Below, one piece after another: positions 1 through 47,150 of a DNA stretch of 47,150 bases. The position numbers were made by a program, and so were the translations under genes. This stretch comes from a virus, in IMG/VR virus record IMGVR_UViG_3300037106_000005, positions 1 to 47,150 of that record; one strand, given 5' to 3'. Position 1 is the first letter of the stretch. Every line of letters starts with the position of its first letter. Below the pieces are notes generated by a model. It made no database searches, had not been told where the DNA came from, and was given only the letters and a program-made list of their open reading frames with translations.

Positions 1-127
1 GCTGTGTTTGCTCCCTTAGTGTAGCCTCGCGCTCACGGATACGATAGCTGATAGTTCCTTCTTCGTAGGCTTGGGCCTGATCGTAGGAAGCTAATTCTTC
101 AGCTGTGAACTCCTTCTTGAGCGACTG
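1..127. repeat. terminal repeat, left copy (circular assembly overlap)
   Basis: These 127 bases are identical to 47024-47150. A length of exactly 127 is a common largest k-mer in short-read assemblers, so this is most simply an assembly overlap of a circular contig rather than a biological terminal repeat. The scaffold frame stays open when the ends are joined, which supports closure. Confidence 0.93.
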
Positions 128-637
128 TACTACTACATCTTGAGGGCTTATCTTTGCAGCGAGATCGGGAACATATCTGGCTATGAAAGCTTGAGGACTT
201 TTTTCAATTTCCTCAAGTGCGAGCTTCACCGACTTCAGTTGTTCTATCTCAGCAACTCGTGCCTCGTATTCCTTTTTCAGACTCTCGTACTGCGCTTTGA
301 TCTCGGGCTCAACTACAGTTCCTTTATCATCAACTGTAGTAGTTGATCTCGCAATAGGGGGTAGGTCTTCATCCTTGACCTTGGGAACAACCTCGTCTTC
401 CTTCTCAGCAACTTCTTCTTTCTTCTCGGGTTCTTCCTTAACCTCACGAACAGTAATAACCTTTTCCTCTTTCTCGGGAGTAGGTTCTTTCTTGTCCTTA
501 CCGGGATCGACTTCAACTACGAGACTGAACTCATCTCCGAAGTCATGAGCAACAGTCGTTGATGGAGTGTCACCAGCCTTTACTTCATTGGCAGTAACCT
601 CTGTCCCAGCAGGAAGAGTTACAATCGGCATAGCCAT
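1..637 (-). CDS. scaffold protein, N-terminal part (continues at 47023)
   Basis: The ATG at 635-637 opens a frame that runs to the window edge and continues without a stop at 47023, ending with TAG at 46677; the joined protein is 327 residues. The first 100 residues are rich in Glu, Lys and Pro and look disordered. Residues from about 110 on are highly charged and helical, with coiled-coil spacing. Charge, helicity and position between portal and capsid genes fit a capsid assembly scaffold, which directs coat polymerisation in the procapsid and is then lost. There is no motif I can name, so the call rests on gene order and composition. Confidence 0.72.
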   Translation of the reverse strand, partial: MAMPIVTLPAGTEVTANEVKAGDTPSTTVAHDFGDEFSLVVEVDPGKDKKEPTPEKEEKVITVREVKEEPEKKEEVAEKEDEVVPKVKDEDLPPIARSTTTVDDKGTVVEPEIKAQYESLKKEYEARVAEIEQLKSVKLALEEIEKSPQAFIARYVPDLAAKISPQDVVVQSLKKEFTAEELASYDQAQAYEEGTISYRIREREATLREQTQ

Positions 638-655
638 TATCTGATCCCTTTCATT

Positions 656-844
656 TTATTCTCCAAATTCCTTACGATCCCAAGAAACCTTGCGAGGGTT
701 CTTCGTCTTCTTGGGTTTCCTTACTTTCGCCTTGCCTATATCACTAGGTGGATGCGCTGTTGGAAATAAGAAATCATCTCTTCGGGGAGCACTGTTGTTG
801 AGATTAAACACTCCACTCCCACCACCACTTCGTTTCTTCTTCAT
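656..844 (-). CDS. small basic protein between portal and scaffold
   Basis: A 62-residue, Lys/Arg-rich protein with a glycine-serine stretch near the N-terminus and a very basic middle. Its ATG overlaps the portal stop by four bases (ATGA), so it is probably translated by ribosomes leaving the portal gene. The scaffold start follows 18 bases after its stop. I do not recognise the family. The charge suggests nucleic-acid or scaffold contact, but that is inference. The frame and coupling make it a real gene. Confidence 0.6.
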   Translation of the reverse strand: MKKKRSGGGSGVFNLNNSAPRRDDFLFPTAHPPSDIGKAKVRKPKKTKNPRKVSWDRKEFGE

Positions 845-2814
845 TGTCCATCTCCCTCGGGAATGATCGAGTCAATTCTTTCCTTCGCCTTGTCCTTAAT
901 ATCGCGATGAGTCTTATCGAGATCGTTACGGAAGTCAGCGATCTCCAACTCCTTCATGAGCTTCGTATTGTCACTGTCAAGACGCTTCAACTTACCCTGC
1001 ATATCCTTCATCTGCTTCGCAAGCTGAGCGAGTTGAGACTGAGCGCCAGTATCCTTCTGGATCTCATCAATAAGCTTCTGACCTCCAGGTATCTCCATGA
1101 GATCAGCAAGGAGTGCTATGACAGCAGCGGTAGGAGGTATCGCCTTGTTCATCAGCATATCCTTGAGGAACGCTGCCTTAGCTAGTCTGTCACTACCGAA
1201 ATTAGGTTGAGACAGAACTTTAACAGCGTACTTACCCAAGCGGGTATTATTTTTGATCTCGTGTATCACACCTTCTTTGGTAACGAGTTGATTAAGAACT
1301 ATGGGTTTGTTAACTTGTTCACCGGCTTCAGTATCCTGCTCTGCCATCGGAGACTTAACCTGACCACTCTCCATGTCCACAAACTCGAGGAGTTCACCTT
1401 CGTCAGTATAGTTCTGGATGAACTGTAGTGCTACTTCTCCGATCTTAGCAATCTGAACTTCCCACCTCCGTGCAAGCTCCTTAATCGTCTGAGTACCGAG
1501 GTTCTGTAGAGACGCAGCCGTAGAGAATGTTTCAGGTGTTCCAGAAGGATCACCAAGGGTAGGCGAGTATACTGACGTAATGAATTTAGCTTTTTCAATC
1601 AAGTCCTGCGAGAGTGTATAGAACGCTGAAGAGAGTTGTCCCGGCTGGATGATCGTAGGAGCTCCACCATTCGGTAGAGTACCATCGGGTTCATAATCAA
1701 GATATGCACCAGGGACAGATGCTGAGCGTTGGAACTTCGTCTTATCCTTGACTGCATTCTTAGGCCCCATAAATCTCATGTTGCCTGTCAGCATGGCGTT
1801 GTGCATGGTGAGCAGGTAGAACTTGTTCTCAGCCTTCTGTATGCCCTCGATGCTTTCAATATCGCCCTGCGAATCTGCAAACCTTGTTCCCATCTCGTTG
1901 ATGAAGGGTACGATGGGATAGTCTCTGATGTTCATTACGCCTTCGTACACGCCGTACTTACCAACCGAGATACCACGATAGATCTTCAGCTCGCGAAGGT
2001 TCTTGAGTTGAATCCTGCCTTCGACCTTCAACTTCTTCATGTCCTCACGAAGTTGACGATTCTCTTCCGCGACTTTATTCTTAAGGTCGTTTGTGTAGAA
2101 GACCGTTGGCAAGTCACGAAGATGTTCACCTTCGAGAGGAGTGACACTCCACCTGTCAACAGGATACTTAGAAAATCTATCAAGTACCTCTGCCTGTTGT
2201 GTTGACTCAGTAATGTTATTGCCCCTGAGATCGGTGAACTGGCCAGATAGAATTTCTTCTTCCGTAAGTCCATAGAGAACCTGCGCTCTCTTAATTCCAA
2301 CGATCTTACGAACAAGAATGTTCTCGGCATCAGCTAAGTCGAAGCGCTCTGCATTAGGATCGGGAAGAACATACTTCCAATTCAAATGCGAGATGTTTAT
2401 ATCGAAGGTTGAGTTATCAAGGAAGTTCGCAAGGTCAACGAAGATATATCCTACTCCAGTAACGAGTCCATCTCGCATAGCCCTGTTCAAGTGTATGTCC
2501 ACGTAGTCAGAGTTCCACTTACCAATGAGGAACTGCTGAGCAGCATCAGCTACGAGTTTGTTAGCTTCTTGAAGTGGGACTACCTTGAGAGCGGGCTTCG
2601 ATGAAGTGAGGATTGCCCTACGCTGAGCAACGAAAGGCTTGGAGATGTTGATTACTATTGGGATGAGACCATAGGACTTGAGTTGCTTCTTCTCCTTGCG
2701 TGAGTACTGACCACCACGATAGAATGACTCATACCTCTGGGAACGAGCTCTGAATGGAAGCAGCTCGCTCCAGTAGTCATCCTTCAGTTGCTGGTTGTAC
2801 TCAGCGTAATTCAC
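841..2814 (-). CDS. portal protein (P22-like podovirus type)
   Basis: A 657-residue protein. The N-terminus (tyrosine- and arginine-rich, then 'PIVINISKPFVAQRRA') and the 'VTGVGYIFVDLANF' and 'WKYVLPDPNAERFDLADA' stretches at about residues 115-190 match the P22-type portal family, whose dodecamer forms the DNA channel at one capsid vertex. The C-terminal 120 residues are a long helical, Lys/Asp-rich coiled coil, like the P22 barrel. The start is GTG, inside a GTGA overlap with the upstream 60-residue gene, with GGAG five bases before it. It sits between terminase and scaffold, the usual order. Length is normal for the family. Confidence 0.88.
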   Translation of the reverse strand: MNYAEYNQQLKDDYWSELLPFRARSQRYESFYRGGQYSRKEKKQLKSYGLIPIVINISKPFVAQRRAILTSSKPALKVVPLQEANKLVADAAQQFLIGKWNSDYVDIHLNRAMRDGLVTGVGYIFVDLANFLDNSTFDINISHLNWKYVLPDPNAERFDLADAENILVRKIVGIKRAQVLYGLTEEEILSGQFTDLRGNNITESTQQAEVLDRFSKYPVDRWSVTPLEGEHLRDLPTVFYTNDLKNKVAEENRQLREDMKKLKVEGRIQLKNLRELKIYRGISVGKYGVYEGVMNIRDYPIVPFINEMGTRFADSQGDIESIEGIQKAENKFYLLTMHNAMLTGNMRFMGPKNAVKDKTKFQRSASVPGAYLDYEPDGTLPNGGAPTIIQPGQLSSAFYTLSQDLIEKAKFITSVYSPTLGDPSGTPETFSTAASLQNLGTQTIKELARRWEVQIAKIGEVALQFIQNYTDEGELLEFVDMESGQVKSPMAEQDTEAGEQVNKPIVLNQLVTKEGVIHEIKNNTRLGKYAVKVLSQPNFGSDRLAKAAFLKDMLMNKAIPPTAAVIALLADLMEIPGGQKLIDEIQKDTGAQSQLAQLAKQMKDMQGKLKRLDSDNTKLMKELEIADFRNDLDKTHRDIKDKAKERIDSIIPEGDGQ

Positions 2815-2993
2815 GGATGCTCCATCTTGATCCTGTAGCTGTACGCTTCCTTCGACTCGCCCTTATCAATCAGGGGAGTATCAATCTGAATACCGTTCGT
2901 AGCTCTCACTACGCGAGCGTTATATCTCCTTGTGTCCTCGTCCATCTGTTGCGCTCGAATTGGATTCAGGTCAGATGCAGATGCTATTGGCAT
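2811..2993 (-). CDS. small hypothetical protein upstream of portal
   Basis: A 60-residue protein starting at the ATG at 2991-2993, with GGAGG eight bases upstream. A longer in-frame start at 3032 is unlikely because the -10 box of a promoter (3021-3026) lies between the two. Sequence is polar and charged ('ASDLNPIRAQQMDEDTRR'), without cysteine or membrane segments. The stop overlaps the portal GTG, so the two are coupled. In some podoviruses a short protein next to the portal acts in head assembly; nothing in this sequence shows that role. Confidence 0.6.
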   Translation of the reverse strand: MPIASASDLNPIRAQQMDEDTRRYNARVVRATNGIQIDTPLIDKGESKEAYSYRIKMEHP

Positions 2994-3020
2994 GGAAGTA
3001 TCCTCCGATTCATGGAAACC

Positions 3021-3049
3021 AATATACCACAACGGTTTTCATTTGTCAA
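3021..3049 (-). promoter_or_regulatory. promoter for portal and head operon
   Basis: On the minus strand, TTGACA (3044-3049), a 17-base spacer and TATATT (3021-3026). Transcription would begin near 3014, about 20 bases before the small gene at 2993. It has the same form as the promoters of the rightward block. It lies in the only real gap between terminase and portal. Confidence 0.8.
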
Positions 3050-3090
3050 TACCAGATCGAATATAAATTCCAATGTCAACAGAAAATAAA

Positions 3091-4845
3091 TCACAATACA
3101 TAGAAGGTTGGTAACTCTTCGTCCTCAGTAGTCTGAACACTGCGAGCGGTTGTATAGTCTGCTCCGTCTGAAGGCTTGGCAATCATCACAGCCATCTGTA
3201 ATGAATCTATGACGTCAACCGTTACTCCTCGGGGGAACTGTTCGAGTTCATGAATCAAGGCGGTTTGACTACGCTCAAGGAATATAGACCCGGTTTCAAA
3301 GTAAGGGCCAAGCGTATCGGCATCTCTCTCGATCTTATCCGTCGAGGGCTTCACACCCCTCAAGGAATGGAACGCATTGTTCTCACGCATGAGCCTATTG
3401 ATCTCATCGAAGATGCTCTGTTGCTGTTGTACGGTCTCAACACAAGCTCCCAGTACTTGAAACTGTTTGACGAGTCGTATCTCCTCGTCCACCATTCCTA
3501 TACGCTGAATGTTAGACCTATCTAACTCAACCTTATCAGAATCACCGGGCTTCCTATACCCGGCCTTGAATTCATCCCTCAGTCCGAACTTACCTCTTGC
3601 ATACATCAGTACGAAGACCTGTCTGTACTGATTCATTGCTATGATAATGATGCTCGTGAACTTAGCGTTGTTAGTCGTAGCGGAAGCCGCATCAAGTCCA
3701 ATGAAGAGATTAACTTCATAGACTATGGTAGTCGCTCCGTGGTCGAAGCTAACCTGTAACCAGTTCCTATCACCCGCCCTTATGTAGGTCATATCAGCAT
3801 ATCTAATAACCTTGAAGGGCTTCTCGTCAGGAGCAGTGGTTATGTGAAAATAGTCTTGGAAGAATCCCGCTGCCTTACCACTCTTGTAAGCTTCCTGATA
3901 CTTACGAAGAATATACTCAAGATCAAGACGCTCAGGCCAGTATAGATGACAACTCGTTTGCAGTTCATTGATTCTTTCTTTGGATGGTATCTCGATTGCA
4001 GACTCCGTGATCTTACATTCACTCAAGACCTTATCGAAGTCCTCGTAGTCCATGATAGGATACTCGTGATACTTCCACGCTGGATTACTCTTGAGTTTGA
4101 TAGGAACCGTATCCTGATGAAGGATAGTACCGTTGAAGAATACTTTACCATCTATATCGTCCACTGCGTTGAACATTGCAGTGAAGAACCACTTCTCACT
4201 CTCGGCTCTTGTGTGTTCAGTCTTCACTCCGTTTTCGGAGTACATATCGTTGATGATTGCGAGAGTTGGTCTATAACTATTTCGAAGAACAGAACGTACT
4301 TGTTGGCCCACGCCTCTCGCAAGCACGTAAGCTCCAGGCTTGCCATCAAACATACACTGGTAGGCATCACGAGTCCATTCTCCATCTTGTCCCCTAACTC
4401 CTTTCGACTTTATGATTCCAAAGTAGTGTTTGATATGAGGATTGGTCGTAAGCTCTTTACGAACCTCGAAGGTGTCTTGTTCTGCGAAGTCATGGGTCTC
4501 CGAACAGTAGATGATTAGCTTCTCTAGACCAAAGCAGCAGGTATAGAGCAGGAGTATCTTAGACATTGTAGTCTTGGCTGCACCTCGGAAAGCAACCTCT
4601 GCAAGGAGACGATCGTACTTGTGTTTGTGTTCCTGTGAGTACAGACTCATGAAGTCCATATACATAGACTTGTGGAAGTCCGGTATGTCGTTCCTCACCC
4701 ATTCGGGAACAATCATCTTAGCGAAGAGAACTATACCGAGGTTGTTACGGTCTGTGTTGTCTAACCACTTGTCACGCCAGTAGTGTACGTCACAGTATCC
4801 ACCTCGTACAGCTTCATCCCTGCACTTTTTGACTCCGCATTTCAT
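3091..4845 (-). CDS. terminase large subunit with N-terminal zinc knuckle
   Basis: A 584-residue packaging motor and nuclease. The ATPase has a Walker A variant 'AFRGAAKTT' (residues 85-93, K91) and a probable Walker B 'TLAIIND' (D200), which lacks the usual second acidic residue. The C-terminal RNase H-like nuclease has 'FIGLDAASATT' (D385), 'ACVETVQQQ' (E470) and 'VIDSLQ' (D547) as likely metal ligands. Unusually, the first 21 residues carry C3, C8, C18 and H21, a small zinc knuckle resembling those in phage HNH proteins. The start overlaps the gene before it by 32 bases. No separate small subunit is recognisable; 6931-7218 or 5685-6731 could fill that role. Confidence 0.9.
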   Translation of the reverse strand: MKCGVKKCRDEAVRGGYCDVHYWRDKWLDNTDRNNLGIVLFAKMIVPEWVRNDIPDFHKSMYMDFMSLYSQEHKHKYDRLLAEVAFRGAAKTTMSKILLLYTCCFGLEKLIIYCSETHDFAEQDTFEVRKELTTNPHIKHYFGIIKSKGVRGQDGEWTRDAYQCMFDGKPGAYVLARGVGQQVRSVLRNSYRPTLAIINDMYSENGVKTEHTRAESEKWFFTAMFNAVDDIDGKVFFNGTILHQDTVPIKLKSNPAWKYHEYPIMDYEDFDKVLSECKITESAIEIPSKERINELQTSCHLYWPERLDLEYILRKYQEAYKSGKAAGFFQDYFHITTAPDEKPFKVIRYADMTYIRAGDRNWLQVSFDHGATTIVYEVNLFIGLDAASATTNNAKFTSIIIIAMNQYRQVFVLMYARGKFGLRDEFKAGYRKPGDSDKVELDRSNIQRIGMVDEEIRLVKQFQVLGACVETVQQQQSIFDEINRLMRENNAFHSLRGVKPSTDKIERDADTLGPYFETGSIFLERSQTALIHELEQFPRGVTVDVIDSLQMAVMIAKPSDGADYTTARSVQTTEDEELPTFYVL

Positions 4846-5038
4846 CTACCACCCTCACAGTTTTCACTTCAGGACTAGGGAATACCCAGACGTATGCTTG
4901 CCAGCGTATTGCACCACGCTCCCACATCAGCCTTGTGATACCAGATAGGTCTTCAATAAGGGCTACCTTTCCCGAAGAAGTCATTAACGGGGAAGGGCCT
5001 TTTCCCATATCAGCTATGACAAACCACTTAGTTTTCAC
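4814..5038 (-). CDS. hypothetical protein upstream of terminase
   Basis: A 74-residue protein starting with GTG in a GTGA overlap with the upstream membrane-protein stop; its end overlaps the terminase start by 32 bases. It alternates short hydrophobic and basic stretches ('WFVIADMGKGPSPL', 'RWQAYVWVFPSPEVK'), suggesting a small beta-rich fold. I do not recognise a family. The tight coupling on both sides supports a real gene. Confidence 0.55.
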   Translation of the reverse strand: MKTKWFVIADMGKGPSPLMTSSGKVALIEDLSGITRLMWERGAIRWQAYVWVFPSPEVKTVRVVDEMRSQKVQG

Positions 5039-5226
5039 CTGTGATGGAAATGAAAGAATGGGACACTATACAATCCGTAGTAATCAAGCATCCATAGACA
5101 CACTGCGACGATAACAACTACTCGTATAATCTGCTTGATGGTAGAGTCCATCGGAATCAAAGAGATAATATACAGCGCAACTCCGATGAGAACAAGAGCG
5201 ATAACAATACCAAAGATTCCTTCCAT
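5035..5226 (-). CDS. small two-helix membrane protein (Thivi_2564-like, possible holin)
   Basis: A 63-residue protein with two hydrophobic segments (about residues 3-24 and 33-50) joined by 'IPMDSTIKQIIR'. The PMD-x-x-IK linker between two membrane helices matches, from memory, a small phage and bacterial membrane family named Thivi_2564. Holins are often this size and shape, so a role in lysis is possible, but another holin candidate cluster lies at 40866-42255. It ends in a His-rich tail (HFHHR). It is coupled to the following gene by a GTGA overlap. Confidence 0.6.
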   Translation of the reverse strand: MEGIFGIVIALVLIGVALYIISLIPMDSTIKQIIRVVVIVAVCLWMLDYYGLYSVPFFHFHHR

Positions 5227-5227
5227 G

Positions 5228-5494
5228 CTATCCTCCCATGTTATCGAAAGTAGCTTTGAAGAAATAGGTAGTTAGTGCTGCCGATATTGCAGATCCCAGA
5301 GCGAGCGGGATAAGGAGATCCCACTGTAGATCATCGTCCTTGATTACCTTGTTGTAGAGTTTGAACGTAAAGACAACAATAACAAACGTGATTACTCCCA
5401 ACGGTACAATCCATCTGCGAGTAAGGAAAAGGGTATCGAGAGTCAGTAACATATCCCAGAGGATACCCCAACTAAACATCTTAACGTATTTCAT
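5228..5494 (-). CDS. hypothetical membrane protein
   Basis: An 88-residue protein with about three hydrophobic segments: residues 6-18, a strong one in 'WIVPLGVITFVIVVFTF', and one near the C-terminus. I chose the ATG at 5494, which overlaps the upstream stop by 14 bases. A TTG at 5533 would lengthen it but overlap more, and an ATG at 5479 is also possible; none has a strong ribosome site. It ends two bases before the next membrane gene, so the two may work together at the inner membrane. Family not recognised. Confidence 0.5.
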   Translation of the reverse strand: MKYVKMFSWGILWDMLLTLDTLFLTRRWIVPLGVITFVIVVFTFKLYNKVIKDDDLQWDLLIPLALGSAISAALTTYFFKATFDNMGG

Positions 5495-5669
5495 CTTTTG
5501 TCGGTAATGGATTACTGAGTCCGTAGCGATCAAGCCATCTCTTCATATACCAGAAGGGACGATTGTACTTATCGACAAATACTATACGAGGTTCTTCTCC
5601 TACGGCCAAACTGCGGGCTGGGAAACGTACAAACTTACCCTCGCTTTCTTGCACGTACAGTTCCAGCAT
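5481..5669 (-). CDS. hypothetical protein
   Basis: A 62-residue protein starting at an ATG with GGAGGG three to four bases upstream, a strong ribosome site. Sequence is rich in aromatic and basic residues ('RPFWYMKRWLDRYGLSNP'). The end overlaps the next membrane-protein gene. No family recognised and no membrane segment. Confidence 0.55.
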   Translation of the reverse strand: MLELYVQESEGKFVRFPARSLAVGEEPRIVFVDKYNRPFWYMKRWLDRYGLSNPLPTKDEIR

Positions 5670-5684
5670 AATCCCTCCACGGAT

Positions 5685-6731
5685 CTAAACTCTAAGTTTA
5701 AGAGTTCCTTCTTGCACTTCTGGCAGTGAGTTACCACTAGTCTTACAGGCGGGGCACTCGACTTCGACTTCCATCGGAGTGCCGTTGACGACTGCCGTGG
5801 TCTTGATTTTCTTTGTGTCTCCACAGACTTTGCAGACGTCAGAGTACTCTGCGTCTTTCGATTCCGTCCCAGTAGCCGGGAGCGCAAAGCCGCCTTGCGT
5901 TTCTTCTTCTTTTGCACCCTCGGCCTCCGCTAGTTTCTTCCTTACCTCTGGACTTAACTTACCTAAGATCATGTGCATATCCAAGTGGAACTGTTTAGTC
6001 AGGGTCTCGGGTATAGATTTCTCGATCTTCTGTCTCCACTCCTCGTAAGTCATTTCCACTTTGAACCTCCTGCAAAAGATTTCCGCAAAGTATTTACGGC
6101 CCTGGTCACTGAGTAATGCTATCCGTAGTCCGACAAGGAAGGTATACTTCTGAGCCTCTGCGGACTCCATTGGTTTCTTGTGATGGAGTAAGAATGTCTT
6201 GGGAATATCGAAGTCTGCTTCGATATAACGAGCTACGAGACACAACTGTCGTGAAGTGAGTTTCTTCTGATTGATCGAGTTTCTACGTAACGCTCCCAAG
6301 CGTTCACGATCATAAAGAACTTTAAGTGGGGCCTCAGCAAATACTGTATTGGAGCCAAACATAGTCTTGATGATTGTCTGGTATCGAGGAGACCCTTTTT
6401 TCTTTGCGGGAATAGCATAGCTGTACTTCTTAATGATCTGACAAGTGACTCCATCGACAAAGTGAACCCAGTCACCTTCCTGGAAGCTACGGGGATACTC
6501 CTCACTATCAATTATCTGATCCTTAGGGATGGGACAGTCGTTATCATCATCGTAGTAGGCAGTAACATCCTTACCTTCAAAGGTAGGTATAGTGGTTTCA
6601 CCATTTGATCTGCGACTCTCACCCACTACGTCTATGTGCTTCAGGCGGCCCTTAGAATCAGCAGTAATAAGGATACCTCCACGCTTAACGACTTCGTTGG
6701 GCTGAAAGCCTGATACTTTCCAGAAGGCCAT
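5685..6731 (-). CDS. hypothetical protein with C-terminal zinc ribbon
   Basis: A 348-residue protein. The N-terminal 140 residues look beta-rich and contain an acidic patch; the middle (about 150-280) is helical. A linker rich in Glu, Gly and Thr leads to a probable four-cysteine zinc ribbon ('CKVCGDTKK' ... 'VECPACK', about residues 301-330). It is the largest gene upstream of the terminase in this operon and could help recognise DNA for packaging or regulate the operon; the sequence decides neither. The start has only a weak GGTGA site. Confidence 0.6.
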   Translation of the reverse strand: MAFWKVSGFQPNEVVKRGGILITADSKGRLKHIDVVGESRRSNGETTIPTFEGKDVTAYYDDDNDCPIPKDQIIDSEEYPRSFQEGDWVHFVDGVTCQIIKKYSYAIPAKKKGSPRYQTIIKTMFGSNTVFAEAPLKVLYDRERLGALRRNSINQKKLTSRQLCLVARYIEADFDIPKTFLLHHKKPMESAEAQKYTFLVGLRIALLSDQGRKYFAEIFCRRFKVEMTYEEWRQKIEKSIPETLTKQFHLDMHMILGKLSPEVRKKLAEAEGAKEEETQGGFALPATGTESKDAEYSDVCKVCGDTKKIKTTAVVNGTPMEVEVECPACKTSGNSLPEVQEGTLKLRV

Positions 6732-6770
6732 ACTATTTCACCATGATAATAGAAGGGCTAGGTGCTGGCA

Positions 6771-6929
6771 TCAGAGTATGTGATAGTTAATACCAAGCGA
6801 GCTTAACCTACGAATAAAATCAGGAAACCTTTCTGGATGGAAATACATTATTGTCCCAGGGAGATTACCGAATACTCTATGGTAATACTGGTTATCTTTC
6901 TTTGTTGTCTTTCTCTTAAGCCAACCCAT
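6771..6929 (-). CDS. small basic hypothetical protein
   Basis: A 52-residue frame beginning at ATG 6927-6929, with a near-perfect AGGAGG six bases upstream, and ending at TGA 6771. The N-terminus is very basic ('WLKRKTTKKD'); the rest is aromatic and hydrophobic. The ribosome site is among the best in this strand's operon, so I call it a gene despite its length. Function unknown. Confidence 0.55.
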   Translation of the reverse strand: MGWLKRKTTKKDNQYYHRVFGNLPGTIMYFHPERFPDFIRRLSSLGINYHIL

Positions 6930-6930
6930 T

Positions 6931-7218
6931 TTATCCTCCTAGTTTATTAATGGCTGCAGGGATGGTCGTACCTGCCTCGTCCTCCTCAGAGCGCGTCACA
7001 CAAGGAGCCTGAGTTGCGACCTCAGGTGCAGACTCTCCTTGTATGATAGGAGATAAATTCAATCCAATTGAAGCTGGAGTGATTCCTTTCATCTGACAGT
7101 AATCACGCCACATCTTATCTTGGAGTGCGAAGTAAGCCTTTGAAAACTCTCTCTGCTTCTGAAATCTAAGAAAGCGTATATCTCTTTCACTCCACTTGTA
7201 TTTAGTCCTGAACTTCAT
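6931..7218 (-). CDS. first gene of leftward operon, possibly leaderless
   Basis: A 95-residue protein. Residues 1-45 are basic and helical with many Arg, Lys and aromatic residues; the tail is acidic and probably disordered. The ATG (7216-7218) lies only six bases from the -10 box at 7224-7229, so transcription should start at or next to the ATG, giving a message with no leader. Internal methionines (residues 35 and 43) lack ribosome sites. The basic helical half could bind DNA, and position upstream of the large terminase makes small terminase or regulator possible, but I see no named domain. Confidence 0.55.
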   Translation of the reverse strand: MKFRTKYKWSERDIRFLRFQKQREFSKAYFALQDKMWRDYCQMKGITPASIGLNLSPIIQGESAPEVATQAPCVTRSEEDEAGTTIPAAINKLGG

Positions 7219-7223
7219 ACCCC

Positions 7224-7252
7224 AATATACGACATTGATCCCCGATTGTCAA
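7224..7252 (-). promoter_or_regulatory. leftward promoter at the divergence
   Basis: On the minus strand, TTGACA (7247-7252), a 17-base spacer and TATATT (7224-7229) preceded by CG, matching the rightward promoters. The next gene's ATG begins six bases downstream of the -10. It heads the operon that runs toward terminase. Confidence 0.82.
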
Positions 7253-7332
7253 GTCCCATTTTTAATAATCGTATAACCCCATATATGATAATGACTTACA
7301 GGTACATTTATTTCAACCATGTCCCGTATATA

Positions 7333-7356
7333 ATAACGTGCGCGTGTGCGCGTTAT
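7333..7356. other. alternating purine-pyrimidine inverted repeat
   Basis: ATAACG (7333-7338) and CGTTAT (7351-7356) flank an 18-base run of strictly alternating purines and pyrimidines (7336-7353), mostly CG and TG steps, inside very AT-rich DNA. It could form a hairpin or left-handed DNA. Confidence 0.5.
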
Positions 7357-7398
7357 ATCTTATCTTATCTCTTCTTATATATATACTTAAGAATATAT

Positions 7399-7430
7399 AT
7401 CCTTTCCATTATGACTGTATCCTTTCCATG
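7399..7430. repeat. 12-base direct repeat
   Basis: TATCCTTTCCAT occurs at 7399-7410 and again at 7419-7430, exactly 20 bases apart (about two helical turns), so both copies face the same side of the DNA. It may be a protein-binding pair. Confidence 0.55.
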
Positions 7431-7582
7431 TATTCCTGTAAGTAACAATATATATCATTACTGGGTGTAATGTATTTCACTGTAAAAATATGTATGAGGT
7501 ATGTATAGAGAGCACCTACCCTTATCATTCTGGCTCTAGGGGGTATCAATTACCTATTAGGTACATTTTACATCTAGTTCTA

Positions 7583-7806
7583 TATTAGTAATAACTAGCG
7601 ATATATATAATCGTAAGGAGTAACGAATATGAAGTATATAACGATACAATCCATTAGTGGAATGATACGTTGGATACTACGAATATAATATATACTACGA
7701 GTCATGTCATTAGTGAAACGTAACGTAAGTAATTATGGATATGAATATATTAACGATACGTTCCATTCATGGCACAGATCGCATATTATCACGAATGAGT
7801 TAAAAT
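7583..7806. repeat. degenerate 56-bp tandem repeats (iteron- or operator-like)
   Basis: Four 56-bp units, the last three aligned at a little over half of positions by eye. Landmarks recur with exact 56-base spacing: CCATTAGTGG at 7651, TCATTAGTGA at 7707, CCATTCATGG at 7763; ACGAAT at 7623, 7679 and 7791, with a degenerate copy at 7735; TAACGATAC at 7639 and 7751. The ten-base landmarks are inverted repeats (CCA-N4-TGG), as expected for a dimeric DNA-binding protein. Confidence 0.65.
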
Positions 7807-7867
7807 ACATTGCTTGACACCACAACAAGAACCATGCCAATATATCCAGATTAAAATAATTTAATGC

Positions 7868-7896
7868 TTGACTTCAATCATTCATTAGGTTATAAT
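7868..7896 (+). promoter_or_regulatory. first rightward promoter
   Basis: TTGACT (7868-7873), a 17-base spacer and consensus TATAAT (7891-7896). Transcription would start near 7903, about 15 bases before the GTG at 7918. The promoter overlaps an apparent upstream ATG at 7864, which is why that start is not used. Confidence 0.82.
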
Positions 7897-7917
7897 GAAC
7901 CATACAACGGAGGAAAT

Positions 7918-8154
7918 GTGGAACACGAAGGATTATATTACGTTCGGATATCTGGTTGTAATTATCATACCGGAGAACCACGAATCCTCACCATCGGTTA
8001 TGGCGATTATGATGCCAACCGTATCTTTGCTGATGGATTGTATGAAGGTACGCAACTGTGGGGATGGTTCCTGATTGAATCGGTTGAGGTTGTATCGTTT
8101 CGGGAATTGATTAACCCAACCAATAAAGGTATGATGGATCATCCTGCTGCGTAA
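7918..8154 (+). CDS. first rightward gene, hypothetical
   Basis: A 78-residue protein starting at GTG, with GGAGG four bases upstream. An earlier in-frame ATG at 7864 lies before the promoter and cannot be in the transcript. The protein is acidic and aromatic ('TIGYGDYDANRIFADGLY', 'QLWGWFLIESVEVVSF'), compact, and lacks cysteine clusters or membrane spans. Its position directly behind the strongest rightward promoter suggests an early, host-directed role; that is inference from place only. Confidence 0.6.
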   Translation: MEHEGLYYVRISGCNYHTGEPRILTIGYGDYDANRIFADGLYEGTQLWGWFLIESVEVVSFRELINPTNKGMMDHPAA

Positions 8155-8196
8155 CAAGTTCCATGCCAATATCAGGAAACAAAAAAAATAAAGTAC

Positions 8197-8225
8197 TTGC
8201 ATATTGATTCCTGATTGATTATGTT
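8197..8225 (+). promoter_or_regulatory. probable promoter
   Basis: TTGCAT (8197-8202), a 17-base spacer and TATGTT (8220-8225). It is weaker than the others and lacks the CG before the -10. It would drive the 8352 gene with a leader of about 120 bases. Confidence 0.5.
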
Positions 8226-8273
8226 GTGTTTGTAATCTGATTCATTCGTTCACTCTCATTAAGGTTGTTGTCA

Positions 8274-8335
8274 ATCATGGAGTCGAATCCATGATCTGAA
8301 TGTGGGAAGGGTTAATACATCCTAACGTATTAATC
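8274..8335 (+). promoter_or_regulatory. structured 5' leader of the 8352 gene
   Basis: Two successive hairpins: ATCATGG (8274-8280) pairs with CCATGAT (8289-8295), and GGTTAATAC (8310-8318) pairs with GTATTAATC (8327-8335) with one wobble. The second ends six bases before the AAGGT ribosome site, so folding could affect access to it. Confidence 0.5.
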
Positions 8336-8351
8336 ACTGAAAGGTACAACC

Positions 8352-8744
8352 ATGAGCGCTATCATCGTAAAGATCATTTCCGTTCACAATATCCTGTCTT
8401 CATTCGATGGGATGGTTGAACCTGCGATAATCGCAAAGAATATGCTCGCAGGAACTCACGGAATCTCGTCAATCGAATACGGGAAATTGAAAGACAAGAC
8501 TGCCGTTGATACATTCCTGTCGGTTCACAAGATTGACCCGAAAAAGGCAATCGTTACGGTTGAACCCCATGCGAAGAACGTCAGCATCGAACGTGCGAAG
8601 GAAGCCGATGCGTTGCCGGAATATCTTGAGGCGAAGAAATATGTTGATATTCTGATCAAAAAGCTCGGTTCAAAGGCCGCTGTTTGTTTCTCAATCGTCA
8701 TGGGCCTGTCCGGTCATTACATTGTACAATTCTTCATTCGCTGA
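8352..8744 (+). CDS. hypothetical protein with C-terminal hydrophobic segment
   Basis: A 130-residue protein with AAGGT six bases before the ATG. The body is mixed alpha/beta and Lys-rich; residues about 106-127 form a hydrophobic stretch ('AAVCFSIVMGLSGHYIVQFF') that could be a membrane anchor. It stands alone between a structured leader and a structured non-coding stretch, so it appears to be a separate transcription unit. No family recognised. Confidence 0.6.
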   Translation: MSAIIVKIISVHNILSSFDGMVEPAIIAKNMLAGTHGISSIEYGKLKDKTAVDTFLSVHKIDPKKAIVTVEPHAKNVSIERAKEADALPEYLEAKKYVDILIKKLGSKAAVCFSIVMGLSGHYIVQFFIR

Positions 8745-8781
8745 TACATCGTTAACTCACGTTTCACATTAACCCTTCCCC

Positions 8782-8950
8782 ATTCGCTGATATTGGCGAA
8801 TCCTAAAGGTTCCCAATATCGCTATCAACACCAGTTCTTTTACATAAGTTGTATCACACCTACCCGACCAAAGGTGGCGTCTTCAAACCCATAGAGGGAG
8901 TGATAGGAATGATCGTCCTATCTTGGCGCAGGACTTCATGGACTAGTCCT
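8782..8950 (+). ncRNA. structured non-coding stretch (attenuator or small RNA candidate)
   Basis: Two mutually exclusive hairpins overlap: ATTCGC (8782-8787)/GCGAAT (8796-8801), and GATATTGG (8789-8796)/CCAATATC (8813-8820). Two more follow: GATAGGA (8902-8908)/TCCTATC (8916-8922), and AGGACT (8930-8935)/AGTCCT (8945-8950). There is no credible gene in 8745-9028. No hairpin is followed by a T-run, so none is a clear intrinsic terminator. The next promoter begins at 8971. Confidence 0.45.
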
Positions 8951-8970
8951 TGGTACTCTATATTTGCTAG

Positions 8971-8999
8971 TTGACATTCATTCGGCAGTATCGTATATT
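8971..8999 (+). promoter_or_regulatory. rightward promoter
   Basis: TTGACA (8971-8976), a 17-base spacer and TATATT (8994-8999) preceded by CG. Transcription would start near 9006, with about 23 bases of leader to the ATG at 9029. Confidence 0.83.
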
Positions 9000-9028
9000 A
9001 CACCATTCCAATAATTCATGAGGATAAA

Positions 9029-9256
9029 ATGCTACAGTCTAAACTTAAACAATGCGGACACTGTCACAGAATGATAATGTCTCACCCTTCCAGTCACACA
9101 GGGAAACAGATGTATCTTCACAAGTGTCCTCATGGTAGGTATTGTGACCGTGGAAATAAATTCAAGTGTATCAATAATCATGCTGGATGTAAACAGTGTG
9201 CAGACGAGAGACAAAAAGAATTTCTTGAATTTTATAAGGGTAAAACTACTATTTAA
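9029..9256 (+). CDS. zinc-finger-like microprotein
   Basis: A 75-residue protein with GAGGATAAA just before the ATG. Cysteines and histidines are grouped as 'CGHCH' near residue 9, 'CPHGRYC' in the middle and 'CKQC' near residue 54, enough ligands for two zinc sites. The ends are basic. Small zinc proteins in early phage regions often bind nucleic acid or host proteins; no specific family is recognised. Confidence 0.6.
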   Translation: MLQSKLKQCGHCHRMIMSHPSSHTGKQMYLHKCPHGRYCDRGNKFKCINNHAGCKQCADERQKEFLEFYKGKTTI

Positions 9257-9288
9257 TCCACCACATACCATCTATCACAGGAGCGCAT

Positions 9289-9426
9289 ATGAGACACAAT
9301 CACGATTATGAATTACTGCGAAGGTTCGTAGATTCTTTTGGAATCGAACCTTACGCTAACCTATGTTGGCAGATTGAGTTAATGTTTGCTGTTGATTGTT
9401 ACCTTGATGAAATCTGGTGGAAGTAA
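9289..9426 (+). CDS. small hypothetical protein
   Basis: A 45-residue frame from ATG 9289 to TAA 9426, preceded by AGGAGCGCA (9279-9287), an extended ribosome site shared with several neighbours. It is aromatic and acidic, with 'YANLCWQIELMF' and a final 'IWWK'. The next gene begins two bases after its stop. Confidence 0.5.
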   Translation: MRHNHDYELLRRFVDSFGIEPYANLCWQIELMFAVDCYLDEIWWK

Positions 9427-9427
9427 T

Positions 9428-9682
9428 ATGCCTAAAGACCTTGGTATCGAACAGCTACCCTTCTCTGAGTCTGACAAGAGAGGAAGGGTAGTCCGCGAGA
9501 ATGTAGCTATCTGTATGAGAAAGCCCTATTGGGAATCTCTATCGGAAGCAACACAAGAGTTCTGTATAGATATGCTCTGCAAAGAGCCTTCTGAGATAAC
9601 CCTCAAGCAATTCAATCGCTTGCATAATTTAGCTAATCCTGACCATTGGGCAGGAAGTGAACTAGAAAGGAGCGCAAGATGA
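9428..9682 (+). CDS. hypothetical protein
   Basis: An 84-residue helical, charged protein starting at ATG 9428, one base past the preceding stop, with GGTGGAAG just upstream. An ATG at 9386 lies in the same frame, but inside the preceding gene and without a ribosome site. 'PYWESLSEATQEFCIDML' suggests an amphipathic helix. The end overlaps the next gene by four bases. Function unknown. Confidence 0.55.
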   Translation: MPKDLGIEQLPFSESDKRGRVVRENVAICMRKPYWESLSEATQEFCIDMLCKEPSEITLKQFNRLHNLANPDHWAGSELERSAR

Positions 9683-9945
9683 GTAGTGTACAGATTCAAC
9701 ACCTATACTATCTCGGTGAACTTACCGTATCTAATCACTGTGATGGCTGTGGCAAAGAAGAGAAGAACTCTGATGATCTGCTTTACAGTATTGTCCATTG
9801 GAAAAAGCGATATGAATCTACAGGAAAGCTTCGCAAGTATCTTCGTATTGAAGGATCGTTGTCGTCTATAAAGAATCATCCAGTTAAGTACGTCTATGCC
9901 GAACAAGACCTTTGTGATAACTGCGTAAAGGAGATTGAATCATGA
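9679..9945 (+). CDS. zinc-ribbon protein
   Basis: An 88-residue protein with AGGAGCGCA (9668-9676) just before its ATG. 'CDGCG' near residue 21 and 'CDNC' near residue 79 form a four-cysteine zinc site bringing the two ends together around a basic, aromatic middle. It is coupled at both ends by four-base overlaps (ATGA) with neighbours. The family is not recognised; small phage zinc ribbons often regulate transcription or bind nucleic acid. Confidence 0.6.
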   Translation: MSSVQIQHLYYLGELTVSNHCDGCGKEEKNSDDLLYSIVHWKKRYESTGKLRKYLRIEGSLSSIKNHPVKYVYAEQDLCDNCVKEIES

Positions 9946-10145
9946 AACCAAAGTATAGTCGCAAGGACTACGAGTTAGCCGCCGAGATCATTAGTGACAC
10001 AATAGCATCTCCTCCTAACTCTTTATTCAAACCAGACTTCAATACAGCCAGGAATATAGCGATGAGATTCAGGCATCGCTTTGAAGAAGATAATAAGAAG
10101 TTTGACGTACAGAAGTTCTACAAGGCTTGCGGATTAGGTGAATGA
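9942..10145 (+). CDS. hypothetical protein
   Basis: A 67-residue, helical, basic protein ('TARNIAMRFRHRFEED') whose ATG overlaps the previous stop (ATGA). It is the last gene before the promoter at 10153, so it closes this short operon. No cysteine pairs, no membrane segment, no recognised family. Confidence 0.5.
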   Translation: MKPKYSRKDYELAAEIISDTIASPPNSLFKPDFNTARNIAMRFRHRFEEDNKKFDVQKFYKACGLGE

Positions 10146-10152
10146 TTTTAAG

Positions 10153-10181
10153 TTGACTTTCAATTTCTAATTCCGTATATT
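10153..10181 (+). promoter_or_regulatory. rightward promoter
   Basis: TTGACT (10153-10158), a 17-base spacer and TATATT (10176-10181) preceded by CG. It begins seven bases after the preceding gene's stop and leaves about 26 bases of leader before the ATG at 10214. Confidence 0.83.
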
Positions 10182-10213
10182 GAACTGTTACATTCACCCC
10201 CAAGAGCGCAATA

Positions 10214-10315
10214 ATGAAACCACCTATTCGTAAAATCCTCTTATTTGCAAGGTCTTCCTATTGGGAGACTTATCTAGTCCTAACTCACAGTATCACGTTC
10301 ATCTACATCAATTAG
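10214..10315 (+). CDS. 33-residue peptide
   Basis: A short frame from ATG 10214 to TAG 10315, directly behind the promoter at 10153, with AAGAGCGCA (10202-10210) as its ribosome site. It starts basic ('KPPIRK') and then is hydrophobic and aromatic, perhaps a short membrane peptide. It could also be a leader for the gene at 10335. Confidence 0.4.
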   Translation: MKPPIRKILLFARSSYWETYLVLTHSITFIYIN

Positions 10316-10334
10316 ACGTAAGGAGCGCAGTCTA

Positions 10335-10574
10335 ATGGCAGATCAACCAGACTATGATAAAGTTCTCAAAGATCTTGAGAACGCTATTGAAGTCATGCGA
10401 AATAACAGGGATACTCCAGTTAGGGCTATCCCTATTATCATTTCTACTATTAAGTTGGTAGACTTAATAGGCAACATGGATCTTAGTGACTACGAGAGAA
10501 CATTCGTTGCTGCTGCTATATTCTGCTCATTGGCAGAGCATGCTCAGCAACAGGCCAAGGTAAAGGAGAACTAG
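10335..10574 (+). CDS. hypothetical helical protein
   Basis: A 79-residue helical protein with AGGAGCGCA (10321-10329) upstream. The middle ('AIPIIISTIKLVDLIG') is hydrophobic but broken by charges, more like a dimer interface than a membrane span. It is followed two bases later by the zinc-ribbon gene at 10577, so they form an operon. Function unknown. Confidence 0.55.
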   Translation: MADQPDYDKVLKDLENAIEVMRNNRDTPVRAIPIIISTIKLVDLIGNMDLSDYERTFVAAAIFCSLAEHAQQQAKVKEN

Positions 10575-10576
10575 CC

Positions 10577-10789
10577 ATGACTAAACTCGATCAACTCTGC
10601 GAGGTCGAAGGTATGGATCGTATGGAGATTCTCGAAGCCGGTACATTCGATGGAGTCTGCATGGGAATCTGTACCAACAAAGACTGTGAATACACCACTG
10701 AAGTAGAACCTGATCAGGACAAGGGATGGTGTGAAGAGTGCCAGACTAATACCGTGAAGTCTGCACTAATGCTTGCAGGTATGATCTAA
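10577..10789 (+). CDS. conserved phage zinc-ribbon microprotein
   Basis: A 70-residue protein with AAGGAGAA before its ATG. The core 'GICTNKDCEYTTEVEPDQ' followed by 'GWCEECQTNTVKSALMLAG' has four cysteines in two pairs and a strongly constrained spacing. I recall very similar small proteins in many phage genomes, where they are annotated only as hypothetical. The zinc site is seen; the function is not known. Confidence 0.7.
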   Translation: MTKLDQLCEVEGMDRMEILEAGTFDGVCMGICTNKDCEYTTEVEPDQDKGWCEECQTNTVKSALMLAGMI

Positions 10790-10794
10790 CCCCA

Positions 10795-10874
10795 AGAGCG
10801 TATCCTCACTATGGTGGCTCCTTCCAGTGGGATGAAGGATAAAATACTCAAGCGCTCTGAGTAGCCACTATAGT
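10795..10874 (+). promoter_or_regulatory. leader with crossing inverted repeats and a short peptide frame
   Basis: AGAGCG (10795-10800) pairs with CGCTCT (10853-10858), and TATCCT (10801-10806) with AGGATA (10836-10841). ACTATGGTGGCT (10808-10819) pairs with AGCCACTATAGT (10863-10874) with one wobble. The last pairing crosses the first, so it would be a pseudoknot or an alternative fold. A 17-codon frame (10811-10864, ATG to TAG) runs through the element. The AGGAG site of the next gene follows at about 10880. This resembles a translation-controlled attenuator. Confidence 0.45.
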
Positions 10875-10890
10875 TTATCAGGAGAATAGA

Positions 10891-11061
10891 ATGAAGACCT
10901 CAACTTTAATCAAGTGGCTTGCCGATACCAGAGAAGAGTACAAACAGAAGCAGAGACAGTTTGAAGCCACTAATCAATGGTGGTTCTGGTATGATGGCAA
11001 GATAGACCTTTGCAACTCACTCATTACACTACTCAAATCAGATGAAAACTCGCATAGCTGA
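10891..11061 (+). CDS. small hypothetical protein behind structured leader
   Basis: A 56-residue frame from ATG 10891 to TGA 11061 with AGGAG six bases upstream. It is basic and aromatic ('REEYKQKQRQFEATNQWWFW'). Its end overlaps the next gene by 20 bases. Because it directly follows the structured element at 10795-10874, its level may be controlled by folding of that leader. Confidence 0.5.
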   Translation: MKTSTLIKWLADTREEYKQKQRQFEATNQWWFWYDGKIDLCNSLITLLKSDENSHS

Positions 11062-11248
11062 TCCATACCCTGCAGCGCTTTTATCTATGGCTATGATGGG
11101 AGTGATGCTTGGAGGAAAGTCACATCGTATAGATGATGAACTTTCAGGTATTGATTTAATTGCAGAGTATAATCTGATTCAGCAAAAGAAAAGTCGTCTT
11201 CCTGCTAGACTACGGGATCGCATCAAGCGTATCGTGGAGAAACAATGA
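11042..11248 (+). CDS. hypothetical protein
   Basis: A 68-residue protein whose start lies inside the end of the previous gene. It has a methionine- and alanine-rich N-terminal helix ('AALLSMAMMGVMLGG') and a basic C-terminal helix ('RLPARLRDRIKRIVEKQ'). The ribosome site is weak, so translation probably depends on the upstream gene. It is coupled to the next gene by an ATGA overlap. Function unknown. Confidence 0.5.
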   Translation: MKTRIADPYPAALLSMAMMGVMLGGKSHRIDDELSGIDLIAEYNLIQQKKSRLPARLRDRIKRIVEKQ

Positions 11249-11421
11249 ACCCTGAATCCATAACTACCGTCCTGTTCTTCGCCCTGACTACTTACGTAGC
11301 TTGGCGAGCAGGAAATAAATGGTCAGAGACTAAGCCGTTGGGTAAAGCCGTCTGGCTATTTGTATTCGCTTGGTATCTGTACATAGTCTACTTCTTCGCA
11401 GATCATATATCAAAGAGGTGA
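11245..11421 (+). CDS. small membrane protein
   Basis: A 58-residue frame (ATG 11245, TGA 11421) with two likely membrane helices, about residues 5-20 and 36-52 ('VWLFVFAWYLYIVYFFA'), separated by a basic turn. It overlaps the previous stop by four bases. An early small membrane protein may alter the host envelope or superinfection, but nothing here fixes a role. Confidence 0.55.
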   Translation: MNPESITTVLFFALTTYVAWRAGNKWSETKPLGKAVWLFVFAWYLYIVYFFADHISKR

Positions 11422-11424
11422 CAA

Positions 11425-11733
11425 GTGCCTATTGTATGCAAGGTAAGAGTTCACGAATCAGGTGAAGAGTTCTTTGCTCGTGAAGGTACATACGAGAAGA
11501 ACCGGAATGGAAGACTCGTCCCAGGCTATATTATCATCACTCCCATAGGAGATCGCTGGATTCCTTGTGGCGAGTGCAATGCCGTTAGTATCAACGGCTA
11601 TCCCATATCAAAGGAGGTAGATCATGGCAAAGCAACAGGAACCACTCACGGTAGCAGAACGCCTAGCTCGAATTACTTCAGGAAAGGAGAACGTAAATCT
11701 TCTCCTGCTGGAGCTAAAGGCGGAAATGGCTAA
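11425..11733 (+). CDS. hypothetical protein with overprinted C-terminus
   Basis: A 102-residue protein starting with GTG, with AGAGG about seven bases upstream. Residues 1-68 look like a compact beta domain ('FFAREGTYEKNRNGRLV', 'GDRWIPCGECNAVSINGYP'). The last 36 residues are low-complexity and basic and coincide with the gene at 11624 in another frame, so the tail's composition is probably forced by that gene. Function unknown. Confidence 0.5.
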   Translation: MPIVCKVRVHESGEEFFAREGTYEKNRNGRLVPGYIIITPIGDRWIPCGECNAVSINGYPISKEVDHGKATGTTHGSRTPSSNYFRKGERKSSPAGAKGGNG

Positions 11734-11779
11734 TCTGAAGGTCGAGATAACCGAACTTCAGAAAATGATTCAACACTAA
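11624..11779 (+). CDS. small coiled-coil protein overlapping the previous gene
   Basis: A 51-residue frame from ATG 11624 to TAA 11779 with a near-perfect AAGGAGG upstream. It is one long amphipathic helix with heptad-like leucines ('[18 protein letters not shown]'). It shares 110 bases with the preceding gene in a different frame. The ribosome site and regular helix make this the more convincing of the two frames in the overlap. Confidence 0.6.
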
Positions 11780-11795
11780 CCTAAAGGAGAGCGGA

Positions 11796-12281
11796 TTGAA
11801 GATTATTAATCTAACCCAGGGATACCTTACTAAGGTTGACGATGAAGATTATGAAAGATTTTCCATCTTCAACTGGTGTGTAGGTAAACAGCCTAATGGG
11901 AAGGTATATGCCAGAAGAGGACTTTGGGAGTATCCATCCTTTAGACATCTATACCTTCATCGAGAAATTCTTGGGTTAGAAGATCCTAAAATTAAAGTAG
12001 ATCATGTTGATGGAGACACTCTTAATAACCAGAAATATAATCTACGACAATGTACTCATCAGCAAAACTGTAGAAGTGTAGATAAAAGGTCTAACAATAA
12101 ATCTGGTTATAAGGGAGTGCATTGGCATCGGAGAAAATGGCTAGCAGGTATTAGGGTAGACGGTAAGACAGTCTACGTAGGAACATTCGATAATGTAGAA
12201 GATGCTGCTAGAGCTTATGATGAAGCAGCGATAATACACTTTGGTCAATTCGCTAAGTTAAATTTTCCCGGAAGGAGCTAG
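11796..12281 (+). CDS. HNH-AP2 homing endonuclease
   Basis: A 161-residue protein starting with TTG behind AAGGAGAG. The HNH nuclease lies at about residues 50-90: '[12 protein letters not shown]' supplies the first His (H70) and 'NLRQCT' the Asn region. An AP2-type DNA-binding domain follows (104-157: '[17 protein letters not shown]', '[20 protein letters not shown]'). This pair of domains is typical of free-standing phage homing endonucleases, which cut a cognate site and spread by repair. Its last codons contain the GGAAGGAG site of the next gene, so it is inserted without breaking the operon. A paralogue is at 19244. Confidence 0.9.
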
Positions 12282-12851
12282 ATGATGGTAGAAACCTATC
12301 TTATCGACGAAGTTCAGGAGCTTGTCACTGAACCTGAAGAACTTGACAAGTGGAAAGAGATGATCTCGAAGATGGGATTGTCTGGTCAGGAAGAACTGAT
12401 TGGGAAAGAGAAGAAGTCTCCTATTCCCTTCCCGCTGATGAACGTACAGATGACAGAAGTGTATCATACTCTCTGTCCACATATGGACAAGGTGGAGGAA
12501 TACAACAAGACTACAATTCCTCTCAGGGTCTTGTCTATGATAAGTCTTGCGAGAGCAGAGGGATACTTTGAGCAGTTGGAAGTCTGGTCTGATACAAAGG
12601 CTCCCGATCCAATTATAGTCGGAAAAAGGAAAGATCCGAAGGAGACGTGGAGAACATATCACTACATTATTGCAAGGTGGGGCGATGAACTCCGCAGTTT
12701 CCCCGAGTTGCTTCAGATTGCCAAGAAACGATACCTGGAGCAGATGCGAGCTGAGGGTACGAGGAAGTACACTGAACTCAAAGCCAAACTCGATAACCTC
12801 GATAACTTAGTCGAGGATCACTTCGAGAATGGTACTGGTCTCTACCTGTAA
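12282..12851 (+). CDS. hypothetical protein
   Basis: A 189-residue, helical, charged protein. Its ATG follows the homing endonuclease stop directly and uses the AAGGAG inside that gene. 'RTYHYIIARWGDELRSFP' and a C-terminal coiled coil ('KYTELKAKLDNLDNLVED') are the clearest features. No family recognised. It ends just before the promoter at 12882, so it closes an operon. Confidence 0.55.
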   Translation: MMVETYLIDEVQELVTEPEELDKWKEMISKMGLSGQEELIGKEKKSPIPFPLMNVQMTEVYHTLCPHMDKVEEYNKTTIPLRVLSMISLARAEGYFEQLEVWSDTKAPDPIIVGKRKDPKETWRTYHYIIARWGDELRSFPELLQIAKKRYLEQMRAEGTRKYTELKAKLDNLDNLVEDHFENGTGLYL

Positions 12852-12881
12852 TAATTACAAAAAATAAAAATCGGTTAGCCC

Positions 12882-12910
12882 TTGACTTTTCCAGTCCGGT
12901 ATCGTATATT
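12882..12910 (+). promoter_or_regulatory. rightward promoter
   Basis: TTGACT (12882-12887), a 17-base spacer and TATATT (12905-12910) preceded by CG. The start would be near 12917, leaving a leader of about 97 bases before ATG 13014. Confidence 0.84.
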
Positions 12911-13013
12911 GGAATTGCAACGGTTAGCCGTTCCCATTCGGGCGAACGAATCAGCAGAGAAGGCCGGAATCACTGAATCTGATACTAGTAGCCCACCTCC
13001 TTCAGAGGATAAA

Positions 13014-13211
13014 ATGAAACAAGATGGAATCCACACCTGCAAGGAAATGCCTCTAACAGTTAGAATCAGAACATCAGTTATCCAGTTCTACGCTATAGAT
13101 ATTCACGGTTCTGAGAATCTTCACAGAATCTTCTACTGTCCCTATTGTGGTATCAAACTACAGGAGTCCCCTCTGCCTACAAGTGAGGGAAATAATAAGA
13201 TGGAAGGATAA
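13014..13211 (+). CDS. small zinc-binding protein
   Basis: A 65-residue protein starting at ATG 13014 behind GAGGATAAA, the same site form as the 9029 gene. A longer frame upstream overlaps the promoter and is excluded. It has 'TCKE' near the N-terminus and 'YCPYCGIKL' around residue 45, a common zinc-ribbon half. It precedes the gene at 13216 by four bases, so they are cotranscribed. Function unknown. Confidence 0.55.
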   Translation: MKQDGIHTCKEMPLTVRIRTSVIQFYAIDIHGSENLHRIFYCPYCGIKLQESPLPTSEGNNKMEG

Positions 13212-13215
13212 GATC

Positions 13216-13638
13216 ATGGCTATCTCTGCTGTGAAAGCGTTTCGCCTTTTGGACACTGGCCTGCCGGAAGCCAATGCCCTCGTTGCTGCACAGATCAAGG
13301 CTGGCACAGTCACAAAAGTGTTTCGTGGCGACTTGGATGCGATGAAGAAAGTCTCGGCTAAGTATATGAAATGGCTGACCGAGAACAACCTCATCAGCAC
13401 CGATGCAAAGCTGGCAGCTCCGAAGGGAGTTCGTGGAGGTGGGACTGGTTCTGACTATGGCAAGAAGATCGAAGCCATCGTCGGAGCTGACTTCGTGAAC
13501 TGGAAGGCACTCCACAAGAAGATCAACGCTACGCTTGTGGAGAAGAAATCCACCCTGCGGGTCTTCTCGTACTGCAAGGACGAAGCCTTTACGAAGGCTC
13601 CTCCGACTGGTGCTCCTGTAGTTCCTGCAACGAAGTAA
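13216..13638 (+). CDS. hypothetical protein of divergent codon use
   Basis: A 140-residue protein starting at ATG 13216 behind GGAAGGATAA. It is Ala- and Lys-rich and helical, with 'KVSAKYMKWLTENNLIS' and a Gly-rich turn, and ends in a proline-valine tail. GC-ending codons are more frequent here than in neighbours, suggesting later arrival or high expression. It is followed by a strong hairpin and a structured RNA stretch. Basic helical content would fit DNA binding; no family is recognised. Confidence 0.6.
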   Translation: MAISAVKAFRLLDTGLPEANALVAAQIKAGTVTKVFRGDLDAMKKVSAKYMKWLTENNLISTDAKLAAPKGVRGGGTGSDYGKKIEAIVGADFVNWKALHKKINATLVEKKSTLRVFSYCKDEAFTKAPPTGAPVVPATK

Positions 13639-13644
13639 CACTCT

Positions 13645-13674
13645 GGTCTGGGGAGGAGTGATCTTCCCCAGATC
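13645..13674 (+). terminator. strong hairpin after the 13216 gene
   Basis: GGTCTGGGGA (13645-13654) pairs with TCCCCAGATC (13665-13674), ten base pairs with one wobble and a ten-base loop. It begins seven bases after the stop codon. There is no T-run, so termination may be incomplete or need a host factor, or the hairpin may protect the message end. Confidence 0.55.
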
Positions 13675-13677
13675 GCT

Positions 13678-13829
13678 AGGCTCGGTGAAGGCTCTTCTAA
13701 TAAGTGTGGTATTCTGCTAGCCACAGACCCACACGAAAGGAAGACACTGAATGTACTCTCGTGATTCACTAAGTCGTTCAGTGACAAAGGTGGTGGTATC
13801 TCATAGGAGATCATCCACCTTCCGAGCCT
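13678..13829 (+). ncRNA. multibranch structured RNA candidate
   Basis: AGGCTCGG (13678-13685) pairs with CCGAGCCT (13822-13829), closing a 152-base unit. Inside are four smaller hairpins: GAAG/CTTC (13687-13697); TGTGG/CCACA (13705-13725); CACTGAA/TTCAGTG (13745-13783); and AAGGTGG/CCACCTT (13787-13821), with inner ATCTC/GAGAT (13798-13811). No gene is possible here. It lies between two transcription units and ends 12 bases before the next promoter. This is a candidate small RNA or a leader acting on read-through; the fold is from hand pairing only. Confidence 0.5.
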
Positions 13830-13840
13830 CCGGTTTCTAG

Positions 13841-13869
13841 TTGACTTTGGGTTTCTAAATGCGTATATT
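13841..13869 (+). promoter_or_regulatory. promoter for the DNA-metabolism operon
   Basis: TTGACT (13841-13846), a 17-base spacer and TATATT (13864-13869) preceded by CG. The ATG at 13872 lies before the expected start site, so the operon's first usable start is 13908. Confidence 0.84.
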
Positions 13870-13907
13870 CAATGCGTAAGACCTACCATAACCTCATTCG
13901 AGGCAAT

Positions 13908-14339
13908 ATGCCAAGAAAACACGCTGGCGAGTTCTTCGATAAGACCGCTCCAAAGAAGCCTAAGCCGAAGGACGAGATTCCCGAAGTACCGTCTGTCGAA
14001 GATGCTATTCAATCCTTCCACAAGTTCAAGCGTGTTAATTGTCTCACAAAGGGATTCTATACTGTCCTGACTCCAACAGGAACAGCGAAGATTCTCCACA
14101 CTTCTGGATCTAACACTACCATCGTGGCTATAAAGGACAAGATTGTCAGCTCCATTGGGAGTCGAACCATAGTAAAGGTCAATCTAGACTTCCCCAACTT
14201 CATCATCATCCAGCTTGTTGTCGGTAACTGCAAAATCTCCGATGAAATCTTCGATATGTCTTACCAGCCAGTGAAGCAATCCAATCTCAAAGAGTTGTGG
14301 AATCAGAAGTACGATCAAAGACGATTTGCGGAGGGATAA
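13908..14339 (+). CDS. first gene of the DNA-metabolism operon, hypothetical
   Basis: A 143-residue protein starting at ATG 13908 behind GAGG; the in-frame ATG at 13872 would precede the transcript start. The N-terminus is very basic and proline-rich ('KTAPKKPKPKDEIPEVP'). The rest is beta-rich and hydrophobic ('FYTVLTPTGTAKIL', 'FIIIQLVVGNCKI'). Position before recombination genes suggests a DNA-linked role, but I cannot assign a family. Confidence 0.55.
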   Translation: MPRKHAGEFFDKTAPKKPKPKDEIPEVPSVEDAIQSFHKFKRVNCLTKGFYTVLTPTGTAKILHTSGSNTTIVAIKDKIVSSIGSRTIVKVNLDFPNFIIIQLVVGNCKISDEIFDMSYQPVKQSNLKELWNQKYDQRRFAEG

Positions 14340-15065
14340 ATGAGTGACATAAAATCTGGTGATGCTATAGTGAAGTTTGATTCCTCACAGAAGATCGTAT
14401 TACTCGATCCTTCTGTCCTCAAGGAAGCATATGAACGTCTGAAGAGTGTGAAGTCTATCAAGACTCCCGCATCTCAGGTTAAGATGAAGGGCGACTTCCC
14501 GTATGCTGAGTATTCGTATATGCTCGATCAGTTCGAGCAACAGCATCCCCTGTATGCCTTCAAGATAGAACCCTCTGGTACATTCTTCAGCGAAAAGTAT
14601 ATCATCTATCATGTTGCAGTTCATCTTGTGGATTTAGCTACCGGAGAATCAAGGGCTGGCGTAGGGTCTCATCCTGTACTGGCATACGAAGCCGCCGCTA
14701 AGGGTGGGGCCATGAAGGATATTGCATGGATTAGACAGCAAATGTCTAATGCGTACAAGTCTGCACTCACCGAAGCCCAGCGTAATGCCATGAGTAACTG
14801 GGGTATCTGTGCAGATATGTATGGTACGCAGACGAACGAGCCACCAACTCAGGAACAAAAACAGAAGATGGACAACGCTACCGAATTGGTTAATCTTTAC
14901 AATGTTTCTACGTATTCTGTGTGGTGGGTTAGCATAATCGAAGGATTCAAAACGCAGACAAAGGAATCGTTTGATAGCTGGTACGAAAAACTGATACCAA
15001 CACTTAATCTCATAGAACAAAAACTAACCGCAAGGGAGAAGCAAAATGGCAACGAAACCAGATGA
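14340..15065 (+). CDS. probable single-strand annealing protein (Rad52-like)
   Basis: A 241-residue protein starting immediately after the previous stop with AGGG upstream. Residues about 100-165 hold 'YHVAVHLVDLATGESRAGVG' and 'YKSALTEAQRNAMSNWG' followed by 'DMYGT', close to the Rad52/ERF-type pattern of a strand, a helix with K-x-A-x-T-x-A and a final aromatic-Gly. Such proteins anneal single strands in phage recombination and concatemer formation. Its neighbours (methyltransferase, helicase, nucleases) fit. The match is from memory of the pattern, and ERF or another annealing family is possible. Confidence 0.45.
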   Translation: MSDIKSGDAIVKFDSSQKIVLLDPSVLKEAYERLKSVKSIKTPASQVKMKGDFPYAEYSYMLDQFEQQHPLYAFKIEPSGTFFSEKYIIYHVAVHLVDLATGESRAGVGSHPVLAYEAAAKGGAMKDIAWIRQQMSNAYKSALTEAQRNAMSNWGICADMYGTQTNEPPTQEQKQKMDNATELVNLYNVSTYSVWWVSIIEGFKTQTKESFDSWYEKLIPTLNLIEQKLTAREKQNGNETR

Positions 15066-15708
15066 TCTTGGTACAGAAAAAGTAGCGGAGACTAGTTCGG
15101 GTCTCGCAGGTACTTATACAGGCATCATGGGACATACCTACAAGAACGCAGGTAAAAAGAGGTCTGGTATTCTCACGGACTTTTTCTGTGCGAATCGGAC
15201 TACAGAGACACCAGCTGGATTGACTTCGCATATCATCATGAAGCTCGCTGGGAGTGAAGCGTCATTCCTGAAGGATAAAGAGGGGAAGATCAAGATTGAT
15301 GGTGTACTTGTCCGTCACAACTGCAACGATACGCTTCCCACTGATCCAGAACGTACCGCTAACTTCATGATTCAGATTCGCAAACGCTTCGCTAAGGCTT
15401 GCGGAGCCTTCGATGAAGCCACTGGTCAGATCAACTGGACAAGGATTCAGGGACTGGCAGGGGTGATCTGTAGTTTCAATATGATCGAGAAAGATGACTA
15501 CCTCAACATCGACACGAAGTCTATCCAGATTCAAGAACAACAGCGAATCACTCCTGAGTGCTTGGATAGACTCTATACAGAAATCAACGCTGAGTTCGAG
15601 AGACGTAAGGCCGCAAAGACAAATAGTTCTCCCGCACCACAAGCAGCTCCTCCGCCACCTCCTGATGATCCCGCTTACTGGGGAGATGCTCACGAGGGAA
15701 CCAAGTGA
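15046..15708 (+). CDS. hypothetical recombination-associated protein
   Basis: A 220-residue protein overlapping the previous gene by 20 bases, with AAGGGAGAAG before its ATG. The core (about residues 20-170) is mixed alpha/beta and contains 'SHIIMKLAGSEASFLKD' and 'RTANFMIQIRKRFAKACG'. The tail is proline-rich ('PQAAPPPPPDDP') and ends acidic. A single-strand DNA binding protein is plausible from position and from the disordered tail, but I do not see an OB-fold signature with confidence. Confidence 0.5.
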   Translation: MATKPDDLGTEKVAETSSGLAGTYTGIMGHTYKNAGKKRSGILTDFFCANRTTETPAGLTSHIIMKLAGSEASFLKDKEGKIKIDGVLVRHNCNDTLPTDPERTANFMIQIRKRFAKACGAFDEATGQINWTRIQGLAGVICSFNMIEKDDYLNIDTKSIQIQEQQRITPECLDRLYTEINAEFERRKAAKTNSSPAPQAAPPPPPDDPAYWGDAHEGTK

Positions 15709-16472
15709 TCGGAGAACTGATCAGCAAGTCCGAAGTACGTCTCGGTGATTGTCTCAAGATTCTTCCTGAGTATATGGGGGGACAGGTTGATCTAATTGTG
15801 ACCTCTCCTCCCTATCTCAACCAGAAAGACTGTGCCGATGGAGAGTTTCAGAAGCTCGAAGATTACTTCGAGTTCATGACTAAGGTGTACGAAGAGTGCA
15901 AGCGTTTAGCTAAACCAGGAGCCATCTTTGCAATCAATATAGGATCTGATACCACCTATGATCTTATCTCTTGGACTAGTCTTGCACTTCATAAACTTGG
16001 TCTCCAGTTCGTCGATCGCATAGCATGGATCAGAGGAACTGGAAACGTCACAAGGGGATTCCATGTTGACTCTCATAACAATTACTATCCCTTTCTGGTT
16101 TGGGAGCCCGTATTCATTTACAAGAAGAACCAACATAGAGGCTTTGGTGAGATTGAGAACTTTCCTCGATTCGAGGAACGCTTCAAGGCCATGATTGATA
16201 ACACCTTGCGCAACAACGTCTGGAGTATTCCTCCTGACACTAACGTAGATCATCCTGCTCCATTTCCCGTCAAGTTGGCCTTTAATCTCATAGCGTGCTA
16301 CACCGAAAAGGATTCAATCATACTCGATCCTTTCGGAGGATCAGGCTCTACAGCTATTGCCGCAGAACAGGTTGGGAACAGAAGGTCATTACTTGTCGAG
16401 ATCGACAAAGACAGATACGACTATTCACTTGATCGTATCAAACGAGAAACTAGTCAGGTAGGATTGTTCTGA
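15705..16472 (+). CDS. DNA methyltransferase, N4-cytosine type motif
   Basis: A 255-residue protein starting with GTG in a GTGA overlap. 'TSPPY' (residues 33-37) is the catalytic loop and 'DPFGGSGST' (208-216) the S-adenosylmethionine site. Catalytic motif before cofactor motif is the beta-class order, and S rather than D before PPY usually indicates N4-cytosine methylation. Middle residues 110-180 form the target-recognition part. No restriction enzyme accompanies it, so it most likely protects phage DNA from host cleavage. N6-adenine activity cannot be excluded. Confidence 0.88.
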   Translation: MIGELISKSEVRLGDCLKILPEYMGGQVDLIVTSPPYLNQKDCADGEFQKLEDYFEFMTKVYEECKRLAKPGAIFAINIGSDTTYDLISWTSLALHKLGLQFVDRIAWIRGTGNVTRGFHVDSHNNYYPFLVWEPVFIYKKNQHRGFGEIENFPRFEERFKAMIDNTLRNNVWSIPPDTNVDHPAPFPVKLAFNLIACYTEKDSIILDPFGGSGSTAIAAEQVGNRRSLLVEIDKDRYDYSLDRIKRETSQVGLF

Positions 16473-17728
16473 TGGATCACGAAGATTTAGGATTAGAATG
16501 GAGTCTGATATATCATCTAATCCACGCTGTTGATAAGAGACTGATACTGACGAAGTGCTACCCATCACTCTTTACTCACGACGATCTCAAAGAGGTCTAT
16601 GGTGTGATTAAGGAGTTGGATCGTACTCATCAGGAAATATCCAGTTTCTCTGTCAGCAATCGTCTCACCGAGAAGTTTGGAAGAGCAAGGGGATCACTAC
16701 TTTTCGTATTCACGGATTCCTTCATTCAGGTTGCTGAGAGTATTCCACCACACAGCGCGATAGCTGAACTCAAGAAACTTCTCTACAGACGACTTGTTAA
16801 TGGAAAGTTCTTACCTAACATTCAGAAGCGTGTAGAGTCCGGTGATGCCATCTCATCCGAGATCAACAAGATGCTAATTGCTGAATCGTCGTTGCTTAAC
16901 AAGCGTCTTGATTCTTTGGATGAGTTGGCAAAACTGACTAGTGAACGTATCAACTCGACTGATGATGTAATAGTGACTGGATTCAAGTTCCTCAACAAGC
17001 GCATGGGGGGCCTTACTCGCAAGGGCTTATCGGGTCTACTGGCGAGACCCTCTCACGGTAAGAGTACCCTCAGTGGGGCTTTGATGTACGAGACAGTTCG
17101 AACCACTAATAACGTGGGCTTATTTATCTCACTCGAAGACCCCGCTGAGGAGATTGTAAAGCGAATGATTGCACAGGCTACTGGCAAGTCCCTTGTGGAT
17201 ATGAGATTCAAGAGAGTTATCGTGGAACACAACGAAGTAGTCCATGTACTCAAGAATGTACTCGGTGGCAGAATGAATGTGGTAGATACTCGTCACGTTC
17301 AGACTCCAGAAGATGCCGCTGGAGTAATAGCTGATATACGACCTACGTTTGTTGTCGTGGACTACTTACAGAACTTCAAAATGAGCGACATGGTGTTAGG
17401 AATTATTCAAGCCCTGCAAGTGATGGACGTCTGCGCTAATCGGAATAACTGCCATATTATGATCTGTTCTCAGGTTCCCGATAAAGAGATAATTCATCGA
17501 GACGATCCGTTTCCCTTAGCAAGTGATAGTATGTGGACTTCAGCTCTTTATCAGAAATCTAACGAGTTGTTCTCGCTGTACTATCAATACCAAGATACTC
17601 GTAATCCAGCACAGAGAACAAGTCTAGGATTCAGAATACTTAAGGCCAAGCTATCGGGGATGTTGGGGGAGATAACACTTAATGTTGATCCCGAGTATGG
17701 ACGAATTATAGGAGAACTGGGAGAATGA
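16472..17728 (+). CDS. replicative DNA helicase, DnaB type
   Basis: A 418-residue protein sharing one base with the methyltransferase stop. The N-terminal 110 residues are helical, as in DnaB. The RecA-like motor follows a linker: Walker A 'ARPSHGKST' (191-199, K197), 'FISLED' with the catalytic Glu at about 222, Walker B 'PTFVVVDYLQNF' (D297), and a Gln sensor in 'ICSQVPDK'. DnaB hexamers unwind DNA 5' to 3' at the fork. No phage primase or polymerase is visible, so host enzymes are presumably recruited. Length is near the family norm. Confidence 0.88.
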   Translation: MDHEDLGLEWSLIYHLIHAVDKRLILTKCYPSLFTHDDLKEVYGVIKELDRTHQEISSFSVSNRLTEKFGRARGSLLFVFTDSFIQVAESIPPHSAIAELKKLLYRRLVNGKFLPNIQKRVESGDAISSEINKMLIAESSLLNKRLDSLDELAKLTSERINSTDDVIVTGFKFLNKRMGGLTRKGLSGLLARPSHGKSTLSGALMYETVRTTNNVGLFISLEDPAEEIVKRMIAQATGKSLVDMRFKRVIVEHNEVVHVLKNVLGGRMNVVDTRHVQTPEDAAGVIADIRPTFVVVDYLQNFKMSDMVLGIIQALQVMDVCANRNNCHIMICSQVPDKEIIHRDDPFPLASDSMWTSALYQKSNELFSLYYQYQDTRNPAQRTSLGFRILKAKLSGMLGEITLNVDPEYGRIIGELGE

Positions 17729-17874
17729 ACGAGGAAATGAAACTTCTTGCAGTGGCTGAACTCAAAGCCGCCCTCAAACATCTCACCATCGAAGAAATTG
17801 CCGATGTAATCGAGTTAAGTTTAACAAGTGTCGAATTGAAAGAACTTATGCACAAACTAAGGGTGTTAGAGTAA
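17725..17874 (+). CDS. small helical protein after helicase
   Basis: A 49-residue frame (ATG 17725, TAA 17874) overlapping the helicase stop by four bases. It is made of two or three amphipathic helices ('AVAELKAALKHLTIEEIADV', 'VELKELMHKLRVLE'). Coupling to the helicase suggests a partner, such as a loader or inhibitor, but this is only proximity. Confidence 0.5.
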   Translation: MNEEMKLLAVAELKAALKHLTIEEIADVIELSLTSVELKELMHKLRVLE

Positions 17875-17914
17875 TAGACCATATTACTGCACTAGAATTT
17901 CTAGGAGAATAACT

Positions 17915-18166
17915 ATGAGTTTGATAAAACCGGACGATCCCTATTCTCCCGACCCATCTGCTGTTACTCGGCAAGAAGCCCTTAAGATCATCGAGGGTAT
18001 GTCTCGTATGGAAGCAGCTATGGGAGACTTCGAATTGAAGTTCGGGACTGATTCCTTCTATTGTGTAATAGACGCTCTGTTTAACTCCATGCCTCCCGAG
18101 ATGGTACTCAGGGTAGAGCGTGTCAGGTATCATGCAAGACGTATCAAGAGAGGAGAGAAGAACTAA
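17915..18166 (+). CDS. hypothetical protein
   Basis: An 83-residue protein with AGGAGAATAA before the ATG. Helical, with 'EALKIIEGMSRMEAAMGD' and a basic C-terminus ('RVRYHARRIKRGEKN'). It overlaps the next gene by a single base (TAATG). No recognised family, no cysteine pairs, no membrane segment. Confidence 0.5.
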   Translation: MSLIKPDDPYSPDPSAVTRQEALKIIEGMSRMEAAMGDFELKFGTDSFYCVIDALFNSMPPEMVLRVERVRYHARRIKRGEKN

Positions 18167-18498
18167 TGGATGAACAAGTCGTGATGAAGACTGCTCCTGA
18201 ATCGGAGTGGAAGGAGATGGAAGATACTATTCTCGAAATGTCTCATACCCTTAATGCAAAAGATGAGATACTCGGAAAGTACATCGCTCGCATAAATGAG
18301 ATCGGTAAGCAGCTCGATGCTATGGATATGGTAGATATACGGCTTACCGAAGCAAAGGATATGATACGAGAGATTGTTGATGGTATCTGTATCAACGAAG
18401 ATGGTTCACTTGATGAAGATATTCTCTACCGACTCAAAACATTCCTTCAGGAGATCAAAGATGAAGAACTTAGAAAAGCTAATGAGGGCAAGGGCTGA
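18166..18498 (+). CDS. acidic coiled-coil protein
   Basis: A 110-residue, Glu/Asp- and Met-rich protein, helical throughout with heptad-like spacing ('TLNAKDEILGKYIARINEIG'). The start abuts the previous stop; the end overlaps the next gene by 38 bases. An acidic coiled coil in an early phage region could act on host proteins, but there is no direct clue. Confidence 0.5.
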   Translation: MDEQVVMKTAPESEWKEMEDTILEMSHTLNAKDEILGKYIARINEIGKQLDAMDMVDIRLTEAKDMIREIVDGICINEDGSLDEDILYRLKTFLQEIKDEELRKANEGKG

Positions 18499-18901
18499 TG
18501 CTACCGCGCTTATTAAAAGTCTTGCTGATCTTAGTCCTAGTCTCGCTAATTGGACTTATCATCCTGCCGATCAGAATACCATTGTGGACTTGGAGACAAA
18601 AGATACACTGGTAGGATATACTATGAGTATTCAAGATACTAAGTTCATCCTCTGGTTTTATCACAACTACAAGCTGGTTGTCAGGACACTTCAGACTCTC
18701 GAGTTGGAGATAGACGATGCTCTGATTGATGCTGATGATAACAGAGCACAGATTATTTCAACAAAGAGCGAGTTGTCCAAGCTAAGGGAATCCGAGAAGA
18801 AGATGAGGGGTTGTCTTGCGGGTCTAACTTCAAACGATCTCCTAATTCAGGGAGAGTCTCTTAAAATGGCCGAGACATTACTCAATGAAGAAATCGCTTA
18901 G
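18461..18901 (+). CDS. hypothetical helical protein
   Basis: A 146-residue protein. I chose ATG 18461, with AGGAG nine bases upstream; it overlaps the previous gene by 38 bases. ATG 18482 would shorten both protein and overlap. The C-terminal half is a coiled coil ('IISTKSELSKLRESEKKMRG'). The end overlaps the nuclease-like gene by 17 bases. No family recognised. Confidence 0.5.
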   Translation: MKNLEKLMRARADATALIKSLADLSPSLANWTYHPADQNTIVDLETKDTLVGYTMSIQDTKFILWFYHNYKLVVRTLQTLELEIDDALIDADDNRAQIISTKSELSKLRESEKKMRGCLAGLTSNDLLIQGESLKMAETLLNEEIA

Positions 18902-19247
18902 GGGTTGGACTAACGAACGCAGGACAATGGACTATCTTATTGCAAGAAGTTGGGTTACTGTAAGAACTCACGCCTCGGCTGGTATGCTTGAGAATGACGT
19001 TCTAGCTTACAACGTGAACGATGGGAGGATTAAGCATATCCAGTCCAAGTCTAATCATCATTATACTAAGAACGATATTGAAGCGCTTGTCATGGTAAAG
19101 GCAATGGTGAAGGCCCCGAATGTAAGTGTTGAACTCTGGGATTGGTTAGATAATAATCAATATCCAGTAATCACTATTTTCCATGCAGACGGATCACTTG
19201 AGAAATACTCACTTGATCCTATGCTAACTCCAGGAGGTCTAAAATGA
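18885..19247 (+). CDS. probable Holliday-junction resolvase-like nuclease
   Basis: A 120-residue protein. 'RRTMDYLIARSWVTVRTHAS' followed by 'AGMLENDVLAYNV' and 'IKHIQSKSN' resembles the Hjc-type PD-(D/E)xK core: an early helix with a basic end, R-x-x-x-S-A-G, then D in the first strand and a Q-x-K pair in the next (D39 and K55 by count). Such enzymes resolve branched DNA before packaging. The neighbouring exonuclease and helicase fit. The match is partial, and another PD-(D/E)xK nuclease is possible. Confidence 0.5.
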   Translation: MKKSLRGWTNERRTMDYLIARSWVTVRTHASAGMLENDVLAYNVNDGRIKHIQSKSNHHYTKNDIEALVMVKAMVKAPNVSVELWDWLDNNQYPVITIFHADGSLEKYSLDPMLTPGGLK

Positions 19248-19738
19248 AGTTAATTGATTGTGGAGTTGTTGTAGCTGTTAGTGATGAAGACTTTGACGAT
19301 CTTAGTCAGTTTTCCTGGAGACCTATAGGTAAATACGTATGCACTACTATGTATATGCACAGATATATAGCTAATAAATTTCTAGATATATCTGGCTATC
19401 CTGAAAGAGTTGTAGATCATATAGATGAAAATAAGATGAATAATACTAGGGAAAACTTGAGAGTGGTAAGTTTTATAGATAATGTTAGAAATTTAGGACT
19501 TAGATCAAACAATAAAACTGGGTTTAGAGGAGTTTCCCGAAAGCGAAACTCATTTCTTGCAAATATTGGAGTAGGAAGTTGGGTAAAGTATATAGGATCT
19601 TATCCTACTCCAGAAGAAGCAGCGAGAGCTTATGATAGATACGCCAAACTGATATTTGGTGAGAATTTCTCACAGTTTAATTTCCCAAGTGAAGTAAAAG
19701 ATATAATCGTACCCACTATGGAAGAACTAATGAGATGA
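19244..19738 (+). CDS. HNH-AP2 homing endonuclease (second copy)
   Basis: A 164-residue paralogue of the protein at 11796. The HNH core has 'RVVDHIDENKMNN' (His at 59) and 'NLRVV'. The AP2 domain spans 93-147 with 'TGFRGVSRKRNSFLANIGVG' and 'PEEAARAYDRYA'. It overlaps its upstream neighbour by four bases (ATGA) and the exonuclease frame downstream, so it is fitted between two DNA-metabolism genes without a gap. AT-richer codons than its neighbours suggest recent arrival. Confidence 0.9.
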   Translation: MKLIDCGVVVAVSDEDFDDLSQFSWRPIGKYVCTTMYMHRYIANKFLDISGYPERVVDHIDENKMNNTRENLRVVSFIDNVRNLGLRSNNKTGFRGVSRKRNSFLANIGVGSWVKYIGSYPTPEEAARAYDRYAKLIFGENFSQFNFPSEVKDIIVPTMEELMR

Positions 19739-19752
19739 AAGGAATCAACACC

Positions 19753-20406
19753 ATGAACATCCTTTATCTAGATATAGAAACCGCGGGAGATGATAAACTG
19801 TCTCCTGAGTTAACTGAATCCCTTAAGGCTTCAGTGAAACCAGATGCGAGGGCTAAGGATTCAGAAGCATCACGTCAGGCTAAGTGGATGGATATGCTCG
19901 AAGATGCTCCCCTGAGTTCACTCATGAATAGAGTGATAGCGATAGGATGTGCAATCGAAGATGAAGATGATAGAGGAAAAACAGTTGAGAGAATGTGTCT
20001 GATTAACGAAAATGAAGCAGTTGTTCTCGCTGACTTCAAAGCTATTGTAAATGAGTGCACCCCCACAAAGATCTTTACCTTCAACGGTTACAACTTCGAT
20101 CTTCCTAATCTCAGAATTGCCTTTATGAGACATGGACTCCAGTTTCCTATTCGTAACGTGAATAAGTATGATACCAACTATCATATTGATCTCAGACAAG
20201 TACTCACTAATTACGATCAGTATGGAAAGGGTACACAGTCACAGTGGGCTATGCGTCTGGGTATCCCTGTTAAGCCTAGTCTGTTTAGTGGATCTGATAT
20301 TCCCAGACTGTGGACTAATCGAGATATTGATGCAATTAAAGAGAAGTGTCTCGATGATATATCACTCCTTATCTCACTATCGAAGAAAGTGAGGTTGACA
20401 CTTTGA
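19753..20406 (+). CDS. DEDD-family 3'-5' exonuclease (PolB-exonuclease-like)
   Basis: A 217-residue exonuclease. 'LYLDIETAG' (D7, E9) is the ExoI motif, 'FTFNGYNFDLPNL' (D116) ExoII, and 'KCLDDISLL' (D201/D202) the ExoIII region, all characteristic of the RNase H-like DEDD fold; the whole resembles predicted exonucleases related to the polymerase B proofreading domain. No polymerase domain is attached. I prefer ATG 19753 because AAAGGA lies just upstream; ATG 19735, overlapping the homing endonuclease stop, is an alternative. Roles in recombination or host DNA turnover are possible. Confidence 0.82.
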   Translation: MNILYLDIETAGDDKLSPELTESLKASVKPDARAKDSEASRQAKWMDMLEDAPLSSLMNRVIAIGCAIEDEDDRGKTVERMCLINENEAVVLADFKAIVNECTPTKIFTFNGYNFDLPNLRIAFMRHGLQFPIRNVNKYDTNYHIDLRQVLTNYDQYGKGTQSQWAMRLGIPVKPSLFSGSDIPRLWTNRDIDAIKEKCLDDISLLISLSKKVRLTL

Positions 20407-20609
20407 ATCTATCATGGGAAAAGTGGCCTATATCTATGACAGGATTTGCTCTCCTTGTTATGATTGACAAAGGGACAGATGTTGCGAAGATGAATATAGT
20501 CTCATCTATCCAGATGCGTGAAGACTTTGTGGATGAGATACTTCGCAACAAGAAAATCATCGACTACATCAAACTTCAATTCGAGAACGAACACATAGGA
20601 GTGTTATGA
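20403..20609 (+). CDS. hypothetical protein
   Basis: A 68-residue protein starting with TTG in a TTGA overlap with the exonuclease stop. The N-terminal 25 residues are hydrophobic with tryptophans; the rest is a charged helix ('REDFVDEILRNKKIIDYIKL'). It overlaps the next gene by four bases. Function unknown. Confidence 0.45.
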   Translation: MNLSWEKWPISMTGFALLVMIDKGTDVAKMNIVSSIQMREDFVDEILRNKKIIDYIKLQFENEHIGVL

Positions 20610-20806
20610 CAGTCGAGAGCATCGTTGACGCTAACGAGAAGGCGCAGCCTGAAGATGAAGGGTGCGAGTATTGTGGATGTGCTCTTTATCCTCACACCGA
20701 AGAGGATGATATTATATCTACCAGTGTGTTTGTCTCGTTTGTTCTTCGATGCGAGAACGAAGAATGCGAAAACTATCACAAACCCGTAGGAGGATTCAGT
20801 GTCTAG
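20606..20806 (+). CDS. zinc-ribbon microprotein
   Basis: A 66-residue acidic protein with 'CEYCGC' near residue 20 and 'CENEEC' near residue 49, together a four-cysteine zinc site. It overlaps genes at both ends by a few bases. It is one of several unrelated-looking zinc microproteins in this operon. Family not recognised. Confidence 0.55.
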   Translation: MTVESIVDANEKAQPEDEGCEYCGCALYPHTEEDDIISTSVFVSFVLRCENEECENYHKPVGGFSV

Positions 20807-20969
20807 ATTGTTCTGGATAGTGACGTCACTTCTCATGGTGATTGGGAATATACTGCTTTATTTTCTTTCAAGCAAGAGTGGAACGTATGTATTCTTTAGT
20901 GGATTCTGGACTGCTGCATTTATCGAAGAACTCATCCAAGAAAGAAAAGCGAGGAAAGATCATGCCTGA
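20799..20969 (+). CDS. small membrane protein
   Basis: A 56-residue frame starting at GTG 20799 with GGAGG five bases upstream and ending at TGA 20969. Residues 4-23 and 29-40 are hydrophobic, the first a clear membrane helix ('FWIVTSLLMVIGNILLYF'); the C-terminus is basic. It overlaps its neighbours on both sides by eight bases. Confidence 0.55.
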   Translation: MSRLFWIVTSLLMVIGNILLYFLSSKSGTYVFFSGFWTAAFIEELIQERKARKDHA

Positions 20970-21180
20970 ACCACAGGTTAAACGAGTACAGATAGCCGAG
21001 AAGAGTATCTGGATCAGTGTGGAGACTAACTTCAATCCATCGCAGGTAGGATATAGGACTAGGGTTGATGTGGTCTCCAAAAAGCAGGACATGACTGATG
21101 ATCAGATCGCTTCAATCATAGGTGCAATCATGGAGATATTCGATGCGGGGAACCATGAAGATATACGACCAGAACCGTGA
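20962..21180 (+). CDS. hypothetical protein
   Basis: A 72-residue protein starting at ATG 20962 behind GAGGAAAG. A longer frame upstream belongs to the overlapping membrane-protein gene region and has no ribosome site. It looks like a small beta-alpha fold ('SIWISVETNFNPSQVGYRTR', then an amphipathic helix). It overlaps the HNH gene by four bases. Confidence 0.5.
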   Translation: MPEPQVKRVQIAEKSIWISVETNFNPSQVGYRTRVDVVSKKQDMTDDQIASIIGAIMEIFDAGNHEDIRPEP

Positions 21181-21503
21181 GAAGGAAACCCAAATACTAT
21201 CATCAGATAGTTGATGAACAGCAACGAAAAAGGTACATCGACTATGAACGCGGAGCGTTTGAGCGTAAGATGGTATTCTTCTTAACTATTAAACAGTTCA
21301 AATCGTTCTGGAAGAAACCATGTTTCTATTGTGGGTCTAAGATCGAGACGATAGGTCTTGATAGGATTGATAGTAGGTTTGGATATACAATAGACAATAT
21401 TGTCTCTTGTTGCTGGCCCTGCAATCGCATGAAGGGGGGATTACATCGAGATGAGTTCGTCCAGCAGTGCGCTAGAGTTGTTACCCATTTTGGGAACCGT
21501 TGA
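21177..21503 (+). CDS. HNH endonuclease
   Basis: A 108-residue protein starting with GTG in a GTGA overlap. 'PCFYCGSK' (C49, C52) and 'CCWPCNRMKG' (around 78-86) hold a zinc, and 'LDRID' (61-65), 'TIDNIVSC' and N83 supply the HNH active site. It resembles small phage HNH nucleases that act as homing enzymes or assist packaging. It is far from the terminase genes, so a homing role is more likely. Confidence 0.82.
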   Translation: MRRKPKYYHQIVDEQQRKRYIDYERGAFERKMVFFLTIKQFKSFWKKPCFYCGSKIETIGLDRIDSRFGYTIDNIVSCCWPCNRMKGGLHRDEFVQQCARVVTHFGNR

Positions 21504-21643
21504 ACCCGGTCGATCCATGCCATTTGGACGGGCTTTATTCAATCGCAAAGCCGTCTGTTTTCGATTCAAAACGGGGGGACGATACGCAACATATCCCCGG
21601 TCAGAGTCGGCTTTAATCAATCAAATTCGGGGGTGTATTTTCC
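21504..21643 (+). other. unexplained insert of different composition
   Basis: 140 bases after the HNH gene, rich in CG and GGGG runs, unlike the flanking DNA. GACGGGCTTT (21526-21535) pairs with AAAGCCGTC after a ten-base loop, with one bulge. A frame of about 50 codons from ATG 21518 runs into the next gene but has no ribosome site. It resembles the style of the segment at 35811-36010. It may be a remnant, a homing site or a structured RNA. Confidence 0.4.
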
Positions 21644-21883
21644 ATGAAGAACTGCCCATCCTGCGGTAAGGAGTTTGAGCCTACTTATTGGAATAACCTA
21701 TTCTGTTCTGTAAAGTGTAGGCCTACATTCCACAAGAAGAAGAAACCTAAGAAACATACCTGTATTGAATGTAGAAGTATATTCTTATCAACACAGCCCA
21801 AGGCAAGATTCTGTTCTGAGATATGCAGAAAGAAGAACTGGAGAATAAAGAATGCTAAACAGGAACCTACACTTCAAGAATGA
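21644..21883 (+). CDS. double zinc-finger microprotein
   Basis: A 79-residue, strongly basic protein with two similar zinc knuckles: 'CPSCGKEFEP' with 'FCSVKC' (residues 4-25), and 'CIECRSIF' with 'RFCSEICRKKN' (about 40-65). The repeat suggests an internal duplication. Such treble-clef-like fingers resemble those in phage HNH or transcription proteins. Probably binds nucleic acid. Confidence 0.65.
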   Translation: MKNCPSCGKEFEPTYWNNLFCSVKCRPTFHKKKKPKKHTCIECRSIFLSTQPKARFCSEICRKKNWRIKNAKQEPTLQE

Positions 21884-21938
21884 TTGGCGTAAGAGACAAT
21901 TATCGAAGGAAGAATCCAATCCCCCAAGAAAGGAATAA
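21852..21938 (+). CDS. possible 28-residue peptide
   Basis: A short frame (ATG 21852, TAA 21938) with GGAG eight bases upstream. It overlaps the end of the zinc-finger gene and ends three bases before ATG 21942. Very basic ('WRKRQLSKEESNPPRKE'). It could be a real coupling peptide or chance. Confidence 0.3.
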   Translation: MLNRNLHFKNDWRKRQLSKEESNPPRKE

Positions 21939-21941
21939 ACC

Positions 21942-22148
21942 ATGGCGAAGGAGAGGAAACGAAAGGTGACTATAACAACGAGACCGGATACGGTTACTGA
22001 TGTTTTGTATGCTCTCATCCCAATCCTCCAAGAAATCTCAGGAGAACAGGCGACGAGAGAGTGGTCGGGTATTGAGTGGGGGAGAAAGACCTACAACCGC
22101 CTTGAGGCATTAAGGCGACGGATAATCAGATTGGAGAAAAAGCCATGA
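21942..22148 (+). CDS. small basic hypothetical protein
   Basis: A 68-residue protein behind AAGGAATAA. Basic N-terminus ('AKERKRKVTITTRPD'), two helices, and a final Arg/Lys-rich helix ('YNRLEALRRRIIRLEKKP'). It overlaps the Lar-like gene by four bases. Nucleic-acid binding is likely from charge; no family. Confidence 0.5.
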   Translation: MAKERKRKVTITTRPDTVTDVLYALIPILQEISGEQATREWSGIEWGRKTYNRLEALRRRIIRLEKKP

Positions 22149-22774
22149 CCTCAACGCTGAAGCCGCCAGAGTTACTTCCCTGCCCGTTCTGCGGGAATAC
22201 ATCTCCTGACATTGAGACGCTTAATCAGGAACCGCGCATTTACGGACTGCAATGCAATAATCCAGACTGTAAGGTGTACTTCACCGGAGAATCCGAGGAA
22301 GAGGTTATTGACAAGTGGAATCTCCGCTCCCCCTCTCCGTCAAAGGGGATGCCGAGGAGGTACGAAATTCAGGTTGGAGATTTCGGGCATGGCAAGTTTC
22401 AACTCGCAACGTGTGCCAAACTCGACGGCGAGCACATGGACGCGGAAGAAGTCCTCGCCGCCCTCACCGAGAGAGACAGGGAGATTGAGAGGCTGACCGG
22501 ATTGCTCGCATTGACCGAACGCGCACGGATGGAAGATGGCGCAGACCACAACTCGGACGAAGTCTATGCGTTCAGGCGCGTTGAAAAACTCACGCACGAA
22601 ATCAATGACCTCCGCTCCCAACTCTCCTCCGCAGAGCAGACCATCGCGGGACTCAAAGAGACACACGCGAAGGAGTTGAGGGAAGCGTTTGAGGCAGGCT
22701 TTGTGTGTGGTCACAGTAGGCAGAACAGTAAAAGCGGATTTGATGAGTTCCTCACCCAAAAGGAGACGAAATGA
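22145..22774 (+). CDS. Lar-like restriction alleviation protein with coiled-coil extension
   Basis: A 209-residue protein. Residues 8-60 match the Lar zinc-ribbon pattern: 'LLPCPFCGNTSPDIETL' with a second cysteine pair in 'QCNNPDCKVYFTG' and a closing 'EVIDKWNLR'. Lar of the Rac prophage eases type I restriction by favouring host methylation. Residues 90-180 are a Glu/Arg coiled coil not in standard Lar. Together with the methyltransferase at 15705 it would be a second anti-restriction function. Codons are GC-richer than upstream genes, marking the start of a composition change. Confidence 0.7.
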   Translation: MTSTLKPPELLPCPFCGNTSPDIETLNQEPRIYGLQCNNPDCKVYFTGESEEEVIDKWNLRSPSPSKGMPRRYEIQVGDFGHGKFQLATCAKLDGEHMDAEEVLAALTERDREIERLTGLLALTERARMEDGADHNSDEVYAFRRVEKLTHEINDLRSQLSSAEQTIAGLKETHAKELREAFEAGFVCGHSRQNSKSGFDEFLTQKETK

Positions 22775-22959
22775 AACTTGAAATTGCCTTGGATGATGTT
22801 CGATTGCTCCGCGACGCTTTATGGAATATCGCTAGTCCCGATGGTTGGAAGGGTTGGTCAAGTGGTGACATTCAGCGTTTGCGGATTTATTTAACTCGGG
22901 AGATCGATGGCGATATTTTAATGAGCAAGTATGCTGAATCACTCAAGGTGAACCCATGA
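22771..22959 (+). CDS. hypothetical protein
   Basis: A 62-residue protein coupled to its neighbours by four-base overlaps. 'LLRDALWNIASPDGWKGWSS' and a helical C-terminus are the visible features. No family recognised. It lies in the GC-richer block starting at 22145. Confidence 0.5.
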   Translation: MKLEIALDDVRLLRDALWNIASPDGWKGWSSGDIQRLRIYLTREIDGDILMSKYAESLKVNP

Positions 22960-23243
22960 CCCCCGAATTGACCCCCGATGCAGCGAAGGGACCGGAGAGA
23001 ATCTGGATAGACCCGAACACCACAAACCCGCACCTTGAAAATAAGTGGTGGGTTGACGGTCACGACGAATCCGACATCGAGTACCTCCGAGCCGACACCG
23101 TGGCCAAGATGATGAGGGAGGCGTATAGGAATGGATGGCGGAATCGCTCAACCATTCTTGACGATATGGACACGGCCAAGTTGATGGACGAATGTGCCGA
23201 TGAATACGTTGCCGATCACGTCAAATCTCAGGAGGACAAATGA
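22956..23243 (+). CDS. hypothetical protein
   Basis: A 95-residue acidic protein. 'GPERIWIDPNTTNPHLENKW' followed by 'DIEYLRADTVAKMMREAYRN' resembles a short module I recall in phage proteins that start with 'ERIWI' and contain 'EYLRAD', of unknown function. It is coupled on both sides. GC-rich codons as in 22145. Confidence 0.55.
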   Translation: MTPELTPDAAKGPERIWIDPNTTNPHLENKWWVDGHDESDIEYLRADTVAKMMREAYRNGWRNRSTILDDMDTAKLMDECADEYVADHVKSQEDK

Positions 23244-23899
23244 CAACACCGTCAGAGGTGGAGGGGATGCCGACAAGGGAAGAGAACATCCTACGGCGAT
23301 TGGAAGCGATGTTGTCGCTACTCAGTCCAGGAATGGAGGAAGAGGATCGGAAGTGCGGTTATGACGAGATAGAGGATCTCATTCAGGAGGTGAAGTCCGT
23401 ATTCGTCGATGCTCGTCTCGAACTCGCATCTCTCCTCGAAACCCGCAAGCGAGAGAACGAGAACGCAGAGAAGATCATCGCAGCCATTCAATCCACTCCG
23501 GGGGTGGAGAGGCTGAGAGAGGCGTTCAATGCGGGTCTGGTTTCAGAGGTGGAGTTTGAGGACGGAGAGGAACACTACGGGGCAATCGAAGAATCGAGGA
23601 AAGCCGACGTTGCGTTCGCCGCCTTTATCCGCGCTCTCGCCCGTCCCGCAGAGGGAAAGGAGAAAGGGAAAATGAAAGCTGATACGGTACGAATAGTACT
23701 TGGTATATTAACAGTTCTAATGCTAATCATTGCATTCTTCTGTAACGAAGGCTGTGGAACAGTTAAAGATCTATATGATCCCGAGACAATCTGTACCTGC
23801 ACTCATGCTAATAGGTATCATAACGCAGAGGGTATATGTGACTCTTGCGATTGCACCTCATTCAATCCCGCTGAGGAATATGGTGGGAGTATATTCTAA
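23240..23899 (+). CDS. chimeric protein: coiled-coil part fused to membrane Cys-rich part
   Basis: A 219-residue protein in two parts. Residues 1-143 are GC-rich in codons, acidic and helical with 'RLREAFNAGLVSEVEFEDGE', recalling the 'LREAFEAGF' of the Lar-like protein. From M145 ('MKADTVRIVLGILTVLMLII') the DNA becomes AT-richer, a membrane helix appears and nine cysteines follow in 75 residues ('CTCTHANRYHN', 'CDSCDC'). The second part, which has a start codon and a GGGAAA just upstream, looks like a separate membrane protein joined in frame by recombination. Confidence 0.5.
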   Translation: MTTPSEVEGMPTREENILRRLEAMLSLLSPGMEEEDRKCGYDEIEDLIQEVKSVFVDARLELASLLETRKRENENAEKIIAAIQSTPGVERLREAFNAGLVSEVEFEDGEEHYGAIEESRKADVAFAAFIRALARPAEGKEKGKMKADTVRIVLGILTVLMLIIAFFCNEGCGTVKDLYDPETICTCTHANRYHNAEGICDSCDCTSFNPAEEYGGSIF

Positions 23900-23913
23900 C
23901 CAAGGAGGATAAA

Positions 23914-24201
23914 ATGGAACAGTTAAAAAGATACAACTTGCAGTGGGATAGTGACCATCCCGAGCGTCCACCTAAGATCAATAAGGCTGATGATGGATTC
24001 TGGATGATAGCTGAAAGAGTGATAAGAAATGAATCAGAGTTTAGAAGGCAACTCAAGTGTATGACTAATACGCACAAACTAGAGATCGTCCGAATCAACG
24101 ATGAGAACAATGATAGGATAGCTCAACTTACTGCTGACCACGAAAGGATGATGAATAAAGTAACTGAGGAGTTAAAACATGAGCACCGAATTATATCTTG
24201 A
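23914..24201 (+). CDS. coiled-coil protein
   Basis: A 95-residue protein behind a near-perfect AGGAGG and ATAAA. Helical and charged, with a heptad-like C-terminal half ('KLEIVRINDENNDRIAQLTA'). It overlaps the next zinc-protein gene by 23 bases. Function unknown. Confidence 0.55.
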   Translation: MEQLKRYNLQWDSDHPERPPKINKADDGFWMIAERVIRNESEFRRQLKCMTNTHKLEIVRINDENNDRIAQLTADHERMMNKVTEELKHEHRIIS

Positions 24202-24352
24202 GTGTGATAACTGTGGGGCTGAACTTGAGGTTGATAGGACTACGCTCCAGAATAACATGAGGGATATTATCCTCTATGTTCATCCATGTAAAAGATGTAT
24301 AAAGATATATAAGGAGGAGCATCCTGAAAAAGAAGATACGAGTAAGACCTGA
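24179..24352 (+). CDS. zinc-ribbon microprotein
   Basis: A 57-residue frame (ATG 24179, TGA 24352). 'CDNCGAELEV' and 'PCKRCIKIY' form a four-cysteine zinc ribbon, with an acidic-basic tail. It starts within the end of the coiled-coil gene. One of the last genes of the rightward block. Confidence 0.55.
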   Translation: MSTELYLECDNCGAELEVDRTTLQNNMRDIILYVHPCKRCIKIYKEEHPEKEDTSKT

Positions 24353-24425
24353 AGGTATAAGAAGGATGCACCCAGGAATAACGTATCAGCTGAGGGTATG
24401 TTCTTCTTGCAGTATTAGGATATGA
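24324..24425 (+). CDS. possible last rightward peptide, CTG start
   Basis: AAGGAGGAG (24311-24319) precedes a CTG-started frame of 33 residues, basic with a final 'CSSCSIRI'. No ATG, GTG or TTG lies at the right distance, so if real it uses a rare start. An ATG at 24366 would give only 19 residues. Confidence 0.25.
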   Translation: MKKKIRVRPEGIRRMHPGITYQLRVCSSCSIRI

Positions 24426-24438
24426 AGAACTAGAAAGA

Positions 24439-24464
24439 AGGGCTACCCATTTCTGAGTAGCCCT
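24439..24464. terminator. terminator hairpin between convergent blocks
   Basis: AGGGCTAC (24439-24446) pairs with GTAGCCCT (24457-24464) around a ten-base loop. It lies between the last rightward and last leftward genes, where both blocks must end. No strong T-run follows on either strand, so it may be partly factor-dependent. The stretch 24465-24527 holds only a tiny CTCT/AGAG hairpin. Confidence 0.7.
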
Positions 24465-24527
24465 ATCCCCGCACATCTAGTAGCCCATCCAATATCTCTC
24501 GATAGAGACCTTTCGGCTAGTGAGTGA

Positions 24528-24956
24528 TTACCACTGGATTACCCACCAGCCAAACTTCTTCGCTGATGGTGTAGCGCGACTCCTTGCAAAGATCACCGTA
24601 TCGGTTGAAGATGTAGATGTAACCGGACTATAGGTTATCACAGTCGAATCGGTAGAACCCGGTGTAACCGAATAGGAGCTCGTACCGAAGATTGTGGTAG
24701 CTGGCCTATACCCCGGTATTACCAGCGTATCGAACTGTATCGTTGTAGCAAATACCGCAAGCCCAGACGAAGTTCCTACAGGAAGAACTCCCAGTGTAGA
24801 AGCTCCAGCTGTTGTAGTCGAAGGCCCAGTCAGAGCATTGATAAAACTCTTCCTGATGGTAGGATTGCTGACGAGATCATTTATCACTGTTCCAGTCTGG
24901 GCGCTTCCCAGATAGACAGTGAAGACCATAGTGAGAAACAACATTAAGCGTTTCAT
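24528..24956 (-). CDS. secreted fibre-tip-like protein
   Basis: A 142-residue protein with a Sec signal peptide (residues 1-19, '...YLGSAQ', cleavage before Q). The mature part is Ser/Thr-rich and beta-like, ending in 'RATPSAKKFGWWVIQW', a form of C-terminus seen in fibre domains. AAAGGAGGTAG gives a strong ribosome site. A signal peptide on a fibre-like protein is unusual, since virion proteins normally stay in the cytoplasm. It may coat the infected cell's surface. Confidence 0.6.
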   Translation of the reverse strand: MKRLMLFLTMVFTVYLGSAQTGTVINDLVSNPTIRKSFINALTGPSTTTAGASTLGVLPVGTSSGLAVFATTIQFDTLVIPGYRPATTIFGTSSYSVTPGSTDSTVITYSPVTSTSSTDTVIFARSRATPSAKKFGWWVIQW

Positions 24957-24981
24957 ATCTACCTCCTTTGTGATTAGTTGA

Positions 24982-25004
24982 CTTGGATTCCTAGGTTATC
25001 CAAG
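24982..25004 (-). promoter_or_regulatory. hairpin between genes
   Basis: CTTGGAT (24982-24988) pairs with ATCCAAG (24998-25004), with a CCTAGG palindrome in the loop. It lies in the 57-base gap after the 25014 gene and before the start at 24956, and may act as an attenuator or processing site. Confidence 0.45.
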
Positions 25005-25013
25005 GTGTAACAT

Positions 25014-25322
25014 TCACTTCCTCTTCACCGTGTCGGCTGCGGATTGTTTGGCTTTCAGATACGCCTTGATGTTTTCCAGAGCCCTGTACTGATCCTCGAT
25101 GTTCTTCTGCGCGGCTTCGATGTTCTGGAGTTCCGCCTTAACGGAAATCTTGAGCGTGTCGGGTGGAGTCTTTGTGCTGTCGGGGCGCCGGGCGAATGCA
25201 ACAGAAGCGACAAGGCCAAGAAGCATCACAATCCAAAACGCGACCCTAAGTATGTACGCCTTTCTGTTCATGCTCAGACAAAACTCAAGGACTTCCATTG
25301 TTGGCCTGTCCGATGTTCTCAT
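25014..25322 (-). CDS. membrane-anchored coiled-coil protein (inner spanin-like)
   Basis: A 102-residue protein. The ATG at 25322 overlaps the upstream stop by four bases (ATGA); an ATG at 25271 would remove 17 residues before the membrane helix. One membrane helix (about residues 26-44, 'VAFWIVMLLGLVASVAFA') is followed by a proline-rich joint and a periplasmic coiled coil ('KAELQNIEAAQKNIEDQY'). This is the layout of inner-membrane spanins, but no adjacent lipoprotein is seen. It could also anchor the secreted proteins near it. Confidence 0.5.
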   Translation of the reverse strand: MRTSDRPTMEVLEFCLSMNRKAYILRVAFWIVMLLGLVASVAFARRPDSTKTPPDTLKISVKAELQNIEAAQKNIEDQYRALENIKAYLKAKQSAADTVKRK

Positions 25323-26416
25323 GGTACGATTCCCACCGTCGTATCACCAACTACGGGAGCGGTGATATACATTGCACCCGCCGTCAATCCGGCACTTCGG
25401 GCTGCAGCCGTAGTAGCGTAGAAAGTCAGCCCCGCTACCGCCAGCACTGATGTTGGGGTTGTAGTTCCAATTCCCACGTATCCACGATGAGCCGATCCGT
25501 CACCGATAGTGACAAAAGGGGTAAACCCACCACCAGGGCTATAAATGCCGTTTATTGCACCAAATTGCATCTGATATGATGTTCCCCACGTTGCACCTGC
25601 ATATAGTTTGAGTTTCCCGCCGGTATTCTCTATCCCAAACACATTGGTAGCATCCGGAGTAAACCAGAGAGCACTACTGTTCCCCGTCAACGTCAATTTA
25701 CCGACGTTCGTCAACTCCATCAGGCTGACAAAATTCGTTGTTCCGTTAGTGGTAGTTGTTCCCCACTCGAAAAATGTATTGTTCGCCGGAGGAGGTATCT
25801 TAAATCTATACTCCGTCCGTCCAGCCGTTGTGTCCAAATTCATTCCATAACCTGACCCGCTAATGTCAAACTGACCGTATCCTCCCCTGTGGAACAAGAC
25901 GTACCGATCCCCTTGCTGTCCACCAACAAAAAATGGTTCATAGGTTAGGTTGTTTGGAGATGCATACTCTGTGTGAACAACTGCAAAATCTGTAGCATCA
26001 ACACAATTATTTGCAGGACAGCCGATCTCAACAAAGGCCATTTGACGGAAAGGTTGCCCAACTGTGCCGCTCGATACGTTCCCGTAGCCCATTGCCGCAC
26101 GTGATTGGCCCAGATGGTCGAAGAAATTAAAGGCAGCAACCCCGGTCGCACTTAGGTTCTGTATGGCAAGGACATTATTTGTATTATTTGCAGTAAGCGT
26201 TGGTTCTGCGCCGCCAAACTGTGCGGTTAAGTGAGAAAACCATACCGCTCGGATCGCCGCTGAATCGCTTCTGAGTATTGTCAACAGTATTGAGCGAATC
26301 GCAACCGAGTCAACATGAGACGGAGCCGTACCCGAGAGACTTCCCCTCAGTGTATCCACCTGTGCCATCAAGGGAGTGGCACACAAGAGAAGCAGAGCAA
26401 AGAGTATTCGTTTCAT
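25319..26416 (-). CDS. secreted tail-fibre-like protein
   Basis: A 365-residue protein with a textbook signal peptide (residues 1-18, 'LLLLCATPLMA', then Q). The mature protein looks like a phage fibre: short beta repeats, 'RGYVGIGTTTPTSVLAVAG' near residue 320 and a glycine-rich shaft. Such sequences normally bind host surfaces as trimers. With export, it would be displayed on or released from the infected cell. It is coupled to the next gene. Confidence 0.62.
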   Translation of the reverse strand: MKRILFALLLLCATPLMAQVDTLRGSLSGTAPSHVDSVAIRSILLTILRSDSAAIRAVWFSHLTAQFGGAEPTLTANNTNNVLAIQNLSATGVAAFNFFDHLGQSRAAMGYGNVSSGTVGQPFRQMAFVEIGCPANNCVDATDFAVVHTEYASPNNLTYEPFFVGGQQGDRYVLFHRGGYGQFDISGSGYGMNLDTTAGRTEYRFKIPPPANNTFFEWGTTTTNGTTNFVSLMELTNVGKLTLTGNSSALWFTPDATNVFGIENTGGKLKLYAGATWGTSYQMQFGAINGIYSPGGGFTPFVTIGDGSAHRGYVGIGTTTPTSVLAVAGLTFYATTAAARSAGLTAGAMYITAPVVGDTTVGIVP

Positions 26417-26420
26417 GGGT

Positions 26421-26861
26421 TTACCTTACGATAAGTGTGTGACCGCTTGGACTTACAATCTGATCGCCGTTGGTTAATACCAAGTACTCTGCTGGAGCCG
26501 ATGAACTCATTACCGTAGTCACATTCGACGAATAGGGATGACCACCCTTAACTACATTGATACGATAGAAGTACATCGTATTAGCAGTTAATCCAGTAAC
26601 TGATTGCGAGGTTCCAGTTACTGAGTAGTTGTTATATGCTCCAACAAACGTAGAAAAGAATATACTTGTTGATACATCAAGAGTATATGACGATCCTCCT
26701 GTCAGTAGTTTCCAGTTAGCTACAAAACTAGACGATGTTGGGAGTGTTGCAGCTATTGTTACTGGGTGAGGCTTAACTACTCCTCCATGTATCGGAGGTA
26801 TTCCATGCACTTGACTAAAGCATGGATATGCGAGCACTAGAAGAACGACTAGTCTCTTCAT
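26421..26861 (-). CDS. secreted fibronectin type III protein
   Basis: A 146-residue protein. The start is ATG 26861, separated by one base from the previous stop with AAGGT upstream; an in-frame ATG at 26882 lies inside the previous gene. A signal peptide (1-16, 'LLVLAYPCFS', then Q) precedes a fibronectin type III domain of about 85 residues ('SSSFVANWKLLTGGSSYTLD', 'GLTANTMYFYRINVV') and a short C-terminal beta piece. Likely exported and adhesive. Confidence 0.68.
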   Translation of the reverse strand: MKRLVVLLVLAYPCFSQVHGIPPIHGGVVKPHPVTIAATLPTSSSFVANWKLLTGGSSYTLDVSTSIFFSTFVGAYNNYSVTGTSQSVTGLTANTMYFYRINVVKGGHPYSSNVTTVMSSSAPAEYLVLTNGDQIVSPSGHTLIVR

Positions 26862-26862
26862 G

Positions 26863-27138
26863 TCAGTTACCTTTGTATGCAATCACTGCTCCTGATGTTA
26901 ACTGGAGAGAAGTGAAGTGTCCAAATATAGTTATACCAGCAGGGAATGTTCCCGATATAGCATCGCCTCCCCATACAGGACTAGCGGTTAGCGCGGTGAA
27001 TACTGTATCGGTAATAATCTGTACAGCAAGGTAGAACTCCGCTGGTGTTGGAGTATGTACTCCACCCGTACTGATAAAGTCTGCTCCCATCATACCACTA
27101 AGAGCGTTCATCAAATGAGTCTGATCATAGATAGGCAT
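26863..27138 (-). CDS. small fibre-associated protein, paralogue of 27864
   Basis: A 91-residue protein. Its second half ('AISGTFPAGITIFGHFTSLQ' then 'LTSGAVIAYKG') matches the second half of the 27864 protein in length and pattern ('SIYGQFNKIKLRSGSVIAQH'). The two flank the fibre gene, so they probably arose by duplication and may both cap or attach to the fibre. They look like a compact beta domain. The start is ATG 27138 with a good AGGGAGGA site. Confidence 0.55.
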   Translation of the reverse strand: MPIYDQTHLMNALSGMMGADFISTGGVHTPTPAEFYLAVQIITDTVFTALTASPVWGGDAISGTFPAGITIFGHFTSLQLTSGAVIAYKGN

Positions 27139-27147
27139 GAGTCCTCC

Positions 27148-27864
27148 CTAAGACATTATTCCATTATTCTTTAGTGCAGTAATTATATTACTTACCGCAG
27201 TGATTAGTGCATCTCTATGTATAGCTGAATCAAAGGCTCCAGCAGTTACTCCAGTTCCACCAGTAGCAGGAGGAGCAGTTGAGGCATACGCAGTCTGTGG
27301 TGACGCTCCATTACATCCAAATCCAGCAGTCAAAGTAAGAGCACCAAACGTAGGAGTTGATACACTTGATATGTCCTGTATCGTATTAAGTTGTGTTGCA
27401 GTTACCTTTAGATTAGTAGTATTATATCCAAGTCCTATCACTCCAGCAGAATAAGTAATGGGATCAGTCTTGGACATAGCAGCTCTAGCTCTTGTATCTG
27501 TATAGTAAAGATTCGTACCCTCTGGAAGATTAGTGGTAGTGAACTGAACATTGACCCACTGAGATCCATTATACTCAATCGTATCTCCATTTACAGGAGA
27601 TGGAATGAGTACATCGGATAAACTCTCGAGTGTAGTTGGTGACACACCACCGCCTCCGCTTCCACTTGGAACAGTAGTGGGAACAACAGCGGGAGCTGAT
27701 AAGTTATCAAGCTTCTTCTTATCAGCAGCAGTCATGAATCCATCCTGCGATATAGTCACAGTCTGGTGTCGTCCATCTACTCCATGTTCCTGTTGGAGTA
27801 TCTCCTCAAGAGTCTTATGTAGTTCCTCAAGAGTACTGGACTTCATAGATGAGAAGTATGGCAT
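27148..27864 (-). CDS. tail fibre protein
   Basis: A 238-residue protein. A helical N-terminus ('STLEELHKTLEEILQQEHG') is followed by 'TISQDGFMTAADKKKLDNLS', 'LESLSDV' and 'NLPEGTNLYYTDTRARAAM', modules repeated in many phage fibre and tail-spike shafts. The C-terminus is a helix rather than a beta tip. No signal peptide, unlike the genes after it, so this one is the likely virion fibre. It overlaps 27864 by one base. Confidence 0.72.
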   Translation of the reverse strand: MPYFSSMKSSTLEELHKTLEEILQQEHGVDGRHQTVTISQDGFMTAADKKKLDNLSAPAVVPTTVPSGSGGGGVSPTTLESLSDVLIPSPVNGDTIEYNGSQWVNVQFTTTNLPEGTNLYYTDTRARAAMSKTDPITYSAGVIGLGYNTTNLKVTATQLNTIQDISSVSTPTFGALTLTAGFGCNGASPQTAYASTAPPATGGTGVTAGAFDSAIHRDALITAVSNIITALKNNGIMS

Positions 27865-28145
27865 CAGTACACTCCGGCGTGTTGTGCTATCACTGATCCT
27901 GACCTCAGCTTGATCTTATTGAACTGACCATAGATTGAGAGGTTATGCAAGAATGTATCACCGACTATACTGTTGCCACTCATTCCTGCAAAGTCATTCA
28001 GTATCTCAAAGACGCAATCCTGAGTTACGGTTATCTGAACCCAGAAGTCATTACCATCACAGGTGTGCAGCTCCTGATCGTTGATATATGTCGAGCCATG
28101 TTGACCAGCAAGAGCTGCACTAAGGTCACGATTGAGTTGAGGCAT
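27864..28145 (-). CDS. small fibre-associated protein
   Basis: A 93-residue protein, paralogous to 26863-27138 in its second half. It contains 'FWVQITVTQDCVFEILNDFA' and 'LSIYGQFNKIKLRSGSVIAQ'. Directly upstream of the fibre gene and sharing one base with it, so probably coexpressed and part of the same structure. No named family. Confidence 0.55.
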   Translation of the reverse strand: MPQLNRDLSAALAGQHGSTYINDQELHTCDGNDFWVQITVTQDCVFEILNDFAGMSGNSIVGDTFLHNLSIYGQFNKIKLRSGSVIAQHAGVY

Positions 28146-28155
28146 TTTATACTCC

Positions 28156-28542
28156 CTACTGGATTGTGATTGTTACTGTGTCTCCACTACCTATTGCGTT
28201 GCTGATCTTTGAGAACACTTCGTTGAAGGCTACGTAGGAATGAATCACGTGATCTACACCCTCTTCCTTACCCACGAGAATACATCCGAGTGTATCTTCG
28301 GGATAGTTGCCAATATGAATCTCGATACCGTTATGCTCAGGAACATCTTGAAGAATGGGAAGCATCCTACCGTGTTTAGGACTATAGACTATCACAACCT
28401 TGTATTCTCCAATCGCAATAGCGTTGGGCTTATCTATTCGTACTGGAGGCTCAAGCGTAAAGCACTCGAACTTATCTCCGATTGACAACTCGCCAGGAGT
28501 TGAATACTCTGTACTGGGCTTCCTATTCAGTGTCAGCTTCAT
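28156..28542 (-). CDS. DUF5675 family protein
   Basis: A 128-residue protein with AGGAGG six bases upstream. 'TPGELSIGDKFECFTLEPPV', 'IAIGEYKVVI', 'GIEIHIGNYPEDTLGCILVG' are the marks of DUF5675, from memory. The conserved His (76) and Cys (87) with the GC dipeptide recall the catalytic H and C of YkuD L,D-transpeptidases, so a peptidoglycan role is conceivable. No other endolysin is visible in this genome, which makes it worth testing. Confidence 0.75.
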   Translation of the reverse strand: MKLTLNRKPSTEYSTPGELSIGDKFECFTLEPPVRIDKPNAIAIGEYKVVIVYSPKHGRMLPILQDVPEHNGIEIHIGNYPEDTLGCILVGKEEGVDHVIHSYVAFNEVFSKISNAIGSGDTVTITIQ

Positions 28543-28642
28543 CTTCTACCTCCTCTGTTAGGTCTTCTTCATCAAGTGATCCATCGTCTTCCTCGTCGAA
28601 GTCTTCGAGAGGATCGTCTTCTACCTTAGAAATTGATTCCAT
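28523..28642 (-). CDS. 39-residue highly acidic protein
   Basis: A frame from ATG 28642 to TAG 28523 with AAGGAGGG nine bases upstream. More than half the residues are Asp or Glu ('FDEEDDGSLDEEDLTEEVED'). It overlaps the end of the ATP-grasp gene and the start of the DUF5675 gene, bridging the two. Its own strong ribosome site argues that it is translated. A DNA mimic or a regulator of its neighbours is possible. Confidence 0.55.
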   Translation of the reverse strand: MESISKVEDDPLEDFDEEDDGSLDEEDLTEEVEDEADTE

Positions 28643-29897
28643 ACTCAGCACCCTCCTTGATAGTCTCTTGGACTTTATCAAGACAAGAGGTCTCAATCAT
28701 CAGATCATATCCCTTCACTTCAGATGCTAACTCCTTGCACTTATCAATAGCTTCTTTCATTGTATCTCCTAGACCAACGATAGATCCTACGTTACAAATC
28801 TTTCCTGTCTTCTGAGGAATGATACAGATTTCATCATCAACCTGCATAAAGTTCCTAAACTTAATCCATCGCCTCTGATCCTTAGGATATAAGATCTTCA
28901 TCCAATTCTGATCAGCCCACTGAGAATCAATACGAACTATAGCTGCGTACTTGGTACTGAACTTAGGAGAAACTATTCTTCCATTAGCTGCTTCCCATAT
29001 AACTTCTCCTAAGTTACTCACCATCTCAATATGAGCTTCAGAAGGAGGACTCCCCATTCTAATACATGGATCAGTAAGATATGGAATCCTATCTTTACCA
29101 ATCCTTACCTCTGTAGAGAAGAAGCCCCTAGATCCTTCTTCCTGAAAGATTGTGGAGAGGTGACTATTGATTAGTGTGAGGACTGCCGGAATATCCTCAT
29201 ACTTAGTCACCTCTCCTATGTACCCCAGTCCCTTGGCTTCATATCCGAACAGGGACTGATCTGGATACAAACCATCAACTGTCCATCCATCATAGCCTAT
29301 CTCAACACCTTCAAGAGTATGCTCGATGATGAACTCGTAGAAGTCTTTACTGTAACCGAGATCAATCCCTAGGCGATCAAAGAACTCACCAGACATAGTT
29401 TTCTTTATGTGATGATAAGTCTCTGTATCACCACGGTAGTAACTGATCTTCACCCAAGCATCATCAGTCTTTTCCAGTGTCTTCTTCAGGGCATCAACAC
29501 CGAAGAGTTGTTCAGTGTATGGACAGGGTAGCCCAGCCTTGTGCTGAGTCTGTCTTGATCTCCATCTATCTAATTCAAGGTATTCAGCTTTACGCATACC
29601 GAAGACTAAGCGTCCTAGACTAGCAAGATGCACTTGGAGACCAGAGGAATAAACATCTGGGAATACGAAGATGTCTATCTCTTTACTATCAACAAGTGTC
29701 CAGAAGTTCTCATCAGTCTTGATACGAATAATATCTTCAATACCATCTCCGATATAGTCCTTAGTAGACTTAACAAAGGCGTCTTCATTAGGGACATAGT
29801 AGAAGACCCTACCAAAGTCTCTAGCTAATCGAATAGCCAATTCACTAAAGAGTCCTTGGTCTACTACCATACAACTACGCTTAGATAAGTCTTCCAT
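28626..29897 (-). CDS. ATP-grasp enzyme, PurD-like
   Basis: A 423-residue protein with the ATP-grasp plan. The N-terminal 110 residues resemble a Rossmann-like pre-domain. 'AWVKISYYRGDTET' (about 147-160, K150) would contact ATP; 'EGVEIGYDGW' (196-205) and 'FFSTEVRIGKDRIPYLTDPC' (259-278) give the acidic metal ligands; residues 365-400 ('GSIVGLGDTMKEAIDKCKEL') match the C-domain of phosphoribosylamine-glycine ligase. ATP-grasp enzymes join a carboxylate to an amine via acylphosphate. A ligase within a virion operon, with no purine-synthesis genes, is unexpected; the substrate is unknown. AGGA eight bases before ATG. Confidence 0.75.
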   Translation of the reverse strand: MEDLSKRSCMVVDQGLFSELAIRLARDFGRVFYYVPNEDAFVKSTKDYIGDGIEDIIRIKTDENFWTLVDSKEIDIFVFPDVYSSGLQVHLASLGRLVFGMRKAEYLELDRWRSRQTQHKAGLPCPYTEQLFGVDALKKTLEKTDDAWVKISYYRGDTETYHHIKKTMSGEFFDRLGIDLGYSKDFYEFIIEHTLEGVEIGYDGWTVDGLYPDQSLFGYEAKGLGYIGEVTKYEDIPAVLTLINSHLSTIFQEEGSRGFFSTEVRIGKDRIPYLTDPCIRMGSPPSEAHIEMVSNLGEVIWEAANGRIVSPKFSTKYAAIVRIDSQWADQNWMKILYPKDQRRWIKFRNFMQVDDEICIIPQKTGKICNVGSIVGLGDTMKEAIDKCKELASEVKGYDLMIETSCLDKVQETIKEGAEYGINF

Positions 29898-29937
29898 ATA
29901 TAATATCCTAAGAGCTTTACAAAAACCGTGCCAAAAA

Positions 29938-32900
29938 TTAAAGTATGTCCGTGGTCTGAGGAATCACTCCACCCGTTTGTTTAGGAACCTTAGGCATCTT
30001 GTTTGGTAATCTATCTGAGGCCCTATCAGCTTTCTGGAACATAAAGTATCCGTATTTCTTCTTCTCTTCAGGAGGCATCTGATCATAAATCTCTTTGGCA
30101 TCACTGAAACTCATCCTCTTGAAAAGACGTTGGTAGTAAGGAAGACTAAGATCTTCAAGGTATCCCTCCTGAGTCATTGAGTTGGGATTGATGAGACCAT
30201 CGTTCATAGCTGTGGTTAACTCTTCATGAGTGATGGTTCGGTTCTTAATCTTATTACGGATGCTAGCCTTCTGTCTAATCATATCCCTATCATCAGCCTT
30301 TAGCTGAGGAAGTTTCTCCCTGACCTTATCAATGATCTGACGTTCAGCAGAAGTCTTAGGTTCGTTCTCATAATAAGGTTCAGCCTTAATACCACCAGCG
30401 GTAGCTAGTGCCTGACGTACTGCTGGAGTAGGACTTCCTTGTTTCATGGTCTGAATAACTCCAGTACCTCCGATAGGAATTGGAGCAGCATCGAATATAG
30501 ACTGGAGAGCAACATCACTGGGACTGAGCTTAGCTCCAGTGTAGTCTCTCCCATCTAGAATCATGTGTCCAATCCTAGATCCGATTGCAAACTTGTTCTG
30601 AGCAATCTGAGATATAACTTCACGAGGGTCTTTACTTTCTGAGTATCTCCAGAGATCATTAGTCACTTCAGCGAATATACCGAAAGCAGGAATCCAGACT
30701 CCATCTCCTCCACCCAGAGGAATGAAAGCATCGAGTGAGTGACCCTTCTCATTCTCCCATGTGGGCTTGCCTCTAGTAATCATATTAACTACTTGAAGTG
30801 CAGCGAATGTTCCGAGCATACCACGGACAGCAGTCATACCGGGATCACCTTGAAGTAAAGGCTTAAGTGATTCGGTCTTAGCAATCTTTGCACCTATTCT
30901 AATCGGTGCGCTAACTGCGAGAGCCTCCTTGCGAATCAGGCCCTCAACCCACTGAGGCGCAGTAAATATCAGACGACTCAAGTCCATAGCGGTCTGACTC
31001 TTAGACCATCCCTGATGCTGGATATTACCAAATGTAATGTTCTGCTCACGAATCAGCTGCGCCTTAAACTGTGTATCACTCAACTCGGGATATGATGATC
31101 TCTCATTCTCAAGTCTATCCAAGTAGGTCTGCCGTATAACTCCTTTAACGATTGAATCAAAGACAAACCTATTAGCTGCACCGAGTATAGGATGCTTAGA
31201 TATTACATCTCTATAGATTGCATCCGTATACTTCTGATCTCCAAGTCCAAGTCGCTGAGCCTCTTCGATGAGGGGACGATAGTGCTTAGCCCATGCAACT
31301 TCCTTGGGACTAATCATTCCCCTCTGACCCATATCATTGAGCGTATCGTCACTGTAATCGAGAAGCGTACCGGGTTTATACTTCATCTTACCTGTCTGAG
31401 CGAGCTGCCACCACAACTGCTTAGCGCCGTGATAGGTGTCGATCATCAGCTTGTAGTGTTTCCATCGTGCAGTTCCCTTCACTGCAATCCTACCGAGGAT
31501 AGATTGTTTAAAAGCAGACTGTCCAGTGAGTGCATGGAACAACTGATCGTATCCATCGAGTACATCAATCTTGTGACCGAACATATCTATGCGATGATAA
31601 CCCTGAGGAGTCTCTCCGTTAGCCATCTTAACGAACCCATCCTTGTATGGCATAGCGTTGGGTTCACCCTGCTTAGCGTCCTTGAGAAATGTACCAACTC
31701 CTTTAACTATCTGATTGCCAGATGAAGGATCGTTAATCTGTTTCCATGTATCAACCCAGTTTCTCGAGTTGATAAGCTTCTGACCGTGATAGATTCGACT
31801 ATCGACTACATCATCTATGAATGGATTCTCGGGATCAAATCCCTTTGAGATACCATCCCAGAAAGATTCAACACTACGTTCTTTGAGGAATGAAGTCCTA
31901 CCACCAACTCTTGCATCGAAGATTGTATGTTCTTTCCCCGTAACTGATTTAGTAGTCCAGTGATGAGGAATGTAGTCTTGAACTTCACCTACGTCAAGAC
32001 CGGCTTCGCGTTCAGCATTGAGTTGAGCATCCATCATCTCGCCAGCAGACTTCACGGCGGTATCAAGTTCGCCATCAGTAGCCTTCATCTCAGCGTAGTC
32101 ATAAAGCTCACCCCACGTCATAGGTTTTCCAGTAGGGCCTTTGATAGTCTTGTTGTTGACCTTAGCTACTTTGTCGAAGTTCTCGTTACGGTTTCTCCAC
32201 CGAGCCCAGTCTCCACCTGATTCACGAATGAGTGAAGCTGCAATCCTATCACGGTCTTCGATCTTGTATGAAGACTTTGATCTGAGTTTAGTCTTTACAT
32301 CTTCACCTGCCATCTTGCCCATGTGACCTGCACTGTTCTCAATACCATCATAGGTTTGAGAGATAGTCTTCTTGGTAGTACGAGGATTGACAATCAGTTC
32401 CTTGAATCGCTTAACATTAGCCTGTATCTGTTGAGCAGCAGCCTTCACTTTATTGCTAACCTTCATAGGATCAATACCAGGAAGGGTAGCGTTAAGGGTT
32501 TCACCAGGAGATTCTTCAGTCTTGAGTATATCAGACTTCTGTTTAGATGTAAGTGTTGGATCGTTCTGGATAGCATCTCTGACTATTGGGTTAGAAAGAT
32601 CAACATCGTTAAAGGTTCTACCAGGATCAAGACCTCTACGTTTCATTTCTTCTCTTGCCCAGTCAGGAAGATTCTGTTCGTTAATCTTACCTTGCTGAGG
32701 AGGGTTGTCATCTACTGGAGAAACTGGAGCTGCAACATCAGATGCTTTCAGTTCTGGTTTCCTAAACTCAGCTCGTTTCTTCTGGATATAATCAGTGACC
32801 TGTTCAGGAGTAGGATTCTTTTCTTTATCAAAGTAATAGTCGCCACGAGTTACAGGATCATGTATTTGAAGAAGTCTATCACTCTGGATTCCAGCAGGTT

Positions 32901-33909
32901 GAGCACCCTCCATTGTAGCAGCTTGGTCTATATCAGCACGACCAGTAGTTTTAATTGGAGGATTCTTACCTTCCGTTCCAGGTTTATCAGCATAGACTTC
33001 AACCTTACCAGTAGGAGCTTCAGCCTTTCCGTGTAGCATAGCACCACCAGCTACGAGTGATACTCCACCAAGAACTTCATTCAACTTACTGGACTCTTCA
33101 GGACTGAGACGATACTTGAGTAACTGTTTTAATGCAACCATCTCAGGAGTACCTTGTGGTATAGCATCAGCTACGGCATCAATATCTTCTCCGAGTGTAT
33201 GCTGAAGAATACCTGCACCTGTAGCAATTATGTTCTGTGGTAATGAGAACATGGGTTCAAGACTTCCTGCACGTCTCACATGATCTTCAATACTCTTAGC
33301 AGTATCTTCATCAACGCCGGATAAGCGAGTGACAATACGAGAAAATCTACCCATAGCATCGCCAGCAAGAGCGAAAGGTACAGAAGGAAGCGCAAAGGCT
33401 GACTCGAGAATAGTCTGTCCAAAGTCGATAGCTGCTCCAACTGGATTATCCTTGATGGCCTTAGTTGCTCGACTCCACGCCTTGAGTGCATTATCCCCCG
33501 CTGGAGATGGATTAGCCACAGTCTGAATGATAGCATTGGAGATAGCATTCTTGTTCAGTCCTTCCACCGCTCTACGAATTGGAGAGTTGATTGTACTCTC
33601 AATGCCTCCGACTATTCTCCTGCCGAGATCAGTAACTGTAGGCTTTCTAGGAGTACGATAACTCTCAGGAACATTAGCTTCCCAAGGACGAGGATCGGCT
33701 TTTGGATCACGTCCTACTGGTTCAGGAGTAGTCTGGATAGTACTGATCCTTTGCTTATCGTCATCGCTTAATTCAAGACTAGGCTGAGTGCTGACGATAG
33801 TATCCGGTAATACGTCTGGATCGAAGCCCATACGCTTTGCACCCGGTAGTACATCGGGATTGAAACTGGACTTGGTAGCGTCTGGAACTTTATTAGGATC
33901 GAAACTCAC
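29938..33909 (-). CDS. large ejection-type internal virion protein
   Basis: A 1,323-residue protein, the largest in the genome, starting with GTG in a GTGA overlap. The first 37 residues contain three 13-residue repeats (F at 3, 16, 29: 'FDPNKVPDA', 'FNPDVLPGA', 'FDPDVLPDT'). The rest is mostly helical with a few hydrophobic segments and proline-rich linkers; 'DYIPHHWTTKSV' stands near residue 650. Size, helicity and position after two other probable ejection proteins fit the large internal proteins of podoviruses that enter the host with the DNA. I see no lytic transglycosylase motif. Confidence 0.65.
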   Translation of the reverse strand: MSFDPNKVPDATKSSFNPDVLPGAKRMGFDPDVLPDTIVSTQPSLELSDDDKQRISTIQTTPEPVGRDPKADPRPWEANVPESYRTPRKPTVTDLGRRIVGGIESTINSPIRRAVEGLNKNAISNAIIQTVANPSPAGDNALKAWSRATKAIKDNPVGAAIDFGQTILESAFALPSVPFALAGDAMGRFSRIVTRLSGVDEDTAKSIEDHVRRAGSLEPMFSLPQNIIATGAGILQHTLGEDIDAVADAIPQGTPEMVALKQLLKYRLSPEESSKLNEVLGGVSLVAGGAMLHGKAEAPTGKVEVYADKPGTEGKNPPIKTTGRADIDQAATMEGAQPAGIQSDRLLQIHDPVTRGDYYFDKEKNPTPEQVTDYIQKKRAEFRKPELKASDVAAPVSPVDDNPPQQGKINEQNLPDWAREEMKRRGLDPGRTFNDVDLSNPIVRDAIQNDPTLTSKQKSDILKTEESPGETLNATLPGIDPMKVSNKVKAAAQQIQANVKRFKELIVNPRTTKKTISQTYDGIENSAGHMGKMAGEDVKTKLRSKSSYKIEDRDRIAASLIRESGGDWARWRNRNENFDKVAKVNNKTIKGPTGKPMTWGELYDYAEMKATDGELDTAVKSAGEMMDAQLNAEREAGLDVGEVQDYIPHHWTTKSVTGKEHTIFDARVGGRTSFLKERSVESFWDGISKGFDPENPFIDDVVDSRIYHGQKLINSRNWVDTWKQINDPSSGNQIVKGVGTFLKDAKQGEPNAMPYKDGFVKMANGETPQGYHRIDMFGHKIDVLDGYDQLFHALTGQSAFKQSILGRIAVKGTARWKHYKLMIDTYHGAKQLWWQLAQTGKMKYKPGTLLDYSDDTLNDMGQRGMISPKEVAWAKHYRPLIEEAQRLGLGDQKYTDAIYRDVISKHPILGAANRFVFDSIVKGVIRQTYLDRLENERSSYPELSDTQFKAQLIREQNITFGNIQHQGWSKSQTAMDLSRLIFTAPQWVEGLIRKEALAVSAPIRIGAKIAKTESLKPLLQGDPGMTAVRGMLGTFAALQVVNMITRGKPTWENEKGHSLDAFIPLGGGDGVWIPAFGIFAEVTNDLWRYSESKDPREVISQIAQNKFAIGSRIGHMILDGRDYTGAKLSPSDVALQSIFDAAPIPIGGTGVIQTMKQGSPTPAVRQALATAGGIKAEPYYENEPKTSAERQIIDKVREKLPQLKADDRDMIRQKASIRNKIKNRTITHEELTTAMNDGLINPNSMTQEGYLEDLSLPYYQRLFKRMSFSDAKEIYDQMPPEEKKKYGYFMFQKADRASDRLPNKMPKVPKQTGGVIPQTTDIL

Positions 33910-34913
33910 TTTATGATTCCCCGTTTCTTAAGATCATCAACCCAGTATTGATAGTTCTTGTGACCCTCATTCTTACTATTCTGAACCCAGTCAACCTTGT
34001 CCTTATCGTCTTGACTGATCTCAGTATTGAGAAGTGAGAACTTTTTCTTAGTCTCAGACTTCGCATTACTCTTGAGGTTGCCATACTTCCTATCCTGTTC
34101 ACGATAGACGTTCTGGAGTCCAGCCTTCTTATTCTTAGCATCCTGAATGGATTGCTTCGCGTCAGAGATTATCGCAGGCAATTCCTCATCCTTTGATCCG
34201 GGGAAGTACTGTTGACGCAATGCCTCCTTACCTTTAGCAGACGATGCCTTTAGGAGAAGATCCTCACTCTTAGCAATCTCACCATCGAGGTCATGTTCAG
34301 CATCTAGCATATGCTTACGCATACCCGTATAGGTTTTAATGTCAGCGAGTTCGGCATCTTTGCTGAGCTTGGCAGCTCTGGCAGTATGTTCATGGAGTTT
34401 GGCGAAGTACTCTTCACCATACCCTACGGGTTCAGGTACACTCAGTCCAACTGCTCGATCACGATAGAGACCTTTAATCTCCTGAATGTTATCGTTAATC
34501 GAGTTGTAGAGTTTCCTCTGGGTGGGAAGATCTTTCATCTCCTGTGCTTTGATATACTGTTCACTCATAGCCCTATGCTGTTGGATAGCAGTCATATAGC
34601 GTCTATCCTTCTCAGCATCCTTACGAGTCTGAGCGTTTGCCATAGCACCGAAGAGACTGTCTCCCATCTTGATTGCACCCATGCTACCCTCGGCTTCAGG
34701 ATAGCCTTGAACAGATGCGATCTTTCCCATTACATCAGGACTGAAAGCACTCTCGGGATGATCTGGATTGATACCTCTAAGAGCATCTCTTAAAGTCTTG
34801 TCAACAAATTCTCGACGCTTACTCTCTCCAAGAGTCTTTCCAATAGAAGCAAGAGCGTCTGCGAGTCCCTTGCCATATCCCATCTGTCCTAATTCACGCG
34901 GTAGATTCGCCAT
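33906..34913 (-). CDS. probable internal virion (ejection) protein
   Basis: A 335-residue, Lys/Glu-rich, almost wholly helical protein with long coiled coils ('DAEKDRRYMTAIQQHRAMSE', 'AKLSKDAELADIKTYTGMRK'). It lies between a small Gly/Ser/Ala-rich protein and the 1,323-residue protein, the three-gene order often found for podoviral ejection proteins. Coupled to the large gene by GTGA. No specific family. Confidence 0.55.
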   Translation of the reverse strand: MANLPRELGQMGYGKGLADALASIGKTLGESKRREFVDKTLRDALRGINPDHPESAFSPDVMGKIASVQGYPEAEGSMGAIKMGDSLFGAMANAQTRKDAEKDRRYMTAIQQHRAMSEQYIKAQEMKDLPTQRKLYNSINDNIQEIKGLYRDRAVGLSVPEPVGYGEEYFAKLHEHTARAAKLSKDAELADIKTYTGMRKHMLDAEHDLDGEIAKSEDLLLKASSAKGKEALRQQYFPGSKDEELPAIISDAKQSIQDAKNKKAGLQNVYREQDRKYGNLKSNAKSETKKKFSLLNTEISQDDKDKVDWVQNSKNEGHKNYQYWVDDLKKRGIIK

Positions 34914-34916
34914 TTA

Positions 34917-35441
34917 CTACCCCATCCTTTTAGTAAATGCGTCCCATCCCGAGACGTTACCTCCACCCTTCTTATTACCACCACCTAATATATCAAGGCC
35001 TTGAGTCCCAAGACCTACTAACCCTCCTGAGAATATATTAGCAAGAGATGTTAGTCCAGCAAGAAGATCTCCACCACTTGAACTATCCGAAAGTCCCTGC
35101 ATACCTAAACCCAGAGATTTCATAATCGAATCTATTGAAGTACTGATAGCAGCCTGATCAATCTGGGCCTTAGACTGAGCAGCGTTAGATCTTATTCCGG
35201 TTGCGTTCTTATTTGCAATATCAATTCCTCCCGATCCACCAGCAACTCCCATCGAGTTAAGTTGAGAGAATATATCGGATGTGCTGGTAGCTATATCTTT
35301 ACTAGCGCCTTGTTCAACACTAGTCTTTGCCATACCAGCCTTTTGATTTATCAGACTCTCCCAAGGAGACGATCCTCCCATAGCCATATCAAATAAAGAG
35401 GTCGCACCCTTTTCTTGCGGTGACTGAAAGAATGATCCCAT
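34917..35441 (-). CDS. small internal virion protein candidate
   Basis: A 174-residue protein rich in Gly, Ser, Ala and Leu, with 'LINQKAGMAKTSVEQGASKD' (helical) and 'LAGLTSLANIFSGGLVGLGT' (membrane-active-looking). Small ejection proteins that form pores in the outer membrane have this composition. Its ATG sits two bases after the GNAT gene stop. Function by analogy only. Confidence 0.5.
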   Translation of the reverse strand: MGSFFQSPQEKGATSLFDMAMGGSSPWESLINQKAGMAKTSVEQGASKDIATSTSDIFSQLNSMGVAGGSGGIDIANKNATGIRSNAAQSKAQIDQAAISTSIDSIMKSLGLGMQGLSDSSSGGDLLAGLTSLANIFSGGLVGLGTQGLDILGGGNKKGGGNVSGWDAFTKRMG

Positions 35442-35442
35442 G

Positions 35443-35808
35443 CTATTCCTCGATCAGCTTAAAGATTCTGAAGTCTTCGGGAGGAATCTGTTTGAATCCT
35501 ACCCTCTCCATCTCAACATGAAGCTTCTCATTTGAAGTCCTGACGTGAGCCAGTGTCACTTTGCTATTCAATGCCGACAGAGCACCCATCATTCTGTTGT
35601 AGAGCTTAACTCCTATCGTAGGATTATCACAGACGAATGGTTCTATCAGAGCACAAGCGTGAGCAAGTATGAATCCCTGTAGTTCACCCTGTTCAGTCTC
35701 GGCTATGAATCCCACGAAAGGAACTCCAGCCTCGTACTTAATATCATGCTTCCTAAGCATCTCTTTAATCTTAGGAACATCAGTTGCTTTCCACCTACGG
35801 TAGATCAT
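35443..35808 (-). CDS. GNAT-family acetyltransferase-like protein
   Basis: A 121-residue protein. 'YRRWKATDVPKIKEMLRKH' opens like a GNAT N-acetyltransferase; 'GFIAETEQGELQGFILAHAC' is the beta-hairpin core, and 'YNRMMGALSAL' and 'NEKLHVEMERVGFKQIP' match the cofactor-binding helix and the closing motif. The canonical acetyl-CoA loop (R/Q-x-x-G-x-G/A) is not clear, so the protein may be shortened or inactive. Lying among ejection genes, it could modify virion or host proteins. Confidence 0.62.
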   Translation of the reverse strand: MIYRRWKATDVPKIKEMLRKHDIKYEAGVPFVGFIAETEQGELQGFILAHACALIEPFVCDNPTIGVKLYNRMMGALSALNSKVTLAHVRTSNEKLHVEMERVGFKQIPPEDFRIFKLIEE

Positions 35809-35809
35809 T

Positions 35810-36010
35810 TCATCCCCCGTTATCGGTAATTATTACCCAATGGCCGCCAATCGCGTCAGGATCGTTTTTGCGGGGCGATTGTCCCGAACGGCCAATGCAT
35901 ATCCCCCGCACCGTGATCGCCCGTTGTGGGGCATCGTGGAACGAATAAATCCCATTCCGTGACCATGTTGACCCTGCCCCATGCGTTTTTGACGAATCCC
36001 CGGTTTTCAT
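35810..36010 (-). CDS. small protein of foreign codon use
   Basis: A 66-residue frame, ATG 36010 overlapping the nozzle-gene stop (TAATG). Codons such as CGG, GGG and TCG, rare elsewhere here, dominate, so the segment looks recently acquired. The protein is Gly/Ser/Arg-rich ('GSTWSRNGIYSFHDAPQRAI', 'GGHWVIITDNG'). No ribosome site is strong. Family not recognised. Confidence 0.45.
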   Translation of the reverse strand: MKTGDSSKTHGAGSTWSRNGIYSFHDAPQRAITVRGICIGRSGQSPRKNDPDAIGGHWVIITDNGG

Positions 36011-38943
36011 TATGCCAGTTGCTTTACTGAGCCGCCCTTGATGAACTGCTTATGATAGAGTCCGAATTCCTTTACAACGAATAGTCCCCTTGCATAGACT
36101 TGGTTCTGTACTGCGAACCGTGACAACGGGAAGCGACACGGTACAGTACTTTCATTCCTACCCCAGAGCATTACGATGGACTTAACCAAGGTTGCACCAT
36201 CGTAGATATTCAGATTAACACTTGCGATCTCGGCAGCAGCGGGTTCAGCTGATGCGAATAGAACCCCTCCACCAGCCTTCACGTTGGACTTAACGTAGCC
36301 TCCGTCAATGTAGTAGGCCGAGTTAAGACCAACGGTATCATCTACTGGGTTAGTCTTGAAGTAACACCTAGTCCCGATCTCAACAGTAGCGGAGTTCCTT
36401 CTAATCTTATTCGTATATAGACTATCATCTCGTGGGAACTGATAGAGTTGCATATACGAAGTCGTGGTACGAGCAACATCATCTGCAAATAGTATTCTGT
36501 TATCAGGAGTAGAACATACGAACTTGACGGCTCCATACTTCTCGGTACGTCCCACGCTGGGATCAGTATATATGAACTCCTCTTGTCTCCAGATACTGGA
36601 TGCGAAGTCGAAGGCCCAGAGATCATATACTCCAGCACTGGGATTAAACTGAATATAGTATGAGTCGGAAGAAACATCATACCATCCTATCGAGGCTTCA
36701 AGTATCGCTTTCGTATAAGTTACTTGAAAGTAGTTGATCCAGTCTCCATTGATACACTGGTCTGAGAATCCATCAGTTTCGTAGATCCCGTCGTAGGACA
36801 CATAAAGGGCTCGGTTTCCCTTTGATGCTACAGACAATAGTGAAGCCAGTCCACGGTTCCTTGTAACCACATTCAGTCTTGGTGCAGAAGATACACTGGC
36901 TACATCGAGTGAAAGTATAGACTGGCTCTTGAAAATAATAAGCTTCTGCCCAACCGAATACAGCCATACAATATCTCCTATCGTATCATTCACTACGAAG
37001 AAGTTACTGTCGGGTATGAGTGCAGTCTCAACTCCATTCTCAGATATGCCCGAGAAGTAGACTATATTCTTCTCGGTGTTGTTGACCACAAGCGATCTCG
37101 ATGAGGGCTTCGAGAGAATAGAAATCTTCTCCTCTGATGTTCCTGTTGAGGAGCGTCCAGTCTTGTCCTCATACACTACTCCAGTATTGACTTCGTTACC
37201 GAGAACAAATTCAATCTTATGTCCATATCCAGACTGAATCCACTGCGAGTCGTTAATATCTATACGACGACAGAATCTCCAGACATATCCACTCGCTATA
37301 TATGTCCCCACATAGACATTGATTGCAGTGACTCTACGGTTTATCAGTGCAGTTAGATCACTCTGTATCTTAACTCCGATACGATTAGTTGTGGTGTTAT
37401 ATACAAGAGTCACTCCGTTCGTATCTTGATATGATGCAGTAGCATTTACAGCTCCATAGAGTCCAGTATAGATCAGACTCGTTTCAATAAAGCCATCGAG
37501 TTCAAGTGAGAAGTTCACAATGTAATCTGGATTCTGCTTCGTGTTGTCAACACCAGTCACAGGAGGATTGAGGTCAATAGTTGCCTGAATCAGTGAAACC
37601 ACCAGCGAAGTAGTCCCATTCTGATAACTAACCATCACCCCAAGATTGTTTATATTTGTGAAGGCTGCAACGGGAACCTGAAGTATGAAATTCTTAAACC
37701 CAGTATCTGAAATTCCGATAGGGCCTATAAATCCACGAGAAACTGTTGTGACCACATGAGTAACAGGATCAGTTAAATACTCGAGAGCATCAATTAGGAA
37801 TCCAACATAGTAAGGTGCACCTTGATTCCCAGTCTTTGCTCTTACAAGTATATTAACATACCCATCTGGATTAGCGCTAAGTCCAGACGTTAGTGCTGAA
37901 TCCCTAACTTGAAAGTATGTACTGTTGGTAGCGATTGCAACATAGCTTGCATCGCTAGCATCACCAACATTAGCGAAGAAACTAAGTGGCCCTGCTCCAT
38001 TTACTGTAACAGGATTGCTTGCAGCATTAACCCAAGACCCAACGGCAGCGAAGTCACTGGTTGGCTGATCAACTTCGGTAGCGGCAGGAGCTGACGACTT
38101 GAGTACCTGTATATGATGAGTGTCGGATCGAAATGCTCCAGTCGTAAAGTCCTCAACGAGTTTCCCAACATAGAGTCCATTGAAAGTAAAGGCTCCCCCA
38201 AAGTATGACTTCGCTACTCCTGCGGTGTAAAGTTTAGTTCCTATTCTTCCGATCCACAAGGATTGACCACTCGAGTTCTCGTACATCCCAGATTCCAACA
38301 GATCATAGAAAGCATCTATCGTCTGGAGGTATGGCTGACCTATCAGTGTTCTCGTGAATCCACTTGAAGTAAAGAGCATATTGCTCTTGTAGAACTTAAG
38401 TATTGCTCCTGCATACCAGAGAAGGGGTGTAGTACTTACGTCAATCGTTATCGAGACTATATTCCCCGCAGTAACAGTCTGACCAACGATTACTGCATAG
38501 TTCCCAACTCTTGAGTTATATACAATCTGTCCAACAAGACTCTGACCAGTACTAACTATTGGAGTGCCTAGCGTTACAGTGGTTGTAGATACTGAGCCAA
38601 TAGTATTATCAGCTACATTAGCCGAAGTAATATCAATCAAAGACGTATTCGCTGCGCCACTATCAAAGTCGAATGGAGGCAGAGCTTCGATCTTAGTTGC
38701 CGATGCAATCACTAAAGTATTCCCACAGTTGGGAAAGTTAGTGTATTGCATAGCGTCAGGTTGATAAGTAATGTCTTGGAATGTTTTGTAACCTAGACGA
38801 TTACTAAGTCCACCCACTCGCTTGTCGTGGCGATAGTTAATCAGAGATTCAAACGACCTAAACGATGGCGTGGCCTGAGATTCTACAATTCCCTGCAAGG
38901 CATTCTGAATCTCACCACCATATTTAACTGCGTCACGTCTCAC
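36010..38943 (-). CDS. tail nozzle / stabilisation-like protein
   Basis: A 977-residue beta-rich protein starting with GTG right after the neighbour's stop. 'KRVGGLSNRLGYKTFQDITY' near residue 40 resembles the 'L..RPG' opening of podoviral nozzle or P22 gp10-like proteins. The middle and end ('GDIVWLYSVGQKLIIFKSQS', 'NRGLASLLSVASKGNRALYV', 'YDGIYETDGFSDQCI') have blade-like repeats of a propeller typical of that family. It would form the distal tube of the short tail. Its position next to an adaptor-like gene fits. Confidence 0.7.
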   Translation of the reverse strand: MRRDAVKYGGEIQNALQGIVESQATPSFRSFESLINYRHDKRVGGLSNRLGYKTFQDITYQPDAMQYTNFPNCGNTLVIASATKIEALPPFDFDSGAANTSLIDITSANVADNTIGSVSTTTVTLGTPIVSTGQSLVGQIVYNSRVGNYAVIVGQTVTAGNIVSITIDVSTTPLLWYAGAILKFYKSNMLFTSSGFTRTLIGQPYLQTIDAFYDLLESGMYENSSGQSLWIGRIGTKLYTAGVAKSYFGGAFTFNGLYVGKLVEDFTTGAFRSDTHHIQVLKSSAPAATEVDQPTSDFAAVGSWVNAASNPVTVNGAGPLSFFANVGDASDASYVAIATNSTYFQVRDSALTSGLSANPDGYVNILVRAKTGNQGAPYYVGFLIDALEYLTDPVTHVVTTVSRGFIGPIGISDTGFKNFILQVPVAAFTNINNLGVMVSYQNGTTSLVVSLIQATIDLNPPVTGVDNTKQNPDYIVNFSLELDGFIETSLIYTGLYGAVNATASYQDTNGVTLVYNTTTNRIGVKIQSDLTALINRRVTAINVYVGTYIASGYVWRFCRRIDINDSQWIQSGYGHKIEFVLGNEVNTGVVYEDKTGRSSTGTSEEKISILSKPSSRSLVVNNTEKNIVYFSGISENGVETALIPDSNFFVVNDTIGDIVWLYSVGQKLIIFKSQSILSLDVASVSSAPRLNVVTRNRGLASLLSVASKGNRALYVSYDGIYETDGFSDQCINGDWINYFQVTYTKAILEASIGWYDVSSDSYYIQFNPSAGVYDLWAFDFASSIWRQEEFIYTDPSVGRTEKYGAVKFVCSTPDNRILFADDVARTTTSYMQLYQFPRDDSLYTNKIRRNSATVEIGTRCYFKTNPVDDTVGLNSAYYIDGGYVKSNVKAGGGVLFASAEPAAAEIASVNLNIYDGATLVKSIVMLWGRNESTVPCRFPLSRFAVQNQVYARGLFVVKEFGLYHKQFIKGGSVKQLA

Positions 38944-39747
38944 TTAGATTAAGTCCTCGTCCTGCTCGTTGTTAGTATCGTTACTATCCAACATACTGAA
39001 GGCAATAGCTGGCATGACTACTATAGGAATAGTATCATCCTTCAGGGCCATAACTTCCTCATGTATCTTCTCGAGTTCAATCTTCCACTCACCCTTTATT
39101 CTCTCGCGTTCACCAGCAAGGATATTGAGAACCTGCGTGGGTTTCTCCATAGCGACAGCCTTCACATATCTACGTTCCCAAGCCTTGAGTTCAAGACCCT
39201 GAACTAACTTGTCGTGATACTTTTGATCAAACATAGGCGTGGCATTAAGATCAACGAGATCAGTGATCTTGGGAAGTTCATAGTACCAGAGCTTAATCGT
39301 CAGACTTCCTGCGATTAAGTTAGTGAATATCACCCACAGAGCATCTTGGAAGTAGTTGATCGTGTAGAATAATGGATGACTATCGTGCATTATATCCGAG
39401 TCATCTATATCAGCAAATCCTCCATCGTAGCAACCATTCTTGATAGAATCAAGATCAGTCTCGTAGGCTTTCCTAAATGAGATTCCGTCAGAACTCCACT
39501 CTACACGATACGTTCCCAAGAAGTTATCACCGAATAGTCTGCCATTCTCGTCGTTACCGTAGAGCTTATAAGACTTTACATTCGCGGTAGTAGTAAACGA
39601 GATAACATTCCGAAGCAATTTAGTCTTCTCGCAGAAGTCCCGATAAGTACGCCTCAACATTCGGAGGTACTCGTCCTGACTTATCTCCTTGTAGAACTCG
39701 TCGCCTACATTATACGCGGCACGAGAGATTATATCTTCACAAGTCAT
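38944..39747 (-). CDS. head-tail adaptor-like neck protein
   Basis: A 267-residue protein. The N-terminus ('CEDIISRAAYNVGDEFYKEI' then 'EYLRMLRRTYRDFCEKTKLL') and later 'KYHDKLVQGLELKAWERRYV' are helical and resemble podoviral adaptor proteins that sit between portal and nozzle. The middle is beta-rich. The start has GGTGGAG and overlaps the previous stop (ATGA). Assigned by pattern and position. Confidence 0.6.
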   Translation of the reverse strand: MTCEDIISRAAYNVGDEFYKEISQDEYLRMLRRTYRDFCEKTKLLRNVISFTTTANVKSYKLYGNDENGRLFGDNFLGTYRVEWSSDGISFRKAYETDLDSIKNGCYDGGFADIDDSDIMHDSHPLFYTINYFQDALWVIFTNLIAGSLTIKLWYYELPKITDLVDLNATPMFDQKYHDKLVQGLELKAWERRYVKAVAMEKPTQVLNILAGERERIKGEWKIELEKIHEEVMALKDDTIPIVVMPAIAFSMLDSNDTNNEQDEDLI

Positions 39748-40781
39748 TTCTCCACCGATGCTGAAGGTTTAGTAAAGCGATACGTAGCCTGAATATATGT
39801 AGTATCAAGCATCCCGCCTACAGGCTGAGGTCTCGTAAAATAAAACTGTGGCGTAGTAATAGTTGTATCTGCTGATCCTTTTCTGATAGCCATAGTCTGA
39901 AGAATAATCAAATCAAATCCAGATGTTGTGAAAGCTGTCGAGTCATACTGATCTTTTATCGAAGGATAAAGAGGTGGAGGTTCAGGGCCAATCGCTGTCA
40001 GGTAATCCTGCACTGACCATCCAAGTCTGCCATCATCCCACTGGATCTTCCACCAGTTATTAGACTGTGGGCCTCCAACAATCGTTCCCTTATTTCCACT
40101 CTTCTCCATTCCTATTGGATAGTTACCAACCGTTGACGGAACGCTACGAATGTTCAAACCAACAGCAACGGTAAGCGATACCATTACTCTCCCACCAATT
40201 ACAAAACCAAGTGGCGCAGGAGGTGGAGGCGTTGCAACTAAAACTGTAACTGATTTCTGTACCATCCCATAGTTATTCGTTGCATTCAGCGTGAATGTCT
40301 GACTGCTTTTGATAAGGTACTTGAGTGAATCATTCATCGCGAGAAACCCAAAATCAAGTCCCTCGATACCTACATATGTTGCATACTGTGTAGTCCAATA
40401 AAAAGTTACTACACCGCCACCAGTTGAGAAACTAGTAGGACTAGCACTGAAGTTTACTATCGGAACCTGCGTTGCAGGAGGAATAGATACCGTGGCTCGC
40501 ATATACTTCTCGGCACACCACGCTGCAAGTCCATTCTGCCATACCACCCTCCAGAATATATAGCTTGTGTGTAAGCTAATATCTGGCGAAGATCCTTCGA
40601 CTATTCTTCCAAGAGTACCATCATTGAAGCAACTAGCTATTGTAGAATCGCTAATTGTAGATGGTATTGATCTCACATTAATGCAACCACTGGTACTCGA
40701 GATTGCAACTGAGTCTCCGATGTGGAAGCCCTGACTGAATGTAATCTGAGTAAACAAAAGTAACATCGATAAGTATTTCAT
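39744..40781 (-). CDS. secreted protein with two SH3-like domains
   Basis: A 345-residue protein with a signal peptide (1-16, 'LLLFTQITFS', then Q). Bacterial SH3-like domains lie at about residues 20-92 ('CINVRSIPSTI' ... 'WRVVWQNGLAAWCAEKY') and 196-266 ('LNIRSVPSTVG' ... 'WWKIQWDDGRLGWSVQDY'), with an Ig-like beta domain between. SH3b domains often bind peptidoglycan. No catalytic domain is seen. It follows the lysis-like cassette and may work in the periplasm during lysis. GGGAGG before ATG. Confidence 0.7.
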   Translation of the reverse strand: MKYLSMLLLFTQITFSQGFHIGDSVAISSTSGCINVRSIPSTISDSTIASCFNDGTLGRIVEGSSPDISLHTSYIFWRVVWQNGLAAWCAEKYMRATVSIPPATQVPIVNFSASPTSFSTGGGVVTFYWTTQYATYVGIEGLDFGFLAMNDSLKYLIKSSQTFTLNATNNYGMVQKSVTVLVATPPPPAPLGFVIGGRVMVSLTVAVGLNIRSVPSTVGNYPIGMEKSGNKGTIVGGPQSNNWWKIQWDDGRLGWSVQDYLTAIGPEPPPLYPSIKDQYDSTAFTTSGFDLIILQTMAIRKGSADTTITTPQFYFTRPQPVGGMLDTTYIQATYRFTKPSASVEK

Positions 40782-40805
40782 TTCATCCTCCCTTTTAATG
40801 TTAGA

Positions 40806-40856
40806 TGGGACAGTGCGACTCGAACGCTATTCGGCCCACTATCTACCCCTGTCCCA
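40806..40856 (-). other. tRNA-like relic
   Basis: In minus-strand sense, TGGGACA (40850-40856) pairs perfectly with TGTCCCA (40806-40812), as in a tRNA acceptor stem, and GCGTTCGAGTCGC lies just before the 3' arm as in a T-arm. Only about 20 bases separate the 5' arm from the T-arm region, too few for D and anticodon arms, and the T-stem has three good pairs. It looks like a tRNA with its middle deleted. No CCA. A simple hairpin is the alternative. Confidence 0.45.
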
Positions 40857-40865
40857 TTGCTACGC

Positions 40866-41273
40866 CTACTTCTGATCAATCGGCTTTGAGGCCGGACGAA
40901 CTCCGACAGGCGCAGAACCAACTGCACCACCTGAAGCCGGAGTGTTAGTAACAACCGCAGCGGCAAGCTCTGCATCCTTGGTGTCGAGCGCTGTCTGAAG
41001 TGCCTGAACCTGAGCGATGATCGCAGGATCAACTCCCGCATTCGCGAGCTGTGTCTTCAGATCAGCAATCAGAGCGGTGAGATTAGTCAGAAGCTGCTCA
41101 ACTGATCCAATCACCGTAGTGTTGTTTGTAACACTAGTGGTTAATGCGGTAACGACTTCCTGAATGGTTGCCATAAGAACTACTCCTATATTGGTTAGTT
41201 TGGTGAGTGAATAGATCTGATAACTGATAATTATCAGCATCAGGATGAAGATTACCAACAGTACATCAACCAT
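40866..41273 (-). CDS. membrane-anchored coiled-coil protein (inner spanin-like)
   Basis: A 135-residue protein. From ATG 41273 (GAGGT five bases upstream) it begins with a membrane helix (3-18, 'VLLVIFILMLIIIS') and continues with a coiled coil ('GSVEQLLTNLTALIADLKTQ') and a proline-rich tail, like inner spanins. A second start, ATG 41174, has its own AGGAG and would yield the same coiled coil without the membrane helix. Both products may be made. It lies next to a holin- and lipoprotein-like gene. Confidence 0.55.
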   Translation of the reverse strand: MVDVLLVIFILMLIIISYQIYSLTKLTNIGVVLMATIQEVVTALTTSVTNNTTVIGSVEQLLTNLTALIADLKTQLANAGVDPAIIAQVQALQTALDTKDAELAAAVVTNTPASGGAVGSAPVGVRPASKPIDQK

Positions 41274-41280
41274 GACTACC

Positions 41281-41814
41281 TCACTTGGTCACTGACTGAA
41301 GCTGTTTCGAGAGAACATTCAATGAGTCCATCCAGTACTTCTGTTGCGCCACAAATGAAACCGAGTCAGCGTAACGCTTTGCTGGATCAGATGATTGCGC
41401 CTTCATCCCGCCATAGGGGAGAACCGCACAAAGATTTTGCTGAACCATACAGATCTGATTAGCGATAGTGCATGCACTACTAGCAATCGCCTGACCTGTC
41501 ATTCCACATCCTCCGACCCCGACAAGTACCGGAAGAAGGAGAATGACGACGAGTATTTTTGCAACGGGGAAGGAAGCTTTCATCGTCGTCTTTTCAGGAT
41601 CAGCCTGCGCTTGAATCTGAGCAACCGACTTGGTTGTACCGTTAGCATTCTTGCCCTGAAGGTACAGACCCAAGGCAATCGCAACATAGATCAGATATGC
41701 CTTCCAGTTAAATGATGCTCCCGCTGGAAGTGAATCCACATACTGTGTATATGTTCCAATGAGGAACACAACCACAGCAGCAATCATTGAAAGTATATCT
41801 TTAAGATTTGTCAC
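41281..41814 (-). CDS. holin-like membrane protein with an embedded lipoprotein
   Basis: A 177-residue protein. Residues 8-22 and 38-53 are membrane helices around a short loop, like small holins. A polar stretch (55-75) leads to M78, from which 'KASFPVAKILVVILLLPVLV' plus 'GVGGC' reads as a lipoprotein signal with the lipobox Cys at 103. The final 70 residues are helical with two Cys. An internal start at 41583 would give an outer spanin-like lipoprotein, although its ribosome site is weak. Otherwise it is a three-helix membrane protein. Confidence 0.55.
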   Translation of the reverse strand: MTNLKDILSMIAAVVVFLIGTYTQYVDSLPAGASFNWKAYLIYVAIALGLYLQGKNANGTTKSVAQIQAQADPEKTTMKASFPVAKILVVILLLPVLVGVGGCGMTGQAIASSACTIANQICMVQQNLCAVLPYGGMKAQSSDPAKRYADSVSFVAQQKYWMDSLNVLSKQLQSVTK

Positions 41815-41829
41815 AATACCCTCCTATGA

Positions 41830-42255
41830 TTATTTAACAAAGTGAAGAACTGTAGCTACGGCTGAGATTATTATTGCAACCCATCCAGCAACATTCGCTC
41901 GCTTGCTTATCTTAACAGATTCTGATTGCGCTCCCTCTTGCACCGCCCTCCATGTCTTGAGATCGTCTATCTTTTCTACTAAATTTCTGTGTTCCCTATC
42001 CCATATCTCTCGTGTCAAAAATGTATTTGCTTGGTCAGTAAGAGTATCCCTAAACTCGTTCATCCCTTCAAGTCGTCGTTCGCTTTCCTTCTTAGCTACC
42101 TCAAGTGCCAGCGCATGAAGTTTGCGCTCCATGTCGGTAATCTCTTTGAGACTATCGAACTGCTTCTCGAAGTACTCTTTAAGCGAAGGAATAGTCCAAG
42201 GTGTATGATTCAACTCATGTACTCCTTTACAAGTATCATGTACTGCACCCACCAT
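41830..42255 (-). CDS. coiled-coil protein with C-terminal membrane anchor (XhlA-like)
   Basis: A 141-residue protein. I chose ATG 42255, with GGGAGG five bases upstream; ATG 42297 is earlier in frame but deep in the previous gene. A long charged helix (about 30-115) ends in one membrane helix ('VAGWVAIIISAVATVLHF'). This order resembles the XhlA haemolysin/holin-associated family. It begins inside the end of the propeller gene and starts a run of three membrane genes that I read as a lysis cassette. Confidence 0.55.
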   Translation of the reverse strand: MVGAVHDTCKGVHELNHTPWTIPSLKEYFEKQFDSLKEITDMERKLHALALEVAKKESERRLEGMNEFRDTLTDQANTFLTREIWDREHRNLVEKIDDLKTWRAVQEGAQSESVKISKRANVAGWVAIIISAVATVLHFVK

Positions 42256-43687
42256 TATTGCCCTCCCAACCATCGGTCGGATAAGCACTGAATCCATTGT
42301 CGCTATTCAGTTCTACCAATGCACCAAGCTGTGTCGGAGCACTTCCACTCGCAAGCGTAGCCGTAATATCATAGACATAGAGACTACCGCCTGCGGCAAA
42401 GACTAATAGGTTCTCCGATATGACGAGACTCATGCACGAGTGATTGATCCCACCTATCTGTGCAACCTGAGTCCAGGTATCCATATTCCATATCAGTACT
42501 GCTTGATAACCTGCATCAGCCTGATCCGCTCCGAGAAATAAATACTTACCCCTTAGTCGTGGTTGAACTCCAGCCCATGTTGCAAGTCCAGGTAGTACTC
42601 CACCCTTACCCGCGTGGTAAGTCCCATCTGGCTTCACGGCTACAAATCCACCAGTGAAAGTCCTGGTGTAATAATCTCCCTGATACATCCACCCCAGATA
42701 CCAGTCACGTCCCAAGAAGTCAAGGTTGGTACTTATCTGCACTGAGTCACCCAGTGTACCATCTCCTGCTACAGGGATAATACTTATCCGAGAATCGTTA
42801 TAGTGATTGCAGTAGTGATTAATAATCCAGTGATTAACACTGTCGTATGCAAATCCTCTGGGACTGAAGAATCCCATAGGATCAATCGGCTTACTATTTA
42901 TCAGAACTGGATTAGCGGGATCAACAATGCTGTACGATTCAAGCGATCCGACACCTCCGTTGTGAGGATTAAAAAGAATTAATAGATTGTTACGATCAAG
43001 CATACCACGTCTGATAATAAAGTATGTGCATCCCAGGGATGGCATTGTAGGATATGTCGGTATCACCGAGTGTACCAACGTAGGATTGAGTGGATTACTA
43101 CTCCAATGGAATGTGTACAGTGACTCACCATCGTTTATCCACAGGTAGTCTTGATCTGCATACTGATCGTAGGGATTACTTCCACCCAGACCATTCGCAA
43201 TACTTACTGCGAGTGCAGGAGCATTTGGGGTACTCACGTTGTATATATCCAAGGCACTACGCAAAGTGTAGATATACTGTAGCGATGGTGTAGTGGCTAC
43301 CACTATGTTAGATTTGATTCCCTCGATCCCAGAGGGGAACACTGGTCTCACATAGTAATCATAGGTCGTATTGGACTGCGTTGCTGAATCGTTCCAGGTA
43401 TTTGCCTGAATGTTAGTCTCTAACAACTGGAAGTAAACATCAGAACTCTTCTTCCTATACAGATTATAATAGGAAGGCGTGATTGGAGAATCATAGAGTA
43501 TCCATGCCAAAGGTATCGTCAGTGTAACGGGGCCGTTAAGCATCAGTACCAGTTCCTCGCAAGCCATAAACCCATGTGAGGGTTCTGCTTCTGCTGGTGT
43601 AAAGCTATGTGAGGGCTCCTGTTCAGTAGTCGTTAGACTATGATTGGGCTCTACGCAAGGAACTATTACTGGTGGCAGAACAGCCAT
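42236..43687 (-). CDS. propeller-type virion adhesin with N-terminal repeats
   Basis: A 483-residue protein. The first 45 residues hold three 11-residue repeats beginning 'EPNHS', 'EPSHS', 'EPSHG' (positions 13, 24, 35). A fibronectin type III-like domain follows (about 50-130, 'YYNLYRKKSSDVYFQLLETN'), then a beta-propeller of about 330 residues with blades like 'LDIYNVSTPNAPALAVSIAN' and 'LESYSIVDPANPVLINSKPI' (LVIVD-type). It overlaps the upstream structural gene by one base. It is probably a virion surface or adhesin protein; no signal peptide. Confidence 0.62.
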   Translation of the reverse strand: MAVLPPVIVPCVEPNHSLTTTEQEPSHSFTPAEAEPSHGFMACEELVLMLNGPVTLTIPLAWILYDSPITPSYYNLYRKKSSDVYFQLLETNIQANTWNDSATQSNTTYDYYVRPVFPSGIEGIKSNIVVATTPSLQYIYTLRSALDIYNVSTPNAPALAVSIANGLGGSNPYDQYADQDYLWINDGESLYTFHWSSNPLNPTLVHSVIPTYPTMPSLGCTYFIIRRGMLDRNNLLILFNPHNGGVGSLESYSIVDPANPVLINSKPIDPMGFFSPRGFAYDSVNHWIINHYCNHYNDSRISIIPVAGDGTLGDSVQISTNLDFLGRDWYLGWMYQGDYYTRTFTGGFVAVKPDGTYHAGKGGVLPGLATWAGVQPRLRGKYLFLGADQADAGYQAVLIWNMDTWTQVAQIGGINHSCMSLVISENLLVFAAGGSLYVYDITATLASGSAPTQLGALVELNSDNGFSAYPTDGWEGNNGGCST

Positions 43688-44349
43688 TACTGTACTGGCT
43701 CCATCTTAAGTTTGAATGGCGAAGTTAAATATCCATCCTTCAAATACGACTGCGCTATATCAAACTCCTGTTTGTCTTTGTAGAAATACCACAGCGCAAA
43801 GTCTAATATCACATCAAAGTGAATTGCGGTCAGTGGTATATCTGTTGCACCACCCTCAGTTATATTAACTGGAAGGATGATATAAGTAAGATCATAAGAA
43901 TCAACATCATTAGCAGGTGCAATAAGTATCTGAGTATTTGATGGCAAACAGAACTTTGAATACGCAGTAGCTTGTATCTCACCACTCGTTCCCCTAAGAA
44001 TCCGATAGAAGTCTTCCTGACTCTTTCTCGTAACTGATATACCTCCAGTAGTTGAGTTAAGAGATAGGAAGAATCCGTAATCAGTTATTGAGGAGAGTGT
44101 GATTACTCCAGCAACGGCAGTCAGAGATGAAGAAGCTTTGACGATGGACTGGAAGAGAATCTTAAACTTCTCGGGATCGTTCTCGTAGGACTGTGCAGCT
44201 AAGAGGATATACTTCTGATAGGCCGCATTGAGATAGTTATCACGATCAGCAACAAGGAGATCGAGACCATTGGTCGCAGCAGTAGCGACTGCATCTCGAC
44301 AACCAGATGCGAAGCGTAAGTGTAGTTGATCGAATACTGGCGTAGCCAT
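43687..44349 (-). CDS. head completion / adaptor-like structural protein
   Basis: A 220-residue protein with GGAGGAAG before ATG. N- and C-terminal helices ('LDLLVADRDNYLNAAYQKYI', 'DVILDFALWYFYKDKQEFDI') enclose a beta-rich centre. The final helical pattern with 'WYFYKDKQ' is familiar from structural proteins next to podoviral capsid genes. Called structural from location and pattern. Confidence 0.55.
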   Translation of the reverse strand: MATPVFDQLHLRFASGCRDAVATAATNGLDLLVADRDNYLNAAYQKYILLAAQSYENDPEKFKILFQSIVKASSSLTAVAGVITLSSITDYGFFLSLNSTTGGISVTRKSQEDFYRILRGTSGEIQATAYSKFCLPSNTQILIAPANDVDSYDLTYIILPVNITEGGATDIPLTAIHFDVILDFALWYFYKDKQEFDIAQSYLKDGYLTSPFKLKMEPVQ

Positions 44350-44384
44350 TAGCTTCCTCCGTTTAAGACGGGGGCAGGGAGGCT

Positions 44385-44409
44385 CCCAGAGTTCTCCCCA
44401 CCCCCACCC
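44385..44409 (-). promoter_or_regulatory. G-rich attenuator or quadruplex motif
   Basis: On the transcribed-sense strand, runs GGG, GGGGG, GGGG and GGG occur with loops of 1, 1 and 8 bases (44385-44409). They can also pair imperfectly with the C-runs 44368-44382 as a long hairpin. It begins three bases after the decoration-gene stop. Such a structure after capsid genes would lower downstream transcription. Confidence 0.5.
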
Positions 44410-44411
44410 TG

Positions 44412-44774
44412 CTACATCTCAGAAGCTATGACTGTTCCATCAGCAGCGATGGTTGCCAGGTTGTCTAACTCGTTACTACCGATAATCAAATACTCAACAA
44501 GACCACCATTAGTACCACTACCAACGATAGTAAAGGTTACCTTCTTCGTCCCAGGATAAAGCGTGGACGCTGCGATAACCGATGCTATCTGAGTACCAGC
44601 AGCAGACTGATGTACGTCAACCGAGAAAACATACGTACACTTCGTCTCAATGATGACAGTATGAGTACTGGAATCAGTATTAACGATGTGACCGCCTTGA
44701 ATCTTCAGTCCTGGAAACGCTCCAGGAATAGCGGCATTGTTTCTGAGTAACCCGAGCATATTGACAGTAGCCAT
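44412..44774 (-). CDS. probable capsid decoration protein
   Basis: A 120-residue beta-rich protein without charged clusters ('HTVIIETKCTYVFSVDVHQS', 'GTKKVTFTIVGSGTNGGLVE'). Directly follows the capsid gene with a strong AAGGAGG. Small beta proteins at this place commonly decorate the capsid surface. A G-rich attenuator follows, so it would be made at a level like the coat protein's. Confidence 0.55.
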   Translation of the reverse strand: MATVNMLGLLRNNAAIPGAFPGLKIQGGHIVNTDSSTHTVIIETKCTYVFSVDVHQSAAGTQIASVIAASTLYPGTKKVTFTIVGSGTNGGLVEYLIIGSNELDNLATIAADGTVIASEM

Positions 44775-44792
44775 ACGGCCTCCTTTTTTGGA

Positions 44793-46145
44793 TTATGAAG
44801 TCAGACCGTACAGATGGAAGTGACTATCCCTGAAGGTTCTCTTCATTCCCACGACTCCACGAATCTGATGCTTGGTCTTCGCTTCGTCGTTGGCCTGCAG
44901 ACCCTTTCCATCTTTGCCCTTGTCGATGTGAATATCCATTCCCTTCATGTACATATAGCGAAGGTACATGGTATCGGCAAAGTAGCACTCGTTGTCCTTG
45001 CCCATCATAGACATTTCGTAATCCGGCATGAAGTGAACCACCAGACCACCTGTCTGTGTGTAGGACTGGACTTCGAGTCCGAGATCGTTGCTGAGCTTCT
45101 CGTTGTAGCGGAGACGATCAGCAGCTGCATTGGCGAGCTGAGTGAGGAATCCGTAACCGCAGACTCCGAGCTTCTCCATCGAACCCTGGAGGCCGACACC
45201 CTTCAGAACCGTGTTGAGATTCGTCTGGGTCAGGGGCTTGCCAAGATTCAAGCGGTTGTCTGTGTTGTTCGGAACCCACTCGTCGAATCCTCCAGTGTAC
45301 CACACATACTTGCCGCCTGCACCCAGCTTGCGGTTCATACGACCAGAGAGGAATCCACGCTCGAGACGACGACTGAAGTCACGACGAGCGTTACGAGCTT
45401 TTCGCTGCCACTCATTCTCACCGAAGAGATCAGTGTTCTGAGCAACATCGTCCATCTCGTATGCAACCTTCATATCCTGAACGTAGTTGTTGACCACGAC
45501 AGGGTTCTGCGAGAACGACTGCGGACTTCCACTGCCTTCCTCAGCAGCCTCACCGATATGCCACACATAGGTTCCCGATGTAAGGTTCGGAGGAGCAGTC
45601 GGAATGGTTGTCGCTCCGACTCCACGCCTCACAGTAACCGCTGTGTTGGTTCCACCAGGAGTACCGATTGATAAGATCTCAACCACCTCTTCCGTTGCGT
45701 ATACTTCAGACCTTGCACCGTAAGTGATGATCGCTGTCGTGTGAAGATTGTCAGCGGAGTACGCGATACTCGTCCACGTTGACGCCGTTCCCTGTGTCGC
45801 ACCACCACCACCGCCCTGAACCTTCAGAAGCTGACCTGCCTGAAGCTGTGCGGCTTCAGCGTTAACGAAGGTCATAACGTCTTCGAGCGAACCTGACGAT
45901 GAGTCTGTATCAGTTACCAGCGTGAACTGAAACGCTCGGTATCCATCTTCAAAGTGTCTGGGCTCAGGATCAGTTGCTTCCCACTTCGGACACTTCGTGA
46001 CGAGGAAGTGAGCGAGGACAGCATAACCCCTCTCACGCCAGATAAAGAACTTGGACTTGTCTTTATCATACTTACGAGTTTCTGTGAACAAATCTACAAC
46101 ACCGTAACCTCCGGTGACTGCAGTGCCAAGACTTTCCGCCGCCAT
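44793..46145 (-). CDS. major capsid protein (DUF5309/SU10-like candidate)
   Basis: A 450-residue protein. It has an HK97-style organisation: variable N-terminus, long beta insertion (about 100-200) and a basic helical segment ('WQRKARNARRDFSRRLERGF', about 240-260), then 'VCGYGFLTQLANAAADRLRY', 'GLVVHFMPDYEMSMMGKDNE' and 'TKHQIRGVVGMKRTFRDSHF', a pattern I recall from DUF5309 capsids. It is downstream of scaffold. The ribosome site (AAGGGA) is inside the homing endonuclease gene. GC-richer, regular codons suggest high expression. Confidence 0.8.
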   Translation of the reverse strand: MAAESLGTAVTGGYGVVDLFTETRKYDKDKSKFFIWRERGYAVLAHFLVTKCPKWEATDPEPRHFEDGYRAFQFTLVTDTDSSSGSLEDVMTFVNAEAAQLQAGQLLKVQGGGGGATQGTASTWTSIAYSADNLHTTAIITYGARSEVYATEEVVEILSIGTPGGTNTAVTVRRGVGATTIPTAPPNLTSGTYVWHIGEAAEEGSGSPQSFSQNPVVVNNYVQDMKVAYEMDDVAQNTDLFGENEWQRKARNARRDFSRRLERGFLSGRMNRKLGAGGKYVWYTGGFDEWVPNNTDNRLNLGKPLTQTNLNTVLKGVGLQGSMEKLGVCGYGFLTQLANAAADRLRYNEKLSNDLGLEVQSYTQTGGLVVHFMPDYEMSMMGKDNECYFADTMYLRYMYMKGMDIHIDKGKDGKGLQANDEAKTKHQIRGVVGMKRTFRDSHFHLYGLTS

Positions 46146-46148
46146 ACT

Positions 46149-46646
46149 CTATCGTCCCTTCTTGTTGAGGAAGTTAATCTCTTCCTTAAGAGCTTTTCGT
46201 TTAGCTAATATTTCATCGTCTACTTTTCGGTGACCGCCAATTAGCAAGGTATCTTTATACTCTACTATTATTCTAGCCTGCCTTCTCTTAAGAAGAAGAA
46301 AGCTTTCTATCATTTCGCAGAGTACGTATCCCTCAAGTGTAGTAGCTTGCCAATGAAAACAATCCTTACTTCTCTCGTTAAAACCCTTGGACTTCCACAC
46401 ATTTCCACCAAAGGTATTATGTAAGAATATTATAAGTTTTTCATTGGTATTACCTACATACAGCCAGGGATGGAAAGAAACATCACCTCGACCTCTAACC
46501 TTCAAAGATATAGTTCCCTCGCCATCGACTATGCCCGCAAAGTAAGCAATGGTCTCTCTTGGAATTTGAGAATATCGACGTCTGATCTCAATATCCTTTA
46601 TCTCAGATATGTTCATTGTAAGCATATCAAGATCAGACATTTCCAT
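46149..46646 (-). CDS. LAGLIDADG homing endonuclease
   Basis: A 165-residue protein with GAGGA nine bases before ATG. 'YFAGIVDGEGTI' (35-46) is one LAGLIDADG helix with catalytic D41 (or E43) in position. A single motif implies a homodimer. 'VGNTNEKLIIFLHNTFGG' and the 'HWQATTLEGYVLCEMIESFL' region fit the family. It lies between scaffold and capsid genes and ends four bases before the capsid ATG, containing that gene's ribosome site. No intron is visible, so it is free-standing. Confidence 0.88.
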   Translation of the reverse strand: MEMSDLDMLTMNISEIKDIEIRRRYSQIPRETIAYFAGIVDGEGTISLKVRGRGDVSFHPWLYVGNTNEKLIIFLHNTFGGNVWKSKGFNERSKDCFHWQATTLEGYVLCEMIESFLLLKRRQARIIVEYKDTLLIGGHRKVDDEILAKRKALKEEINFLNKKGR

Positions 46647-46676
46647 TCTAGATTATCCTCTATTAAATTGTTAAGA

Positions 46677-47150
46677 CTAATCCCCGAACTCGTCTCGGAA
46701 CTCCTTGAAGCCAGCCGAGACCTTGCTCGGATCAGTGTCTGTTCCACTCACCCCAGCTATAGAACCGGGGAGCTTGTCTTGCTTCCCTCGTTTTCGGTTC
46801 TGTACCTGGTCTACTATGTTCTGCAGATGCCAGTCAAAGTACCTAAGGCGAGCGATGGACTCGAAGTCTATCGGGTGATTTTTAGCCCAGTTGACGATCT
46901 CCTGATCGAATTGAGCATCCGATAACTTGTACTCCTTCATCACCTTCTGTTTTGACTCTTGCAATCTTGCCTCAAGCTTTCTAGTCTCATTCAGGCGGGT
47001 GTTCTCGCCTTCCAATCTTTGTCGCTGTGTTTGCTCCCTTAGTGTAGCCTCGCGCTCACGGATACGATAGCTGATAGTTCCTTCTTCGTAGGCTTGGGCC
47101 TGATCGTAGGAAGCTAATTCTTCAGCTGTGAACTCCTTCTTGAGCGACTG
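46677..47150 (-). CDS. scaffold protein, C-terminal part (continues at window start)
   Basis: The reading frame enters from the window's right edge and ends with TAG at 46677. Positions 47024-47150 duplicate 1-127, and in the circle the codon spanning the seam is CGA (position 1, then 47023-47022). Residues include a charged helix ('RLNETRKLEARLQESKQKVM') and an acidic-basic tail with 'GFKEFRDEFGD', a form usual for scaffold ends that touch coat protein. The N-terminal part is described at 1-637. Confidence 0.72.
   Translation of the reverse strand, partial: QSLKKEFTAEELASYDQAQAYEEGTISYRIREREATLREQTQRQRLEGENTRLNETRKLEARLQESKQKVMKEYKLSDAQFDQEIVNWAKNHPIDFESIARLRYFDWHLQNIVDQVQNRKRGKQDKLPGSIAGVSGTDTDPSKVSAGFKEFRDEFGD
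47024..47150. repeat. terminal repeat, right copy
   Basis: Identical to 1-127. See the left copy. Removing one copy gives a 47,023-bp circle. Confidence 0.93.

Follow-up and report, generated by a model that had tools for sequence, protein, structure and literature searches.

Four genes in the late structural block of a podovirus-like genome encode proteins that begin with predicted signal peptides, and the most economical explanation, by analogy with cases supported by MS/MS, is that they are virion fibres that would reach the particle through Sec. The genome is the IMG/VR virus record IMGVR_UViG_3300037106_000005, and the window, i.e., the whole stretch of DNA analyzed here, comprises 47,150 bases. 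Export of the four proteins (genes at 26421, 25319, 24528, and 39744) by signals of the Sec/signal peptidase I type is well supported by their sequences, because the signal anatomy, the glutamine at the junction (Q-rule), and conservation in a relative genome, G001, all point to it. The further proposal, that these genes encode distal parts of fibres, spikes, or adhesins which would be exported by Sec, trimmed, and joined to virions outside the cytoplasm, draws on analogy and is given a little better than an even chance. It is supported by the position in the late block, the signal anatomy, Gln at +1, the retention of the terminal signal gene in G001, and the MS/MS-annotated analogues in Cellulophaga phages.

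Genes of the late structural block

The late structural genes of the window all lie on the minus strand and include a P22-type portal (841-2814), TerL (3091-4845), an SU10-type adaptor (38944-39747), and an SU10-type major capsid protein (44793-46145). The late block spans the ends of the record, and its last gene is that at 24528. The signal-bearing genes lie on the strand of the portal, major capsid protein, adaptor, and fibre genes and come after them in a series with overlapping genes, which places them within the late structural block. The packing is tight, with the stop codon of 25319 overlapping the ATG of 25014, and GGAGG sites are found upstream of 24528 and 39744.

The final part of the block begins with a DUF5675 protein (28156-28542, minus strand), which is conserved in the corresponding block of G001. 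Its closest relatives are found in Manatee Spring and crAss-like phages, where the crAss-like ones are annotated as L,D-transpeptidase/carboxypeptidase. It is followed on the same strand by a 93-aa protein (27864-28145), a 238-aa fibre (27148-27864), and a 91-aa protein (26863-27138), none of which has a signal peptide, and then by the genes at 26421, 25319, 25014, and 24528. The 93-aa and 91-aa proteins are paralogues (34% identity over 80 aa) that flank the fibre, and they are candidate adaptor proteins. The fibre, whose N-terminus is homologous to that of a G001 fibre (L010:433-972), is a candidate cytoplasmic proximal fibre or adaptor. A preliminary description of this DNA had placed four consecutive genes after the virion fibre; all four were confirmed and are read from the minus strand, but the first gene to follow the fibre is the signal-less 26863-27138.

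Two other observations were made in the window. A 423-aa ATP-grasp/PurD-like protein with a weak purD match is encoded at 28626-29897 within the late operon, and no relative of it was found in IMG/VR. The single ORF at 41281-41814 consists of an N-terminal part with two TM segments and an internal start-like MKASFPVAKILVVILLLPVLVGVGGC lipobox, and it may encode a lysis protein together with an in-frame lipoprotein.

Signal-bearing proteins and their cleavage junctions

The gene at 26421-26861 (minus strand, ATG at 26861) encodes a 146-aa protein with a predicted 16-aa signal peptide, MKRLVVLLVLAYPCFS, followed by QVHG (junction CFS/QVHG). The 365-aa fibre-like protein of 25319-26416 (minus strand) has an 18-aa signal, MKRILFALLLLCATPLMA, followed by QVDT (LMA/QVDT), and its C-terminus carries weak matches to fibre-type motifs (GIGTTTP...LAVAG and GLTAGAMYIT). 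The 142-aa protein of 24528-24956 (minus strand) has a 19-aa signal, MKRLMLFLTMVFTVYLGSA, followed by QTGT (GSA/QTGT) and a beta-type C-terminal domain. The fourth protein (345 aa, 39744-40781, minus strand) lies apart from these and has a 16-aa signal, MKYLSMLLLFTQITFS, followed by QGFH (TFS/QGFH), as the preliminary description had recognized; this signal was read by eye. The remaining gene of the cluster (25014-25322, minus strand) encodes a 102-aa protein whose N-terminus is a single hydrophobic helix, with a tail behind it that is charged and coil-like, in agreement with its earlier designation as a membrane-anchored coiled coil. For this reason it resembles an inner-membrane spanin.

A weak fn3 match is present in 26421 (18.6 bits against the Pfam cut-off of 25), and no Pfam family was found for 25319 or 24528. 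The 25319 protein also gave no PDB match and no significant PHROG match (best E 0.019), and 24528 gave no match in PHROGs. An SH3 assignment for 39744 is only suggested by an Ig/PKD-like stretch between two SH3-like ones, all read by eye, and by an NCBIfam p60-type match with E 0.0067. The AlphaFold models of 25319 and 24528 (pLDDT 34-35) were too poor for fold searches.

All four signals start with MK and at least one basic or aromatic residue, continue with a hydrophobic core of 8-12 residues, and end in a junction of the A/S/G-x-A/S type directly before Gln. In the Bacteroidetes, cleavage by signal peptidase I exposes Gln in most substrates, which is known as the Bacteroidetes Q-rule (PMC5837995), and the exposed Gln is then cyclised to pyroglutamate (PMC5837995; PMC10653852). 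Use of the Q-rule outside the Bacteroidetes is exemplified by Ignavibacterium, at 77% (PMC5837995).

Signals were detected by a scripted rule-based scan of the n-, h-, and c-regions, which required A/S/G at −1 and a permitted residue at −3. Among the 76 ORFs of the window, the only Q-rule matches were 26421, 25319, and 24528, that is, the three cluster genes to which signal peptides had been ascribed earlier; 39744 was missed because its h-region is weaker. Gln occupies +1 in all seven signals considered (four in the window and three in G001). When the residues after the h-region were permuted, a valid cleavage site followed directly by Gln arose at 0.05-0.11 per protein, so that chance hydrophobic N-termini were rejected. 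The product for 7/7 is 1.3e-8; this figure assumes independent proteins, whereas 24528 and its homologue in G001 share descent. No outer-membrane lipobox was found in the signal proteins of the window, where +1 is Gln and not Cys, and no C-terminal T9SS sorting domain (Por_secre_tail/TIGR04183) was found with Pfam and NCBIfam.

A relative with a corresponding block

A near-full-length relative, G001 (IMGVR_UViG_3300044712_000493, 47,418 bp), was found through TerL. Its identities to the window are 60% for TerL, 54% for the portal, and 55% for the major capsid protein, and the two genomes have a common order of the late block. The search for the same cluster in relatives, which the preliminary description had proposed, thus yielded a corresponding block with three Q-rule proteins. 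After the fibre that resembles 27148, this block encodes proteins of 532, 219, and 1092 aa, TM proteins, the DUF5675 protein, and a 123-aa homologue of 24528 (L010:8067-8438). The 532-aa protein has a signal ending VFA/QQ and a sequence of the tail-fibre type. The 219-aa protein has a hydrophobic N-terminus, in which no cleavage site stands out, and a GH43_C2 lectin-type domain (34.6 bits against a cut-off of 22.7). The 1092-aa protein has a signal ending SLG/QT and a beta-helix-like sequence with a DUF1565/beta-helix hint; MTAC is a possible alternative lipobox in it.

The 24528 homologues are only 25-30% identical, and the conserved positions are AQTG at the junction (SAQTG in the window, EAQTG in G001), the next I-x-D-L, and FxNALT. 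The larger signal proteins have entirely different bodies in the window and in G001. Retention of the signal together with such replacement of the larger bodies is, as read from the sequences, the pattern of host-range parts.

Searches for further relatives with TerL and with the signal-peptide protein both reached only G001, plus an 8-kb fragment (L007) that does not contain the block. Two other contigs (L006 and L008) were rejected, as their TerL-pattern matches arose by chance. Megablast and tblastn searches of INPHARED with the window region and the signal proteins gave no match, and IMG/VR scans with the 365-aa, ATP-grasp-like, and 1323-aa proteins gave no relatives. Neither a host nor a prophage was found in GTDB genomes. 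The Q-rule and the DUF5675 neighbours point to a host of the Bacteroidota type, other users of the Q-rule being possible.

Q-rule signals on virion proteins of Cellulophaga phages

Ten proteins with Q-rule signals are noted in GenBank as "structural protein" with experimental MS/MS proteomics in Cellulophaga phages, namely gp091-094 of phi10:1, gp085-087 of phi18:3, and gp101-103 of phi19:1. Proteins of the same kind are identified by similarity in phi46:3 (gp079-082), and in phi19:1 gp104 the N-terminus resembles a signal, but Lys takes the place of Gln at the junction. These annotations run against the earlier premise that virion proteins do not need export.

All ten annotated proteins sit in the fibre blocks of their genomes. 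The Q-rule proteins that lie outside the fibre block, phi18:3 gp095 and the phi10:1 ORF at 23531-23845, are only "hypothetical", and the virion lists therefore do not simply sample whatever proteins these phages export. This argues against simple periplasmic carry-over as the source of the virion annotations. The records are nevertheless weakened in that membrane vesicles or bound exoproteins can come along with virions when these are prepared.

According to their sequences, the Cellulophaga signal proteins behave as modular tailspikes in which the signal and anchor can be swapped. The first 118-132 residues, including the signal, are 82-95% identical across the different bodies of Nekkels 54, phi10:1 gp093, and phi18:3 gp086. 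Conversely, the body of phi46:3 gp081 (L024 34513-36747) is 92% identical to that of phi19:1 gp102 and stands on a different signal and N-terminus, and the MS/MS virion protein gp097 of the crAss-like phi14:2 joins the same body, at 44% identity, to an N-terminus that lacks a signal. One working part would therefore reach virions by two routes, of which one includes an export signal. At its C-terminal end, phi19:1 gp101 matches the tailspikes of CBA120 and of phages of Klebsiella and Pseudomonas. No internal start codon that would skip the signal was evident by eye in the best Cellulophaga cases. As the window proteins have no sequence homology to these spikes, the assignment of the former to the virion is by analogy.

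The scan was also applied to phages of known Bacteroidota hosts and to controls. T7, P22, two Manatee Spring phages, an unrelated IMG/VR contig, B124-14, P12002L, P12024L, and P2559S gave no Q-rule signal, and neither did the late-block genes of crAss001, phi14:2, and phi38:1. Since the late blocks of the Bacteroidota phages among these (crAss001, phi14:2, phi38:1, B124-14, P12002L, P12024L, and P2559S) carry no Q-rule signal, export is not generally needed. Elsewhere, a small Q-rule protein, gp001 (L020 9-266), stands at the start of the phi14:2 genome and adjoins the OmpA-domain gp002, which is also signal-bearing. Flavobacterium phage FCL-2 encodes a 147-aa Q-rule protein (L028 45363-45806) with a GIATTTP motif like that in the C-terminus of 25319, far from the tail genes.

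Alternative explanations

The preliminary description had taken the exported proteins to act outside the virion. The export itself stands on the signal anatomy, the Q-rule, and the conservation in G001; the step from export to non-virion action does not follow. Proteins of this sort would bind or cut surface glycans from the periplasm, the cell surface, or the medium, with roles in superinfection block, receptor masking on debris, degradation of capsule or EPS at release, aggregation, or as decoys. The Q-rule signals themselves, the lectin (GH43_C2) and beta-helix type proteins of G001, and the proximity of the signal genes to lysis-type membrane genes would all fit such roles. In P. gingivalis phages, Q-rule genes whose function is unknown have been interpreted as possible envelope modifiers (PMC10367356), and lambda Lom, an outer-membrane protein with a signal, is encoded between spike and fibre genes (PMC12309495). 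However, fibre-block proteins of like design are MS/MS-annotated as virion proteins in three cultured phages, and it is because of these annotations that a non-virion action was demoted to a rival. Moreover, apart from the possible lipobox of the 1092-aa protein of G001, neither a lipobox nor a T9SS domain was found for an exit before lysis. A non-virion action is judged less likely than not and is kept as a live rival.

It is improbable that the proteins are lysis or envelope-remodelling factors, in which periplasmic SH3, fn3, or glycan-binding folds would act with the spanin-like and DUF5675 proteins. The signal genes are indeed mixed with single-TM coil proteins and DUF5675 in both the window and G001, and 39744 looks SH3-like. 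However, the sequences are beta-rich and fibre-like, profile searches gave no hydrolase match for the signal proteins of the window, and the larger proteins have wholly different bodies in the two genomes, as is the case for host-range parts.

Phage ejection proteins, too, can have hydrophobic N-termini, and the cleavage is a prediction. Even so, that the N-terminal helices are uncleaved membrane anchors, trimerisation segments, or membrane-insertion segments of ordinary virion proteins is the least probable reading, because the short h-regions of 8-12 residues, the A/S/G-x-A/S/G junctions, and Gln in 7/7 are as in Q-rule substrates of signal peptidase I (PMC5837995).

Proposed route of the fibres

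If the proteins are virion fibres, the signal-bearing parts would be made late, together with the virion genes, in a podovirus of a Bacteroidota-type host that follows the Q-rule. The host SecYEG would export them, signal peptidase I would cut just before Gln, and a host glutaminyl cyclase would probably convert the new N-terminal Gln to pyroglutamate. The parts would then fold and stay in the periplasm; with Sec export alone and no T9SS sorting domain, they should wait there until lysis. Their attachment to DNA-filled particles would take place outside the cytoplasm, at lysis or later, perhaps by docking onto the signal-less fibre and candidate adaptor proteins 27148, 26863, and 27864. There is precedent in vitro, where P22 tailspikes and T4 fibres join pre-formed particles from outside. 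The export may aid folding, shield the cytoplasm from lytic or glycan-binding domains, or enable unattached fibres to mask receptors.

A broader proposal is put forward tentatively, at somewhat less than even chances: several unrelated lineages of Bacteroidota tailed phages may assemble in two compartments, with the export signal being part of an exchangeable fibre-anchor module. Heads and proximal tails would be built in the cytoplasm, and the distal receptor-binding fibres would be exported by Sec, trimmed, pyroglutamylated, and attached at or after lysis.

Comparison with known systems and significance

The closest likeness is to Cellulophaga phages phi10:1 and phi19:1 (Assiduviridae) and phi18:3 and phi46:3 (Pachyviridae), in which, as in the window, consecutive late Q-rule genes with beta-rich modular bodies follow the tail genes. 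Their blocks differ from the window in having no significant homology to it and belonging to other capsid and tail lineages, and virion presence is recorded there whereas the window is known from genes alone. The tailspikes P22 gp9, CBA120, and phi14:2 gp097 share the proposed role and the modular anchor-body design, but they have no signal peptide and assemble in the cytoplasm. Lambda Lom is likewise a signal-bearing gene that adjoins tail-fibre genes; however, it is a membrane protein of the beta-barrel type that is expressed in lysogeny, while the window proteins look soluble and fibre-like and belong to a late operon. The P. gingivalis phages (Nixviridae, PMC10367356) also encode proteins whose signal cleavage would expose Gln. 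Unlike the window genome, they are temperate, and their five Q-rule genes of unknown function are not described as fibres or virion proteins (PMC10367356). Two rumen Bacteroides phages have been reported with one or two signal peptides (PMC5723332). A literature search, perhaps not including the original Cellulophaga genome paper, found no report of signal peptides or Sec routing for virion fibres of tailed phages, and priority is not asserted.

The textbook view is that tailed phages assemble entirely within the cytoplasm. If the spikes of Bacteroidota phages are routed through Sec, the completion of the virion would depend on the host signal peptidase and glutaminyl cyclase, and unattached spikes would cover the cell ahead of lysis, with superinfection block as a by-product. 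The annotation of fibres in gut and marine phages would then have missed a large class that is marked by a simple sequence tag, and the Cellulophaga phages make this reading directly testable now.
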